From assembly GCA_008501765.1 (NCBI GenBank), contig QQUE01000002.1, forward strand, positions 680,336 through 744,335: DNA of 64,000 nucleotides, written 5' to 3'. Shown one piece after another: positions 1 through 64,000 of this stretch. The notes beneath the pieces are model-generated. The model was not told the origin of the DNA, did not search any database, and was given only the letters and a program-made list of their open reading frames with translations. Source of the stretch: Calditrichota bacterium (GTDB lineage: Bacteria; Zhuqueibacterota; Zhuqueibacteria; Zhuqueibacterales; Geothermadaptataceae). The first letter of the stretch is position 1. The number at the start of each line of letters is the position of its first letter. A program made the translations under genes and the position numbers.

Positions 1-3000
1 ATGCCGCTATTCGTCAGAAACGTATTTCCACTTGACAATTGTACCGGGCTGGTTATAGAATATCCGGTTTCATCACTAAATAAATAATGCGTTGAATCGG
101 TGCTAAAATTTATCTCTGCATCCGCTTCACCCAGGTTTTGCAGTACCGTTTTAACATTCCATGGCGTTGTTTGGTTGGCTGTAACTGTTGCAGGTACAAT
201 TATTTCTTTAATTGAAACAGAAGCTGCTGTCTGCACTGTGAACGAACTGTTGGCGTCTGTCAAATCGATCAGGCTGCCATCCGAGCCAATGAAGTGGGCA
301 TCTATCGATATTAATCCGGTCGTCGAGCCAGTCGTATCGATTGCAAAATTATAATTTCCCTGACTGTGCGGCCCAATCGCAGTCAATGCGGGTGGAGTAA
401 TCGTAAATTCATTGGTTTTTTCAACCGCACCTGCGAAGAAGCGCAGGTCCAGACTTGTTACATTAACGGTGCTTGAGCTGCTGTTATCAACCACAACCTG
501 TATCGTCCACTGTTTTGACATGTTTGCCGTTACTTTTGCCTGACTCGGAATAACGGAGACAATAGTAACCGATTCCGAGCTTTCAACTGTCCACGTTCCG
601 GTTGCACTGGCGCCATCAAGGTCTGTCGCCTGCAATCCTGAATTTGCGTCATGAGCTGTTAATTCTGCGTCAAGAGTAATGGTTCCTATTTGTGCTTGAG
701 AAAGAACATCCACCTTATAATCAAGCTGAACATTGCCTCCGGTTCCCGGAATAATTGTCGGGTTGCCCGTCACCGGCGAAACGATATATCCCGTAGAAAC
801 ATCCGTATTCCCATTTTTAAAAATCAGCTTTATATTATCAATTACTGCATTGGCTGTTTCAGCATCTCCACCGGGTACATTGATGACGACACTAACGATA
901 TGTCCTGCTGTTCCCTGATCAACCACCGCATCGACTGGTGTTACGGAAACGATGCCAACGGATGGATTTTTTTGAATATTCCACCGTGGAGCTCTGTTTT
1001 CTGCGGCAGAATCACTCACTGCGGTTCCAGATACCGTTCCATTTATTATACCGTCGACAATGACCGAATCAATGGCTGCACCCACTGTGATATCCACATT
1101 GTATGTGAGGGCAACCGATCCACCATTTCCGGGAATCGAGGTCACTTCCGGATTCATCCGGGTGATATTTTCAAATCCGGTCCATTCCGTTATCCCATCC
1201 GAAGCATGCGTAAAAACCGGATTCGCCGAGGTGATCGTAATATCCTGCGAACCATTGTTTTCAACCGTCAGAGTTAATTGGGCATCTTGTTGGCCCCGGG
1301 AAACCGTCGATGACGCAGTGGACACCGAAACGATACTCATACTTGTTAACGTCAGTTCTGTGCTACCGTTGGCTGAACCATTTGTGCTGCTGGCAAATAA
1401 GTTTGTCGTTCCACCCAGCGTCCCGGCCCGAAATGTAAAAACGAGCTTGCTGCTTGCGTCGGTTGCAATCTGGACACCGGCGATAGTTGGATTTATGTCA
1501 TTTAAAATTGTACCCAAATTTGCCTTGCTTAACGAAATAGTAAATTCTTTTGCAGCTCCAACATTATTTCCTTCCGAGTCTTTAATAATACTCGATGTCA
1601 CCGTTGTTTCTGCGACGCCATCAGCCGGTAAAACAGAAGATGCCGGAGTGAGAGTTACGCTCCCTGCTGGCACACCTGGATTAACAGTAACAATCGCTGA
1701 GCTCGGTGTGCCCGCTACTGGCGTGCCCGTCACAGTCACATTTCCTGTGAGACTTGGAGAAAAGACAGTTGTTGAGCCTGAAGATGGTGAAAACGAACCA
1801 CTGGCAGCGGACCATGTGACACTCTCATTGCCGATATAATTATTCTGTGCATCGTAGCCGGCGGCATAAATTGTTACCGATTCATCTGCCGTCATTGTAT
1901 GGGTCGAGAATGCTTCACCACCGCCGTTAATTGCCGTGCGCAGCAAAACGTAATCGATGCTGCCAAGGCTCACGGTGATCGTGCCCGAGTAAGCATCAAT
2001 GACTTCCACCGAACTGTGATCTGCTTTGATTAGACCAGTACCGATTGTGGTTCCTGTAAAAATGGCACTCACACTCGGACCTGCGCCGATCGTTCCGATT
2101 CCGCCCGTAACACTCCAACTGACGGTCTCATCCTGAGCATAATTAAACTTGGAATCATAGCCGCCGGCATGGACAGTCAAAGTTGCACCCGAGGCCACTG
2201 ATTGATCTCCCAGTTCGGCAGTCTCTCCGGATGCACCGGTTAATATTTTAATATTTTGCACAACACCAACTGCAACAATGTAGTTTCCTGATCCGGCACT
2301 CGTACTTGTGCCGCTGTGATCGGCCTGCAATTCATTTGTCCCCGGTTTACGTGGATCAAAAGTTGTTGAGACTCCATTTGTTACAGAAATCCGTCCGAGA
2401 CTTGTATCACTCAGACTCCAGGCAGCTAATTCATCCTGCACATAATTGTCGCCGGCATCAAAGCCCGCGGCGTGTGCAGTAATTAACGTATCCGTAGTAA
2501 TGGGTACTCCTGAAAGAACAGAATTATTACCTGACTCTCCTTCGAGAATTTTTATTGAAACGACCGCACCGACAAGAATATCAAATGAATTGGAGGTACC
2601 TAAAGCAGCGCCGTCGGTTGCCGTAATTGTCACACCGGTATTTGCTGTATTAATTGTAGTATTCGTTACGCTCACAACTCCACTAACAAATCCCGAAGCC
2701 GAGGCTGGTGAAAGATCACCCATATTTACGGATAAAACCGGCGAACCGGCATAGTCTGTTTTTACATTGTTGAACTGGTCAAAAGCCGTAATTTTAATCG
2801 TAAACGCAACCGTAGCCACCTGATTTCCAATGTCGCCACTCGGATCGTCTGTCACCGAGAAATGATCCAGCGCCGCCGGATCAACAATAAAATCATTCGA
2901 AGTCCCGGTAATTCCACCGCTTGTGGCCGTGATAGCATTTGCGGCATCTGTTTGGGTAATATTTGTATTTGTAACGGTCACAGATCCATTTACAAAACCA

Positions 3001-5180
3001 GTCGCAGATGTTGGCGTTAGCGTGGTTGTGCTATCGGAAAGCGTTACGGTTCCAGCCCAGGAAGTAACTGTGTTGCCAAACTGATCCTGGGCCGTGATTT
3101 TTGTAGAAAAATCAACGCCAGCGGTCTGGGTTGCGATGGCGTCGCCGGAAGTATTTGTAACTGAAAATTGGTTGATAACATCGGGATCAACGACGAAATT
3201 ATTCGAAATGCCACTTACAGAGCCGCTGGTGGCTGTAATATTGACTGCCGCTCCGGATTGGGTAATATTTGTATTTGTGACTGTCACTGTTCCACTCGCT
3301 AAAACCGCTGTAATCGGCGTAAGTGTAGTGGTGTTGTCGGTTAAATTTACTGTTCCACCCCAGGTTGTCACTGTATTGTCAAACTGATCTTTTGCCGTAA
3401 TTTTTATGGAAAAATCAACGCCGGCGGTCTGGGTTGCAATAGTGCCATCGGAAGTATTTGTCACGGTAAAATGATCGATCGCATCCGGGTTGACATTAAA
3501 ACTATTTGAAGTACCCGATGCTGCGCCGTCTGTGGCAGTAATCGTCACGCCGGTGTTCGCCGTATTAATCGTAGTATTCGTGACACTTACAGTCCCGGCA
3601 GCAAATCCTGATGCTGAAGCCGGGGAAAGATCACCGATATTTACCGATAGTGCCGGCGATCCAGCGTAATCTGTCTTTATATTATTGTACTGGTCGTAGG
3701 CCGTAATTTTGATTGTAAACGCCACACCCGCAGCCTGACCTCCAATAATTCCGCTCGGATCATCTGTTACTGTAAAATGATCGATTGCTGCGGGATCAAC
3801 AATAAAATTATTTGAAGTCCCGGTGATTGCACCACTTGTGGCAGTAACAGCATTTGCAGCATCTGTTTGGGTAATATTTGTGTTTGTAACAGTCACAGAT
3901 CCATTTACAAAACCAGTCGCGGATATTGGCGTAAGTGTGGTTGTGCTGTCGGAAAGTGTTACGGTTCCAGCCCAGGAAGTAACTGTGTTGTCAAACTGAT
4001 CCTGTGCTGTGATTTTTGTAGAGAAATCGACACCCGCGGTCTGGGTAGCGATATTACCATCAGCAGTATTTGTCACTGCAAAATGGTGGATGACGTCCGA
4101 ATCAACGTTGAAGCTATTTGAAGTACCCGAAGCAGCGCCATCTGTCGCTGAAATTGTGATACCAGTGTTTGCAGTATTTATCGTTGTGTTGGTAACACTT
4201 ACCGTTCCACTGGAAAACCCCGAAGCCGAAGCCGGTGAGATATCACCCACATTTACAGATAACGCTGGCGAACCGGCATAGTCTGTTTTGATATTATTAT
4301 ACTGGTCATAAGCGGTTAATTTTATTGTAAAAGCTGTGCCGGCGGTTTGATCGATGATATTGCCATCGGAGTTGTTGGTGACTGTAAAATGATCGATAGC
4401 AGCCGGATCAACAACAAAATCATTTGAAGTGCCGGTGATTGCTCCGCTGGTCGCAGTAATATTTACAGCAGATCCTGTTTGAGTAATATTGGTATTGCTG
4501 ACCGTCACTGTTCCATTTGATGAAATCGAAGTTGAAGTTGGTGTGAGCGTCGTCGTGTTGTCGGAAAGGGTTATACTGCCAGTCCAGGTTGTTGCCGTGT
4601 TGTCGTACTGATCCTTCGCTGTAATTTTGGTAGAAAAATTGGTGCCGGCGGTTTGTGTCGCAATATTGCCATCGGAGGTATTGGTCACATTAAAATGGTC
4701 AATTACATCTGCTGAAATTGTCACCTGAGTAGACCGGGGCAGCTCGCCTGAGCCCGAATGACGAATGTCTAAATTAAAATCGCCGGTCGAATCGGAGTTG
4801 ACAACGCCATCAAATCGAAGCTGAATTTGACCGCCCGCCGTAAAAACAGTCCCGGTGCCGTTTCGGGTAAGAATAACGTAGTTACTTGAATCATTACCCG
4901 GATTGTTGGAAACGATGAGGCCGCCATCCAGTCCGCTAATTATTGCGCCCGATGTTACAGAGCTCAAATCAAATTTTGCTGGAAAATTAACAGTAAATGT
5001 ACCGTTGATTGCAACATTTTCCTGCGGATTAAATGTGATAGTGTAATTGGCCGTTTTTCCTGCAACAAGCGTGGTGGCTGTAGCGGAGAATGCGGTAAAT
5101 CTTGGTGCTGGATTGGCAAAAGCAGTTGAAGTGAATATAGCAATCCATGCTATACTTTTCAGTCCTGTTTTAATTTTCAT
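1..5180 (-). CDS. Giant exported Ig-like-repeat protein (3' end beyond window)
   Basis: Open reading frame on the minus strand from an ATG at 5180 to the window edge, 1726 codons without a stop, so the C-terminus is missing. The N-terminus is a signal peptide (MKIKTGLK, hydrophobic run, STAFA-N). A beta-rich stretch (residues about 25-155) is followed by seven tandem units of about 102 residues (about 157-873) that open with DHF-V-T/N and carry ITA-DQ-N; they form two alternating subtypes. Next come three units with an AAGYDA..NY..DE..W-S pattern (about 873-1155), one invasin/Big_1-like unit (about 1155-1280), and three CARDB-like units to the edge. Such proteins are usually adhesins or cell-surface stalks; that role is inferred. 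Anchoring and any sorting domain lie outside the window. An in-frame ATG at 5201 is an alternative start; neither has a strong ribosome binding site. Confidence 0.88.
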   Translation of the reverse strand, partial: MKIKTGLKSIAWIAIFTSTAFANPAPRFTAFSATATTLVAGKTANYTITFNPQENVAINGTFTVNFPAKFDLSSVTSGAIISGLDGGLIVSNNPGNDSSNYVILTRNGTGTVFTAGGQIQLRFDGVVNSDSTGDFNLDIRHSGSGELPRSTQVTISADVIDHFNVTNTSDGNIATQTAGTNFSTKITAKDQYDNTATTWTGSITLSDNTTTLTPTSTSISSNGTVTVSNTNITQTGSAVNITATSGAITGTSNDFVVDPAAIDHFTVTNNSDGNIIDQTAGTAFTIKLTAYDQYNNIKTDYAGSPALSVNVGDISPASASGFSSGTVSVTNTTINTANTGITISATDGAASGTSNSFNVDSDVIHHFAVTNTADGNIATQTAGVDFSTKITAQDQFDNTVTSWAGTVTLSDSTTTLTPISATGFVNGSVTVTNTNITQTDAANAVTATSGAITGTSNNFIVDPAAIDHFTVTDDPSGIIGGQAAGVAFTIKITAYDQYNNIKTDYAGSPALSVNIGDLSPASASGFAAGTVSVTNTTINTANTGVTITATDGAASGTSNSFNVNPDAIDHFTVTNTSDGTIATQTAGVDFSIKITAKDQFDNTVTTWGGTVNLTDNTTTLTPITAVLASGTVTVTNTNITQSGAAVNITATSGSVSGISNNFVVDPDVINQFSVTNTSGDAIATQTAGVDFSTKITAQDQFGNTVTSWAGTVTLSDSTTTLTPTSATGFVNGSVTVTNTNITQTDAANAITATSGGITGTSNDFIVDPAALDHFSVTDDPSGDIGNQVATVAFTIKITAFDQFNNVKTDYAGSPVLSVNMGDLSPASASGFVSGVVSVTNTTINTANTGVTITATDGAALGTSNSFDILVGAVVSIKILEGESGNNSVLSGVPITTDTLITAHAAGFDAGDNYVQDELAAWSLSDTSLGRISVTNGVSTTFDPRKPGTNELQADHSGTSTSAGSGNYIVAVGVVQNIKILTGASGETAELGDQSVASGATLTVHAGGYDSKFNYAQDETVSWSVTGGIGTIGAGPSVSAIFTGTTIGTGLIKADHSSVEVIDAYSGTITVSLGSIDYVLLRTAINGGGEAFSTHTMTADESVTIYAAGYDAQNNYIGNESVTWSAASGSFSPSSGSTTVFSPSLTGNVTVTGTPVAGTPSSAIVTVNPGVPAGSVTLTPASSVLPADGVAETTVTSSIIKDSEGNNVGAAKEFTISLSKANLGTILNDINPTIAGVQIATDASSKLVFTFRAGTLGGTTNLFASSTNGSANGSTELTLTSMSIVSVSTASSTVSRGQQDAQLTLTVENNGSQDITITSANPVFTHASDGITEWTGFENITRMNPEVTSIPGNGGSVALTYNVDITVGAAIDSVIVDGIINGTVSGTAVSDSAAENRAPRWNIQKNPSVGIVSVTPVDAVVDQGTAGHIVSVVINVPGGDAETANAVIDNIKLIFKNGNTDVSTGYIVSPVTGNPTIIPGTGGNVQLDYKVDVLSQAQIGTITLDAELTAHDANSGLQATDLDGASATGTWTVESSESVTIVSVIPSQAKVTANMSKQWTIQVVVDNSSSSTVNVTSLDLRFFAGAVEKTNEFTITPPALTAIGPHSQGNYNFAIDTTGSTTGLISIDAHFIGSDGSLIDLTDANSSFTVQTAASVSIKEIIVPATVTANQTTPWNVKTVLQNLGEADAEINFSTDSTHYLFSDETGYSITSPVQLSSGNTFLTNSG
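2550..4710 (-). repeat. Seven tandem ~306-bp repeats inside the giant surface protein
   Basis: The aaaatgatcgat/aaaatggtc-type signature (encoding IDHF) recurs near 4691, 4386, 4079, 3774, 3469, 3163 and 2859, a spacing of about 306 bp. Units fall into type A (VTLSD-TTTLTP core) at positions 1, 3, 5, 6 and type B (GSPALSVN-GD core) at 2, 4, 7. Units 3-4 and 6-7 share long near-identical DNA stretches, so the array grew by duplication of A-B pairs. Confidence 0.85.
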
Positions 5181-5833
5181 TTTAACCGAGTTGCTTTCCA
5201 TGCAGTTAAGAATTTTTGAGGGTGTATTTTGGGGAAAATCTTCCAGTAGCAATTAAAAAATACGACTTCAGAACAATGTGTACACTTCCGCATACCGGAT
5301 TTTAAATATTACGGACTTTCTTGTTTCAAAAATGCGAGATATCCGAATCGAAAGCCCTAAAGAGGCACACGTTAATTTTTCAGCCAAATGCTACTGTGTT
5401 TCTGCTGTATTCACTTAAAATCTGAATATTTTCCCATAAATTATCAAACGATGATAATAATTCTGATTATCGTACTCAAAACGATTTTAGATAAATAATA
5501 AATATGGATTTATATATCAAAATCGGTGCTTTGCACTTTATTTTTACACTGAATTACATATATGTAACTAAAAGTGTGATTTGGACAAATTGTATTTAAA
5601 AACATGTTAAATACGCATCGCCCTTTTAACTTTTTGTTTCATCTTGTAACTAATTGCAAATAGTATACCAGCTTCATATATCATTAGATTTAGAAAAGAA
5701 GAGGATTTAACTCGTTTTTATACTAAGAGTTAGGGGGTTTTGATGGTTATTTAATTTAACTTTACAAAAAATTACAGGCAAAAACTGTATCACTCCTGGA
5801 ACAGTCTGTTTTAAAATCAAACACGTTTAAATG
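5181..5833. other. 653-bp AT-rich intergene upstream of the giant surface protein
   Basis: No convincing gene is visible. It must hold the promoter of the minus-strand surface protein, but no clear -35/-10 pair stands out. It contains two operator-like inverted repeats (listed separately) and, around 5296-5358, paired tracts (CGGAT/ATCCG and GGACTTTC/GAAAGCCC) that could fold. The part nearest 5833 is the 3' flank of the TPR gene, with only a weak ACTGT/ACAGT hairpin before a short T run. Confidence 0.5.
5449..5577. promoter_or_regulatory. Two operator-like inverted repeats
   Basis: At 5449-5474, ACGATgATAAT and ATTATCGT face each other across seven bases. At 5554-5567 lies the perfect palindrome TTACATATATGTAA, flanked by ACACT (5546-5550) and AGTGT (5573-5577). 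Both lie upstream of the giant surface-protein gene and could bind a dimeric regulator; no known family consensus was recognised. Confidence 0.3.
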
Positions 5834-6961
5834 CTATTTTAGTATTGCACGCAATAAAATCAGAAATCCTTTTCCATCATTTTCAGCTAATTTAAGATTT
5901 TTTTCTGCTCGTTTAAATCGCGGGTTAATGACGAGCGCTTTCCGAAACTCATCGAGGGCTTTTAGAAACAGATTGCGGCACATAATTAGGTAGGCAATTC
6001 CAAGGCTGTTGTGAAGATCTGCATACTTTGGATAATCATCAATCGATGATTTCAATCTTTCAACGTATCCTCCAATAAATTGATTGTCTTTTCCTTTGCC
6101 ACCATACATAAATTTTAAAAAGAATTCATTCTCAAACGACAAATCCATCCGTTTATTTGTTTCTATGAAACAATCATTGAATGCGGCAACGGCTTCCTCA
6201 AATTTTTCTTTTTCAATAAACGAAAGCGCGGTTTGATACTTTTCGTTGGCAAATGGTTTAAATATATCTGCGGCTTTGCTCATATATTCAAAAACACGTT
6301 TCATGCGAATGCTGGCTGGAGGTAATTGTGTGCTATCCGATTTCGCTGCCAGAGAATTTAACAAGGCCAGCCCCATGTAATAGTTGGCTTCAAAATAGGA
6401 TTCGTTTAGGTTTAACGCTGCATCAATAGTTCGAACAGCGTCTGGCCATGCTTTTTTTTCTAAGTGAACCCGGCCCAGGTTCAAGTGCAAATCGGCAAAT
6501 CCGGGGGCCATTTCCAGGCCGTGGCGTAATATTTCTTCTGCGCGGCGTAAATCGGACAAATCCAGATAGCACAAGCCCAAATTATTATAGGCTTCGCCAA
6601 ATTTTGGATCCACCGCTGTCGCCAGTTCAAAATATTTAATAGCATGCTCAACAAAGCCTTTTTGCAATAAGACTTGACCAATTTTGTTGCATGAAACCGG
6701 ATGTTTCACCTGTTGAACTTTTTCCCCGATGTAAAATAGAAGTTCAATATCGGCCACCACCTGCTGATGAATTTTCTTTATCGTAGCTTCGATCGTGGTT
6801 GCATCTGCGCCTGCTGCAACTTTAGCTTCATGGGACTCGACAACGCGGCCGCTATCGAAAACGTTCGCTGTAATCGTCGCGCCCGATTCAGAATAATTGG
6901 TTTGAACGTGAAGGCGTTGATTTCCGAGATTTATGTCGCTATTCAAGCCTAAGTTCTGCAT
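5834..6961 (-). CDS. Tetratricopeptide-repeat protein
   Basis: 375-residue protein without signal peptide or membrane segment, so probably cytoplasmic. Residues about 1-85 form a beta-rich N-terminal domain with no recognised family. From about residue 90 several TPR units follow (for example A-YNNLGLCYLDL..L..AE and DLHLNLGRVHLEK..W.DAV), with a further pair near the C-terminus (DLHNSLGIAYL). TPR proteins are protein-interaction scaffolds and the partner is unknown. The ATG at 6961 has a good upstream AGGGAG ribosome binding site. It ends the operon-like series rsmD-coaD-aminotransferase-fmdB-TPR, 33 bp after fmdB. Confidence 0.8.
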   Translation of the reverse strand: MQNLGLNSDINLGNQRLHVQTNYSESGATITANVFDSGRVVESHEAKVAAGADATTIEATIKKIHQQVVADIELLFYIGEKVQQVKHPVSCNKIGQVLLQKGFVEHAIKYFELATAVDPKFGEAYNNLGLCYLDLSDLRRAEEILRHGLEMAPGFADLHLNLGRVHLEKKAWPDAVRTIDAALNLNESYFEANYYMGLALLNSLAAKSDSTQLPPASIRMKRVFEYMSKAADIFKPFANEKYQTALSFIEKEKFEEAVAAFNDCFIETNKRMDLSFENEFFLKFMYGGKGKDNQFIGGYVERLKSSIDDYPKYADLHNSLGIAYLIMCRNLFLKALDEFRKALVINPRFKRAEKNLKLAENDGKGFLILLRAILK

Positions 6962-6994
6962 GATGTACTCCCTGAGGTGCTATTTTATCTATTG

Positions 6995-7270
6995 CTATGA
7001 TTTGCTCATGTCTGTTTTGGTCTTGGTATCTGACTTTGCATCCGTTGTATTATTTGCTGCCGTTTTCACAGGCGGAACACTGTTGCTTTTGTTTTTATAG
7101 TCTGTCAGATAAAAGCCGCTGCCTTTAAATATCAGTCCCGCTCCCCCAGCAATCACTCTGTTTATTCGCCCCTGACACTGTGGACAAACGGTCAGAGGAT
7201 CGGAAACAATACTCTGAAATTCCTCAAAATTAAAGCCACAGTCTTTGCATTTATACTCATATGTCGGCAT
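6995..7270 (-). CDS. FmdB-type zinc-ribbon protein
   Basis: 91-residue protein beginning MPTYEYKC, the hallmark of the FmdB/putative-regulatory zinc-ribbon family. Two CxxC pairs (CKDC and CPQC) in the first 40 residues would bind one zinc. A low-complexity Lys/Thr/Ser/Asp tail follows, as is usual. The ATG at 7270 was chosen over a TTG four codons upstream because GGAG sits at correct spacing before the ATG and would lie inside the longer frame. Function is unresolved for the family; some members were linked to amide or urea utilisation regulation. Confidence 0.88.
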   Translation of the reverse strand: MPTYEYKCKDCGFNFEEFQSIVSDPLTVCPQCQGRINRVIAGGAGLIFKGSGFYLTDYKNKSNSVPPVKTAANNTTDAKSDTKTKTDMSKS

Positions 7271-7306
7271 AAATTTCTCCAATTAAAACTCGAATGACTA
7301 AAATTG

Positions 7307-8494
7307 TCATCGTAATCTACTTAATGCGTTTTCTATTTGATCGAGAGCTGATTTAAGATTTTCCATCGAAGTTGCATAAGATACACGAATATTTTCCGGA
7401 GCGCCAAACGCCTCACCAGGAACAACCGCTGAATTCGCGGTTTCCAAAAGAAAAGTTGAAAGCTCCATCGCTGTATTTATCTGAACGCCGTTATGTGATT
7501 TTCCAAAAAAGGAAGATACATTTGGAAAAATATAAAAGGCGCCTTGCGGTTTCGGGACGGAAATCCCGTTTATGGATGAAAATTTATTAAAAACATAATC
7601 CCGGCGTTTGGTAAATTCCGCTTTCATGGCGTCCATGATTTCTTTTGATAAATCAAAAGCGGCAACCGAGGCATATTGTGAAATCGTGCAAGCGTTGGAT
7701 GTATAATGACTTTGAATTCTATTAACTGCACCGATAACCGGTTGCTTCGCCGCCAAATAACCAACACGCCAGCCGGTCATCGAATAGGCCTTGGACAATC
7801 CATTTACCAGCAGCAATTGCTCGGCAATTTCACGATAAGATGAAAGCGATCGCGTTTGCACGTTATCATAAACCAGTTCAATATAAATTTCGTCGCTGAT
7901 TATATATATTCCAGCCTTCTTCACAACAGCTACTATCGCATCTATTTCAGCGGTTGAATAAACCGCGCCGGTAGGGTTCGACGGCGAATTAAATATCAAC
8001 ACTCTCGTCTTTGCGGTGATGGCGTTTTTTAACTGATTGGCAGTAATTTTAAACTCTGTTGCCTCGGTTGTTTGTAAAATAATTGGTTTGGCGCCTGCCA
8101 TTTTAACCTGCTCAGGATAGCTCGTCCAATAGGGTGCCGGCAGCAACACTTCATCACCAGGATTGCAGGTGGCAAAAAGAGCATTGAGTATCGCCGGTTT
8201 TGCTCCACTACTTACAACTATCTCATTCGCTGTGTAATTTCCACCCAGCTTATTTAAATAATTCGCTATTTTTTCACGCAACTCGACGATGCCAGCGTTG
8301 GCCGTATACTTCGTATAGCCAGCATCGATGGCATTTTTTGCAGCATCACAAATCGCCTTTGGCGTTGGAAAATCTGGTTCACCGGCTCCCAAACCAATAA
8401 TTGGCTTGCCCTCCCGACGCAATTCGCCAACTCTCGCTGTAACAGCCAAGGTTTTGGATCCTTCGATTTGGTTAGCAAAAGCTGAGGTTTTCAT
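7307..8494 (-). CDS. aspC: Class I/II pyridoxal-phosphate aminotransferase, aspartate aminotransferase type
   Basis: 395 residues, the normal length for the Igamma aspartate aminotransferase group. Recognisable blocks are GLGAGEPDFPTP near the N-terminus, PAPYWTSYPEQ (substrate and PLP pocket), NSPSNPTG, SDEIY, and the Schiff-base lysine in SKAYSMTGWR-VGY. The expected reaction is L-aspartate plus 2-oxoglutarate to oxaloacetate plus L-glutamate; related enzymes accept aromatic amino acids or prephenate, so specificity is uncertain. It lies 12 bp upstream of the coaD stop side and probably shares its transcript. Cytoplasmic. Confidence 0.88.
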   Translation of the reverse strand: MKTSAFANQIEGSKTLAVTARVGELRREGKPIIGLGAGEPDFPTPKAICDAAKNAIDAGYTKYTANAGIVELREKIANYLNKLGGNYTANEIVVSSGAKPAILNALFATCNPGDEVLLPAPYWTSYPEQVKMAGAKPIILQTTEATEFKITANQLKNAITAKTRVLIFNSPSNPTGAVYSTAEIDAIVAVVKKAGIYIISDEIYIELVYDNVQTRSLSSYREIAEQLLLVNGLSKAYSMTGWRVGYLAAKQPVIGAVNRIQSHYTSNACTISQYASVAAFDLSKEIMDAMKAEFTKRRDYVFNKFSSINGISVPKPQGAFYIFPNVSSFFGKSHNGVQINTAMELSTFLLETANSAVVPGEAFGAPENIRVSYATSMENLKSALDQIENALSRLR

Positions 8495-8506
8495 AGCATA
8501 TCACTT

Positions 8507-8998
8507 TCATCGTTTTATCGCATCAAATTTCCTGGTTAATTCGACAAGCACCGCCGAAGGCAGAAAATTACTTACGTCACCGCCGAGGCTCGCCACCTCT
8601 TTAACAATTGTCGAATTGAGATATGTGTATCGTTCATTAGGCACCAAAAAAATAGTCACAATATCGGATGATATTTTCCGGTTCACCAGCGCCATTTGCG
8701 TTTCGAATTCGAAATCAGAAACAGCTCGCAATCCACGCACAATTGCGCATGCTTGAATTGATTCTGCATAGTCCACAAGCAGCCCATTAAACGAGTCCAC
8801 GGTAACATTTTTGTGATCCCGGGTTACTTTTTCAATTAATGCAACACGTTCATCCAAAGTAAAAAGCGGCATTTTTTTCGGATGCGTTGAAACCGCAACC
8901 ACGACCTTATCAAAAATATTGCTGCCGCGAAAAATTACATCAAGATGGCCATTTGTTATCGGGTCAAATGTGCCGGGATAAACAGCAATTCGCTCCAT
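8507..8998 (-). CDS. coaD: Phosphopantetheine adenylyltransferase
   Basis: Catalyses the penultimate step of coenzyme A synthesis, ATP plus 4'-phosphopantetheine to dephospho-CoA. The protein opens ERIAVYPGTFDPITNGH, with the T/HxGH nucleotidyltransferase motif as TNGH, and has the RGLRAVSDFE and STIVKE blocks of the family. About 163 residues from the ATG near 8998, the usual size. A TTG seven codons further upstream opens a longer frame but would overlap rsmD, so it was not used. It follows rsmD by a few bases, the common rsmD-coaD pairing. Confidence 0.93.
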   Translation of the reverse strand: MERIAVYPGTFDPITNGHLDVIFRGSNIFDKVVVAVSTHPKKMPLFTLDERVALIEKVTRDHKNVTVDSFNGLLVDYAESIQACAIVRGLRAVSDFEFETQMALVNRKISSDIVTIFLVPNERYTYLNSTIVKEVASLGGDVSNFLPSAVLVELTRKFDAIKR

Positions 8999-9002
8999 AA
9001 AT

Positions 9003-9551
9003 TTACTCGCTTTTCTCAAAAATATAATGAGCTGTGTATCCAGAGACCTTCGTTCGGATTAAAGTCAAGCCTTCGGTAACTTTTTGTTTTGCTTCAGCGG
9101 TATCCTCAACAACTAACAAACCGTTCGGGTGAAGTAATTCCCTTGATATTATTATATTTATTAACTTTTGAGTATAACCGGATTGATAAGGAGGGTCAGC
9201 AAATATTAAGTCATATTTTAAAGTACATAACTTGTTTAAATAAAGAAACGCATCATTCACAAAAATTTCACTTTTTTGAGAAAGATGCGTCTTTTCCAAA
9301 TTTTTTCGAATAATCTCTGCAGCCGCACGGTTTTTTTCAATAAAAACAACACGTCCGGCCCCGCGACTCAAAGCCTCAATTCCAAGGGCACCAGAGCCGG
9401 AGAACAAATCGAGCGCTAATGCCGGCTGCTCAACCAATGTTCGCAAAGTATCAAATAATTTCTGTTTTGCCCTGTCAGTCGTGGGCCGCGTATCCTTACC
9501 GGCAGGCGAAAGTAATTTTGTACCTTTTGCAGAACCGGCAATTACACGCAT
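9003..9551 (-). CDS. rsmD: 16S rRNA (guanine966-N2)-methyltransferase
   Basis: 182 residues beginning MRVIAGSAKG, typical of RsmD. The SAM-binding motif is LDLFSGSGALGIEALSRGA and the catalytic N-methyltransferase motif DPPY is present (FADPPYQSGY). It methylates G966 of 16S rRNA on the 30S subunit. It is three bases downstream of the PilN/PilO-like gene and directly upstream of coaD, so it is probably cotranscribed with both. Confidence 0.93.
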   Translation of the reverse strand: MRVIAGSAKGTKLLSPAGKDTRPTTDRAKQKLFDTLRTLVEQPALALDLFSGSGALGIEALSRGAGRVVFIEKNRAAAEIIRKNLEKTHLSQKSEIFVNDAFLYLNKLCTLKYDLIFADPPYQSGYTQKLINIIISRELLHPNGLLVVEDTAEAKQKVTEGLTLIRTKVSGYTAHYIFEKSE

Positions 9552-9553
9552 AA

Positions 9554-10573
9554 TTAATAGCTATAGTGTTTTAAAACCAAAACCAGGTTAACACTGTTCG
9601 ACGACTGGGCGCTTGCATCTTCATTGATAAGCAGAAACTTATCAACAACGACACTTGGGGCTGCCTGATTTAACTCTTCCAAAAATGAAAGTGCCGCGCT
9701 GTGGCTGCCTTTTAAATTTAATTGAATCCGGGAGATATTATATCCGTCTTCGGAAACTGGCCGGCCTTTGCTAAAGTTGCTTTTTTGCAAACTGTTTGCC
9801 GCCGCACTTTGATTAATCCAGTTTTCAAAATCTGCTGAACTCATTTCCTGTACTTTTGAATTCAAATCAACCGGCGCCGTATCAACCGAAAGCGCGCCGG
9901 AGATAATGACTCTTTTTCCGCCACGGCTCAGTGAAGATACTGTTTCTTCAGATTCTTTCTTCAGATTATCCGCAGATAATTGCCGCTGTAAATTTGCCAG
10001 TAAATCCGTTGTTTCGCCAGATGAACCAGTAATAAACTGGGCAAGAAAAGAGGTCCCGGAATATCGAATTAAAGTAAAAACCGTTGAACCTGTCACAGAT
10101 TCTGATATCGCCGCAACAGCAAAACATCCCAATCGCGTTGAAGAAAGCATTTGTTGATGCAATGGAGAAAGCGATTCAAATGTATGCACTGGTTCTACCG
10201 GTCTTAATGGCTCAATATCTGTTCCACCAGTATTTGTCGTTAAATCGCCTGAATTGGATAATTGAGCATTATCCATTGACTGAGATGATGTCATTCCTGG
10301 ATCGCTTAGCGAAGTCATCGGTGTAAGCTCGGCGTCAATGCTTTCGTCTCCAGGCAATAGCGCCCAAATGACGGCAACAACTACGACGGCCAATACCGCG
10401 AGTAAGATAAGTAATCTGGAATTATTGCTTTTCTGGGGCATTTCAGAGAAATCGGAATGAAATCCCGTGGATCCCCCAAGATCGTTGTCGAGGTTAATCG
10501 TTTGTGAAAATTTATCTGATTCGAAGTTTTTCTCCTCAGATTCCTCGCTGCCTAATAAATTGATGTCAACCAT
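9554..10573 (-). CDS. PilN/PilO-like pilus-assembly inner-membrane protein
   Basis: 339 residues starting MVDINLLG, which resembles the short cytoplasmic MxxINLL motif by which PilN docks on PilM. An acidic, Ser/Asn-rich cytoplasmic region runs to about residue 53, one transmembrane helix covers about 54-72, and the remainder is periplasmic, ending in an alpha/beta region (IQLNLKGSHSAALSFLEEL) like the ferredoxin-like domain of PilO. It lies directly downstream of a PilM-like gene. The role in a type IV pilus or competence platform is inferred from these two facts; the middle of the protein is not recognised. Confidence 0.6.
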   Translation of the reverse strand: MVDINLLGSEESEEKNFESDKFSQTINLDNDLGGSTGFHSDFSEMPQKSNNSRLLILLAVLAVVVVAVIWALLPGDESIDAELTPMTSLSDPGMTSSQSMDNAQLSNSGDLTTNTGGTDIEPLRPVEPVHTFESLSPLHQQMLSSTRLGCFAVAAISESVTGSTVFTLIRYSGTSFLAQFITGSSGETTDLLANLQRQLSADNLKKESEETVSSLSRGGKRVIISGALSVDTAPVDLNSKVQEMSSADFENWINQSAAANSLQKSNFSKGRPVSEDGYNISRIQLNLKGSHSAALSFLEELNQAAPSVVVDKFLLINEDASAQSSNSVNLVLVLKHYSY

Positions 10574-10608
10574 AATGCTCTACCTCCGTGAGCCGATGAG
10601 TACTCATG

Positions 10609-11574
10609 CTAAAGTCCCTTTATTGCAGTACCAACTGAAGCCACAAAAGCTTCAGGATGTTTTGTGACATCCGGATCGACCGGAGTTGCCTCGAGGGTGA
10701 TTTTTTCAAAAGGATTCACTCTGTGCAAATTCACGTCATGTGCCTTCACAAGAGCTTCAATCATTCCTTCATCAACATTATCACCATAAACAAAAATTTC
10801 CTCCATATCATCAACGCTTTTTCCCAATTTATTGTCCAGGATTATTCGTCGCATTTCTTTGGAGATCATGCGGGAGAGAAAATCATTCCTTTCCCCTTTG
10901 TCACCGGGATAGCCGTTACCATATTCGATCGCCTGTTCCATAAAAAAACCATTAAAGAGAACAGAAATTTGAATATTATGGTCGCGGATATCAATGAGGG
11001 TGACTTTGGAATCGTGAGAAAAATCATAAGTGCTTTCCACCACACGCTGTGCCGCAAAAATATCTACATCGACACCTCTTAAATGAAGCTTTGTAGACGC
11101 GAATATTTCTTTTAAATAATCAATGATAATTTTTCTTACGGCAACAAGAATCAAAATACGATCGTTTTCGTCGTTTGGATTGTTGTTTTGGACGTAGAAA
11201 TCGACAATATAATCTTCCAGCGGATTGATCATCACCTGGCTTGCTTCCCACAATGCGTGCTCGCGCAAGTCAGTAGATTCAAGCGGAAAATCTATGGGTA
11301 TTTTTCGTATCAATACCTCATTTGAATCAAGCGAAAAAGAAGCCTTGTTCGATTCAAATCCGCTTAATTCATATAATTTATTTATTTCCTGCGTAATGGA
11401 TGCGATATTATCGCGCTTGCGAATATCGGCAAAATCAAATGGAACTTTTATCTCGCTACTCGCAACTTTGGAAATATATTTTTGGGCGGAACGAAGAACA
11501 ACTTCAGCCATCCTTAACTGATTACCGCGTATGCTAATGCCGACCAAGCCATCCTCGGCTGGTTCTTTATTCAT
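10609..11574 (-). CDS. PilM-like actin-fold ATPase of type IV pilus/competence system
   Basis: 321 residues with the layout of the PilM/FtsA-like actin fold: GLVGISIRGNQLRMAEV at the N-terminus (phosphate-1-type strand), LIDIRDHNIQISVLF in the middle (phosphate-2-like), and EEIFVYGDN late (adenosine-like loop). PilM binds the N-terminus of PilN at the inner membrane, and here the next gene starts with a matching motif. The ATG at 11574 is preferred over the one two codons upstream because AGGAG sits seven bases before it. Sequence identity to known PilM seems low, so this is a fold-level call. Confidence 0.62.
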   Translation of the reverse strand: MNKEPAEDGLVGISIRGNQLRMAEVVLRSAQKYISKVASSEIKVPFDFADIRKRDNIASITQEINKLYELSGFESNKASFSLDSNEVLIRKIPIDFPLESTDLREHALWEASQVMINPLEDYIVDFYVQNNNPNDENDRILILVAVRKIIIDYLKEIFASTKLHLRGVDVDIFAAQRVVESTYDFSHDSKVTLIDIRDHNIQISVLFNGFFMEQAIEYGNGYPGDKGERNDFLSRMISKEMRRIILDNKLGKSVDDMEEIFVYGDNVDEGMIEALVKAHDVNLHRVNPFEKITLEATPVDPDVTKHPEAFVASVGTAIKGL

Positions 11575-11611
11575 TAACATCTCCTAATTAAACCTGAGAT
11601 CAAAAAGTTAA

Positions 11612-12517
11612 TTATTTTCCTGATTTTTCATCCCAGCTTTTCTCGCCATTATTGATATTGCCATGATTTTTCACTTTCAGAGCACCGATGGTGGATTTTA
11701 AAAAATCCGATTCGATTTCAGCAATATAAGCGGAATCTATCGGTGATTCGATCACAACGCGTTTTATCACTGAAGTATCAATTACCGACAATTTATAAGC
11801 TTTGCGGGATGTTGGGCAATAATAAAGTGAATCCACTTTAGTAAAGATATTATCTAAATTTTCAACTGTTGCGTGCAATCGTTGCAGTATTAAATCGTAA
11901 TTTTCTCGCGTTTCCTGAGTTGCAGAAAGGGCGCCAGCAACCTGATTTTTCGCAACATAATTTTTTACTTTTTTAAACGACATAAAAAAATCTTTGCGCT
12001 CAACAACTTCCCGTGCCGATTCCAAAATATCGATTGGCGAACAGGGATGGTTTTTCATTCTATCACTAATAATTTGCATTTCGTCACGCAGATGGCGAAC
12101 ACCCCAGGCTAAATCATCAACCCGAATACCCAAAGAGTCAATCATGACTGTGTCGATCGGGGAAATAGTATTAATAAATGCGTCAAGATCATCTTGCAAT
12201 ACCTGCATGGAGTCGAACTTTGCAATCACGCTCGCAAGAGATTTACTGAAAAGGCCATTCACATAAGCACGGTAGGATGAATCGGTTTTTATGAACTCAA
12301 CCAATTCTGCCAGGCTATCTGTATAAGATTCATGAAAATAATGGTATTGCAGTTCAGCATTATAAATATTTGACATTCGATAGTGACTCAAGTCCACATT
12401 TTTAGCTTCTTTATCCCATAAAGTTTTAGGATAATAAATTGATCCTATCAATGCTGCCGTCAACACCAGAATAAGTAACTTATAGATTAGGCGGCCTTTT
12501 CCATAATTATCAGCCAT
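11612..12517 (-). CDS. Membrane-anchored protein of unknown function in pil-like cluster
   Basis: 301 residues with an N-terminal transmembrane helix (about 12-28) after a short positive cytoplasmic tail, so the bulk is probably periplasmic. The stretch NIYNAELQYHYFH-SYTDSLAEL resembles the segment after the N-terminal helix in pilins and pseudopilins (aligned aromatic residues then YTDSL-EL), but the type IV pilin cleavage motif with its +5 Glu is absent. The remainder is helical with coiled-coil-like stretches. It sits between a ComEA-like gene and pilM-like, suggesting a part in the same envelope machine. No family recognised. Confidence 0.55.
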   Translation of the reverse strand: MADNYGKGRLIYKLLILVLTAALIGSIYYPKTLWDKEAKNVDLSHYRMSNIYNAELQYHYFHESYTDSLAELVEFIKTDSSYRAYVNGLFSKSLASVIAKFDSMQVLQDDLDAFINTISPIDTVMIDSLGIRVDDLAWGVRHLRDEMQIISDRMKNHPCSPIDILESAREVVERKDFFMSFKKVKNYVAKNQVAGALSATQETRENYDLILQRLHATVENLDNIFTKVDSLYYCPTSRKAYKLSVIDTSVIKRVVIESPIDSAYIAEIESDFLKSTIGALKVKNHGNINNGEKSWDEKSGK

Positions 12518-12599
12518 ATTTCCTCCCTCTCCGGAATCTCAAATGACTCTTTGGGATATCTTGTTTGATTTTGATATCCAATTAATTAAATATTGTGAA

Positions 12600-13013
12600 C
12601 TAGTCTAAGATAATATTTTCTTTTATTAAAGAAAACTTTTTCTCCCCCAATCCTTTTACTTTTTGGATATGCTGTAAAGCAGTAAAAGGGCCGTTCGTAT
12701 GTCTATATTTCACAATCCGTGTCGCGATGGTTTTTCCTATCCCCGGCAACAACATCAATTCTTCGGCTGTTGCGCGATTGATACTGATTTTTTTATCGAG
12801 TTTTGCCTTTACGCGACGCTTCTTTTTACCTCTTCCCGGTTCCGGTTTAATCGAATTCAAGCTGTCCGCAATCGCTTTAAATCTTTGGATTTCTGTTCGA
12901 TCAATACTCGGAAGGGGACGACGTGAATCCCATTCTCGATAACCAAGGCCAATTAAAAAAGTCCCACAGAGCAGGGCCAATGAAATTGTTTGCAGCCGTG
13001 AAAAGCCCCCCAT
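12600..13013 (-). CDS. comEA: ComEA-like helix-hairpin-helix DNA-binding protein
   Basis: 137 residues: an N-terminal membrane anchor or signal (about 8-24), a basic linker (KKKRR), then a C-terminal tandem helix-hairpin-helix domain with INRATAEELMLLPGIG and VKGLGEKK. The domain matches ComEA, the periplasmic receptor that binds incoming double-stranded DNA in natural transformation. Its place upstream of PilM- and PilN-like genes fits a DNA-uptake role. The channel ComEC, the secretin and the pilus motors are not in this window. It starts 12 bp after the dnaJ stop. Confidence 0.8.
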   Translation of the reverse strand: MGGFSRLQTISLALLCGTFLIGLGYREWDSRRPLPSIDRTEIQRFKAIADSLNSIKPEPGRGKKKRRVKAKLDKKISINRATAEELMLLPGIGKTIATRIVKYRHTNGPFTALQHIQKVKGLGEKKFSLIKENIILD

Positions 13014-13025
13014 TTTCTGCTCCCA

Positions 13026-14168
13026 TCAATTAAATACACCCTTTAGTTTTTCAAAAACTGATTTTATTGATTTGGGTGGTTGAAGGTTCTCGTTATCCCT
13101 CAGCTTTTCAAAAATCTGACGTTCTTCTTTGTTTAATTTTGTCGGTGTCCAAACACGGACTCGTAAAAGTTGATCACCGCGATGGTGCTGCCTTAAATGT
13201 GGAAGGCCTTTTGAACGCATGCGCAAAATTTTTCCTGATTGGATTCCAGCCGCGATATCAACTTCAGCGGAACCCTCCAGGGTTGGAACTTTCACTTTAT
13301 CACCTAAAGCTGCCTGCATGAAACTCACAGGAAGCTCATAAATAATATCGTCGCCATTTCGCTCAAAATACGCGTGTTCTTTTTCTTCAATGATAACAAT
13401 GACATCCCCGGCGGGGCCGCCCTTTGGACCAACATTTCCTTCATTTTGAATGGAAAGGTAATTTCCGGTAGCAACGCCTGCCGGTATTTCAACTTCCAGT
13501 TCATGCTCACCACTGATGCGACCATCACCGCGGCATGTTTGGCATAAGTCCTTTATAATCTGCCCACTTCCATGGCACCGTGAACAGGTTGTGATATTAA
13601 CAAATTGGCCAAAAATCGAATGGGAAACGGATCGAACTTCGCCAGCCCCCTTGCAATCAGGACACGTTTGCGGACTGCTGCCCGCTTTCGCTCCGGAGCC
13701 CGTGCAGACGGTGCATTTTACTTGTTTTTTGATGCGAATTTTTTTAACAACGCCAGTGGAAATTTCTTCAAGCGTCAAAGGCATTTTAAGTTGCAAATCG
13801 GCGCCGCGCAACTTACGATCCCGCCTGTTTCCGCCACCACCGGTGCCAAAAATATCGCCAAATCCCCCAAAACCACCCGACATAAATGTCCGCAATGCAT
13901 CGGAAAGATCAAACTCCATTCCCTCAAACGGATTTGCCTGCCCTTTAACACCGGCGTGACCATAGGCATCGTAACGCTGTCTTTTTTGCGAATCGCGTAG
14001 AACTTCATAGGCTTCGGATGCTTCTTTAAAGCTTTCTTCGGCCTTTTTATCTCCAGGATTTTTGTCCGGATGATACTTCATCGCCAGTTTGCGATACGCT
14101 TTTTTTATGTCATCATCCGAGGCGCTTTTTCCAACCCCCAAGATTTCATAGTAATCTCTTTTGGTCAT
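13026..14168 (-). CDS. dnaJ: Chaperone DnaJ (Hsp40, type I)
   Basis: 380 residues with all type I domains: J domain (1-70) with the HPD tripeptide in KYHPDKNPG, a Gly/Phe-rich segment (about 75-115), four zinc-binding CxxCxGxG-type repeats ([32 protein letters not shown]), and the C-terminal substrate domains. It delivers unfolded proteins to DnaK and stimulates its ATPase. It is third in hrcA-grpE-dnaJ, 20 bp after grpE. dnaK is not in this cluster. Confidence 0.96.
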
Positions 14169-14188
14169 ATTTTCAAAATCTTTCAGGG

Positions 14189-14761
14189 TTATTTGCTCAC
14201 TACAACTTGCGCAGGTCTAATTAAATTCTCACCAATCATGTAGCCTTTTTGATGTTGATCCAACACAATATTGGAATCGACACCATCTTTTTCGAGTTGC
14301 ATCAGCGCCTCGTGAATCTCCGGGTTAAAGGGCTGATTCAGAGCATCAATTTCTACAACGCCCTCATCGGCGAACACTGATTTCAGAGATTTATAAACGA
14401 GCTCGACACCCTGTAAAAGCGAATCACAGTTTTTATCTTTCTGGGCTGCTTCAAGCGAGCGCTCGAAATCATCGACAACCGGCAATAGTTTCTTAATTAA
14501 ACCAACATTGGCCATTTTCCAAAACTCTTCGACTTCGCGTTCTTTGCGTTTCTTAAAATTTTCGAACTCCGCCGCACGCCGCAAATTCAAATCGTTGAGC
14601 TTTTCAAGTTCTTCTTTCAAAGCAGCCAATTCTTTTTCATACTTTTTCTTGGCGGCTGCATCCTTTTTTGCGTCTTTTTTGGCTGCAGTCGGTTTTGTTT
14701 TTTCGGTCCCGTTGCCGGTTTCCTTTATTTTTACATCATTCGTCTTTGTTTTTTCTTTCAT
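14189..14761 (-). CDS. grpE: Nucleotide exchange factor GrpE
   Basis: 190 residues: a Lys/Ala-rich N-terminal tail, a long coiled coil ([23 protein letters not shown]), then the beta domain with VVDDFERSL and the C-terminal [11 protein letters not shown] ending typical of GrpE. It releases ADP from DnaK. Located between hrcA and dnaJ and presumably under the same heat-shock control. Confidence 0.95.
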
Positions 14762-14784
14762 TAAATCCTCAAAAAGCCGTTTAC

Positions 14785-15840
14785 TTAATCCTTGTTAACC
14801 TTAAAAATATCAGCCAGCACTTTTGCCATGTAATCAACGATGGCAACCAATTTTGAATAATGCATGCGTGTTGGCCCCATGATCCCGATTGTGCCTGATA
14901 TATGCCCAACTTCGTAGGTTGTTGTAATTAACGAACAATGGGACACGAGATCTTTTTTATGTTCATCACCAATACTTATCCGAATATTATTGTCGGGAAT
15001 AAGCTCTACATTGTTTTCCTCATTAATCAGATGAATTAAAATTTCTTTATCATCTATAAGTTCCATTATTTTCACGATACTTGCTTTGTCCGAGAAATCT
15101 GGCAGACTCATAATGTTGGCTGTGCCGCCTAAATGCAAATCTTGGGGCGACATATCTGAAAACAATCTACTGGAAGAATTTATAACGAAATCGATAAAAC
15201 CGCTCTCGCCGATAACGACGCCATTCAGGCGTTTATCGATTGTATGTTGTATTTCTTTTAAAGTAAGGCCATGCAATCTCTCATTTATGATTCGCGCCGA
15301 CTCTTCCATTCTTTCACGCGAAATATCTTTTTCAATTTCAAGAGTGATCGTTTTTACAAGCCCTGATTGAATACTTATGACGACAAGTATTTTTTTATAC
15401 GATAAAGGTATAAGTTCTATTTTATCAAACACACCTTCGTAAAAACGCGGCGCCAAAGCGATGCCGAGTTGATTCGAAATGCGCGCCAATGTCTGAGACG
15501 CAGCTTCTAACACATTCTCAACATCCTTCGAGACGCGAACGAGCGTGCTAAAAATACTCTTTTTTTCGTTGACTGTAAGCTTTGCAACAGGCATGAGAGA
15601 ATCAACATAAAATCGATACCCCTTGTCTGTGGGCATCCGTCCTGCGGATGTATGCGGCTGCTTGACAAAACCACGGCTTTCAAGGTCCGACATGACATTG
15701 CGAATAGTTGCCGAACTTATTGCCCCCTTACACCCGTTCTCGATAAGTTTGGAGCCAACCGGGGCTGCACTGGCAATAAACCTTTCAATTACCGATGTCA
15801 AGACAAACTGTTCTCGCTGTGTGAGCTCTATATCTTCCAT
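14785..15840 (-). CDS. hrcA: Heat-inducible transcription repressor HrcA
   Basis: 351 residues, the normal length. The N-terminal winged-helix domain reads LTQREQFVLTSVIERFI..PVGSK and SSATIRNVMSDLESRGF..PHTSAGRMPTDKGYR, a family signature; a GAF-like middle and the C-terminal IGIMGPTRMHYSKLVAIV block follow. HrcA normally represses chaperone operons by binding the CIRCE inverted repeat, but no CIRCE (TTAGCACTC-N9-GAGTGCTAA) is visible here. A different palindrome overlaps the promoter start region instead (see 15878-15897). First gene of hrcA-grpE-dnaJ. Confidence 0.95.
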   Translation of the reverse strand: MEDIELTQREQFVLTSVIERFIASAAPVGSKLIENGCKGAISSATIRNVMSDLESRGFVKQPHTSAGRMPTDKGYRFYVDSLMPVAKLTVNEKKSIFSTLVRVSKDVENVLEAASQTLARISNQLGIALAPRFYEGVFDKIELIPLSYKKILVVISIQSGLVKTITLEIEKDISRERMEESARIINERLHGLTLKEIQHTIDKRLNGVVIGESGFIDFVINSSSRLFSDMSPQDLHLGGTANIMSLPDFSDKASIVKIMELIDDKEILIHLINEENNVELIPDNNIRISIGDEHKKDLVSHCSLITTTYEVGHISGTIGIMGPTRMHYSKLVAIVDYMAKVLADIFKVNKD

Positions 15841-15877
15841 TATCTATAATAAATTTATACTTTAACGTGGTCATTCA

Positions 15878-15897
15878 GCCTGAAAATAGATTCAGGC
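15878..15897 (-). promoter_or_regulatory. Palindrome immediately downstream of the hrcA -10 box (candidate operator)
   Basis: GCCTGAA and TTCAGGC form a perfect 7-bp inverted repeat with a six-base centre, abutting the -10 hexamer and so covering the likely transcription start. This is where a repressor operator would sit. It is unrelated to CIRCE in sequence and spacing. It could also act as a 5' UTR hairpin. Confidence 0.5.
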
Positions 15898-15926
15898 AAG
15901 ATAAGGATTTTCGGATGGCTTGTCAA
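15898..15926 (-). promoter_or_regulatory. Sigma-70-type promoter of hrcA-grpE-dnaJ
   Basis: On the minus strand TTGACA (15926-15921) and TATCTT (15903-15898) are separated by exactly 17 bases, about 58 bp before the hrcA start. The -35 hexamer is perfect and the -10 matches at four of six positions. Confidence 0.72.
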
Positions 15927-15940
15927 GCAAAAACTCGTAC

Positions 15941-16789
15941 TCAAAATCGACCGCGAATTGCCCAAAAACAAGTGAATATTGAAAAGAAAATTGAACCCCC
16001 AACGACCATCAAAGATGAAATAAAATTTATCTTTATAATTAATAAGTTTTCTGCTCGAAATATCCAGAAGAGAAGAGTAACAAGCAGAACCGCACCAAAC
16101 CCGGCAATAGTTCCTTCGACTAACGCCTGAACGTAAAATGGCCCGCGAATGAGCGATTGTTTTGCACCAACCAATTCCATTGTTTCGATTATTCTGGCTT
16201 TGGTTTTTAAGGTCAACTTTAGATTAACCCATAATAGAAAAAAACCCAACACGGCCAGGCCGACACCGACGAAAATGAAAATTTGCTGCATTCGCCGATA
16301 ATAATAATTCAATGAAGTCAGCAGTTTGTGGTGATATTTTACCTCATCAATGCCTTCCATACTCTTGATGATATCGATAGCATTTTGAACCTGCTCCTGG
16401 CTGCCCTCCGTATTTAATTTTATCTGAAAACTTTGGGGCAGCGGGTTTTCATCAATGAGCTGACTGTAGTCGGCGGAGAACATTTCCTTAAATTTCTCCA
16501 GCGCTTCCGCTTTATCAATCAAATCTACCGAATCCACTCCCGCAACGATAGCGATTTGCTTTTGCAGCGCCATTATCTCGGTATCGTTAAATCCGGGATC
16601 GATAAAGGCCTCGATAGCAATGCGTCCCTTGAGTTCAGAAATTTTCATCAACACATTTTGACTTAGCAAAATGTAAAGATTCAGCAATGCCAATGACAAC
16701 ATCAGGCTGATAATTGTCATCAACGAAGAAATTTTTGATCGAAAGATGCCGGCCACACCGTCAGAAACGATCAGAAACAAAAAATTCAC
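15941..16789 (-). CDS. ftsX: Cell-division ABC transporter permease FtsX
   Basis: 282 residues with four predicted transmembrane helices (one near 20-45, three in the C-terminal half) and an extracytoplasmic domain at about 50-165, the FtsX arrangement. The cytoplasmic loop after the second helix contains the conserved TKARIIETMELVGA segment that contacts FtsE. FtsEX controls septal peptidoglycan hydrolases. Start overlaps the ftsE stop by four bases, indicating translational coupling. Confidence 0.92.
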   Translation of the reverse strand: MNFLFLIVSDGVAGIFRSKISSLMTIISLMLSLALLNLYILLSQNVLMKISELKGRIAIEAFIDPGFNDTEIMALQKQIAIVAGVDSVDLIDKAEALEKFKEMFSADYSQLIDENPLPQSFQIKLNTEGSQEQVQNAIDIIKSMEGIDEVKYHHKLLTSLNYYYRRMQQIFIFVGVGLAVLGFFLLWVNLKLTLKTKARIIETMELVGAKQSLIRGPFYVQALVEGTIAGFGAVLLVTLLFWIFRAENLLIIKINFISSLMVVGGSIFFSIFTCFWAIRGRF

Positions 16790-17442
16790 TCGACAACTTT
16801 TCCATTTTCCAGGTTCAGTATCCGATAAGAAAACCGGTCAACTAGATTTTTATTGTGTGTGGCCATTAATACAGCCGTACCGCGTTCGTGGATTACTTTA
16901 AATAAATCGAGAATACCCGCTGCTGTTTCCGCGTCAAGATTTCCTGTCGGTTCGTCCGCCAGAATAACAAAAGGATCATTCGCCAGAGCCCTGGCAATGG
17001 CAATGCGTTGCTGTTCGCCACCGGAAAGCTGGTGAGGCATTTGATTTCGTTTGTGGGTCAATCCGACTTCTGCCAACATTTTGAAAGTTTTGCGTTTAAT
17101 ATATTTTTCCCTGTGTCCGGTAATCCGCAGAACAAATGCAATATTTTCATAGACGTTGCGATCTTCCAGCAACCTAAAATCCTGAAATACGCACCCAATT
17201 TGTCGCCGCACCAGTGGTATTTCATTTTTTTTGATGTTGAAAGAATTAAACTCGCCCACCTGAACATCACCACTGTCGGGGAAAAGAGCCATTAATATGA
17301 GCTTTAAAATAGTCGTTTTTCCCGCGCCGCTGGAGCCGGTAAGAAACAAAAACTCCCGCTGATTTAGGGTAAAATCTGCTTTTTTTATCCCTTCGCCATT
17401 GCTGTAGGTCGCAGAAACTGCGTTAAATTTAATATTCTTCAT
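16786..17442 (-). CDS. ftsE: Cell-division ABC transporter ATPase FtsE
   Basis: 218 residues, typical of FtsE. Walker A GSSGAGKTT, Q-loop VFQDFRLL, signature LSGGEQQRIAIARAL, Walker B ILADEPTGNLD and switch histidine ATHN are all present, so it should be active. It partners with FtsX, whose gene overlaps its end by four bases. Its own start overlaps the preceding methyltransferase stop by four bases. Confidence 0.93.
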   Translation of the reverse strand: MKNIKFNAVSATYSNGEGIKKADFTLNQREFLFLTGSSGAGKTTILKLILMALFPDSGDVQVGEFNSFNIKKNEIPLVRRQIGCVFQDFRLLEDRNVYENIAFVLRITGHREKYIKRKTFKMLAEVGLTHKRNQMPHQLSGGEQQRIAIARALANDPFVILADEPTGNLDAETAAGILDLFKVIHERGTAVLMATHNKNLVDRFSYRILNLENGKVVE

Positions 17443-18218
17443 GTTTTTTTTACGACAAAATGAACGCGCTCTGATTTTTCTGAGCCAACCCGGCGTGTAT
17501 AGTTTTCAAATATACCCAATATTTTACAGGAACCAATTTCTTCTTCGATTATTTTTTTTACAACGGAAATCCGATACATCTGCTGGATATGTTTTTCGTG
17601 GTAAATAATTTCCTCTCTTTCACTTTCCGTTATCCAAAATTCATTCGTCTGTTGATTTGTCGCCGGATTAAAATACGCTTCGCGGGTGTAATCCAAATCT
17701 CTATAAAACTCTTTTTCATGATAATCACGGAAGTTGTGGCTACAGTTGTAAATGGTGCAAATGTCAAAAATCAATACGCCGCCGGCCAGTAAATTATCCA
17801 ACATATTTTGCAGGGATTTTTTCAATTCTTCTTCGGTCATACAGTAATTAATACTGTCGTACAAACAGATTACCGCCGAGAATTCACCGTAGATTCTGGA
17901 ATCCCGCATATCTCCAACGATCAAATTATTCTCCTGAAATTCCATTGGAATGCGCCGCTTTGCTCTGTCGAGCATTGCGGCGGATTTATCTACGCCGACG
18001 GCCATCCACCCCGCCCGTATAAATTGTTCCAACATTTTGCCCGTTCCACAGGCCATCTCTAAAATATTGGCACCACCGACGTGATGTTTATTCACGATCG
18101 CAGAAACAAATTTGTACCAGCGTTGATAATTTACGTGCCGCATGAGATAATCATAAAATGCGGCAACCATTTTATAATTATCGACTTGTTTTATTGGTTG
18201 CTCCGAGTGAAATGGCAA
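17439..18218 (-). CDS. Class I SAM-dependent methyltransferase, substrate unknown
   Basis: Up to 259 residues. The SAM-binding motif I is ILEMACGTGKMLEQF, followed by VGVDKSAAMLDRA, VGDMRD and LYDSINY, matching the YdaC/UbiE-like small-molecule methyltransferase group. The TTG at 18218 gives a longer N-terminus (NYKMVAAFYDYLM) whose Tyr-rich part fits the family better than the ATG at 18170, but it overlaps pdxA by 41 bases; the true start is uncertain. It lies between pdxA and ftsE with overlaps on both sides, so it is part of that operon. Confidence 0.72.
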   Translation of the reverse strand: MPFHSEQPIKQVDNYKMVAAFYDYLMRHVNYQRWYKFVSAIVNKHHVGGANILEMACGTGKMLEQFIRAGWMAVGVDKSAAMLDRAKRRIPMEFQENNLIVGDMRDSRIYGEFSAVICLYDSINYCMTEEELKKSLQNMLDNLLAGGVLIFDICTIYNCSHNFRDYHEKEFYRDLDYTREAYFNPATNQQTNEFWITESEREEIIYHEKHIQQMYRISVVKKIIEEEIGSCKILGIFENYTRRVGSEKSERVHFVVKKT

Positions 18219-19176
18219 CGCGAATAGCCTCCATCATGCTTGATTCGTCAGCTCTGTTTTGACCGGCAATATCGTACGCCGTTCCATGGTCGGGAGATGT
18301 GCGAATAAATGGAAGTCCGCACGTATAATTTACTCCCCTGCCCCTGGAAAATATTTTAAATGGAATTAGCCCTTGATCGTGATACATGGTCATGCAGGCA
18401 TCATAGGCACTGTTTTCCGCGCCTCGGGAAAATAGTGCGTCTGCAGGAAATGGCCCCAAAACAGCAACCCCCTCCGCCTTCAATTTCGTGACAGCCTTTC
18501 CGATTACCTCTATTTCTTCGTCCCCTATTTTCCCTCCCTCACCTGCATGCGGATTTAAGGACGTGAGCACAATTTGTGGATTATTAATTTTAAACCGAAG
18601 TACCAGCTCTCGCTGCAGAATTTTCACTTTTTGACAGAGCATTTCAACCGATAATTGCGCAGCAACATCTTTAATTGGAATGTGGGTTGTTGCAACGGCT
18701 ATTCTAATTTTCCCGGCGATCATTAGCATGACCGGCAATTTATCGCCTGCCAGATGTGCTAAAAACTCCGTGTGTCCCGGAAAATTGAAACCCGCTTCCT
18801 GAATTGCATATTTAGAAATCGGGCTGGTTACGATAGCATCGATTTTATTTTCACTCGCCAGTTCCGCTGCCCGGACGATTGAAAGAGCGGCTATTTTTCC
18901 ACTGTTCTCCGTTGGGTGCCGCAGGTTAAAAACAGGCCCTGGTAGTCTGGATGGTTCAACGATTTTTGCGTTGATTCCATTTTCTTTAATTAGAGATTCC
19001 CAGCTCGTATTTTTAACTTTAGTGCTCCAAAAATCAAGGCTCTGCCGCGATCCGATAATTTGAAAATTAACCCGGGCCGCTCGTGGTAATTTAAGTAATG
19101 ATTTAATAATTACTTCTGGCCCAATTCCATTTATATCGCCGATTGTGATGCCAATCTGTACGGGCGATCTACTCAT
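18178..19176 (-). CDS. pdxA: 4-hydroxythreonine-4-phosphate dehydrogenase
   Basis: About 332 residues. Family marks are IGITIGDINGIGPEVIIK at the N-terminus, FPGHTEFLA with the metal-binding histidine, LNPHAGEGG, MYHDQGLIPFK and RTSPDHGTAYDIAG. The enzyme oxidises 4-phosphohydroxy-L-threonine in the DXP-dependent pyridoxal phosphate pathway; related PdxA2 enzymes act on four-carbon acid phosphates, so the pathway is likely but not certain. The ATG at 19176 is preferred over a TTG two codons upstream. Confidence 0.92.
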   Translation of the reverse strand: MSRSPVQIGITIGDINGIGPEVIIKSLLKLPRAARVNFQIIGSRQSLDFWSTKVKNTSWESLIKENGINAKIVEPSRLPGPVFNLRHPTENSGKIAALSIVRAAELASENKIDAIVTSPISKYAIQEAGFNFPGHTEFLAHLAGDKLPVMLMIAGKIRIAVATTHIPIKDVAAQLSVEMLCQKVKILQRELVLRFKINNPQIVLTSLNPHAGEGGKIGDEEIEVIGKAVTKLKAEGVAVLGPFPADALFSRGAENSAYDACMTMYHDQGLIPFKIFSRGRGVNYTCGLPFIRTSPDHGTAYDIAGQNRADESSMMEAIRVAISLGATNKTSR

Positions 19177-19292
19177 ATTCAAATCCAGTATTCATTGTTT
19201 GCTTTGACAATAATTAATCATCTTTACGCCAACATTCAATAAAATAAACTCTTTGGGGAGTAATTGCTTCGAGAGAAAAGTGATTTTTTAAT

Positions 19293-19433
19293 CTGAATTA
19301 TTCACAAACTGGTAAAAATGTGCCTGGCACTTCTACAAGTTACAAAAACACTTAAAAGCTACTTTGCTTAGTTAAATTTATAAAAATCAACTAAGTGCCA
19401 GGCACATCCACTGCGCTTTATGAATAATTCAGG
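19293..19433. repeat. REP/MITE-like palindromic element, copy 1
   Basis: About 141 bp with terminal inverted repeats (CTGAATTATTCA... / ...TGAATAATTCAGG) and two inner inverted cores, GTGCCTGGCAC at 19320-19330 and GTGCCAGGCAC at 19395-19405. The whole could fold into one long hairpin. Near-identical, in reverse orientation, to 63761-63902; a divergent relative is at 59305-59426. Non-coding. It fills most of the 334-bp gap between pdxA and the next gene. Confidence 0.85.
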
Positions 19434-19510
19434 TTAAATTTACTTTTAACCACGTTCCGCACGCAGCTTAATTGGTTCTGCCCTGGCAGTAAATTCATGG
19501 GTGTCATTTT

Positions 19511-20773
19511 TTACGTTTTACGTTTTTTCTTTTTCGCGGCAGGGAATAAAACATTGTTTAAAATGAGTCGATATCCCGGAGAATTTTTATGCAGCACAAG
19601 CTGGGTTGGCGGATCATTGACCAGGTGTTGATAATCTTCCGGGTCGTGTCCGGCATAAAAAGTAAAAGTGCCCTGGCCAATATTGCCGTGAATATATTTG
19701 ACCTCATCGCTCCCTGGTTTTTCCGCCATAATTGTCACAGAACGTTTTATGAGACCTTTTTTAAATGCTGTCGTCTGCCCCATAAAACCTTTAATAACAG
19801 ACACATGATTTTGTGTGAGCATCGTCGGTACCGGGTCATATTTTGCTGAAAAAACGAAGAGATCAAAAAAATCGCTGCGCGGATCTCGCGGCCGCGGATT
19901 GTGCGTCGAAGGAACGTCTATATCAGAATATTCATAAACCAGGGGATTTTCAACGAGTGAAAAATTGTTGAATGCCACCGTCTTTCCGTAGTTGAGTAAA
20001 GCGGTTGCGTTACTCTGGGCCGGGTCGCCATCATAAATAGCTGCAACGATATCCACGCCCTCGGCTGCAAGCGCAATATCAAAAGAATCTGTTGCCGAGC
20101 ACATCGCAAAAACGAAACCGCCTGCATGTGCGAAACTTTTAATTTTTTTCGCTACGGCTAATTTAAGTTGACTAACTTTGGAAAATCCAAGTTTCGCGGC
20201 AACAGCCTCGTTAATCGTTTCCTGTTCTTTATACCAGGCTGTGTTGTGATAAGAAGCGTAAAATTTACCATACTGTCCGGTGAAATCCTCATGGTGCAGG
20301 TGCAGCCAATCAAACTTGTCAAGGTCGCCGCGCAGGACTTCCTCGTCCCACACTTTTTCATAGGGTACCTCGGCATAATTTAACGCCATTGTTACGGCAT
20401 CATCCCACACCTGTTTTGTTTCCGGGGTGTAAACCACAATTTTAGGTGTTTTTTCAAGAAGCACCACCTCCATATTTCCTGCTTCAATATCGGCATAAAT
20501 TTGCGTTATCAGCCCCGCCGAAACCTCTTCAAAACTTACGCCTCGCAAGCGTAATATTTGTAGTATTTCCGGATAATGGTCAGTCAGAAACGAGCCGCCG
20601 CGATAGTTGAGCAGCCATTCAACGTTCACCCCTTGTTCCAAAACCCAATAGGCAACACCATAGGCTTTCAAGTGATCCGTTTGCTTCAAATCCATATTAA
20701 TAAGAATTTTCTGGCTAAATACCGGCGGTGCAATAAAAAAAATTGTAAGCACGATTAATATTCGATTTTTCAT
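19511..20773 (-). CDS. Exported protein of the family mislabelled 'asparagine synthetase B'
   Basis: 420 residues from the ATG at 20773, which starts a clear signal peptide (MKNRILIVLTIFFIAPPVFSQ). The 28 extra codons upstream overlap the TPR gene and were rejected. The mature start, KILINMDLKQTDHLKAYG-AYW, and the later blocks LHLHHEDFTGQYGKF and GGFVFAMCSATD are those of proteins that databases in FCB bacteria often label asparagine synthetase B, though no glutaminase or synthetase motif is visible. GGFVFAMCSATD looks like a glutamine-amidotransferase-like nucleophile elbow. Function unknown; probably periplasmic. It ends the DUF4159-DUF4175-TPR series. Confidence 0.68.
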   Translation of the reverse strand: MKNRILIVLTIFFIAPPVFSQKILINMDLKQTDHLKAYGVAYWVLEQGVNVEWLLNYRGGSFLTDHYPEILQILRLRGVSFEEVSAGLITQIYADIEAGNMEVVLLEKTPKIVVYTPETKQVWDDAVTMALNYAEVPYEKVWDEEVLRGDLDKFDWLHLHHEDFTGQYGKFYASYHNTAWYKEQETINEAVAAKLGFSKVSQLKLAVAKKIKSFAHAGGFVFAMCSATDSFDIALAAEGVDIVAAIYDGDPAQSNATALLNYGKTVAFNNFSLVENPLVYEYSDIDVPSTHNPRPRDPRSDFFDLFVFSAKYDPVPTMLTQNHVSVIKGFMGQTTAFKKGLIKRSVTIMAEKPGSDEVKYIHGNIGQGTFTFYAGHDPEDYQHLVNDPPTQLVLHKNSPGYRLILNNVLFPAAKKKKRKT

Positions 20774-20807
20774 GGATTGGGGGATTCCATTTGAAGTTCG
20801 TTGAATT

Positions 20808-22619
20808 CTAAAGTTCCGCCGGGGATATTTTTCGCAACCTGGCGCGCGTTTCTTCAAGAAAAGTACTATAGGGATATTCGATTAAAATTTTATTTAAATA
20901 TTCTTTTGCTTCTGCCGCCCGTTCTGTTTTTATTAATAACTCTGCCAACATAAAATAGACTTCATCAACGAGCTCAGATTGTTGAAATTTTTCCGGGAAC
21001 AAACGCAAGGCTGTTTCCGCTTGCGCATCTTTTCCCTGTTCGATGAATAAAGAGATAAGTTCCACCAAGGCAACCGGGGCCAGCGCAGCCGACGAAAAGT
21101 TTGTGGCGATTTCCTGCAATTCAGACTCAGCATCACTCAATTTATTTTGAAATCGATGTTTTTTATAATCCGCATAATGTGCAAGAACACCGGTGCTATC
21201 TGCAAGGTTGTCATCAATTAAAAAAGAAAATTCAAGAGCATCATTTATCAGGTCGTTTGTAATATTCACCGAGGAAGCGCCCGGTTTAAGTTGTGAAAAA
21301 GTCTGTTTCGCTAAAGCATATTTTTTATTAACGAAATGCACTTCCGCCAATTTGTAATAGACCTGGTTTTTTGAGAGAATCTGTCCCGGATCGGTGGTTT
21401 GCAGCGCACGTTGATACCATTTTTCCGATGAACTGAACTCACCTTTTTGTAAATAGGCATCTCCCAATGCGAGCGCGGCTTTTCGCTTTAAATCGTGCGT
21501 TCGTCCATTTTTATAAAGCGGCTCAAAAACATCCGTTGCTTGTGCCGGTTCATGCAGTTCATTTAATAGAATCATGCCTTTCAAATAATTCGCCTCAAAA
21601 TGGGATGGATTACGCTCAAGAAATTTTTCAAGCATGCCTAAAGATTCGTTATATTTTTTCTGCTGCGAATAAATGAATGCTGTTTTAAAGGCAGCATCAT
21701 TAGCAAAGCGGCTATCCGGCCAGTCGTGCAAAAGCATTCGATAAGCTTGCAGCGCCGGATCGTATGCTTTTTGCCGAAAAGCTTCCTGGCCAAACTGATA
21801 TAAATATTGACCTGTTCGGTAATTTTTGCCATTTTTTTGAGCATGAATTTCAATTTGGTTTAATATGCGCAATGCTTCTTGCATTTGATTCATATTTTTC
21901 AGACTGTTGGCATAAAGTTGCAGAACCGGCAAATCTGGCGTCTTCTGGTCCCGGATAAACTTATTTATCTCATCAAGCACGCGCAAGCTATCAGACGAGT
22001 TCAAAAATGACAGAATTTGGGTTTCGATCCAGCGGATTTGTCGCGGACTCTTTTTGTAGTAATTTAAATATTCCTCCGTCGCTTTTGCTTTTTCACCCTG
22101 GTTGGAAAAAATACTCGCCAGCTCCACAGCAAAAATAGACGCATCGTTTATTTCCTTACGCCCGCGCTTATAAGTATCGATGGCTTCGTTCGGCAATCCC
22201 AAACTCAGAAATCCGTTTGCAATTTGAATATAAACCGCTGCATTGTGTGGAAAAAGAGCCTCTGTTTTTTGCCACTGTGCGCGCGCATCTTCAGTTCGCC
22301 CCATTTTGTACAAGGCCAATCCAAGATCGCTATTTCCGGCAACATCTGAAAAAACAGACAGGCGCTTTTTAACCACGGCCAGCAACTCGGGATATTTGTC
22401 CAGGCGCAGCAGATTTCTTTTCAGGCCCTGATAATAAGCATTGTTTTGCGGATACGCTTGCAATAAAGCCTCAAACTTTAGCGCAGCCTGATCGTATGCG
22501 CGCAATCGTTCATCTTGCAGGGCCGCGTTGTAAAGCCGGCTAAAATTTTTACTGTTTTGCGCATGGAGCGTAGTCGAGTTAACAAACAAAACCAAAGTTA
22601 TGAGTATAATTTTATTCAT
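20808..22619 (-). CDS. Exported TPR-repeat protein
   Basis: 603 residues with a signal peptide (MNKIILITLVLFVNSTTLHAQ). TPR-type helical pairs run almost end to end (for example AAVYIQIANGFLSLGLPNEAIDTYKRG and SRFANDAAFKTAFIYSQQKKYNESLGMLEKFL). Its start overlaps the stop of the DUF4175 gene by eight bases, so the two are translationally coupled. Such TPR proteins accompany MoxR/Bat-type envelope gene sets in FCB bacteria. Likely a periplasmic scaffold; partner unproved. Confidence 0.8.
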   Translation of the reverse strand: MNKIILITLVLFVNSTTLHAQNSKNFSRLYNAALQDERLRAYDQAALKFEALLQAYPQNNAYYQGLKRNLLRLDKYPELLAVVKKRLSVFSDVAGNSDLGLALYKMGRTEDARAQWQKTEALFPHNAAVYIQIANGFLSLGLPNEAIDTYKRGRKEINDASIFAVELASIFSNQGEKAKATEEYLNYYKKSPRQIRWIETQILSFLNSSDSLRVLDEINKFIRDQKTPDLPVLQLYANSLKNMNQMQEALRILNQIEIHAQKNGKNYRTGQYLYQFGQEAFRQKAYDPALQAYRMLLHDWPDSRFANDAAFKTAFIYSQQKKYNESLGMLEKFLERNPSHFEANYLKGMILLNELHEPAQATDVFEPLYKNGRTHDLKRKAALALGDAYLQKGEFSSSEKWYQRALQTTDPGQILSKNQVYYKLAEVHFVNKKYALAKQTFSQLKPGASSVNITNDLINDALEFSFLIDDNLADSTGVLAHYADYKKHRFQNKLSDAESELQEIATNFSSAALAPVALVELISLFIEQGKDAQAETALRLFPEKFQQSELVDEVYFMLAELLIKTERAAEAKEYLNKILIEYPYSTFLEETRARLRKISPAEL

Positions 22620-25600
22620 TATTTTGCATTTCTAATTCTTTTGTCAAAGCGTCGAAATACTGCTGAATCAGTTTTTTGTAATCTTTTGAATAATTTGCGC
22701 GCATCGCTCGGAGCAAGTCCCGCTGCAAAAGCGCTTTCTTTGAATCGCTTTCTTCCGGTAGGTTCCCGGGATCCAGGGCATGATAATCCTTGCCTGTTCG
22801 TGCTTGCCTTTTTTTACTGTATTCTTGTTTTCGAACCGATTTTTGCGCGTCGAGCATTCGGCTCAGTATGCGTTCCTGCCGTTCAATCGTTTTCGGATTG
22901 ACCTGTTGCGACTGCATCTCCCTGGCAGCTTCGCGCATTTCCTCGCCTATTTTTTCCAGGCTCCCGAGCAAATCTCCGCTTTCTTTTTGTGCTTGCATTT
23001 TTTCCAAAGCACGGCGCAGGGCTTCCTGTTGTGCAGCGAGGCGTTGTAATTGTCCCTGCTGCGATGGCGTCAATTGCCCCTGCATGCCCAATTGTTGTGT
23101 ACCCTGATTAATTCCCTGTTGCTGTTGCGACATCGCCTGCAATTGCTGTAAAAACTGGTCGAGCATTGAACCGCCGGCCGATGAACCCTGCATGTCTTGC
23201 ATGGCTTGTTGCAACTCACTTAAAGCGCCGTTGAGCGCCTGCATGGCTTTCTGCTGGTCTTGTGCCGATCTTCCACCCCGATTATTTTCCAACTCATTTA
23301 TAGATGACTGCATTTTTTGCTGCGCTTCACCAAATTTTTGCCCAATTTGTGGGGGAACAAAAAACGATTTTTCCGATAGTTTGTACATTTGCTCGCCTGT
23401 TCGCTGCATCGCCGAAAGCAAGTCCTGCTGCTGTTTCGCAATATCCCGATATTCCGTCGGATTTTGTTTTGCGGATAATTCAGACAATTGTTCCTGCTTC
23501 TTCGATAAGCGCAAGATATTTCGCCGGCTCTGTTTAAGCGCTTGCAATACCTCCGACTTCTGGTTTTGCTGCATCTGTTCCTGCGTTTTGGAAAGCGATC
23601 GTTGCATTTGCTGCAATTGTTGCGAAACGCGCTGCCCGGATTGCTGTGATTTTTGCTGGTCACCGGATTGCATGTTTTCGCTGGCTTCCTGCATTTCCTC
23701 AGACAACTGGTTTGCCTGTTCCTGGGCCTGTGTCAACGATTCTGTCGGCATTTTCATCTGCGGAAGTTCTTTAGCGCTTTGTTGTAATTCCTCGAGTTTC
23801 TGTTTGATGTTTTCTAAATTTTCGCTCTGCCCGGTTTGTTCCTCTGCCTGCTTTTGTAAATCTGATGCGTCATTTTCAACGTTCTTGTTTATTTCACTTT
23901 GTTTATCAATCATTTGCTCGGTTAGTTTTATCGCCTCATCCAACTTCTGTTCCGCTTCGAGCTGTTTCAGCAAATTGATCGTTTTTTCCATATTTTTAAT
24001 GAACTCTTCCTGGGATGCCTGAAAATCGTCGAGTTCATTTTGCATTTGTTTTGGATCCATTTTCTGCAGCGCATCCTGCATTTTCTGCATCATTTCCTGC
24101 AATTCCGGTGATGCTATTTTCTCCAGAAGTTCTTGCAATTCCTGATATTTTTCCAAGGTCTCCAGCGCCAGCATATCATTCTTGTCCAGCGTATCAACCA
24201 TTTTTTCAAGGTTTTCTTTGACTTCCTCCAACGCCTCCATCATTTCATTTTGTTGCGCCAGTGTTTCTTTGATCGCCTGCTCGTCTTCCCATTTCAGATC
24301 CTGATTTCTGCGAATATTTTGCAGCACATTGTCTATTTTTTCTTGAATATCACGGGCTTCCTCATAAACTTCTTCCATAGATGAACCCGCTTCATCTTGC
24401 ATCGCCCTTGATTCTGTAAAAAGTTCCTGAATGGATGGCAAGCGCAAGCGGTAGGTTTTACTGGTGGCGAGCTTGGGGCCAAAAACATTGTCGTTATCAT
24501 ACAAGCGCACAAAATATTCGACAGCATCCTCTGGAAAAATATCGAGTGGTGTTAAATCCCAAACTGTTGAGCTAAGTAGCGCGTTATCAAGTACTTTATA
24601 ATCCAGTTTTTTGAGAAATAGTGCGGAAGTGTCTCGCGCATTGTTTTTTATAAGTTGATATGCCAGTTCGAGTTTGGAAAAGCCGAAATCATCTTCCCCG
24701 AGGATTCGCAGCGCGACTTCCATACTTTCATCCAAATCCATATCTTTGCCGGGTGAATCGATTTCCACCAGTGGATATTGGTCTTCTTCTAACGAAATAC
24801 TGTACTCAATTGGTGATTGATTTGTCAAACCATGCTCATCATGCAGCCCAATTTTATACCGCACTGCCTTCGTGACCTTGAACTCACTTTGAAATTCTGC
24901 ATTGACGAGCTGCATTGCTCTTGCAGTTTCTTCGGAAAAAATCAAATTTGCACGTGCGACAGCTTTGTTGGGAACGATATTAATTTTTATTACAGAACCC
25001 GGCAAAACGCTGGCATCACCAATGTTTCGTTCCAAAGTGTCTGTTGTTAAGCCGGTATAGGCCGGCGGTTTTACGTAAAGCTGCAGCTGCAGTATTTCAG
25101 GTAAATCGATCACCTCAACAAAATAAGTTGGACTTTCCCACTTTCCGGCACGAACAGAATAGGAAAAAGAAGCACTCACATTGTCCATCGAATAGCTAAA
25201 ATTGCCCGAGGTCCCGTTGGCCAACAATTCGAGGGTGCTTACAATTTTTCCATGATTCGCTATCTGTAATAGCGGCACACCTGCGAAGTCACTACTAATT
25301 TTAGCCGAGACCTTAAATGCATCTCCGCGTGCGATTCGGATGTCACCGGGTTCAACTATAAATTTTATCGCCGATGAAGCAGGTTCACGCGCCGGGTGCA
25401 ATAGCATTTCAACCGCATTGGTATAGGTTGGCGTAAATGCGGAAAAACTTGCAACTGCAACAATCGACGTCATCAGGGCAGTTAAAGCCGCTTTTTGTAG
25501 TTTTTTATAGGAAAGACTTTTCAACAAATCGACTTTTTGAATCTTTTGAATAATTGTATCAAATGCCGCCAAAACAAATGGATTTTCTTTGTTTTCAGGT

Positions 25601-25950
25601 TGCTGCAGCAATTGAACAGCATTGCTCATTTCATCTTTTATCGATGGAAAGTGCTGACCTATCTCCAGTGCGGTTGCATCAATTGATGGCTGATTTCGAA
25701 AAATTGTGAGTTGGAAAATCGGAAAAATAATTTTTCGAACGCCAAAATAGAGCAACAAACAAAGGGATGTTATTGATATCAACCAACGGAAAATGAAATC
25801 GGACTTCCCTATTTTGTACAAAAACGGCAAACAGATGAAAACAGCCCCAGCCCAAAACAGAAGTTGCAGGCTCTGTTCGAAAAAAAATGCTGTTTTTTTT
25901 CTGTGCCGGTACTGGCCAATACGTCGATTTATTTTATTAAATGCATTCAT
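22612..25950 (-). CDS. DUF4175-family membrane protein with giant coiled coil
   Basis: 1112 residues. Hydrophobic segments near residues 25-80 and 150-172 anchor the N-terminus. A periplasmic beta-sandwich region (about 190-520) includes YVKPPAYTGL, the block typical of DUF4175. From about 530 to 1060 an extreme Gln/Glu/Met/Lys-rich heptad region (repeated LQ-MQ-, QQ, EEL-) predicts a very long coiled coil, and the tail is basic. It is flanked by DUF4159 and TPR genes, the arrangement found near MoxR-AAA/VWA clusters. Probably a structural or tethering envelope protein; biochemical role unknown. Confidence 0.78.
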   Translation of the reverse strand: MNAFNKINRRIGQYRHRKKTAFFFEQSLQLLFWAGAVFICLPFLYKIGKSDFIFRWLISITSLCLLLYFGVRKIIFPIFQLTIFRNQPSIDATALEIGQHFPSIKDEMSNAVQLLQQPENKENPFVLAAFDTIIQKIQKVDLLKSLSYKKLQKAALTALMTSIVAVASFSAFTPTYTNAVEMLLHPAREPASSAIKFIVEPGDIRIARGDAFKVSAKISSDFAGVPLLQIANHGKIVSTLELLANGTSGNFSYSMDNVSASFSYSVRAGKWESPTYFVEVIDLPEILQLQLYVKPPAYTGLTTDTLERNIGDASVLPGSVIKINIVPNKAVARANLIFSEETARAMQLVNAEFQSEFKVTKAVRYKIGLHDEHGLTNQSPIEYSISLEEDQYPLVEIDSPGKDMDLDESMEVALRILGEDDFGFSKLELAYQLIKNNARDTSALFLKKLDYKVLDNALLSSTVWDLTPLDIFPEDAVEYFVRLYDNDNVFGPKLATSKTYRLRLPSIQELFTESRAMQDEAGSSMEEVYEEARDIQEKIDNVLQNIRRNQDLKWEDEQAIKETLAQQNEMMEALEEVKENLEKMVDTLDKNDMLALETLEKYQELQELLEKIASPELQEMMQKMQDALQKMDPKQMQNELDDFQASQEEFIKNMEKTINLLKQLEAEQKLDEAIKLTEQMIDKQSEINKNVENDASDLQKQAEEQTGQSENLENIKQKLEELQQSAKELPQMKMPTESLTQAQEQANQLSEEMQEASENMQSGDQQKSQQSGQRVSQQLQQMQRSLSKTQEQMQQNQKSEVLQALKQSRRNILRLSKKQEQLSELSAKQNPTEYRDIAKQQQDLLSAMQRTGEQMYKLSEKSFFVPPQIGQKFGEAQQKMQSSINELENNRGGRSAQDQQKAMQALNGALSELQQAMQDMQGSSAGGSMLDQFLQQLQAMSQQQQGINQGTQQLGMQGQLTPSQQGQLQRLAAQQEALRRALEKMQAQKESGDLLGSLEKIGEEMREAAREMQSQQVNPKTIERQERILSRMLDAQKSVRKQEYSKKRQARTGKDYHALDPGNLPEESDSKKALLQRDLLRAMRANYSKDYKKLIQQYFDALTKELEMQNNE

Positions 25951-25958
25951 AATTGAAA

Positions 25959-26639
25959 TTAGTGTGAAAGGGCATAGACAATAACATTCGCACCAAACTG
26001 GAAAGCCAACTGTCGCACATTTTCCGGATTGCCGTGCACATCCGCTTCAGCCCAGCCATCCGAAATGTTGGTATTAAATGTATAGACGGCAACCAATCTG
26101 TTCTGATAAAAAAGACCAAAGGTTTTTCCCGGCCCGCCATCGTGTTCATGGATTTTAGGGACACCGTTTGCAAACTCAAAGACGTTGTGAAAAATCTCAA
26201 AATCGAATGGCAATTCTACCCAGTTTTCGTTAGGAAAAACCTTTTTTATTTGTTGGCGAAAGGCTGCATCCATTCCATAATCGTCATCCGCATATAAGAA
26301 CCCACCCGAGCTCAAATAAGTTCGCAGTTCTTCCGCTTCTGAATCAGAAAACTCTATGTTGCCGTGCCCGGTTATAAACAGAAACGGGTAACTGTACAGC
26401 GCATCTTCGCCAAGTTCAACATAGCGCTCTTCAGCCGCACAGCGAATATTGGTGTTTTGAGACAGAAATCGCAGCATATTCGGAATAATGGAGCGATCGT
26501 TGTACCAATCACCGCCGCCACCATATTTAATGCGCGCAATCGTGAACTCTGATTGATCCCATGAATTTTGAGCCTGCACGGGCTGTGCAGGAAAAAAACT
26601 GAAAATGAAGAATAAAAAGAAAAATTTCGTGAGATACAT
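25959..26639 (-). CDS. DUF4159-family exported protein
   Basis: 226 residues with a signal peptide (MYLTKFFFLFFIFSFFPAQPVQA). The mature part has the DUF4159 pattern: FTIARIKYGGGGDWY, SYPFLFITGHGNIEFSD, LRTYLSSGGFLYADDDYG and the terminal NVIVYALSH. The fold resembles a glutamine-amidotransferase-like alpha/beta domain, but no catalytic role is established. Eight bases separate its stop from the DUF4175 start, so they share a transcript. A ribosome binding site AGGAT precedes the ATG at 26639. Confidence 0.82.
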   Translation of the reverse strand: MYLTKFFFLFFIFSFFPAQPVQAQNSWDQSEFTIARIKYGGGGDWYNDRSIIPNMLRFLSQNTNIRCAAEERYVELGEDALYSYPFLFITGHGNIEFSDSEAEELRTYLSSGGFLYADDDYGMDAAFRQQIKKVFPNENWVELPFDFEIFHNVFEFANGVPKIHEHDGGPGKTFGLFYQNRLVAVYTFNTNISDGWAEADVHGNPENVRQLAFQFGANVIVYALSH

Positions 26640-26744
26640 TTATCCTGCTTTATTCATAAATATTTATTAAAATATTCTTAACCTATTGATAATTCGATAT
26701 TTGAGTTAAAATTTTCAGAAAAACTAAATTTTTTATTAAAATTA

Positions 26745-26830
26745 TCTCTCACAAAGCCACAGGACCCACAAAATTAAGTTTTATAAGTAGTTAAATATTT
26801 TCTTTGCGGACTTAGTGCCTTTGCGTGAGA
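26745..26830. repeat. Small inverted-repeat element with CACGCAAAG-type ends
   Basis: One end reads TCTCTCACAAAGCC (26745-26758) and the other, on the opposite strand, TCTCACGCAAAGGC, giving imperfect terminal inverted repeats around an AT-rich core. The CACGCAAAG...CGCAAAG motif is a recurrent intergenic repeat in many Gram-negative genomes. It is followed by attattcaggtt (26831 onward), also found at the ends of the GTGCCTGGCAC elements. It lies in the 209-bp gap between the DUF456 and DUF4159 genes, which holds nothing else recognised. Confidence 0.55.
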
Positions 26831-26848
26831 ATTATTCAGGTTATAACC

Positions 26849-27361
26849 TTAAAAAAATTTGTAGGCTGTTATTATCACCATTACCAAAGCTAAAATGAGT
26901 TTTGTAAATCGACCCCCAAGTGCACCGAGAAACGCACCAAATCCAACTTTGAATGCCAGATGAACATCCCTTTTGGTACCGTATTCCATCAGGGCTGCAC
27001 CCAGAAAAGCGCCTGCAAATGCACCGACCAGTGTACCGATTATCGGGACGACACCCGAGCCAATAATGGCACCGCCAAATCCACCGATGACGGCCCCCCA
27101 CATAGCATTTTTAGACCCACCAAACTTTTTGGTTGATGCTGCGCCGAAAAAAAACTCCACCACTTCACCAATCGCGGCAATTCCGAATAACATAACAATT
27201 AAAGAAATATTAAATGGCACAAAGTCGGTTAAAAATCCATGCAGTAAAACCATTCCGGCGATAATAAACGTGCCCGGTAAACCGATGGGAACAATTATTA
27301 TACTGCCGACCAAAATTAACCAAAAAAGAATATGCAAAGCAAATGAAGTTACTGTTTCCAT
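26849..27361 (-). CDS. DUF456-family membrane protein
   Basis: 170 residues, strongly hydrophobic, with Gly-rich helices. GAVIGGFGGAIIGSGVVPIIGTLVGAFAGAFLGA and IPIGLPGTFIIAG-type blocks are characteristic of DUF456. The ATG at 27361 with upstream GGAG is chosen over an earlier TTG-type start eleven codons upstream. Inner membrane; function unknown. It stands alone, with a hairpin terminator before it and a repeat element after it. Confidence 0.8.
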   Translation of the reverse strand: METVTSFALHILFWLILVGSIIIVPIGLPGTFIIAGMVLLHGFLTDFVPFNISLIVMLFGIAAIGEVVEFFFGAASTKKFGGSKNAMWGAVIGGFGGAIIGSGVVPIIGTLVGAFAGAFLGAALMEYGTKRDVHLAFKVGFGAFLGALGGRFTKLILALVMVIITAYKFF

Positions 27362-27443
27362 CGTTGCTTTTTCTCCAAACTCTTTATCCTGCAATCACGT
27401 GCGAATGAGCCGCTCAATCATTTTAAGTTCAACCCAAAACAAC

Positions 27444-27470
27444 AAAGCTCCTTCGATCTGAAGAAGCTTT
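27444..27470 (-). terminator. Hairpin terminator after the SurA-like operon
   Basis: AAAGCT-C-CTTC and GAAG-A-AGCTTT pair around a five-base loop, with T-rich sequence on both sides, so it may work in either direction. It lies about 75 bp past the stop of the first-listed PPIC protein and before the DUF456 gene. Confidence 0.6.
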
Positions 27471-27543
27471 TTAATTCAATGCGGTAATTATTGCGGACCG
27501 GCCGTCCATGGTTTCAAATCATACGGCTTTTTGAGGTCTGCGA

Positions 27544-28821
27544 TTAATCGTTGATTTTAATGAACAGCTCTGAGCGAAGTTTTTCAATCCACGCAGAGAA
27601 TATTTGTGTTTGTTTTCTGTTCAAAGCCCACATGTGCAAGGTGTCATAGTCGTCTTTGGGAGAAATCTTACGGGCATCTTTGCGTTCATTTAAACGGACG
27701 ATGTGGTATCCCGTTGGGCCTTTAAATGGTTTGGATAATTCACCCGGTTTTAATTCTCTTGCAAGCTGCTGGAATCGTGGAACGGAAATTTGTTCTATTT
27801 CAAACCACCCCAAATTTCCGCCCGTTGGACTGGATTGAGGGTCCTCGCTGTATTCTTTTGCTGCATCTGTAAAACTCACGTTTCCACTGACAATGTCATC
27901 GCGAATCGAATCCAGCTTTGCGATTGTCCGCGCCTCGTCATTTGTGGAAACCGGAAGTTGAATCAGAATGTGACGGGTGTGAACTTTTTCACCGCGGCGA
28001 TCGATAAGTTCGATAATATGAAATCCAAACTGGCTTTCAACAATACCGGAAACCTGGCCGATTTCAAGGGAAAACGCCGCTTCTTCGTAGGGTTTCACAA
28101 ACTCACCGCGTTGGGTAAATCCCAGATCCCCTCCGCGTGTTTTTGAACCCGGATCTTCAGAATATTGGCGGGCCAGTTCCGCAAAATCACCGCCTGCTTG
28201 CAGCTCTTTTTGAATGTCTTCGATTTTCTTCAATGCTATTTCCCGTGCTGCCCCCCCGGCTTTCACCGAAAGCAGAACGTGGCTCAGGTTAGCGGAAGGC
28301 GGCACGTCTGGCAGTGAATCGCGCATCGTTTCGTAAAACTGATTAACTTCCCGTCTTGAGATACGAATCTCCGACAACTTTTTCTGTTTGAGAGAACTTA
28401 CCAACGCATTTTCTTCAATTTGTTCACGAAAACGTTTGCGAATAATTCGCATCGAAAACCCAAATTCTTTTTCCAGGTTTTCCTGTGAACCGACCTGCTG
28501 AATCATATTATTGATTTGGTCATCCAAAGCGGCGCTCACCTGTTTCGCATCGATTTCGATGCTATCTTCCTTCGCTTTCACAAGCAATATTTTCGAAGTA
28601 ATCAATTCTCGTAAAACTTGTTGTTGCAATTCACCAATTTGATTTGGGTTGCTGCGTAAATCAATTCCTGATTGCATGGCGTATTGCCGTGTATATTGCA
28701 TCAACTCTGATTGCAAAATTATATTATCGTCGACAATCGCAACGATTCGGTCTAACAAGTCTTGAGAAAAAACAGGGGCTGTCAGTAAATATGTAAATAT
28801 AATAATGAAAAATTTCCGCAT
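27544..28821 (-). CDS. surA: SurA-like periplasmic peptidyl-prolyl isomerase with two PPIC domains
   Basis: 425 residues: signal peptide (to about 19), SurA N-terminal helical domain (DRIVAIVDDNIILQSELMQY), then two parvulin domains at about 175-268 (SEDPGS..GGDLG-F, FGFHIIEL) and 272-370 (TRHILIQ, SEDPQSSPTGGNLGWF, GYHIVRLNE), and a C-terminal helix. This is the full SurA arrangement. SurA escorts outer-membrane proteins to BamA. It is last of four genes transcribed from mfd. Confidence 0.88.
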   Translation of the reverse strand: MRKFFIIIFTYLLTAPVFSQDLLDRIVAIVDDNIILQSELMQYTRQYAMQSGIDLRSNPNQIGELQQQVLRELITSKILLVKAKEDSIEIDAKQVSAALDDQINNMIQQVGSQENLEKEFGFSMRIIRKRFREQIEENALVSSLKQKKLSEIRISRREVNQFYETMRDSLPDVPPSANLSHVLLSVKAGGAAREIALKKIEDIQKELQAGGDFAELARQYSEDPGSKTRGGDLGFTQRGEFVKPYEEAAFSLEIGQVSGIVESQFGFHIIELIDRRGEKVHTRHILIQLPVSTNDEARTIAKLDSIRDDIVSGNVSFTDAAKEYSEDPQSSPTGGNLGWFEIEQISVPRFQQLARELKPGELSKPFKGPTGYHIVRLNERKDARKISPKDDYDTLHMWALNRKQTQIFSAWIEKLRSELFIKIND

Positions 28822-28824
28822 TTG

Positions 28825-29718
28825 TTACTCTCGTAAAGTTGGTGGTTTTATGGTAGACACTAATGAATCGAGTGGCATGGAATCAATTAACTGAAAATTT
28901 GTTTCTATTGTTGCCCCGTTTTTTAACAGGCTTAAATGCTGGCGGTACCTTTCATTGCGACTTATATGTTGTAAGCGGGCAATTATCTCGTCACGAACTT
29001 CGTCGAGCTCGCGCACGGTTCCTTTTCTTTTTTTGTCCCGAACTTGCAGCAGATGAAAACCGAAATCAGTTTCAATTGCACGTGTTAATAATCCCACGCG
29101 CCGGTTGACGACGGCATTGTAGAGCTTATCGAGCAGCACACCGCGCGGGATATAACCCAGATTCCATTCGGAATCGTCCCGCCCCTGAATACTGGCTATT
29201 TTCTGAGCCATCGTATCAAAAGGTTGCTTGCGCCAGCGAATTAAATTGTAAACAGAATCGGCCTCTTTTTTTGTTGGCATGAGAATATGGTGTAAATAAA
29301 CTTCATCGTTTTGCCGGGTAAAGTCTTCAAAATTTTCATCATAATAAGTTTGTATCGCTGTGTCTGCAAGGGCAATATTCTGGCTCAAATGCATATCAAT
29401 ATAGGCAGAACCAATGAGTCGGGTTCGATAATGATCAACACGTTTTTGAATTCGAATGTCCTTTCCAAAACCTTTTCTTATTCCTTCCTGATACAAGATT
29501 TGGTTATTCATCCAGCTTCGAACATGCTCGCGAATATCATCTCGCGTCATTTTTTCCCTGGCATCGGCCGGCAGGGTCATACGCAAATCATCAACGGTCA
29601 AAGTTTCAGTGCCAATCCGTACGATGATCGGACTTTTGGCTTTTTCTTCAGCACAACTCTGAAAAAACGATAAAAGTAAACTAATAATTATAAGTGTTTT
29701 TAGTGCGCCTATCCTCAT
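28825..29718 (-). CDS. PPIC-type lipoprotein foldase (SurA/PrsA-like)
   Basis: About 297 residues. An N-terminal hydrophobic stretch ends in a lipobox-like SFFQSC, so a lipid-anchored protein is predicted. A SurA-type N-domain follows (IVRIGTETLTVDDLRM), then one parvulin domain at about 130-235 (YLHHILMPTKKEADSV, WNLGYIPRG, FGFHLLQVRDKKRKG). The start is either GTG at 29721 or ATG at 29718; the latter abuts the stop of the upstream gene. It probably helps fold outer-membrane or periplasmic proteins alongside the two flanking paralogues. Confidence 0.8.
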   Translation of the reverse strand: MRIGALKTLIIISLLLSFFQSCAEEKAKSPIIVRIGTETLTVDDLRMTLPADAREKMTRDDIREHVRSWMNNQILYQEGIRKGFGKDIRIQKRVDHYRTRLIGSAYIDMHLSQNIALADTAIQTYYDENFEDFTRQNDEVYLHHILMPTKKEADSVYNLIRWRKQPFDTMAQKIASIQGRDDSEWNLGYIPRGVLLDKLYNAVVNRRVGLLTRAIETDFGFHLLQVRDKKRKGTVRELDEVRDEIIARLQHISRNERYRQHLSLLKNGATIETNFQLIDSMPLDSLVSTIKPPTLRE

Positions 29719-30695
29719 CACATACGTCCCGATTGCTGAATTCGAATTAAAGCTGTCTGCAGTCCTTTTTCAGACATCCGTATTTTATGTTGACTTTTTA
29801 AATTTTCAATCCAATTTAAGCGGTATAAATTCCAAGCTCTTAAGTGCGGCTTTGCCATTGTATCTAATACTGAAATTAATCCAGCTGTCGAAATATTGAC
29901 ACGCTTTTGATTCTTCGATTTTAAAAATTTGTTCACCTGTACCAATTCATATTTTTCTAAAATATATTTCATTTGTTCAGCTTCAACATTCATGGCAATT
30001 GCTGTTTGCTTGTGCAAATTTTGCTTCACCGCAAAAACGGCAAAAACCTTTTTCCGAGCAACATCAAATATGTGCTGCCGCAAATCGCTCATCGAGTTGA
30101 TTTCCCGGATTGAATCAGAAAGGTCGTACAAAAATATCTTACCGCCATTAAATTCTGCCAGTTCAACTGATAATAAATGCTCTTCCCCGGAAAAACCGGA
30201 TTTAGATTTTCTGATCTCCCGATATGTGTTTTCAATTTCAAACTCATTGAGAATCAGTCCGTATTTTCGCAGAAGATTTTGTGATTCTCCGTAAATGATT
30301 GCATCTTGATTTGACACCGACTTCTCATTGTGCAACGATATAAAATAGGTAAGAGCCGCCCGGTAATATACAAGGTTTCTTATTTTTGCCAAACTTTTTT
30401 TAATACGAATGTCTTCGACAAACCGAGCGTTGTTTGCCGCATTGAAAATTATTTGTTTTTCGATTATACTGTTTAGCAAATTTAAAGCATCATCACGGCC
30501 GAACGGTTCTGACTTTTCACGCCCGTCCTGATTTTCATATTCTTTGACGAGCTCATCCGCATAAATGTTTTTATTATCAATGCGTGCAACGAGTATTTGT
30601 GTCTTTCCTCGATCACAACCGATGACGATCAATAAAATTGTGGGTATGAAAAAGAGAATCCAAATTATATTTTGCAAACCGTGCATGTTACGCAT
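29718..30695 (-). CDS. SurA N-terminal-like lipoprotein without clear PPIC domain
   Basis: 325 residues with a hydrophobic leader and lipobox (LIVIGC), so probably lipid-anchored. QILVARIDNKNIYADELVKEYEN matches the start of the SurA/PrsA chaperone core, and the helical remainder (EKQIIFNAANNARFVEDIRIKKSLAKIR) fits that core, but the parvulin motif (HILL/GGDLG/FGxH) is absent or too degenerate to see. It overlaps the mfd stop by eight bases and abuts the next PPIC gene. Likely a chaperone-only paralogue. Confidence 0.68.
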   Translation of the reverse strand: MRNMHGLQNIIWILFFIPTILLIVIGCDRGKTQILVARIDNKNIYADELVKEYENQDGREKSEPFGRDDALNLLNSIIEKQIIFNAANNARFVEDIRIKKSLAKIRNLVYYRAALTYFISLHNEKSVSNQDAIIYGESQNLLRKYGLILNEFEIENTYREIRKSKSGFSGEEHLLSVELAEFNGGKIFLYDLSDSIREINSMSDLRQHIFDVARKKVFAVFAVKQNLHKQTAIAMNVEAEQMKYILEKYELVQVNKFLKSKNQKRVNISTAGLISVLDTMAKPHLRAWNLYRLNWIENLKSQHKIRMSEKGLQTALIRIQQSGRM

Positions 30696-33600
30696 TTATG
30701 CTTTCCCCATTATTTAGTAGTTTAAAGAACGTTACCAATTCCTGCAGCGGGGCATCTTTTTCTGCAAAATCGAGCTTAACCTCGAAATTTTCTCCTGGCA
30801 CAAATTCTACCGGGCTCATCGTCGAAGAAATGATTTTACCAAGCCAGGGTTTGAATAGTTCCTCATCCCTGCTTAAAAATGGCGGAGAAACGCGTGCTGC
30901 AACTTTTCCCTTCTTAATGTTTATTGCAGAAAAACCATTTTGCCTGCCAAGGATACGCAGTAAGGTGATTTGTAACAAATTTTCTGCTTCGTGCGGAATT
31001 CTACCGTATTTATCTCGCACCTCACCTTTCAATTCATGAATCATTTCGGCCTGGCCGGCATGGGCAAGCCGGCGATAAATATCGACCCGCTCGGAGGCCA
31101 GCGCAACATATTCTTCGGGCAGAAAAGCATCAACGTCAGCATCGACTTTACATTCATCCGGAAGTGCTATTTTCACCTCGCCATTGACGTTCTCCTGTCC
31201 TTTAAATTCAATTATCGCTTCTTCGAGTATTTGCATATACGTATCAAATCCAAGTGATTCAATGAATCCACTCTGCTCGCCACCTAAAATACTGCCAGCC
31301 CCGCGAATTTCCAAATCACGCATGGCAATCTGAAAACCGCTACCCAAATCAGTAAACTCCTCGATTGTTTCAATTCGTCTGATCGCATCGCGAGTTAACG
31401 ATTTTAGTGGGGGAACAACGAGGTAGCAAAATGCTTTTTTGTCCGAACGGCCAACCCGGCCTCGCAACTGATAAAGTTGGGACAAACCAAATTTATCCGC
31501 CCGATTGATAATAATCGTATTTACATTTGGCATATCCAGGCCGGATTCGATAATCATTGTTGCCACAAGAACATCAAATTCTTTCGCCATAAATCTTTTC
31601 ATCACCTGTTCGAGCTCTGTTTCTTTCATTTGCCCGTGCCCAACCGTAACATTGGCTTCCGGAACCAAACTGGCAATTTTGTTAGCAACACTAAAAATCG
31701 TCTCAACGCGATTGTGAACAAAAAATATTTGCCCTCCCCGCTGAACCTCATATTGGATTGCCTGCCGTAACTGTTTTTCATCAAATTCGATGGTCTCTGT
31801 GTAGACCGGCAAGCGGTCGCGGGGCGGCGTCATTATCTGTGACATGTCCCGAACACCCAGCAATGACATGTGCAGCGTGCGTGGAATGGGTGTTGCGCTT
31901 AAAGAAAGTACATCCACATTGATGCGCATTTGCTTTAATTTTTCCTTGTGGCGAACACCAAATCGCTGTTCTTCGTCGATAATTAACAGACCCAAATCTT
32001 TAAACTCGACATCTTTCGAAAGTAAACGGTGCGTACCGATGAGAATGTCCACCTTCCCATTTTTTAAATCCTGCAGAATATTCTTTTGTTCGGCCGGTTT
32101 GCGAAATCGTGAGATAGCCTCCACACGCACAGGATAACGGCGTAATCGATCAGAAAATGTCTGGTTATGCTGCTCCGCAAGTATTGTTGTCGGCACCAAA
32201 ACGGCAATTTGCTTGCCATCAAGAACTGTTTTAAAAGCTGCCCGAATCGCCACTTCCGTTTTGCCATAGCCAACATCGCCGCAAAGCAAGCGATCCATGG
32301 GATTGCTTTTTTCCATATCCCTTTTAATTTCGTTAGTGGATCGCCGTTGATCTTCAGTGTCTTCAAATTGAAACGAGGCTTCCAAATCCTTCTGCCACGT
32401 TGTGTCTGGTGAAAAAGCATATCCTTTTTGAGAATGACGCATTGCGTAGAGTTGCACTAAATCTTTGGCCAAATCTTTAATCTTGGATTTGGTGCGCTTT
32501 TTTAAACGATCCCATTCCTGGGTCCCCAGCTTATGCACCCTCGGGACGATTCCTTCTTTTGCCGAATACTTCTGTACTCGATCCATATGCGCGAGGCGAA
32601 CGTAGATTTTATCGCCTTCCGTATAATCGAGAACCAAACATTCACGCTCGTGGCCTGCCACTTTTATTTTTTGCAGCCCGGAAAATCGCCCGATTCCATG
32701 GTCAGTGTGTACGACGAAATCACCAAAATTTAATGTTTTCAACTGCCGCGCTGTTAAGCCGGTTTTGAATCGTTTTGATAGTGGTCGGTGTCGCACACGG
32801 GCAAAAAACTCATGGTCTGTAAAAACACGAAGCGCATGAGAATCCAGTGTGAAGCCCTCATCAAGTCCATTCTCCAAAACCTGGATATGCCGGTGGTCCA
32901 CCCCATAGTCAGAAAAAATGTCTTTTATCTGAGCGGCATGTTCGGTAGAGTCGCACAGGAAAAAATTTTGGGTCTGCGGTTCATTTTTGTTTGTTTCAAG
33001 AATATATTCAGCCAGGAGCTTAATATTGCCGTTATAGGGCCGATGATGTCGCCCGGAGAAATTAACGCTTTTTTTGCTATACCCACCTTTAATTGGGGAA
33101 AAGAAAACACTTTGTACAATTTTACTATTTTTATTTAAAGAATTGATATTTAATAAGTTATCACCGTCTATTGTTTTTTCTTCTATTTTATTTATTTCCG
33201 GCATATTATCATAAAAAACAACAACTTGGGATTGAAAATGATCGCTCAGTTTTGCTGCATTCCCTTCGTCCAGCGTTGGTCTGGGCAACAGGCTTATTTT
33301 ATCTATGTTTCGGATTGAACGCTGCGATTGAATCTCGAACTCACGTATCGATTCCACAAGATTTCCCCAAAACTCCACACGTACCGGGCAATCGGCAGTG
33401 AACGGAAAAACGTCGATTATTCCGCCTCGTACGGCAAAATCCCCCGGTTTTTCCACCACGGTCTGTCGATTGTAATGTGCTGCGACCAGACACTCTAATA
33501 GTATTTCAAAATCCGACTCTTCCTGTGCCCGAATTTTAATTATATCGATATCGATTTCATCCGGCCCCCGCACGGCTGTTTGCAATGCTGCAACTGTCGT

Positions 33601-33960
33601 AATAATGATCTTTTTCTTCTTTTGGGAAAAAGCGTGCAGAACTTCGGCCTGTTGGGAGATTATGTGCATATCATCTTGGCCCCAACGGCTTTTGCGATTT
33701 TCCGGAAATAATAAAACATCAGAATCGGCTGTAAGCAATTCCAAATCAAGCTTTATTCGCTGGGCATTATCGATGGTATCGAAAATATATAATAGAAAAG
33801 AATCCTTGCGGTTGAAATAATCAGCGACTAAAAGCGGGCGCAATGCCCCAACAGCCGCCACAATTTCCAGATTGTTCCCCTGGTCGAGAATTCTATTTGC
33901 CGGGGCGAAAACTTCTAACTTTTCAAGTTGTTCGATTAATGGACTTAGATTGTTTGACAT
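30688..33960 (-). CDS. mfd: Transcription-repair coupling factor Mfd
   Basis: 1090 residues. UvrB-homology module at the N-terminus (VRGGIIDVFPFTADCPVRVEFWG), RNA-polymerase interaction domain at about 405-465 (LNFGDFVVHTDHGIGRF), superfamily 2 translocase with Walker A GDVGYGKTEVA near 560 and DEEQRFGV near 657, TATPIPRTLHMS, LRGRVGRS, and the C-terminal regulatory domain. Mfd removes RNA polymerase stalled at DNA lesions and recruits UvrA. Its stop overlaps the downstream chaperone-like gene by eight bases; it starts three bases after murQ. Confidence 0.96.
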   Translation of the reverse strand: MSNNLSPLIEQLEKLEVFAPANRILDQGNNLEIVAAVGALRPLLVADYFNRKDSFLLYIFDTIDNAQRIKLDLELLTADSDVLLFPENRKSRWGQDDMHIISQQAEVLHAFSQKKKKIIITTVAALQTAVRGPDEIDIDIIKIRAQEESDFEILLECLVAAHYNRQTVVEKPGDFAVRGGIIDVFPFTADCPVRVEFWGNLVESIREFEIQSQRSIRNIDKISLLPRPTLDEGNAAKLSDHFQSQVVVFYDNMPEINKIEEKTIDGDNLLNINSLNKNSKIVQSVFFSPIKGGYSKKSVNFSGRHHRPYNGNIKLLAEYILETNKNEPQTQNFFLCDSTEHAAQIKDIFSDYGVDHRHIQVLENGLDEGFTLDSHALRVFTDHEFFARVRHRPLSKRFKTGLTARQLKTLNFGDFVVHTDHGIGRFSGLQKIKVAGHERECLVLDYTEGDKIYVRLAHMDRVQKYSAKEGIVPRVHKLGTQEWDRLKKRTKSKIKDLAKDLVQLYAMRHSQKGYAFSPDTTWQKDLEASFQFEDTEDQRRSTNEIKRDMEKSNPMDRLLCGDVGYGKTEVAIRAAFKTVLDGKQIAVLVPTTILAEQHNQTFSDRLRRYPVRVEAISRFRKPAEQKNILQDLKNGKVDILIGTHRLLSKDVEFKDLGLLIIDEEQRFGVRHKEKLKQMRINVDVLSLSATPIPRTLHMSLLGVRDMSQIMTPPRDRLPVYTETIEFDEKQLRQAIQYEVQRGGQIFFVHNRVETIFSVANKIASLVPEANVTVGHGQMKETELEQVMKRFMAKEFDVLVATMIIESGLDMPNVNTIIINRADKFGLSQLYQLRGRVGRSDKKAFCYLVVPPLKSLTRDAIRRIETIEEFTDLGSGFQIAMRDLEIRGAGSILGGEQSGFIESLGFDTYMQILEEAIIEFKGQENVNGEVKIALPDECKVDADVDAFLPEEYVALASERVDIYRRLAHAGQAEMIHELKGEVRDKYGRIPHEAENLLQITLLRILGRQNGFSAINIKKGKVAARVSPPFLSRDEELFKPWLGKIISSTMSPVEFVPGENFEVKLDFAEKDAPLQELVTFFKLLNNGESINA

Positions 33961-33963
33961 CGA

Positions 33964-34875
33964 TTATGCTTCTAAAGCCTTTCTCACAAAACCATCTGCT
34001 GCCTTCAATTTTTGTTTCGCCACATCGGCAGAAACATTGGAAAGCGACATAACTATCGCTGTTTTTACATGGCCATTGGCTTCTTTCAAAATTTCAGCAG
34101 AATCTTCATAACTGAGTCCCGTAATCATCATCACAGTTCTCTTGGATCGTTCTTCCAGTTTTTTTGAAGTCATCATCAGGTCAACCATCATATTACCATA
34201 GGTTTTACCGAGACGTATCATCGAAGCAGTTGTCAGCATATTTAAAACCTGTTTTGTCGCTGTTCCAGCTTTCAATCGCGTGGAACCCATCACGACTTCC
34301 GGCCCGACAACAGTACAAATCGCAACATCAACAGGAATATCGAATTGCTCGCGCGGATTACAGGTGACATACAGGGATTTCGCTCCAATCGAAATGCCAT
34401 AGTCAACCGCCCCGATGACGTAGGGCGTGCGCTTACTCGCCGCGATTCCGCAAACAACATCATTGCTGGTTAAACCCGCTGCTTTCAAATCTTCCTTACC
34501 CTGATCGTATTTATCTTCTGCACCCTCCATCGCTGCGCTTAAAGCACGGTAACCTCCGGCAATTATCCCTTGCACCATCTCAGGATCGCTGCCAAAAGTT
34601 GGCGGACACTCGGAAGCATCCAATACACCCAACCGCCCGCTTGTGCCGGCCCCGACATAAAACAACCTGCCACCTTTTTTAAATACTTCGACTAAAATAT
34701 TTACCGCTTCCGTGATATAAGGAATCTCACCTGCGATTACAGATGGAATGAAACTATCTTCATTATTCATCAGCTGCAAAATTTCTGCGACAGAGGCTGT
34801 ATCGATGTTTTCGGTATTTTTATTCTGAGCTTCGGTTACCAGGTTTTTAATTTCATCATAAACAGACGGGTTCAT
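33964..34875 (-). CDS. murQ: N-acetylmuramic acid 6-phosphate etherase
   Basis: 303 residues with the SIS sugar-phosphate domain: FYVGAGTSGRLGVLDASECPPTFG and MEGAED. E89 and E120 align with the catalytic pair known in E. coli MurQ (E83, E114). The enzyme splits MurNAc-6-phosphate into GlcNAc-6-phosphate and D-lactate during peptidoglycan recycling. Its substrate could come from AnmK, encoded at 56230-57399 on the other side of the origin. It lies eight bases after rsmG, a position where parA-parB often occurs. Confidence 0.93.
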   Translation of the reverse strand: MNPSVYDEIKNLVTEAQNKNTENIDTASVAEILQLMNNEDSFIPSVIAGEIPYITEAVNILVEVFKKGGRLFYVGAGTSGRLGVLDASECPPTFGSDPEMVQGIIAGGYRALSAAMEGAEDKYDQGKEDLKAAGLTSNDVVCGIAASKRTPYVIGAVDYGISIGAKSLYVTCNPREQFDIPVDVAICTVVGPEVVMGSTRLKAGTATKQVLNMLTTASMIRLGKTYGNMMVDLMMTSKKLEERSKRTVMMITGLSYEDSAEILKEANGHVKTAIVMSLSNVSADVAKQKLKAADGFVRKALEA

Positions 34876-34883
34876 TATTTTTC

Positions 34884-35567
34884 CTAATTATATACATTTA
34901 CTAAAAATCGTTCTTTTGAACTAGCCACAAGTCGGTGGTCGTATTCCAGGACATCCACAGAAACATTTCGGTATTTTTTTTTCAATGCCGCAATTTCTTT
35001 CTGCAATTCCCCGCCTTTCATTGCGAGCAACCGACAACTTTCCATCCCCGCAACGACCAGGCTCCAAGCCCACAATTTTTCTAACGACGAAACAGCACGG
35101 GCGATAAAAATCGATGCGTTTTCTATTTCATCCTTTGATATATTTTCTATCCGACCCCAAATTACATTTACATTTTTAAGCTCTAATCCGGAAACGACTT
35201 CCTGCAAAAAATCTGTACGCCGCGCCCTGGAATCAACAAGGAAAAATTTAATTTCAGGGAAAAGTAGCGCAAGGGGAATTCCAGGCAATCCGGCGCCACT
35301 TCCAATATCAACCAACCGGGATACATATTTAAATTCAACCGCTAATGCCGGTGCAAGAGACTCGATTATATGCCTCTCCAAAACAACATCTTCGTCTTTT
35401 CGTGAGATCAATTGGGTTCTTTTATTTCGTTCCAACAATAAATTTTGATAGGCGAACACTTGACAACTGAATTTCGCTTCATCGATTTCCACTTTATCTT
35501 TGAGTATTTCTAATGCTTTTTTAAGCGCCCCGGAATCACTTTTTCGGACTCGGTCAATCACTGTCAT
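34884..35567 (-). CDS. rsmG: 16S rRNA (guanine527-N7)-methyltransferase
   Basis: 227 residues with the RsmG/GidB signature [22 protein letters not shown] and the upstream [11 protein letters not shown] block. It methylates G527 of 16S rRNA. It overlaps the end of mnmG by 14 bases, and the parS site at 35572-35587 lies just in front of its start codon. mnmG-rsmG is the standard ori-proximal pair. Confidence 0.93.
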
Positions 35568-37473
35568 TCAATGTTTCACGTGAAACATTCCTTTGTGATT
35601 TAACAAGAAATGACATCAAGGCGGTAATATCAGCGGGAGAAACCCCGGAAATTCTCGAAGCCTGGGCCATCGACACCGGCTTTATTTTGTTGAGCTTCTG
35701 ACGCGCCTCCATTGAGATGCTATCAATTTTTGAATAATCTAACAATGAATCCAGTTTTTTGGCTTCCAGCTTTTGTAAACGAGATACCATATTTTCTTCA
35801 CGAATAATAAAACCGGCGTACTTAGTTGAAATTTCAACTTGCGCATCAACGCTATCCCAAAAATATTTTGAGAAAGACGCGTCACGTTGCATTAAAAACT
35901 CAGGATAAAGCAAAAGCAAATCCGCCAATGGAACCTCTGGCCGTTTTAACAACGAAGATAACTTTTCACTTTCGGCGATTTTAGTGCTGGAATGTTTTTC
36001 CAATACCGGGTTTACTTTTGCGGGTTTCACGGTGGTTGATTTTAAAAATTCCTGCGTCGATTTGATTGCTTCAATTTTATACATAAATTTATCGTAGTCA
36101 TTTTGCGGAATCAATCCAAAACCAAAACCATATTTCATCAATCTGATATCTGCATTATCCTGGCGCAAAATAAGCCTATGCTCGGCTCGAGAAGTAAACA
36201 TGCGATAAGGCTCAACAGTCCCTTTTGTTACCAAATCATCAATGAGGACTCCTATATAAGCCGAGCCACGATCGAGTACAAATGGAGATTTATCTCGAAT
36301 TTTTTGGACCGCATTAATTCCAGCCATCAGGCCCTGAACTGCGGCCTCTTCATATCCGGTTGTGCCATTGATTTGTCCCGCAAAATAAAGCCCGGATATT
36401 TCTTTTGTCTCCAGCGTGTGCAACAATTGTGTCGGATCAAAAAAATCGTATTCAACAGCGTATCCGGGGCGCATAATCTGAGCATTTTCAAGTCCCGGAA
36501 TTGTTTTGATCGCTTGCTTCTGAATATCTATGGGCAGGCTTGTTGAAAAGCCATTGACATAAATTTCTATTGTTTGCATGCCTTCAGGTTCCAGAAAAAT
36601 CTGATGCCGACTTTTATCAGCGAATCGAACAATTTTGTCTTCAATTGACGGGCAATAGCGCGGACCAACACTTTGAATGGCACCGGTATAAATCGGTGAG
36701 CGATCCAACCCCGATCGAAGAATAGAATGCGTTTCATCATTGGTATAAGTAATATAGCACGGTACCTGAACATTGTTTGGTTTTTCATTTTTAAATGAAA
36801 AACACGGAGCCGGATCATCGCCGTGCTGAATCTCTGTTTTTCCAAAATCTATCGTTCGTTTATCCAGCCGTGGTGGGGTTCCTGTTTTTAACCGATCCGT
36901 TAAGAATCCTCGATTTCGCAACGATTCGGTTAAACCTACCGCCGCATTTTCGCCTGATCTCCCGCCACTCGTTTTATCTAATCCAACAAATATTTTACCA
37001 CCAAGAAATGTTCCGGCTGTTAAAATTACCGCTTTTGAAAAATACTCAACACCGAATTGGCCCTTTACTCCTGCAACAAGATTCTTATCAAAAATTAAAT
37101 CCGTAGCCATATCCTGAACTATTGATAGATTCTCTTGCGTTTCACAGGCAATGCGTATATGATTTGCGTATTGATAGCGATCTGCCTGCGCTCGTGGAGA
37201 CCAGACTGCTGGCCCTTTGGATCGGTTTAACATGCGAAATTGAATTCCTGTTTTATCAATCGCTACAGCCATTTCGCCGCCCAAAGCGTCCAGTTCGCGA
37301 ACAAGTTGGCCTTTTGCCAATCCACCGATAGCCGGGTTGCAGGACATATGTCCGATGGTAAAAATATTCATCGTCAACAACAATGTATTGGCGCCCATAC
37401 GCGCGCTCACTAATGCCGCCTCGCTTCCCGCATGACCACCGCCAATAACTATGACATCGAATTTATTTTGCAT
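35554..37473 (-). CDS. mnmG: tRNA uridine-5-carboxymethylaminomethyl(34) synthesis enzyme MnmG
   Basis: 639 residues. FAD-binding [18 protein letters not shown] at the N-terminus, the [19 protein letters not shown] block, [19 protein letters not shown], and the helical C-terminal domain. With MnmE it modifies U34 of tRNAs reading NNA/NNG codons. The C-terminal [11 protein letters not shown] is dictated by the embedded parS site. It follows mnmE by 37 bp, and that short gap holds the second parS. Confidence 0.96.
35572..35587. promoter_or_regulatory. parS: parS centromere site 1
   Basis: Perfect 16-bp palindrome TGTTTCACGTGAAACA, identical to the near-universal ParB-binding parS consensus. 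It is embedded in the last codons of mnmG, encoding NVSRETL, and lies five bases upstream of rsmG. The conserved coding of NVSRET at this place is a known way for genomes to carry parS inside genes. Confidence 0.92.
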
Positions 37474-37487
37474 ATTAATTCCACAAA

Positions 37488-37503
37488 TGTTTCACGTGAA
37501 ACA
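37488..37503. promoter_or_regulatory. parS: parS centromere site 2
   Basis: A second perfect TGTTTCACGTGAAACA in the 37-bp spacer between mnmE and mnmG, 1.9 kb from the first and about 6 kb from the dnaA-dnaN origin. Two exact copies of a 16-mer this close to oriC leave little doubt about their role in ParB loading. Confidence 0.92.
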
Positions 37504-37510
37504 CTGTCTC

Positions 37511-38905
37511 CTATTTCCCAATACAGAATTTCGAGAAAATATTCGAAAGAATTTCATCTGTTGTTATATCGCCGGTCAACTCACTTAGATAATGGACAGC
37601 ATGACGAATATCAGATGAAATAAATTCCTGTGTTAATCCCTTTTGAAAATTTCTGTTTGCATTATTGATAGCGCCATGCGCGTTTGTAATAATATTTTTT
37701 TGCCGGTCATTCATAATGGCCCCAGCAAACTGTATAGCTTTTCTGGTAGAAATTTTAACTTTTTCAATCAAGACCGATTCTAACTTTCTAAAACCAATAC
37801 CTGTTAAACAAGATAGTGTTAAATATTCTACATCCTGCAAAAATTTTTGAATTTCAGCATCATTTGACATATCAAGAATATCAATTTTATTTACCAAAAT
37901 TATTACTTTTATTTGCTCGTTTTTAGAAAAAGTGACAAGTTGTTCACGCAGGTTCCAGTCATCTTTTGTAAGTTTTTGACTGCCGTCAATCATCATCAAA
38001 ATCAGTTCGGCATTTTGAGCGGCCGATGAACTTCTTTTAATTCCTTCGATTTCCACCGGATCCGTTGTGCGGTGAATCCCGGCTGTATCCGAAAAATTAA
38101 ATTTGTATCCAGCAATGTCAACTTGTTCAGTTAAAATATCTCTTGTTGTCCCGGCGATATCTGTGACGATTGCGCGCTCTTTTTTTAATATTAAATTTAA
38201 AAGACTTGATTTCCCAACATTTGGCTTACCTGTTATTACTACATCAAATCCGCCGCGAATTATATGAGATCGCTTGTACGACTGAGACAAAATATCAAGT
38301 GTTTTTTCCGTTCTATCTAATAACTCTGTCAATTGATCACGGCTGGCAAACTCGACATCTTCATCAGAAAAATCCAATTCGAGCTCGAGTAAACTCAATA
38401 ATTCTATGAGCAAATCACGCACTTTTTTTATGGAATCAGAAAATGCGCCTGAATATTGATTCTGTACAAGTGAAAGTTCGGATTGGGTTGCAGCCCGAAT
38501 TAAGGCATCCACAGATTCTGCTTGAACCAAATCTATTTTGCCATTTAAAAATGCGCGCTCGGTAAATTCACCTGGCCTGGCGAGTCGGGCTCCGTTTTCA
38601 ATAAGCGCCTGGATGATCAACTGTGGAATTAACTGACTTCCATGTGCGCATATTTCAATTAAATTTTCACCTGTGTATGAATTTGGAGCATGGTAAGATA
38701 TCACCACACATTCATCAATTAAATTATTATTTGTTCTTTGGTATAATTTTATTAATAACAGTGACTTATGTTTTAATTTTTTGGGTTGGACTGTACTAAT
38801 TTTAGAAAATAGTTGAAAACAATCTTTTCCAGATAAGCGAACAATAGCGATGGCCCCGATCCCGGGAGGTGTTGCCAGAGCAACGATTGAATCAGATGTA
38901 TTCAT
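37511..38905 (-). CDS. mnmE: tRNA modification GTPase MnmE
   Basis: 464 residues: N-terminal folate-binding domain (SIVALATPPGIGAIAIVRLSG), helical domain, inserted Ras-like G domain with GKPNVGKSSLLN, DTAGIH and NKID, and the C-terminal catalytic Cys in FCIGK. Partner of MnmG. Its start codon lies only three bases beyond the U-tract of the terminator that closes yidC, leaving no room for a promoter or Shine-Dalgarno sequence (see findings). Confidence 0.96.
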   Translation of the reverse strand: MNTSDSIVALATPPGIGAIAIVRLSGKDCFQLFSKISTVQPKKLKHKSLLLIKLYQRTNNNLIDECVVISYHAPNSYTGENLIEICAHGSQLIPQLIIQALIENGARLARPGEFTERAFLNGKIDLVQAESVDALIRAATQSELSLVQNQYSGAFSDSIKKVRDLLIELLSLLELELDFSDEDVEFASRDQLTELLDRTEKTLDILSQSYKRSHIIRGGFDVVITGKPNVGKSSLLNLILKKERAIVTDIAGTTRDILTEQVDIAGYKFNFSDTAGIHRTTDPVEIEGIKRSSSAAQNAELILMMIDGSQKLTKDDWNLREQLVTFSKNEQIKVIILVNKIDILDMSNDAEIQKFLQDVEYLTLSCLTGIGFRKLESVLIEKVKISTRKAIQFAGAIMNDRQKNIITNAHGAINNANRNFQKGLTQEFISSDIRHAVHYLSELTGDITTDEILSNIFSKFCIGK

Positions 38906-38912
38906 AATAAAA

Positions 38913-38936
38913 AAAACCCTGATAAATCAGGGTTTT
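38913..38936 (-). terminator. Strong intrinsic terminator after yidC, abutting mnmE
   Basis: Perfect 11-bp stem AAAACCCTGAT / ATCAGGGTTTT with a two-base centre, followed on the minus strand by eight consecutive T residues. It lies nine bases after the yidC stop codon. The symmetrical A/T tracts could also end plus-strand transcripts. Confidence 0.88.
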
Positions 38937-38944
38937 GACTTAGA

Positions 38945-40771
38945 TTATTTTTTCTTTTTTAATTCCGCCTGTTGGCGATAAAAGTCAAGCCTGCTTTTCG
39001 GTTTCTTTCCCTTTTTTCCATCTTTTTTATCAACCGTTTTTTTTGCTGTTGCTGGTGCAAATTTTTGTTGCAACATCGAGAAAAGATTAAATAACGTATA
39101 GTACAATGTTAAACCGGAGGGAAAAGAATTAAACATGAATGTAAATAAGAAAGGCATAAAATAAACCATTGCCTTTTGTTTGGGGTCTTTGATCGTTGCC
39201 TTTTGCTGAAAGAACATCGTCACCCCCATTAAAATCGGCAAAACATTAATACCATTACCGTACATTGGCAAAGTGAATGGCAAAGTATAGACCGTGTCCG
39301 GTGCAGATAAATCAGTTATCCACCCGATAAAATAGGCGCCACGTAATTCTATTGTGGTACGAAATATGATAAATAAAGCATACAGAACAGGCATTTGAAA
39401 TAACATCGGCATGCATCCGCCGAGCGGATTAACACCATGTTCTTTGTACAAAGCCATCATCTCCGAATTCATTTTTTGGGGATTGTCTTTGTGTTTTTCG
39501 CGCAACGCTGTCACTTCTGGCTGAATGACCTGCATTTCCTTCATAGATTGATAACTTTTTTTCGTCAAAGGATAGAGGACAACCTTAATGAGAATTGAAA
39601 ATAATATAATCACAAATCCATAGTTTGGGATCACTGTATGGAGTTTTTTAAGCGTCCACAAAACACCCTTCGAAATGGGTCGGATAACCTGCCAGCCAAA
39701 GTTCATCATTCTGTCGAGATCAACTTTATAAGATGTCAAAAGCGAATATTCAAGAGGCCCAATATAGACTAAAAATTCATCGCTATGATTACCGCTCATC
39801 ACCGGCATCATTATTTCATAACTATATGTTTTAAAGAAGGTTTCAGATGATGTGGGTATTGAATTTCCCTGAAGTTTAATCCCGGTTCCCTTGCGGCTTT
39901 CGGGAATAATTGCCGCTGTGAAATACTTATTGCGTACCGCTCCCCACCGAATAGTCCAGTCGTCATTAAATTCATTGAGAGTCTCGTCATCCGAGATATC
40001 TCTTTCAATTTCATCGTCTGCGGTCAAAGCCCAGACGGTGGTATACTGCATATCTTCATATAAAATTTTTTCAGGAGATGCTATACCACCCGTCCATTTC
40101 ATACCATATTTATACCCATCGATGTAATCTGTCAGGTTAACAAATTTTACTTTTACTTTAAAGCTATAATCGGATTTTGAAAAAACGAAAATTTGGTCAA
40201 TATATTTACCTTCATCTAAAAAATATCGAAATGGCAATTCAAGCGGACCCTGCTTTTTATCGAAATAATTATTTTCATTCAGGCCCATAAAAGTAAAGTT
40301 CTTGTTTGCGAGGTGCAACGTATCTTCTTTGAGTGGAATATTTAAAGTTACATTTCCTGTCTGGCCATGGATCAAATTTACATTGCCTGCGGATTCTTCG
40401 TTTTGGCTCAAATAATTTTTAAGTTCAAAATACGTGACACTTGGACCTATGGTCGAAATTTTTACAACTACAAGATCATTTTCAATCGTAATCGTTTTTT
40501 CTTCGCTGGAATTTAACGCGCTCGTGATTGTTGGATTTTCAACAACAGGGATTGACTGCTGGATATTTGAGACAGACTCTTTTTGTACATTCGGTGATTG
40601 TTTTTGCACAATTGGCTTTTCGTCTGGCATTTGACCTGCTTGCTCGGTTGTTGTTTCCGTGGTTTGATAATTATCACCGAGAACGAATTCCTTATAAAAA
40701 TCGGAATACGTCAGGAGAATAATAAAACCTATCAATATTAAGCCAATAATTGTGCTTTTATCTTTATCCAT
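38945..40771 (-). CDS. yidC: Membrane protein insertase YidC
   Basis: 608 residues with an N-terminal transmembrane helix (about 6-25), a low-complexity linker, a large periplasmic beta domain typical of Gram-negative YidC (about 95-360), and the conserved five-helix insertase core (about 380-575), including YGFVIILFSILIKVVLYPLT and GGCMPMLFQMPVLYALF. The basic C-terminal tail (KKDGKKGKKPKSR) could contact ribosomes. It inserts and folds inner-membrane proteins alone or with SecYEG. The yidD gene usual between rnpA and yidC is missing; the 116-bp gap carries only a 32-codon open stretch without a start. Confidence 0.95.
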   Translation of the reverse strand: MDKDKSTIIGLILIGFIILLTYSDFYKEFVLGDNYQTTETTTEQAGQMPDEKPIVQKQSPNVQKESVSNIQQSIPVVENPTITSALNSSEEKTITIENDLVVVKISTIGPSVTYFELKNYLSQNEESAGNVNLIHGQTGNVTLNIPLKEDTLHLANKNFTFMGLNENNYFDKKQGPLELPFRYFLDEGKYIDQIFVFSKSDYSFKVKVKFVNLTDYIDGYKYGMKWTGGIASPEKILYEDMQYTTVWALTADDEIERDISDDETLNEFNDDWTIRWGAVRNKYFTAAIIPESRKGTGIKLQGNSIPTSSETFFKTYSYEIMMPVMSGNHSDEFLVYIGPLEYSLLTSYKVDLDRMMNFGWQVIRPISKGVLWTLKKLHTVIPNYGFVIILFSILIKVVLYPLTKKSYQSMKEMQVIQPEVTALREKHKDNPQKMNSEMMALYKEHGVNPLGGCMPMLFQMPVLYALFIIFRTTIELRGAYFIGWITDLSAPDTVYTLPFTLPMYGNGINVLPILMGVTMFFQQKATIKDPKQKAMVYFMPFLFTFMFNSFPSGLTLYYTLFNLFSMLQQKFAPATAKKTVDKKDGKKGKKPKSRLDFYRQQAELKKKK

Positions 40772-40887
40772 TGATAACCTAATAAAATTTAGAGATTTAG
40801 TTTATATTTTTTTAAAAGCTGAGCACATGCAGTTTGAATTGCGGGAAATTGAGGAGGAAAGGTGGGGATTTCTAAATAATATCTATT

Positions 40888-41229
40888 TCATCGAAAAGCG
40901 GAAAATACCATTTCTGTAAATTCATTTTCGAGACGCGTAAATTTCTGCTTTTTTATTTGTTTTTTCGCAATTAAAGCAATAGACAAATTTCGAGGAATGG
41001 ATGTTTTATTTTTCCTGAACAATTCTCGCAACAAACGCTTCGCCTCATTTTTTTTAACATGTGTTTTAAAATGTTTTGATGCGGCGAATAAAACTGTTAA
41101 TTTAGGCTGATCGGGTAAATACAGAAGATCAAAGGACTGCGAAATTAAGCGATGCCCATTAATAAATAAATTGGAAATATTACTTTGGTTCTTAGCTATC
41201 AAATTTTTTGGCAGCCCATTTTTCTTCAT
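40888..41229 (-). CDS. rnpA: Ribonuclease P protein component
   Basis: 113 residues, basic. The late EAKRLLRELFRKNK helix corresponds to the RNR motif region (classically R-N-x-x-K-R) that binds RNase P RNA, and the order of strands fits the family. It assists the catalytic RNA in 5' maturation of tRNAs. It starts four bases after rpmH, and both are read from the promoter at 41428-41456. Confidence 0.88.
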   Translation of the reverse strand: MKKNGLPKNLIAKNQSNISNLFINGHRLISQSFDLLYLPDQPKLTVLFAASKHFKTHVKKNEAKRLLRELFRKNKTSIPRNLSIALIAKKQIKKQKFTRLENEFTEMVFSAFR

Positions 41230-41233
41230 TTTA

Positions 41234-41380
41234 TTATAAGGAATCGCTCACTGTCAGTCGTTTACGCCCCTTCGCTCTCCTGCGTTTTAGAATCAAACGC
41301 CCAGCTTTTGTGCTCATTCTTGCCCGAAAACCGTGTTTGTTCGCACGTTTTCTGTTATGTGGCTGAAAAGTTCGTTTCAT
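41234..41380 (-). CDS. rpmH: 50S ribosomal protein L34
   Basis: Translation of this short frame gives a 48-residue highly basic protein starting [21 protein letters not shown], the unmistakable L34 signature, with [19 protein letters not shown] at the end. It has a good GGAG ribosome binding site before the ATG at 41380. It is first gene of the rpmH-rnpA-yidC transcript and borders the dnaA upstream region. Confidence 0.96.
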
Positions 41381-41427
41381 TTAAAAACTCCATTACATTT
41401 AAAATATAGATTCAAAACAAGTCTGTC

Positions 41428-41456
41428 ATTTTAAAGATATGCTACATAAAAGTCAA
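41428..41456 (-). promoter_or_regulatory. Promoter of rpmH-rnpA-yidC
   Basis: Minus-strand TTGACT (41456-41451) and TAAAAT (41433-41428) are separated by exactly 17 bases, with about 48 bp of leader before the rpmH start. Each hexamer matches the sigma-70 consensus at five of six positions. Confidence 0.75.
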
Positions 41457-41669
41457 GCCAAATATAAATCTTGATCTAATTTTTAAAGAATCATTTCTAT
41501 GAAAACACCCGAATTGAGAGAAATATTCTTTGATAGTAAAAGTAACATTGTTAAATTAGCCTTTTCTAATTTGTGAAAATCAAAACAGCGACATGCTTTC
41601 GCCGCGATTTGAGAATGTTTTTTGAAGAAGGGAAGAGTTACTAATTTGAAAAAAGGTGACGGTCCTTTA

Positions 41670-43064
41670 ATGCAGGATGCCGCAAAGGAAGTTTGGAATA
41701 ACTGTTTAGAAATTATTCGACTAAAATTTAACGAACAAAGCTTTCATACCTGGATACAGCCAATCAAACCAATTGAATTACACGGAGCAACGTTGACAAT
41801 TCAGGTACCGAGCGAATTCGTAAAAAAATGGATACAGGATAATTATAATAAAATTCTCATTAATGCGTTGCGAAGTATTCTGGGCACATCTGCAACATAC
41901 AAGTATGAAATCGCCCCATCAGAAGAGTTCGATATTCTGGAAATACCTCCAGTCGCTGAGCTGCCGAAAATTCAGGTGCAAGGCAAAAGCAATCAAAATG
42001 ATTTAAACCAAGTTCAGGATTCTGATGAAGATCAGCATCCAATTAATGAGCGCTATACTTTCTCCAATTTTGTTGAAGGAAGCAGCAATCAGTTTGCAAA
42101 AGCTGCTGCTTTGGCGGTAGCTGAAGCTCCAGGTAAAACTTCCTTTAATCCATTAGTAATCTATGGCGGTGTGGGACTTGGGAAAACTCACCTGATACAG
42201 GCGATTGGCAACTTTTCTCTTGAGAGTGGCATCGCTAAAAAAGTCATGTATGTTTCCAGTGAAAAATTTACCATAAATTTCATCAATTCAATTCAAAAAA
42301 ACAAAACGACTGAATTTAGTAAACTATACAGAAATGCCGATTTACTATTGGTTGACGATATTCAATTTTTCAGTAACAAAGAGCGAACACAGGAAGAATT
42401 TTTTCATACCTTCAACACGCTGCACCAAAATGGAAAGCAAATTGTACTCTCCTCAGATCGGCCACCAAAAGACATCACGGGAATTGAAGAACGGTTATTA
42501 TCGCGATTTCAATGGGGGTTGGTTACCGACATTCAACCACCCGATTTAGAGACGAGAATTGCAATTCTACAAAAAAAAGCAGAGCAAAGTGGTGCGGAAC
42601 TGGATAATGATGTTGTTCAATTAATCGCTTACAATGTGACCTCAAATATCCGTGAACTTGAGGGGGCACTTGTCAAACTTCTCGCGCACGCTTCGTTGCG
42701 AGGAAGAGACATTAATATTCTTCTTGCGAAAGAAGTTTTAAAAGATGTCATCTCCCAAAAACAAAAACATATTACGATAGAAGATATTCAAAAAATTGTA
42801 TCTGAATATTATCATATTCCTGAGGATTTTCTACGTGCCAAAACCAGAAAAAAGGAAGTTGCTCTTGCACGACAAGTTGCGATGCACATGAGTAAACAAC
42901 ATACAAAACATTCACTAAAAACCATTGGCTTGCATTTTGGCGGCAGAGACCACAGCACCGTAATTCACGCTATTAATTCAATCGGAGATAACTTAAAATC
43001 AGATAAGGTTTTACGAGACGATCTTGAAGAGATAAGCAAAAAAATCAATTTATCTTCAATTTAG
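41670..43064 (+). CDS. dnaA: Chromosomal replication initiator DnaA
   Basis: 464 residues from ATG 41670. Domain I reads AAKEVWNNCLEIIRLKFNEQSFHTW; an Asp/Gln-rich domain II linker follows; domain III has Walker A GGVGLGKTHLIQAIGNF and Walker B LLVDDIQFF; domain IV ends in the box-binding signature GGRDHSTVIHAI. In-frame TTG codons at 41622 and 41646 lie upstream; the latter has GGGAAGAG before it and is a possible start, giving 472 residues. DnaA opens oriC, located immediately downstream. The 289 bp between rpmH and dnaA contain the rpmH promoter but no DnaA-box cluster. Confidence 0.96.
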   Translation: MQDAAKEVWNNCLEIIRLKFNEQSFHTWIQPIKPIELHGATLTIQVPSEFVKKWIQDNYNKILINALRSILGTSATYKYEIAPSEEFDILEIPPVAELPKIQVQGKSNQNDLNQVQDSDEDQHPINERYTFSNFVEGSSNQFAKAAALAVAEAPGKTSFNPLVIYGGVGLGKTHLIQAIGNFSLESGIAKKVMYVSSEKFTINFINSIQKNKTTEFSKLYRNADLLLVDDIQFFSNKERTQEEFFHTFNTLHQNGKQIVLSSDRPPKDITGIEERLLSRFQWGLVTDIQPPDLETRIAILQKKAEQSGAELDNDVVQLIAYNVTSNIRELEGALVKLLAHASLRGRDINILLAKEVLKDVISQKQKHITIEDIQKIVSEYYHIPEDFLRAKTRKKEVALARQVAMHMSKQHTKHSLKTIGLHFGGRDHSTVIHAINSIGDNLKSDKVLRDDLEEISKKINLSSI

Positions 43065-43355
43065 TTATCAACACCGGAAATCTTGATAAGCGTTGAGAAC
43101 ATGTTTAAAAGAGTAGATTTATCAAGATTCATGACATACGTCTACAAATTGAATTTTAAATATTAGCAGTAATACACATTTCCCCAACAAATTTTACTTA
43201 AATGTTCTTGAATTGTTATCAAATCCAAGAGTATAGAATACCAATATTTTTAATAAATTATCAAGACGAAAAAAGAAGTTATTAACAAATAAACATAGCC
43301 TACTACTACAAATATTTCTTTTCTATATCTAAACTTTTTATTATAATTAGGGATT
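43065..43355 (+). other. oriC: Predicted replication origin oriC
   Basis: Between dnaA and dnaN. DnaA-box-like 9-mers: TTATCAACA (43065-43073), TTATCAAGA (minus strand at 43081-43089, plus strand at 43119-43127 and 43258-43266), TTATCAAAT (43216-43224) and TTATTAACA (43279-43287). Thirteen bases after the last box is TACTACTAC (43301-43309), i.e. three TAG trinucleotides on the other strand, matching the DnaA-trio element. An almost purely A/T stretch (43310-43348) follows and would be the unwinding element. None of the boxes is the canonical TTATCCACA, but the repeated TTATCAAGA suggests a lineage-specific preference. Confidence 0.82.
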
Positions 43356-43373
43356 GACCATTTGGAGGATCCT

Positions 43374-44495
43374 ATGAAATTTTCGGTAAACAAAGCCGAT
43401 TTTTTTCAAAGCTTGCAGAAAGTAATTGGCGTAATTCCACAAAAGACAACCATTCCAATTCTGAGCAATGTATTGCTGAAATTAGAAGATAATACTTTAT
43501 CAATTTCAGGAACAGACCTGGAAATTTCGATTACGACAAAGTGCAATGTATTTGACACGGAAGATGGTGGTATCACGGTATTGGGAAAACGCTTTTTTGA
43601 TATAGTCCGTGAATTGCCGGATGTCCCGATTACAGTGAGTTCTGATGAAAATAGCGTATTGACTCTTTCTACGGACAAAGGAATTTACAAATTGGTTGGG
43701 GAAGTCGAAGATGAATATCCCCAAATCGGAGTCGAGGAAGCTGACAGTACATTCTCTATTTCTTTAGAGAAATTTTCGCGCATGGTCGAAAAGACAAGTT
43801 TTGCGGTAAGTAACGATGAACTACGCACCACACTGATGGGTGTTCTCATGCAATTAACGCCAACTGAGCTGAGAATGGCGGCCACAGATGGGCATCGTTT
43901 GGCGAAAATTTGTGATTTATCTTATAAAGGCGGAGATGATTCGACCTCGGTGATTCTGCCGACAAAAGCATTACAATTGGTTACTAAAAATATTGATGAC
44001 TCCGATAATCTTGAAATCGGTGTTGGTGAAAACCATGTCACGTTCTCTTCGGGTGATACAAAAATATTTAGTAAAGTTATCGAAGGTCAATTTCCAAACT
44101 ATGATCGTGTAATACCAATCGATAATGATTTAAAAATGTTTGTAAATAGAGAATTATTGATGTCCACCGTGAGACGGATTTCTATTTTTTCAAGTGTTTA
44201 TACACATCAGATTAAATTCTCGATCAACCCATCTTCTTTAGTTATCCAGGCGGAAGATGCCGAAGTTGGCGGTGAGGCGCAAGAGTCAATTCCTGTAGAA
44301 TATAGTGGCGAACCGGTGCAAATCGGGTATAATGGAACCTATGTGCATGATATTTTGCGTCATCTTGATTGTGATGATGTTGTTTTTCACTTGAAAGATG
44401 CGGGCAGCGCGGCGATAATCCGCCCTGCCGAGCAACAAGAAGATGAAGATTTAATGATGCTGATTATGCCAATTCGTATAAGTGATTCTGTGTGA
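43374..44495 (+). CDS. dnaN: DNA polymerase III beta sliding clamp
   Basis: 373 residues from the ATG at 43374, which has GGAGG at ideal spacing; the TTG four codons earlier contains that site and is not the start. Three clamp domains are recognisable: MKFSVNKADFFQSLQKVIGVIPQKTTIPILSN, MAATDGHRLA, and the terminal LMMLIMPIRI. The ring tethers polymerase III to DNA. It starts just after oriC and is four bases upstream of recF. Confidence 0.96.
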   Translation: MKFSVNKADFFQSLQKVIGVIPQKTTIPILSNVLLKLEDNTLSISGTDLEISITTKCNVFDTEDGGITVLGKRFFDIVRELPDVPITVSSDENSVLTLSTDKGIYKLVGEVEDEYPQIGVEEADSTFSISLEKFSRMVEKTSFAVSNDELRTTLMGVLMQLTPTELRMAATDGHRLAKICDLSYKGGDDSTSVILPTKALQLVTKNIDDSDNLEIGVGENHVTFSSGDTKIFSKVIEGQFPNYDRVIPIDNDLKMFVNRELLMSTVRRISIFSSVYTHQIKFSINPSSLVIQAEDAEVGGEAQESIPVEYSGEPVQIGYNGTYVHDILRHLDCDDVVFHLKDAGSAAIIRPAEQQEDEDLMMLIMPIRISDSV

Positions 44496-44499
44496 ATGA

Positions 44500-45597
44500 A
44501 TGGTTCTCCACAAATTATCGCTCAGCAACTTTCGCAATTATGAATCACTATCTGTACAATTTAGTCCTGGCATCAATCATATAATTGGCGAAAACGGCCA
44601 GGGAAAAACCAATCTTCTTGAAAGCATTTATTGCCTTGGTCTCGCAAAAAGTTTTCGCTCTAATTCTGATGCGGATCTGATAAAAAATGAAAATACCGAG
44701 TTTCAAATCTTTGGTGAATTCTATTCTGAAAATAAAGTAAAACATAAAATAGGCATCGTCGCAACAAAGGTACGTAAAGCAATAAATATTAATCGAAAAC
44801 GCGTTCAAAAACATTCTCAGCTTATCGGAAAAATTCCCGTAGTTTTATTTAGCCCAGAAGATCATAAAATTACCTCTGGACCTCCTGCTGAACGGCGAAA
44901 ATGGCTCGATATTATCTTGAGTCAATCAGATCAGCACTATTTAAAAAATCTTCAGACATTTAAGCGAGCATTAAAACAGAAGAATAATCTTCTCGATCGT
45001 ATTGCTCGTAAAGAAGAAAATCCGGAACAGTTGAATTATTGGAATTCTATTTTTGTTGATGTTGCGGAAAAGATTATCGCGAAAAGAATGGCATTGATCG
45101 AAAATATTCAAGACGATCTGGCAAAATATTATAAATCTATTTCATCGTCAAAATCCACAATAGATTTAGGATACCATTCTTCAACCGGTTTAAGTAAAAT
45201 AACCAGAGAAACCTTTGAAAAATATATTTCTGATGCCGCCGATAAAGAAATCAGCGCCAAAACAGCTTTATTTGGCCCGCACCGAGATGACTTAGTTGTT
45301 TTTCTCAATAAAAAAGATGTCCGAAAACATGCTTCGCGTGGTGAACATAAAAGTATTTTACTTGCATTAAAAATTGTCGAATACAATTTTTTGCACACGA
45401 GGACAGCTACAAAGCCTATTTTGCTCCTGGATGATATTTATTCTGAACTTGATTTCGGACGACAAAAAAAAATAATCACCCATTTATCTCAATTAGGCCA
45501 AACATTTATTACAACTACATTTCATCCAAAAATTTCATCATCTGATGATGATCAGGCATTTCTGATAACCAACGGCAGCGTCGAAGAATACAACTAA
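44500..45597 (+). CDS. recF: DNA replication and repair protein RecF
   Basis: 365 residues. Walker A GENGQGKTNLLESIYCLGLAKSFR, ABC-type signature SRGEHKSILLALKI and Walker B PILLLDDIYSELD are intact. RecF loads RecA at gaps with RecO and RecR. It starts four bases after the dnaN stop and is followed seven bases later by the DciA-like gene. Confidence 0.95.
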   Translation: MVLHKLSLSNFRNYESLSVQFSPGINHIIGENGQGKTNLLESIYCLGLAKSFRSNSDADLIKNENTEFQIFGEFYSENKVKHKIGIVATKVRKAININRKRVQKHSQLIGKIPVVLFSPEDHKITSGPPAERRKWLDIILSQSDQHYLKNLQTFKRALKQKNNLLDRIARKEENPEQLNYWNSIFVDVAEKIIAKRMALIENIQDDLAKYYKSISSSKSTIDLGYHSSTGLSKITRETFEKYISDAADKEISAKTALFGPHRDDLVVFLNKKDVRKHASRGEHKSILLALKIVEYNFLHTRTATKPILLLDDIYSELDFGRQKKIITHLSQLGQTFITTTFHPKISSSDDDQAFLITNGSVEEYN

Positions 45598-45604
45598 AAT
45601 TAAG

Positions 45605-45880
45605 ATGAATACGCTATCCACTATTTTAGATAAAATATTTTCAGATCCTGAATTGCGATCACATTATGTGGAAGCACGGATTTTAACATTGTATCCACAA
45701 ACTGTGGGTGAAAAGATAGCGTCAATTTCATATCCAAAATCCTTTTCTCAGGGGATACTCGTTGTAAAAGTCTCTTCTGCTCCATGGCGAAATGAGTTAA
45801 ATTTGATGACATTACAAATCAGAGATGCACTCAACACAGAGTTGGGTGAATATTTAATTAAGAAAATTATCTTCCGCTGA
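45605..45880 (+). CDS. DUF721/DciA-like protein (putative helicase loader)
   Basis: 91 residues covering only the KH-like DUF721 core: a helix (LYPQTVGEKIASISYPKSF) and the strand-rich GILVVKVSSAPWRNELNLM block typical of the family. DciA proteins help load DnaB on DNA that lacks DnaC/DnaI. The position between recF and gyrB matches that seen in other lineages. The disordered tail present in many DciA proteins is missing, so this is a minimal version. Confidence 0.82.
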   Translation: MNTLSTILDKIFSDPELRSHYVEARILTLYPQTVGEKIASISYPKSFSQGILVVKVSSAPWRNELNLMTLQIRDALNTELGEYLIKKIIFR

Positions 45881-45905
45881 AAAATAAATGTGGAATTTGT
45901 ATTAA

Positions 45906-47828
<1,923 letters not shown>

Positions 47829-47866
47829 TAGTGGATAATTTTCTACGATTTTACTTGAGATAATTT

Positions 47867-50365
47867 ATGGAACCGAATGAAAGCAAAGTTATACCTGTTC
47901 TCATAGAACAGGAAATGAAGGACTCGTATATCAATTATGCGATGTCCGTAATTGTATCCCGTGCTTTACCTGATGTGCGTGACGGCCTCAAACCGGTGCA
48001 TCGCCGTGTACTATTTGGAATGCGCGACCTCAATTTAAAAGCCGGGACACCGTACAAAAAATCAGCGAGAATTGTTGGTGAAGTGCTGGGTAAATACCAC
48101 CCCCACGGAGATTCTGCGGTTTACGATACCCTCGTTCGTATGGTTCAGGATTTTTCTCTTCGCTATCCCTTGGTTGATGGTCAGGGAAACTTCGGGTCAG
48201 TAGACGGGGATCCGCCTGCAGCGATGCGTTACACGGAAGCACGCATGTCACGCATCGCCGAAGAAATACTGCGGGATATCGAAAAAGACACCGTTGATTT
48301 CTACCCAAATTTTGATGAATCGTTGGAGCAACCTTCGATTTTGCCCACAGTTTTGCCCACTCTTTTGGTTAATGGGGCCACAGGAATTGCTGTTGGCATG
48401 GCGACCAATATTCCGCCTCATAACTTGACGGAAGTCCTCAATGCTTTGCAGGCAATGATTATAAATCCGGAAATTACAATTGAGGAATTGATGGAACATA
48501 TTTCCGGACCGGATTTCCCTACTGGTGCTCAGATTTATGGAACAGAAGGGATTGACGAAGCCTACCGCTCCGGCCGTGGAACAATTCGTGTTCGTGCCAT
48601 CACCGATATTGAAGATGCTCCGAACGATAGGCAAAGATTGATTATCAATGAATTGCCCTATCAGGTCAATAAGAAAAATCTCATCGAAAAAATTGCAGAT
48701 TTGGTGCGGGAAAAGAAAGTGGAAGGCATTTCTGATATTCGAGATGAGTCTGATCGCGATGGTATGCGCGTCGTGCTGGAATTGAAACGTGATGCTACAC
48801 CGCTGGTGATTTTGAATACGCTTTATAAACACACGCAGTTACAATCAAGCTTTGGCATCAATATGCTTGCCCTGGTAAAAGGCCGCCCGGAAGTACTTAA
48901 CTTGAAGCAAGTCCTGGCGCATTTTCTTGAATTCAGGCACGAAGTTGTGGTTCGGAGGACAAAATTTGATCTCGACAAAGCCGAAAAACGGGCCCATATT
49001 CTTGAGGGCTTAAAAATTTGTCTTGATAATATTGACCGCATTGTCGAGCTCATAAAAAAATCTAAAAATCCTGATGATGCACGCACAGCACTGATGGAAA
49101 ACTTTCCGCTTTCAGAGATTCAGGCTCAAGCAATTTTGGATATGCGTCTGCAACGATTGACCGGCCTCGAACGCGATAAAATAGAGCAGGAATATCGTGA
49201 AGTTATTGCCCTGATCGAAAAATTGCAGGCGATTCTTGCAAACACCGATCTGCGCATGCAAATTATTTCCGATGAATTCACTGAACTCAAAGAGAAGTTT
49301 GGTGATGCACGAAGAACAGAAATTGTACCCGATGCCGGCTCTGTTTCGCTCGAAGATATGATTGAGGAAGAAGATGTCGTCATAACAATGAGCAACAAAG
49401 GTTATGTGAAACGCATTCCGGCAACAGAATATCGGACGCAAAGCCGGGGTGGGCGAGGGGCAAGTGGCAGTTCGAATGGTTCGGAAGATTTCGTTCAGCA
49501 TATTTTTGTCGCCTCGACGCACACCTACTTATTATTTTTTACCGACAAAGGCCGTTGCTATTGGCTCAAAGTCTGGGAAATCCCCGAAGCTGGCAAAGGT
49601 GCGCGCGGCAGGGCTATCGTCAATTTGTTGGAATTAATGCCGGACGAAAAAATCAAAGCCTTCATCAATGTGAAAGAATTTGATGACAAGCATTTTATTT
49701 TGATGGCAACCAAACAGGGCGTTGTGAAAAAAACAGCGCTCTCAGCTTATAGCCGCCCACGGCGCGGGGGGATTAATGCGATTACAATTCGCGAAGATGA
49801 CGACCTTCTCGCAGCCGAACTTACCGATGGAAATCAGGATGTAATCCTCGCTACCCAAATGGGAAAAGCCATCCGGTTCTCTGAAAAAGAAGTGCGGAGC
49901 ATGGGGCGAACAGCCTCAGGCGTACGCGGAATTAAAGTGCAGCAAGGCAATGTTGTTATCGGCATGGTCGTTGTGCACGAAGATGAAAGATTGTTGGTTG
50001 TCACGGAAAGGGGTTTTGGTAAAAGAAGTAATTTTGATGAATTTGCTGCAAAACACCGTGGTGGCTTGGGGATAATTGCTCTGAAAGTGACCGATAAAGT
50101 CGGCAAACTTGTCGCAGTGCAAGGCGTTTCTGATGAAGATGATTTCATGATAATGACCAAAAACGGGATTACCATTCGGCAACGTGCTGAAAATATCAGC
50201 GTAATTGGACGTAACACACAGGGTGTTAAAGTTATCCGGCTCGACGAAAATGACGATATTGCAGATGTTGCCCGTGTTGCCCGTAACGACAGTGATGATG
50301 AAATGGAAGAATCAGAAACTGAGCTGGATCAATCAACGGAATCTGAAGAAGAAGTGAGTGAATAA
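47867..50365 (+). CDS. gyrA: DNA gyrase subunit A
   Basis: 832 residues. Catalytic Tyr is Y122 (MRYTEARM), and the quinolone-determining positions S83 and D87 ([13 protein letters not shown]) have the wild-type residues, with numbering the same as E. coli. The C-terminal beta-pinwheel repeats are present; the GyrA-box reads QSRGGRG rather than QRRGGKG. A 30-residue acidic tail ([18 protein letters not shown]) closes the protein. Forms A2B2 gyrase with GyrB. Confidence 0.97.
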
Positions 50366-50435
50366 ATTTTTCAGCGACGCTGATTATTTGAGTGAGAATA
50401 AGGGGAATTTCATTTCATCTTGAAATGGGCTGCAC

Positions 50436-51698
50436 ATGGAAAGCGATTTTTGGAACAGTGAGAAAATATATTTGGTTGGCGCCCTCGAAAAACGAATTCT
50501 GGCAGACCAGGAAAGCGTCAGTTGGGGGCAGATAAAAAAACTTGATTTGCCTGAAATTTTACGTAGTACACTTTTGAATCAGGCGAAAGTTTTTTTTAAA
50601 ACGGAAAAACCTTTGCGTATCATCCAAAATGAACGCTTTGATTTTAGCCTGCCGCAACTAAAATCTGAACTGACAACTTTACGCGAAGTTTTTTTGGAAA
50701 CGGTCTTGTTCTCTGCTGAAGAGGTGAGCAAAGCCATTCAATTTAGTGTCAATCTTGGTTTTGACATAATTACCCAACCGCAAAAGACATGCCTGTCAAT
50801 TCTCTTCGATATAAGCCTCGAACGTTCACAGGATGATATTTATAGTATTTTGCGAGGTTTATCCATTGGCTCTCCCTTTGTAAAATCATTGATCGAATAT
50901 TTTGAAGTCAGTGAAAAAGAACAAATTCAGAAAATTCACTTCAAACAAATATCAGCGGAAATTCAGCAGGTATTGTATGGAGAAAATCCACTTGAAGTTA
51001 TCGTCGAAGAAATAAAACTGCTCCTCGATTTTTATACAGATATCGGGGATGATATGGAAGACAATTTATCGTCAGAAATTGTGCACGGTATGCTGCGTGA
51101 ACGCGGGCTGGATGATTTTGCCCAAAATTTTAATAAAGCAGCCACAGAAAAACCATTTTGGAATCTTGCTGAAATTGAAGACTTTCTTACATTGAATGCA
51201 GGCCGTGAGAACAAAACTTCCGAATCTCCCACAATTTTTTCTGTAAAAGAAGACGATGAACAGGACGTTGATGCGATTGGCATCGAGGAAGAAACCATAA
51301 GCCCGCTGGATCAGGAATTTCTTCCTGTAAGTGATGATATTGATTCAGACGATCTTTACGATGCTATTTTGGAAGAACCGCAAGATGAGCAAACCCCGAT
51401 AGAACAGGACGATGCTTTACAGTTGGATGATGCCACGCTTTCTGAAGTCGAAAAACACACGCTTTACACACTTATCGACGAACGGACGCAAAGTGAATTT
51501 CAGCGAAATATATTTGCTGGAAACGCGGAAGCTTACGACGCCTTCATCGAATATCTGGAAAATCAGGATGATTGGCATGCTGCAAAAGCAGTTATGGATA
51601 AGGAATTTAAGGAGCGGCAGTTAAGCTCATTTAGCAGGGAGGCGATTAAATTTGGGGATATACTTTTCAAACGGTTTATTTCCAAAGGACGATATTAA
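50436..51698 (+). CDS. Acidic cytoplasmic protein of unknown function downstream of gyrA
   Basis: 420 residues, no signal peptide or membrane segment. Residues about 1-245 are helical without recognised motif. Residues about 250-330 form an Asp/Glu-rich, probably disordered linker. The final 75 residues (LIDERTQSEFQRNIFAGNAEAYDAFIEYL, SSFSREAIKFGDILFKRF) look like a compact helical domain that I have an impression of seeing at the C-terminus of other uncharacterised proteins, including FCB ones. It lies 70 bp after gyrA and ends one base before the convergent patatin gene. Could be a DNA- or gyrase-associated scaffold; unproved. Confidence 0.6.
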   Translation: MESDFWNSEKIYLVGALEKRILADQESVSWGQIKKLDLPEILRSTLLNQAKVFFKTEKPLRIIQNERFDFSLPQLKSELTTLREVFLETVLFSAEEVSKAIQFSVNLGFDIITQPQKTCLSILFDISLERSQDDIYSILRGLSIGSPFVKSLIEYFEVSEKEQIQKIHFKQISAEIQQVLYGENPLEVIVEEIKLLLDFYTDIGDDMEDNLSSEIVHGMLRERGLDDFAQNFNKAATEKPFWNLAEIEDFLTLNAGRENKTSESPTIFSVKEDDEQDVDAIGIEEETISPLDQEFLPVSDDIDSDDLYDAILEEPQDEQTPIEQDDALQLDDATLSEVEKHTLYTLIDERTQSEFQRNIFAGNAEAYDAFIEYLENQDDWHAAKAVMDKEFKERQLSSFSREAIKFGDILFKRFISKGRY

Positions 51699-51699
51699 C

Positions 51700-54414
51700 T
51701 TACAGGGGGTACCCGAGAGAAAAGTAAAATCGATCGACTCCTGTTTCAAGATGTCCATAAGAAAATTTAAGCGCCCCGAGAAATGTTCGAAATCCCAGAT
51801 AAATACCAACAGCCTCTTTTAATTCGTCCCGATATTTCAATTTTTCAGTCTCTCCTTCCCAAATCCCGCCGAGGTCATAACGGACGCCTAAATATCCCGA
51901 AGTTGAAAAATTTCGAAATAATTGGTAGCGATAATCAAAATTCCATAAAACATAATGTCGCCCTCGCCATTGCTCATCCCGCAGACCGTACATATGGCTG
52001 GGACCGCTAAAATAATAGCGAAAGACGAATGGCGTCGTGACATCCGAAGTACCAAAAGAAAATTTTGGATGAAAAGTATGGCGTTTTTTGATGGTATAAT
52101 AGGATTCAATACTCCAGGCGGTACGCACAAAGGAAGAATTATTAATCCCGGATTTGATGCTGGTTTCATAAAAGAACGAGGCAAACCGGCCCCGTTGTGG
52201 AAAGGGCAGCCGGTCACGGGTATCCACGATCGATCGGAAAGCAAGTCTGTTTATATTGAATTTACCTATTGGATAACCCGCGCCTGTTTTTTCTGTCAGA
52301 TTAAATTGATCGATGTGCAGCTCAGCGCTGAGAATTCCAAATCGGCGAAAAAGCTGCCCAACGCTTGCAAAGGCTCCAACCCGGCTTTCGTCGTATTTGC
52401 CGAATGTATCGTTATTTTCACGCGTGAATGTTTTTCTTTCGCGGAGTAACCAGTATGATTCGGCGGCGAAAGTAAAATAGGTTTTAAAAATACGATCAAC
52501 CGAAAATCGCGCACGCAAACCATTATCACTTGCCCCAAACAATCCTTGTAAAGTGAGTTTACCACCCAGCCCGGCGATGTTTTCGTCTGCCATTTGAAGA
52601 AAACCACGCGCGCGTCGTTCCAAATCAAACCGCGCAGCACCACTCAGGACACGGCTGAACTTCTCTTGTAATTTTAAATAAAGATCAACGCCATCATGCT
52701 TGGGTTTAAGTGAAATACTCACTCGGGAAAACAAGCCGGTGCCAACAATATTGTTTATGCCTTTTTTTGCTTTATCGTAATTATAAACATCGCCGGCATG
52801 CAGCGGCAATTCACGTAGAATTACGTGAGTTCGTGTGCGGTGTTTTCCTTCGATAATAATGCTATTTATACGGCCTTCGTCGATGTAAATATCGCCGGTA
52901 TTGGTGTCAAAATCGAACTCAACCCGCTTGATTTGTGCCAGTGCAAAACCGGCTTTGCGGTAGCTTTTAAGAATATTTTGTAAACTTGATTCAGTGGATT
53001 TCGGGAAAATTGGCTGGCCGATTATTTCCTTTACCTGCTCGTTCAAAAGGGCTGTTTCAAGAACCTGGTTGCCGTGAAAGCGCACAGCTTGCAGCACAGG
53101 ATAAGCTTGTGCCTTTATTTCCATCTCACACAGATTGGAATTTTCATTTTTCGTGAGATGAGCTGATATACGAAAAAACTCTCCGGATTCATGCATATTA
53201 TTTACGATGCCCTCGATTTCTCTTTTTGTTAGATAGAGCCCGTTATCTTGATCCGGATTATGTGTGGCAATTAATTTATGGAAATTGGGCGGGAAGTTAA
53301 TCAGCCGTCCAATGTGGTACATTTCTCCCAAAGAATCGTCTGTGTGGTTGCTCTCTAATTGTGTAATACTATTTTTAATATTTTCAATATGTTTTGCAGC
53401 TGCACTGCGTCCCAGATAAACCAGACTGTCGATATTGCCAAATTCCATATTTGTCCGCATGGAATCCTGCAAAAGAATAACAAAATCAGCACGATTACGG
53501 CTTTTTTGGTTGCGGTCTCGCTGCATAATTGAAGTAACCTGATCGGCAATTTCCCAGGGCGCATTGAGCTGATGACTTCGACGTAGCAGTGTGGTTGCAT
53601 CGACGGCGATAACCAAATCGACGGGAAATTCCTGCACAGATTCAACCGGAATATTTTCTGACATTCCTCCATCGACAAGCATCATATTGCCAACTTTTAC
53701 CGGGGCAAAAAGCAGAGGAAAAGAAATGCTCGCACGCATTGCTTCAGCGAGATTTCCCTCCTTGAGAATAACTTTTTTGCCGGTGATCAGATCGGTCGAA
53801 ACGGCCCTGAATGGAATGCGTAATTCGTCAAAACTTTGGGTGGCAACATAATTGGCCCGCATAACATATTGCGTAAGCAGATTCTCTATTTGCTGTCCCG
53901 GTGTAATTGCAGGCGGGATAACGGGTTGCAAGCCATTAAATCTTATTTGAAAAAGAAGTTTATCGCGGGCCTGTTTGTCGTCGATAAAAAGCGTTTGTCT
54001 CTCCGGCCGGTCATTCAGGATTCGGCTCCAGTCGAAATCAGCCAACAATCCTTCAATTTCGTAGGGCGAATAACCGGCTGCATAAAAGCCGCCGATCAAA
54101 CATCCCATGCTCGTTCCAACGATGTAGTCAATTGGAATGTTGTTTTCCACCAGCACCTGCAAAACACCCACCTGTGAAATTCCATTGGCGCCACCACCGG
54201 AAAAAGCCAATCCGATTTTTGGGCGAACAGTTTGATAGTGGGGGATGAAAGCTAAATGTGTCCGCGGTTTTGTTTCCAGATGTGGTTTTATGATTATTTC
54301 ATCATTCGCCCGGGAATTAGCAGGAAGACTGAATAAAAGTAATAGAAGAAAAATGAGCGAGCCGGGATATATTCGATTCGGATTATTTTGATATGTCATA
54401 TTATAATTGCGCAT
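51700..54414 (-). CDS. Patatin-like phospholipase with POTRA and outer-membrane barrel (type Vd-like)
   Basis: 904 residues. Signal peptide (about 15-36), then a patatin domain at about 66-265 with oxyanion loop SGGGANG (73-78), nucleophile S102 in GTSMG and D248 in DGGMSEN, so the Ser-Asp dyad is intact. About 430-580 contains POTRA-type strands (VRFHGNQVLETALL, INSIIIEGKHRTRTHVILREL). The remainder (about 590-904) is a BamA/Omp85-type barrel ending in a strand with aromatic residues (YFSLGYPL). This is the layout of PlpD-type autotransporters, in which the barrel presents a surface phospholipase. It runs against the direction of its replication arm. Confidence 0.87.
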   Translation of the reverse strand: MRNYNMTYQNNPNRIYPGSLIFLLLLLFSLPANSRANDEIIIKPHLETKPRTHLAFIPHYQTVRPKIGLAFSGGGANGISQVGVLQVLVENNIPIDYIVGTSMGCLIGGFYAAGYSPYEIEGLLADFDWSRILNDRPERQTLFIDDKQARDKLLFQIRFNGLQPVIPPAITPGQQIENLLTQYVMRANYVATQSFDELRIPFRAVSTDLITGKKVILKEGNLAEAMRASISFPLLFAPVKVGNMMLVDGGMSENIPVESVQEFPVDLVIAVDATTLLRRSHQLNAPWEIADQVTSIMQRDRNQKSRNRADFVILLQDSMRTNMEFGNIDSLVYLGRSAAAKHIENIKNSITQLESNHTDDSLGEMYHIGRLINFPPNFHKLIATHNPDQDNGLYLTKREIEGIVNNMHESGEFFRISAHLTKNENSNLCEMEIKAQAYPVLQAVRFHGNQVLETALLNEQVKEIIGQPIFPKSTESSLQNILKSYRKAGFALAQIKRVEFDFDTNTGDIYIDEGRINSIIIEGKHRTRTHVILRELPLHAGDVYNYDKAKKGINNIVGTGLFSRVSISLKPKHDGVDLYLKLQEKFSRVLSGAARFDLERRARGFLQMADENIAGLGGKLTLQGLFGASDNGLRARFSVDRIFKTYFTFAAESYWLLRERKTFTRENNDTFGKYDESRVGAFASVGQLFRRFGILSAELHIDQFNLTEKTGAGYPIGKFNINRLAFRSIVDTRDRLPFPQRGRFASFFYETSIKSGINNSSFVRTAWSIESYYTIKKRHTFHPKFSFGTSDVTTPFVFRYYFSGPSHMYGLRDEQWRGRHYVLWNFDYRYQLFRNFSTSGYLGVRYDLGGIWEGETEKLKYRDELKEAVGIYLGFRTFLGALKFSYGHLETGVDRFYFSLGYPL

Positions 54415-54506
54415 TCGATGAAGATTTTAATTTGAAGAAGCCGTCAATGGCGAAAAGAGAATTTTAAATATAGCTATTTTGCGAAAGTTATGCAATGGGA
54501 AAGCAA

Positions 54507-54535
54507 TTGACATTCGACGTGCAAATTTGTAATAT
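54507..54535 (+). promoter_or_regulatory. Promoter of bioY
   Basis: TTGACA (54507-54512) and TAATAT (54530-54535) separated by exactly 17 bases; the likely start lies about 40 bases before the bioY ATG. It sits in the 166-bp divergent gap between the patatin gene and bioY. No biotin-type operator palindrome was recognised. Confidence 0.75.
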
Positions 54536-54580
54536 CAGGCAATTTTTATCCCGGTAAAATAGTGAAAATTAGAAAATAAA

Positions 54581-55165
54581 ATGACCGCAAATAATAAAAT
54601 ACGATTTCTGATTCCGGCTGCGCTCTTCGCTGCGCTTACGGCAATCGGAGCCTATATTAAAATTCCGCTTCCTCCGGTTCCAATCTCGCTGCAAACATTT
54701 TTTGTTGTATTAGCCGGCTTGCTTTTGGGCTCCAGATATGGCGCAATCAGCCAGCTTTTGTATCTGTTTATCGGTTTAATTGGTGTGCCGGTTTTTGTTG
54801 AGGGCGGCGGTCTTTTTTATGTTTTAAAACCGACATTCGGCTACCTCATCGGATTTGTGTTTAGCGCTTTTGTCATCGGTAAAATTGTGCATGGATCAGA
54901 AAACGAAATCCCATTTGCCCGGGCGTTGCAAAATCTGAAAAGTCGATCTTCAAAGCGAATTGTTTTGGCATGTGCTGCCGGGTTTGTGGTAATTTATATA
55001 CCGGGTGTAACCTATCTGTACTTGATCAGCCAGTTTTATCTCGGCACAGGGTTGTCGTTCTATCAGGCTTTGATAACTGGATGTGCCTATTTTCTTATAT
55101 GGGATATCGCAAAAATTATCTTAATAATCCTGTTCATCAATATTTATATTCGCAATGAAAAATGA
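54581..55165 (+). CDS. bioY: Biotin transporter BioY
   Basis: 194 residues, six hydrophobic helices. IPAALFAALTAIGAYIKIPLPPVPISLQTFFVVLAGLLLG is the BioY signature, and PTFGYLIGFV and CAYFLIWDIAKI follow. BioY is the biotin-binding S component of ECF transporters and can work alone or with EcfAAT, which are not encoded here. It implies biotin uptake by this organism. Confidence 0.93.
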   Translation: MTANNKIRFLIPAALFAALTAIGAYIKIPLPPVPISLQTFFVVLAGLLLGSRYGAISQLLYLFIGLIGVPVFVEGGGLFYVLKPTFGYLIGFVFSAFVIGKIVHGSENEIPFARALQNLKSRSSKRIVLACAAGFVVIYIPGVTYLYLISQFYLGTGLSFYQALITGCAYFLIWDIAKIILIILFINIYIRNEK

Positions 55166-55244
55166 AAATTAATGTATTTTATATTCAGTTTAAGCAGGAA
55201 TGTTCCGGTTAAAATTACAACGGCATTCTTCGAGAATAGGAAAA

Positions 55245-56237
55245 ATGGAAAAGAATAAATATTTTATCGGCATTGATGGAGGTGGGACAAAGTCCTCAGG
55301 ATGCTTGATTAACAGTGAGGGAAATATACGAGCACTCGGCGAGACAGGGCCGACAAATTATATTCAAAAAGAAGAGCCGGTCATAATAGAAAGAATTTGT
55401 ACGCTCGTTGAAAGCTTAAAAGAAAAAGCCGGTATCTCGCACGAAAAACCGGCGGCCGTGGTAGCAGGTTTGTCAGGTTTGGGCAGTGAGAAACCGCGGG
55501 TTCGTATAAAAAAATTGCTTGAAGAAACAAAAATTGCCGAGAAGATAATGGCTGTGAGTGATGCTGCAACGGCGCTCGAAGGAGCCTTTGCCGGTGAACC
55601 CGGGGCCATTTTAATCGCTGGAACCGGCTCGATTGCCTACGGAAAAAATACGGGCGGTGAGATATTTCGCGCCGGAGGTTGGGGATATTTGCTCGGTGGT
55701 GAAGGTGCGGGATTTGATATTGGCAGAAATGGCATCGCAGCGGCGTTGGAAGATTGGGACGGGCGCGGTGAAAAAACGATTTTACGTCCACAGCTCGAAA
55801 AGTATTTCAAAGTATCAGAAATTAATGAAGCTGTCCCGGAAATTTATGTAAATTATACAACACGCGGCGCTTTGGCACAATTTGCCCGCTTCGTATTTGC
55901 AGCTGCTCAAAGGGGTGACAAGGTTGCTGAAAAAATTGTCGCTGACGCGGCCAAACGATTGGCCGAACATATCATTGCATTGGCTCCCCGGCTGGACAAG
56001 GAAAAGAAAATTCAACTTGCTCTCCTTGGGAACATCTTCAAAAGCAAAAAAATGCTGTTGCCTGCAATGCAGCAATGTTGGATGGAAGCAGCCTGTAAAA
56101 TTGAAGTGAAAGAGCCGTTGTTCCCGGCAGAAATTGGCGCTGTATTACTCGCACAACCCAAACCCGGAAGTTTATTTATGAAAAATTTAATCACGTCTGC
56201 CAAAACTGTAAAAAAAAGCCAACCGAACAATGCTTGA
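55245..56237 (+). CDS. BadF/BcrA-type N-acetylglucosamine (or MurNAc) kinase
   Basis: 330 residues from ATG 55245. ASKHA-fold sugar kinase: FIGIDGGGTKSSGCL (phosphate 1), AVVAGLSGLGSEK, VSDAATALEGAF, ILIAGTGSIAYGK (adenine/phosphate 2) and RAGGWGYLLGGEGAGFDIG. The family includes NagK and MurK. It overlaps anmK by eight bases, which argues for a cell-wall amino sugar as substrate. Product would be GlcNAc-6-phosphate or MurNAc-6-phosphate, the latter a substrate for MurQ. Confidence 0.82.
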   Translation: MEKNKYFIGIDGGGTKSSGCLINSEGNIRALGETGPTNYIQKEEPVIIERICTLVESLKEKAGISHEKPAAVVAGLSGLGSEKPRVRIKKLLEETKIAEKIMAVSDAATALEGAFAGEPGAILIAGTGSIAYGKNTGGEIFRAGGWGYLLGGEGAGFDIGRNGIAAALEDWDGRGEKTILRPQLEKYFKVSEINEAVPEIYVNYTTRGALAQFARFVFAAAQRGDKVAEKIVADAAKRLAEHIIALAPRLDKEKKIQLALLGNIFKSKKMLLPAMQQCWMEAACKIEVKEPLFPAEIGAVLLAQPKPGSLFMKNLITSAKTVKKSQPNNA

Positions 56238-57399
56238 TTCAAAATTTTGGCAAACGAAAAATGAGATAACAGGTGCAGGTTTAATGGCGGGCACCTCTTT
56301 CGATGGAATCGATGTTGCACTGGTGCGGTTTTCAAAAAACAAGCTCGATTTGCTCTATTTTTCAACATCTCCATTTTCTCAGCGTATCAACAAATATTTA
56401 ACAGAATTACGTGACAACCCAACGATCAACCTGGAAATTTTAACACGTTTACACTGGTCTTTGGGGGAGGAGTTTGCTGGGGTTGTTCAAAATGCAATGC
56501 AGGAAACGAATGTTCAGGTTGATTTCATTGGCTCCCACGGACAAACAGTTTACCACACACCTGAGTTTAATCATTCGAATTCGCTTCCACACGGTGGAAC
56601 CCTGCAACTGGGAGAAGCCGGTGTCATCGCAGAGAAAACAGGCATTTTGACTGTTAGCGAATTTCGTCATGCGGACATGGCCGCAGGTGGTGAGGGGGCG
56701 CCCTTGATTCCGTTTTTTGATCAAAAATATTTTTCCCATCCGCAAAATGACCGCATTCTACTAAATATTGGGGGAATAGCAAATTTTACAATTGTGCCGT
56801 CGACCGGGGACAATAAAAAAATTATTGCCTATGACACAGGCCCCGGCAATATGATCATCGACTACTTATGCGAGCATTTTTTTTCATGCCCCTATGACAA
56901 AAACGGAAATATTGCCAAAAACGGCACCGTAAATTCCAGCCTGTTGCATGAACTTCTGAACGAGCCTTTTTTCGCGCAGCCGGGTCCCAAATCGACGGGA
57001 AGGGAGAAGTTTGGGGCGCATTATTCTGAAAAATTGATTTCCGAGGCGCAAAGTAAAGTGATAAACGCCACCGATCTTTTGGCAACAGCAACCGCATTGA
57101 CTTCCAAAACAATTGCACAGGCCATCCAGAGAGAGATTGATCCGACTCGAAACGTTGAAATATTTGTCAGTGGAGGTGGCTGGCACAATAAAACGCTTAT
57201 AGCGATGTTACAAGCCGATCTAAAAACAAAAAAAGTTTACGATTTTAGCAATTTGGGAATTTCTGGCGATGCTAAAGAAGCGGTTGGATTTGCAGCGCTC
57301 GGCCTCGCTTGTTTGCGGGGGGAACCTGCTAATTTTCCTGAGGTGACGGGTGCGCGGCGAAAAGTTATTTTAGGAAAAATTTCCTGGCCGGGGCGTTAA
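56230..57399 (+). CDS. anmK: Anhydro-N-acetylmuramic acid kinase
   Basis: 389 residues, typical length. GLMAGTSFDGIDVALVRF, GSHGQTVYHTP, LNIGGIANFTIVP, AYDTGPGNMIIDYL and VSGGGWHN are AnmK blocks. The enzyme opens the 1,6-anhydro ring and phosphorylates, giving MurNAc-6-phosphate for MurQ. It overlaps the kinase before it by eight bases and is followed 26 bases later by a GlmU-like gene. Confidence 0.94.
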   Translation: MLDSKFWQTKNEITGAGLMAGTSFDGIDVALVRFSKNKLDLLYFSTSPFSQRINKYLTELRDNPTINLEILTRLHWSLGEEFAGVVQNAMQETNVQVDFIGSHGQTVYHTPEFNHSNSLPHGGTLQLGEAGVIAEKTGILTVSEFRHADMAAGGEGAPLIPFFDQKYFSHPQNDRILLNIGGIANFTIVPSTGDNKKIIAYDTGPGNMIIDYLCEHFFSCPYDKNGNIAKNGTVNSSLLHELLNEPFFAQPGPKSTGREKFGAHYSEKLISEAQSKVINATDLLATATALTSKTIAQAIQREIDPTRNVEIFVSGGGWHNKTLIAMLQADLKTKKVYDFSNLGISGDAKEAVGFAALGLACLRGEPANFPEVTGARRKVILGKISWPGR

Positions 57400-57425
57400 A
57401 ATACGGTTTTATTCTGGAGAAAAGA

Positions 57426-58649
57426 ATGCCATCAGATTTATGCATATTTGAAGATAATGAAGTGGAAAATCTCTATCCGCTTTCTCTCACGCGGCCAGCT
57501 TTTGATTTACGCAGCGGAATTTTTAGCTTGAAAGAAAAAATCGTCCGGTTTTTTCCGGGATCACGTGTTCACTATTTTGTTCGCGACATGCTGGTTGATA
57601 TCCTGCACGAAAAGCATGAAAACGCCCTGATTAATTCGCTACCCCAAAAAGATGCCTACTTTATCAATAGCCGGTTCCTGAGCAATTCACCTTTCCCGGC
57701 AGGACTGGAGAAAAGCACGGTATTTATGGCGGATGGTAAAATTGCCGGCGCCTTCGTGCGAAGTAAAGACTTGAAAGATGACTTAATCGCGGATAATGCG
57801 GGGCTAAACGAACAAAGATGTAAAAAATTTGCCAAAATGGATTTGCAGGGTCAGTGGATAAAATATTTATGGGATTTGGTCAATACGTGCGCCGAACAAA
57901 TCACCAGTGATTTTTCATTTATACAATACGGGGCGAAATTGCTCGGCAATATTTCCCCCAATGTCTCAGTTCTCAATGAAAAGGATGTTTATATTGCACC
58001 CGGAGCGGTTGTGCACCCGGGAGTTGTGCTCAATGCGGAAGATGGGCCCATTTATATTTCAAAAGGCGCATTAATTATGTCCAATTCCATAATTCAAGGA
58101 CCGGTATTTATTGGCTCCAGTTCCGTAGTAAAAGCGGGAACAAGAATTTATGGGGGAACGAGCATTGGAGGCTTATGTAAAGTTGGTGGAGAAATTGAGA
58201 CCGCCATTATTCAGGCGAACAGCAACAAACCACATGAAGGATTTTTGGGGCATGCCTATCTCGGAGAATGGGTAAACCTGGGCGCAGATACCAATAACAG
58301 CAATTTAAAAAATAATTACAGCACCATCAAAGTTCATGTGAACGGCAGAGATGTGGACAGCCAGTCAATATTTGCCGGATTATTTATGGGGGATCATGCC
58401 AAAAGCGGGATTAACACGATGTTTAACACCGGGGTGACTGTTGGAGTTATGGCAAATGTTTTCGGCGCTGGATTTTCACCAAAGCATATTCCTTCATTTA
58501 CCTGGGGTGGCATAAATTCTACCGAAAAATATAATTTTGACAAAGCGATTGAAACGGCCAAAATAGCGATGAAAAGGCGTGGGAAAGAAATCACCGCTGC
58601 TGAAGTGACCTTGTTGAAAAAAATTTATGATCAGGCGCAATTTGAATAA
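57426..58649 (+). CDS. GlmU-like putative sugar nucleotidyltransferase/left-handed beta-helix protein
   Basis: 407 residues. The N-terminal LCIFEDNEVENLYPLSLTRPAFDLRSG is the hallmark of the GlmU-like family common in FCB bacteria. A left-handed beta-helix of hexapeptides covers about 185-330 (IAPGAVVHPGVVL, IYISKGALIMSNSIIQGPVFIGSS). The classic uridylyltransferase loop LxxGxGTRMxS of true GlmU is absent, so the nucleotidyl reaction is not assured. Downstream of anmK, it may act in UDP-GlcNAc or a related activated sugar supply. Confidence 0.8.
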   Translation: MPSDLCIFEDNEVENLYPLSLTRPAFDLRSGIFSLKEKIVRFFPGSRVHYFVRDMLVDILHEKHENALINSLPQKDAYFINSRFLSNSPFPAGLEKSTVFMADGKIAGAFVRSKDLKDDLIADNAGLNEQRCKKFAKMDLQGQWIKYLWDLVNTCAEQITSDFSFIQYGAKLLGNISPNVSVLNEKDVYIAPGAVVHPGVVLNAEDGPIYISKGALIMSNSIIQGPVFIGSSSVVKAGTRIYGGTSIGGLCKVGGEIETAIIQANSNKPHEGFLGHAYLGEWVNLGADTNNSNLKNNYSTIKVHVNGRDVDSQSIFAGLFMGDHAKSGINTMFNTGVTVGVMANVFGAGFSPKHIPSFTWGGINSTEKYNFDKAIETAKIAMKRRGKEITAAEVTLLKKIYDQAQFE

Positions 58650-58676
58650 TAAAAATTTGCGCACCTCGGCTTGTAT

Positions 58677-59093
58677 TTAAAATTGCAATCGCAATCCAAC
58701 CCCGGCATATTTTCCGTTCCAGAGAACAGCGCTCCATTGAATTGTGTTCACCAAAGCGAGCATGAATTTTCGATCTTTTGACGGGCTATAATGGCAGAGC
58801 GATGTGGCCAAAGTCCCCAACGCCAACTTCACGCTATAAATTTTAATTTTCCCCGGTTTCTTGCCTAATACGGGATTGAGTTCAACAGCACCATGATCCA
58901 GTCCATAAATAGTTTGCCCGGCATCTATTATCGATCCGAGCCAATACAGGCTCAAAAGCATGACTTCGTTTTGTTCCCACCGATTTTTTTTCTGCTCAGT
59001 AGTTTGATTTATTAACAGAGATTTTGATTGTGCCAATGCCTCAATAGCGCCAAACAGCATTAAGAGACAAATATTTATCCAGATCATTCGCAT
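58677..59093 (-). CDS. Small exported/membrane protein of unknown function
   Basis: 138 residues with a signal peptide (MRMIWINICLLMLFGAIEALAQ). DAGQTIYGLDHGAVELNPVLGKK followed by a hydrophobic helix resembles the D-x-x-x-T...G...E-x-NP pattern of DUF5658-type small membrane proteins. Residues 45-60, 78-95 and the C-terminus are hydrophobic. It is convergent with the GlmU-like gene. Function unknown. Confidence 0.6.
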   Translation of the reverse strand: MRMIWINICLLMLFGAIEALAQSKSLLINQTTEQKKNRWEQNEVMLLSLYWLGSIIDAGQTIYGLDHGAVELNPVLGKKPGKIKIYSVKLALGTLATSLCHYSPSKDRKFMLALVNTIQWSAVLWNGKYAGVGLRLQF

Positions 59094-59486
59094 TAATTTT
59101 TATTCCGTAGCCATGATAATTCAGTTAAAAGAATTATCGTCCTGCAAGACAGAAAAAAGAGCTTGTGCACGTGAATAAGCGATAATGACCAATCACTGTG
59201 ATAGTTTTTTGTGGACAATTAGAGAATCAAAAAACAGAAATTTAGATCAGGGGGTGAGATGATAATGTGTTGCATTACAAAGAGGAACTTGTTATCCTGT
59301 ATTGTTAGATGTGCCGGGCACTTATCTGATTTTATTAATATAAAGTTGCAAATAATTTTTTGTGGTCTTGGCAAATAAACAAATAAGTGCCCGGCACATC
59401 TTCCTCGGTTAATGAACAATCGAGGTTAAACAAGCAACAAATAAAATGGATGTAACAATCAGCGTGATTTTAAGTAGTATAAATTC
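59094..59486. other. 393-bp intergene with divergent repeat element and ABC-operon leader
   Basis: No gene seen. The centre holds REP-like copy 2 (listed separately). The last 60 bases must contain the promoter of the ABC ATPase: a TAGTATAAATTC stretch directly before its ATG resembles a -10 box, and no Shine-Dalgarno sequence is visible there. Confidence 0.45.
59305..59426. repeat. REP-like palindromic element, copy 2 (divergent)
   Basis: Inverted cores GTGCCGGGCAC (59311-59321) and GTGCCCGGCAC (59387-59397), each with matching flanks (gat/atc and cttat/aataag), enclose about 65 AT-rich bases. A small CCTCG/CGAGG hairpin follows (59404-59426). The core differs from copies 1 and 3 by compensating changes that keep the pairing. 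Confidence 0.75.
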
Positions 59487-60398
59487 ATGATAATCGATAT
59501 TAAAAACCTCAACAAAACCTACAAAGGCGGGGTACAAGCGTTACGGGATGTAAATCTGAAGGTTGAGACGGGGATGTTTGGGTTGCTCGGGCCAAACGGA
59601 GCCGGAAAAAGCACGCTGATGAAAATATTGGCCACGCTCGAAATACAGACATCCGGCGATATCATTATCGATGGACGCGATATCAGCCTGCAACGAAAAA
59701 CCATTCGTAAATCGTTGGGATATTTGCCACAATTTTTTGGTGTTTATCCGCAGATGAGCGGCTATGAATTTCTCGCATATGTTGCCCAATTGAATGGCAT
59801 CACGCGCAAAGAAGTCCACGACCGGGTAATGTTGACCTTGAAGGATGTTGCGCTGGATGCCGTACGCGACCGGAAAGTAAAAACATATTCGGGTGGCATG
59901 TTGCGCCGCCTGGGCGTTGCACAAGCATTGATTCATGATCCCAATTTACTTATTGTTGATGAACCGACGGTTGGTTTGGATCCGGAAGAACGAATTCGAT
60001 TTCGAAACGTTTTGGCGACCATTGGGAAAAAGAAAGTCATACTTTTGAGTACGCACATCGTTGGCGATATTTCCAGCACATGTGATGACCTGGCCATTCT
60101 TTCTCAGGGAAAAATAGTATACCGTGGTACCCCGGGCGCATTAATTAAAAAAGCCAAATCAAAAGCCTGGCTGGTTGAGTGCCCAGAAAAGGCCTATTCG
60201 GAAATTGCAGCGAAAATGCAAATCATATCCACTATTCCGGCTCAGGGTTTTTTACAAATGAGGGTTGTAGGAAATCCGGTACCAGGTTTTAATTTTGAAC
60301 CTGTTGATGCCAATTTGGAAGATGCGTATATGAATTTTATGGAAGAACATACAGGTGAGCGGATTGACGAAGATTTATTGCAGGAAACAACAGCCTGA
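59487..60398 (+). CDS. ABC-2-type transporter ATP-binding protein
   Basis: 303 residues. Walker A GPNGAGKST, Q-loop LPQFFGVYP, signature YSGGMLRRLGVAQAL, Walker B LLIVDEPTVGLD and switch His in STHIVGD are intact. A C-terminal extension (about 225-303) follows the nucleotide-binding domain. It should power the permease encoded 37 bp downstream, probably for export or for envelope remodelling; the substrate is unknown. Confidence 0.9.
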   Translation: MIIDIKNLNKTYKGGVQALRDVNLKVETGMFGLLGPNGAGKSTLMKILATLEIQTSGDIIIDGRDISLQRKTIRKSLGYLPQFFGVYPQMSGYEFLAYVAQLNGITRKEVHDRVMLTLKDVALDAVRDRKVKTYSGGMLRRLGVAQALIHDPNLLIVDEPTVGLDPEERIRFRNVLATIGKKKVILLSTHIVGDISSTCDDLAILSQGKIVYRGTPGALIKKAKSKAWLVECPEKAYSEIAAKMQIISTIPAQGFLQMRVVGNPVPGFNFEPVDANLEDAYMNFMEEHTGERIDEDLLQETTA

Positions 60399-60435
60399 AT
60401 CGTTCGACATTTCTTGATTTTTTATTGGAAAATAA

Positions 60436-63400
60436 GTGAAAGAATCCTTTAAACACATTCTGGCAATTGCGCGTGCCGAAAGATTGTTGATCTTCCGGAC
60501 GGCGAAATTTCTGGTTTTGTCGGGAATTGGTTTGCTCATCGTTGCCCTTTTTATTTTCGGGACAACGATGGCAACTATTTTTGGAAACAATCCTCCGGGT
60601 GAGTTTTTGCTTCAGGGAACAGATGCGCTTCTGGCGATGTACTTATTCAGTTTTTTGCAGGCTATTTTAATCGTTTTTATCGCCAGTGATTTTCGAAAAA
60701 CCGAAGCCCGGGCACGGCTGGATGAGGTGATGTATTCCAGGCCCGTTAACACCGCGAGCTGGGTGGTTGGAAAATATTGGGGTGTTGTTAGCTCCGTAAT
60801 TTATCTGAATATTGCTCTGATTTTGCTCGCCAGTATTGGCCGTGTTTTTAAATGGTACTTTGTTGATGCCAGTATTGGATTGCAACCGGCATTCGAATAT
60901 ATTTTTATTGCGACAATTCCATCTATTTTATTTATGACCTCACTGGTGTTTTTCCTGGTCAGTTTATTGCGGATCCAGGCACTGGCTATCATTGTGCCCA
61001 TCGGCTATGTTGCTTCCATCTTCTTTTATTTTCACAATAATTATCTGGGTTTTTTCGATTACGGTTGTTTTTTCGCACCTCTTTTTGCCAGCGATCTTAT
61101 CGGTTTTGCGGATCTTGAATATCTGATTTCACAACGCATATTTTACACTTTATTTGCATTCGCACTTCTTGCATTTTCAATCGTACTATTTCCCCGACCG
61201 CGGCAAAATCAATGGCTGCACCGCATTATCTTTGGTGCGGGAATCGTTTTATCTATCGCTGCTTTTGCGGTTGTTGTCAATGTCGTTCAAATTGAAAACA
61301 AAAAAAATATATGGGCGGATGAGGCGCGAGCCTACCAAAAAAACAAAAACGATGATCTTCTTTGCCAGGTAACCAACTATAACTTTAATCTGGAAATTTT
61401 TCAAAACCAATATCCCTTGAAAGCGCAGATAGAACTCACCGTAAAAAATCCAAACGAAGCTGCATTGGATGTTTTAAACTTTTCTTTAAACCAGGGATTC
61501 CGGGTGCAATCTGTCCGTGCGGCAAATGGAAATGAACGCACATTTCAACATGATAAAAATGTGCTGTCAGTCGACCTGCCCGTCCCACTGCAGAGCGGTG
61601 ACAGCTTGAAAATTAATGTGACTTATGCAGGCAAACCGGATGAACGAAGTTTTATGCTCGATCGATTACCAGAGCAGGATGATCTCATTTCCAAGCGGGA
61701 AGGACCCTTTTTAAAAAGCTCCATCTCAGCCTGGATTGATAAAAATTATGTCTTTTTGCCCATGGAAATCGGCTGGTATCCGGTTCCGGGAGTTAGCTTT
61801 GGTTTTAGTCACAGCGCAAGCCGGCCCTTAAACTTTGCGACAGCCCGTTTTAATATTTTGGGCCCGGGCAATTTGCAATATATTACCCAGGGCAAACCGT
61901 TGAACAATGACGGGAGTGGCAAGGAATTTATCGTCGAGAAACCGGTGCCGGGATTTTCTTTGAATGCAGGCCCGTATGAAAAATTATCGCGATCGTTTCG
62001 CCAAATGGACATTGAATTGTATTTTTACGCGCCGCATTTACCGGACATAAAAGAATTCGAAGAAATTGCTGACACCTGTTTTGAGGCAATCGAAACCATG
62101 TTCGATGAAATTGAAACCATTACCGGCCTGCCTTATCCCTATCCACGACTTGCATTCGTCGAGAGTCCAACTCAAATGCAAATTTATCTCACAGAGTCGG
62201 GGGTGCAGAATACCCTGCTGCAGCCTGGAATTATTATGATTGATGAGACAGAAATTACCGGGCGAAATATTAAAAAAGAAATAGAGAATCGAACAAAACG
62301 TGCCAAAAGGCGCGGGCAGGATGATAGCCCTCAAAAAATAAAACGTGATGTTTTTATCGATTTTATGCTCGATTATCTTATTCCCTCCAATTTCTGGCGC
62401 GGGGATGGAACGCTGAATTCACCATTGAAAAATCACCTGCATTTTCAAATGGATATTCGCAATCCGGTGCTGGCTCGAGCGCTGGAAGTCCAGTACTTCG
62501 AGTTGTGTGAGAAGCGGATATATGATACTTTCTTCCCTAAAAGCAGTAAGCGGCGCTTCAGTAGTTTCGATGAATTGCGCAATTTCAATTCTGGTTGGGC
62601 CATTCGTCGACGCTACGATGTCAACCTCGATTCACTCATCCAAATACTGGAACAAGTGCCGTTGTCGCAATTAAAACCGCAGGGAAAGGGTGGGTTGTAT
62701 CGCGCTGCTGTCGATTTTAAATCACCGCAAATTTTGGAAATGCTGCGCAATCTTGTCGGCGAGGAGCAGTGGCAAAAAGGAATTCAGGAATTGGTCAAAC
62801 AATATCGTTACAAACCGGTCACCCGTGAAAATTTGCTCGAAATGGTGCAGAATGGCCCCGCTTCAGTCGAGTCAGATTTCTTCGAAACATGGTTTGATAA
62901 GAAAACATATCCGGGGTATAAAATTATCTCAGCAGAGGCACAAAAGCTCAAACCGCGAGGATCGAAAAATATAAAAATGGGCTATCAGATCAAAGTGAAA
63001 GTGCGCAATGGGGAAGAGGGCGCAGGGTTCGTGCGCTTGTTGTGCAGGTTAAAAGGGGATGATACCTGGAAAAAAGTATATCTGAACAGTTTTGAGGAAA
63101 AAGAAATCTTGTTCCCGGTTTATGCGCAGCCAAAAGAAATTGAGCTGTATCCATATTATGCGCGCAATCGCGGAAAAATAAAAAAAGCAATTCGAATTAA
63201 AGAAGGGCTTTTGCGCAAGCAGCCGGTGGACACCTCTTTTGTAATCAAGCACTCTTTGAGCGATTCGTTAAATTTTGTGCTCGACGATCAAAGTGAAAAG
63301 TTTTCTGCTCCGGTTCAAAATGAATCCAAATATTTTCGTCCTGCTCTCAAAGGCAAATCGTGGCAAGCACGAATAGATGATGTTGCTTTTGGTGATTATT

Positions 63401-63738
63401 ACCTGAGTTGGCATTTTAAACGTGGCGGATCCGGCGAATACCCGGCACGCTGGGAAGCAGAAATCCCGAAAACGGGCTCCTATTCCTTGAGTTACAGGCT
63501 GCCTTATGGCAAAACGTGGTTTTTGCATCCCCGCCATTTTGTGGATGAATTGATCTTGAAAATTTACGCGGCGGATGGTGAACAGAAGATAAAATTGCGA
63601 CCGGCTCAAACCAGTGATGACTGGCTGCCGATGGGACAGTTTTACTTTGAGAAAGGCAAACCGGCCATTGTGGAGATTATCGATGAGGGAAACGGCCGGT
63701 TGATCGCTGACGCAATTCGCTGGGAATTTGTAAACTAA
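60436..63738 (+). CDS. ABC-2 permease fused to degenerate M1-peptidase-like and golvesin-like domains
   Basis: 1100 residues, GTG start. Residues about 1-280 contain six or seven transmembrane helices of an ABC-2 permease with a cytoplasmic DFRKTEARARLDEVMYSRPV loop. The rest (about 295-1100) is expected in the periplasm. About 300-870 follows the M1 aminopeptidase order: N-terminal beta sandwich, GLPYPYPRLAFVE near 564, PGIIMIDE near 596, and the C-terminal LRNLVGEEQWQKGIQELVKQY-type helices. HEXXH is missing: the aligned place near 635 reads KRDVFIDFMLDYLIPSNFW. About 974-1100 resembles the golvesin C-terminal/Xly cell-wall-binding-like domain (IDDVAFGDYY, ARWEAEIPKTGSYSLSYRLP, RLIADAIRWEFVN). 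Intact ABC partner upstream. Confidence 0.8.
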   Translation: MKESFKHILAIARAERLLIFRTAKFLVLSGIGLLIVALFIFGTTMATIFGNNPPGEFLLQGTDALLAMYLFSFLQAILIVFIASDFRKTEARARLDEVMYSRPVNTASWVVGKYWGVVSSVIYLNIALILLASIGRVFKWYFVDASIGLQPAFEYIFIATIPSILFMTSLVFFLVSLLRIQALAIIVPIGYVASIFFYFHNNYLGFFDYGCFFAPLFASDLIGFADLEYLISQRIFYTLFAFALLAFSIVLFPRPRQNQWLHRIIFGAGIVLSIAAFAVVVNVVQIENKKNIWADEARAYQKNKNDDLLCQVTNYNFNLEIFQNQYPLKAQIELTVKNPNEAALDVLNFSLNQGFRVQSVRAANGNERTFQHDKNVLSVDLPVPLQSGDSLKINVTYAGKPDERSFMLDRLPEQDDLISKREGPFLKSSISAWIDKNYVFLPMEIGWYPVPGVSFGFSHSASRPLNFATARFNILGPGNLQYITQGKPLNNDGSGKEFIVEKPVPGFSLNAGPYEKLSRSFRQMDIELYFYAPHLPDIKEFEEIADTCFEAIETMFDEIETITGLPYPYPRLAFVESPTQMQIYLTESGVQNTLLQPGIIMIDETEITGRNIKKEIENRTKRAKRRGQDDSPQKIKRDVFIDFMLDYLIPSNFWRGDGTLNSPLKNHLHFQMDIRNPVLARALEVQYFELCEKRIYDTFFPKSSKRRFSSFDELRNFNSGWAIRRRYDVNLDSLIQILEQVPLSQLKPQGKGGLYRAAVDFKSPQILEMLRNLVGEEQWQKGIQELVKQYRYKPVTRENLLEMVQNGPASVESDFFETWFDKKTYPGYKIISAEAQKLKPRGSKNIKMGYQIKVKVRNGEEGAGFVRLLCRLKGDDTWKKVYLNSFEEKEILFPVYAQPKEIELYPYYARNRGKIKKAIRIKEGLLRKQPVDTSFVIKHSLSDSLNFVLDDQSEKFSAPVQNESKYFRPALKGKSWQARIDDVAFGDYYLSWHFKRGGSGEYPARWEAEIPKTGSYSLSYRLPYGKTWFLHPRHFVDELILKIYAADGEQKIKLRPAQTSDDWLPMGQFYFEKGKPAIVEIIDEGNGRLIADAIRWEFVN

Positions 63739-63760
63739 AAGGATGCTATTAAGTACTTAG

Positions 63761-63902
63761 CCTGAATTATTCATAAAGCGCAGTGGATGTGCCTGGCACT
63801 TAGTTGATTTTTATAAATTTAACTAAACAAAGTAGCTTTTAAGGGCTTTCATAACTTGTAGAAGTGCCAGGCACATTTTTATCAGTTTATGAATAGATCA
63901 GG
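63761..63902. repeat. REP/MITE-like palindromic element, copy 3
   Basis: About 142 bp, near-identical to copy 1 but inverted. Ends CCTGAATTATTCATAAA and TTTATGAATAGATCAGG are inverted repeats; inner cores are GTGCCTGGCAC (63789-63799) and GTGCCAGGCAC. It begins 22 bases after the permease stop and its end supplies the AGG just before the next ATG. Confidence 0.85.
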
Positions 63903-63908
63903 TTAGGT

Positions 63909-64000
63909 ATGGCTAAAGAATATTTTGAAAAATTATCGCAGCTCGTTGAAGAACTAAAATTAGAGAAAGAGATTACTCAACCGATAGAAATCAGGCATTT
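63909..64000 (+). CDS. Start of an unidentified gene (truncated by window end)
   Basis: Open frame from ATG 63909 through the window edge, 30 complete codons: MAKEYFEKLSQLVEELKLEKE then a Gln-Pro and IEIRHF. Helical, charged N-terminus, no signal peptide. Too short to assign. The only Shine-Dalgarno-like bases come from the adjacent repeat element. Confidence 0.5.
   Translation, partial: MAKEYFEKLSQLVEELKLEKEITQPIEIRH

What the first reader, a model, noticed from the sequence alone, without database searches (positions are those of the whole stretch)
43065..43355. oriC between dnaA and dnaN with non-canonical DnaA boxes and a DnaA-trio
Six TTATCAAGA/TTATCAACA-type 9-mers are concentrated in 223 bp, followed after 13 bases by TACTACTAC (TAG trinucleotides on the other strand) and an A/T run. 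The order box-spacer-trio-AT tract reproduces the bacterial origin unwinding element described in Bacillus. The consistent A in place of C at position 6, and often G at position 8, hint at an altered DnaA box in this lineage.
Basis: partly seen in the sequence, partly recalled or inferred. Interest (0 to 1): 0.62.

Follow-up and report, generated by a model that had tools for sequence, protein, structure and literature searches.

The report
Bacterial replication origin with weakened DnaA sites
This is the chromosome replication origin of an uncultured bacterium: its DNA-opening part is ordinary, but this genus has lost all the strong binding sites for the initiator protein DnaA from its origin, while two strong sites elsewhere on the chromosome are kept across the whole class, which hints at a remote control site for starting replication.

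Summary
The region is a real oriC. It lies between dnaA and dnaN; GC skew changes sign there, with a terminus-like switch on another contig; the genome's only two parS sites are 5.6 and 7.5 kb away. Boxes are concentrated (3 of 72 genome-wide TTATCAAGA in 186 bp). A box pair, 4-nt spacer, three CTA (3'-GAT-5') trios and an AT tract meet the published BUS search rules, and the same module is present in most related origins, so the element is ordinary. The proposed altered DnaA box is not supported. DnaA's recognition residues match those of relatives whose origins carry TTATCCACA. Instead, this genus has lost every perfect box from its origin: the rpmH-dnaA gap shrank to about 230 bp with none, against 431-863 bp with 1-4 perfect boxes in all 32 other measurable class members. 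Canonical boxes persist off-origin: a pair of perfect TTATCCACA 271-301 bp apart occurs in 35 of 63 class genomes (reversed-pattern control 0), mostly at one syntenic locus; here at contig C8:185769-186097, 538 kb from oriC. A datA/DARS/DBC-like titration or control locus is the best guess. DnaA binding and function are untested.

The parts
41670..43064 (+). dnaA (ORF opens at TTG 41622; likely start ATG 41670)
   Evidence: TIGR00362 E=1.2e-168; only DnaA in the genome; start inferred from the N-terminus
41401..41621 (.). rpmH-dnaA gap (approximate bounds): no DnaA box within 1 mismatch; in relatives this is the upstream half of the origin with 1-4 perfect boxes
43065..43073 (+). DnaA box TTATCAACA, directly after the dnaA stop codon
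   Evidence: CTATCAACA in sister species
43081..43089 (-). DnaA box TTATCAAGA
   Evidence: identical in sister species G001
43119..43127 (+). DnaA box TTATCAAGA
   Evidence: identical in sister species G001
   Evidence: 8 of 9 bases conserved in G001; class boxes near -200 to -228
43216..43224 (+). doubtful box TTATCAAAT
   Evidence: 2 mismatches; not conserved in sister species
43258..43266 (+). DnaA box TTATCAAGA, species-specific
   Evidence: not conserved in G001
43279..43287 (+). BUS upstream DnaA box TTATTAACA
   Evidence: identical in G001; aligned with tandem boxes across the class
43287..43295 (+). BUS downstream DnaA box, degenerate AAATAAACA, 8 bp after the first
   Evidence: ATATCCACA at the same place in most relatives
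43300..43308 (+). three DnaA-trios (CTA CTA CTA; 3'-GAT-5' on the opposite strand)
   Evidence: meets rules of PMC8287927
43309..43352 (+). AT-rich unwinding tract, also carrying a dnaN -10-like TATAAT
   Evidence: 93% identical to the sister species over 43291-43373 against 62% over 43065-43290
43374..44495 (+). dnaN
   Evidence: TIGR00663 E=2.9e-86; ATG at 43374
35572..35587 (.). perfect parS TGTTTCACGTGAAACA, within the 3' end of mnmG
   Evidence: one of only two in the genome
37488..37503 (.). perfect parS TGTTTCACGTGAAACA, between mnmG and mnmE

Best explanation
This is the chromosomal oriC. DnaA binds the scattered boxes of the dnaA-dnaN gap and the tandem pair 43279/43287, then oligomerises from that pair onto the three 3'-GAT-5' trios of the lower strand and melts the AT tract 43309-43352, where helicase is loaded (basal unwinding system, BUS). 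Shown: gene context, skew switch, parS, box enrichment, trio anatomy and its conservation in the class. Inferred: binding, unwinding, helicase loading. The unusual boxes (A6, sometimes G8) are weak variants of the normal TTATCCACA, not a new recognition sequence: this genus has lost the upstream half of an ancestrally bipartite origin and all perfect boxes of the downstream half, while strong boxes remain at off-origin sites. Inferred consequence: initiation depends on cooperative filling of weak boxes, competed by strong off-origin boxes.
For: dnaA/dnaN/recF/gyrB/gyrA context. GC-skew switch at C8:723 kb and the opposite switch on C14 near 200 kb. Only two parS in the genome, both nearby. Box density. 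Tandem-box/4-nt/CTA module significant against shuffles in 38 of 43 related dnaA-dnaN gaps. DnaA Ile190 and Arg264 equivalents conserved. Weak-box reading: no perfect TTATCCACA in either genus member's origin; rpmH-dnaA gap 241/224 bp with none, against 431-863 bp with 1-4 in all 32 others measured; domain IV contacts unchanged relative to TTATCCACA-using relatives; perfect boxes conserved off-origin in the same genus.
Against: No binding or unwinding data. The BUS box pair is at the published tolerance limit (2 and 4 mismatches). Only 2 of 3 genus members have the origin assembled. TTATCAAGA recurs identically at two aligned sites in both species, so a mild preference of this DnaA for A6/G8 cannot be excluded. 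Skew rests on 1.66 Mb sampled from a 21-contig draft; one sample right of oriC is negative.
Confidence: 0.9

Rival explanations
1. The DnaA of this lineage has shifted specificity to TTATCAAGA.
For: Five TTATCAAGA and no perfect TTATCCACA in two genus origins; none of the 46 other gaps has TTATCAAGA. Two copies are conserved at aligned positions.
Against: Recognition residues identical to relatives. Three perfect TTATCCACA are strictly conserved off-origin in all three genus members. Genome-wide TTATCAAGA count is not raised: 72, against about 92 extrapolated from window shuffles. A6 is common across the class (24 TTATCAACA to 28 TTATCCACA).
Confidence: 0.08
2. The origin is bipartite as in Bacillus or Clostridioides, with an upstream box cluster still working before dnaA.
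For: All 32 other class loci with rpmH in view have perfect boxes between rpmH and dnaA.
Against: In this genome and its sister that gap is about 230 bp with no perfect box; in the window none lies within 1 mismatch of TTATCCACA, TTATCAACA or TTATCAAGA.
Confidence: 0.05
3. The 9-mers are promoter or chance AT-rich matches and the true origin lies elsewhere.
For: The region is 26% GC, and TCTTGATAA at 43081 also resembles a -35 hexamer.
Against: Skew switch, parS, synteny, and conservation of boxes and trio across families.
Confidence: 0.01

Closest known systems
Basal unwinding system (BUS) of Bacillus subtilis oriC (PMC8287927, PMC10721633)
   Same: Tandem DnaA boxes, short spacer, three 3'-GAT-5' trios, AT tract, between dnaA and dnaN; DnaA Ile190 and Arg264 equivalents present
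   Different: Boxes overlap by 1 bp (8-bp period) and are degenerate in this genus (2 and 4 mismatches); uncultured, unnamed class
Bipartite rpmH-dnaA / dnaA-dnaN origins of Firmicutes, e.g. Clostridioides difficile (PMC7561715)
   Same: Other class members carry boxes both upstream of dnaA (rpmH-dnaA gap) and downstream
   Different: This genus lost the upstream half
Origins built mainly of weak DnaA sites, e.g. Caulobacter crescentus (known to me; cited in PMC5043019)
   Same: No perfect consensus box at the origin
   Different: Different box variants; no CtrA-type control tested here
E. coli datA, DARS1, DARS2 and B. subtilis DnaA-box clusters (PMC4585315, PMC5010248; Bacillus from my knowledge)
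   Same: For the off-origin pair: non-coding canonical boxes far from oriC, apparently maintained by selection
   Different: Two sites about 290 bp apart, often with weaker boxes 11 bp away; fixed spacing; anchored beside DUF92 or DivIC; no IHF/Fis evidence; function unknown

Membership tests
Chromosomal oriC (DnaA-dependent) | GC-skew minimum at the locus | tested here: met
   (sampled draft genome; switch brackets C8:723.3-723.7 kb)
Chromosomal oriC (DnaA-dependent) | Cluster of DnaA boxes beyond chance | tested here: met
Chromosomal oriC (DnaA-dependent) | Replication starts here in vivo | not testable with these tools
   needs marker-frequency data
BUS (PMC8287927) | Box with at most 2 mismatches, tandem partner with at most 4 | tested here: met
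   TTATTAACA (2) and AAATAAACA (4): at the limit
BUS (PMC8287927) | Spacer of at most 16 bp to at least 3 NAN trios | tested here: met
   12 nt from the first box; three perfect 3'-GAT-5'
BUS (PMC8287927) | DnaA ISM isoleucine (Ile190) and arginine finger (Arg264) | tested here: met
   alignment to 8btg
BUS (PMC8287927) | DnaA-dependent strand opening that needs boxes and trios | not testable with these tools
   needs an in vitro strand-separation assay
Altered DnaA-box specificity | Changed base-contact residues specific to the lineage | tested here: not met
   R399, D433, H434, H439 kept; P423K and T435S shared with relatives
Bipartite origin | Box cluster upstream of dnaA | tested here: not met
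   absent in this genus, present in the 32 other class members measured
datA/DARS/DBC-like locus (off-origin pair) | Conserved canonical boxes in non-coding DNA away from oriC | tested here: met
datA/DARS/DBC-like locus (off-origin pair) | Effect on DnaA nucleotide state, titration or initiation timing | not testable with these tools
   needs deletion or biochemistry

The most novel reading that the evidence does not exclude
This bacterial class has a previously unreported replication-control locus: two perfect TTATCCACA boxes in direct orientation about 290 bp apart, often flanked at 11 bp by weaker boxes, kept at one syntenic place (beside DUF92 or DivIC) across families, with rigid mutual spacing but free distance to the genes. 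It acts as a DnaA titration, looping or nucleotide-exchange site. In the window's genus, where the origin has lost every strong box, initiation timing would be set by competition between a weak-box origin and this strong remote site.
Probability: 0.4. Interest if true: 0.68.

Novelty: new variant of a known kind. Interest (0 to 1): 0.45.

Why it matters
The oriC itself extends a known opening module to an uncultured class. The comparison makes an open question testable: how origin box strength and off-origin DnaA sites set the timing of initiation. Here one genus lost its strong origin boxes and half of its origin while a strong off-origin box pair is preserved class-wide. It also warns against reading drifted origin boxes as a changed DnaA specificity.

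Tried and rejected
The third genus member (G002) has no assembled origin. The TTATCAAGA triplet at C14:963-965 kb lies in coding DNA beside glycosyltransferase genes and was judged chance. The TTATCCACA pairs 146-147 bp apart at C3:282 kb, C3:317 kb and C16:139 kb are a MITE-like repeat, not control loci. No Rfam family at the off-origin locus or its relatives' loci. Literature search found no paper with TTATCAAGA as a DnaA box. The off-origin pair as a second origin was rejected for this genome: skew does not change there. The off-origin pair as an operator of the response-regulator gene was judged less likely, since the neighbouring gene varies and the distance to it varies while the pair spacing does not.

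Full report
OBSERVATION. Between the dnaA stop (43064) and dnaN (ATG 43374) lie TTATCAACA 43065(+), TTATCAAGA 43081(-), 43119(+) and 43258(+), TTATTAACA 43279(+) and a doubtful TTATCAAAT 43216(+). TTATCAAGA occurs 72 times in the 5.92-Mb genome; three copies in 186 bp are not matched in any 301-bp stretch of 1.66 Mb sampled DNA, nor in 2000 shuffles. The trio is framed CTA CTA CTA at 43300-43308.

IT IS THE ORIGIN. The gene order is mnmE-yidC-rnpA-rpmH (minus strand), then dnaA-dnaN-recF-gyrB-gyrA (plus strand). The window is contig C8:680336-744335 of a 21-contig draft. GC skew is negative in all 13 samples to the left of the locus and positive in 8 of 9 to the right; a plus-to-minus switch, as at a terminus, lies on contig C14 near 200 kb. 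Perfect parS sites at window 35572 and 37488 are the only ones in the genome.

THE OPENING MODULE. The rules of Pelliciari et al. (PMC8287927) are a box with at most 2 mismatches, a tandem partner with at most 4, a spacer of at most 16, and at least 3 trios. Here they are TTATTAACA (2), AAATAAACA (4), and CTA x3 starting 12 nt after the first box. I extracted 48 dnaA-dnaN gaps, nearly all from relatives of the same class. A module of box, 8-bp step, box (mostly ATATCCACA), 4 nt, CTA scores above shuffles in 38 of 43 usable gaps. In the sister species the segment 43291-43373 is 93% identical, against 62% for 43065-43290, within which boxes 43081, 43119 and 43279 are identical. The DnaA residues needed for the mechanism (Ile190 and Arg264 of B. 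subtilis) are present. So the mechanism is very likely the known one; binding and opening are inferred.

NOT AN ALTERED BOX. E. coli base contacts R399, D433, H434 and H439 are kept. P423K and T435S are shared with other families of the class, whose origins hold 28 TTATCCACA and 24 TTATCAACA. The genus differs otherwise: neither of its two assembled origins has a perfect TTATCCACA. Upstream of dnaA, all 32 other class loci where rpmH is in view have a 431-863 bp gap with 1-4 perfect boxes; the two genus members have 241 and 224 bp with none. The ancestral origin was thus probably bipartite, as in Firmicutes (compare PMC7561715), and this genus lost the strong half.

STRONG BOXES ELSEWHERE. The genome has 114 TTATCCACA. 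Three lie at C8:185769(+), 186051(+) and 186089(-), 538 kb from oriC, in a 765-bp intergenic region. The same three with nearly the same spacing occur in both other genus members, while the surrounding DNA has diverged. A search for TTATCCACA-N262-292-TTATCCACA over 63 class genomes hit 35; the reversed-pattern control hit none. About 2 are expected if all genomes had this genome's box count. In 22 of 33 inspected loci a DUF92 gene lies on one side, always with the boxes pointing away from it. DivIC alone anchors 4 more, and the response-regulator/DUF4388 gene 2 more, giving 28 of 33. The pair spacing is 271-301 bp (the search window itself bounds this), while distances to flanking genes and the identity of the far neighbour vary. 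Many sites read CCAAG-TTATCCACA-TTTT and have weaker boxes 11 bp away. A second pair near a CDP-glycerol transferase gene recurs in two genus members. This suggests a datA/DARS/DBC-like control locus; an operator for transcription is the main alternative. It lies outside the window.

LIMITS. No biochemistry; draft genomes; the lineage is unnamed (closest named DnaA hits are unclassified MAGs and Latescibacterota); class membership is as given by the tool; pattern counts need exact boxes, so prevalence is a lower bound; whether the pair exists outside the class was not tested.

Noticed in passing
Outside the window: contig C8:185769-186097 of the same genome (L217:3270-3598; L281); relatives L218, L222-L237, L252-L280: Pair of perfect TTATCCACA 271-301 bp apart in 35 of 63 class genomes, mostly at one syntenic locus beside DUF92 or DivIC; candidate DnaA control or titration site.
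   Followed up: yes
Outside the window: C8:537975-538386 (L163) and G001 C114:44497-44800: Second off-origin pair of perfect boxes upstream of orthologous CDP-glycerol transferase genes in two genus members.
   Followed up: partly
Outside the window: C8:516911-517403 (L219:1412-1904): Mostly intergenic cluster of two TTATCCACA and two TTATCAACA, all on the minus strand.
   Followed up: no
window 35572-35587 and 37488-37503: Two perfect parS sites bracketing mnmG, the only ones in the genome.
   Followed up: yes
Outside the window: C3:282236, C3:317050, C16:139447 (L220, L187, L221): MITE-like repeat of about 190 bp with inverted TTATCCACA near its ends; it could spread DnaA boxes.
   Followed up: partly
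class dnaA-dnaN gaps, about -60 to -75 from dnaN (e.g. L122, L112, L010): Conserved CTTGA followed about 17 nt later by TA-rich hexamers inside the unwinding tract, probably the dnaN promoter; the TTGA -35 is missing in this genus.
   Followed up: partly
window 41622-41670: The dnaA ORF as called opens at TTG, but the conserved N-terminus starts at ATG 41670; dnaN starts at ATG 43374, not TTG 43362.
   Followed up: partly
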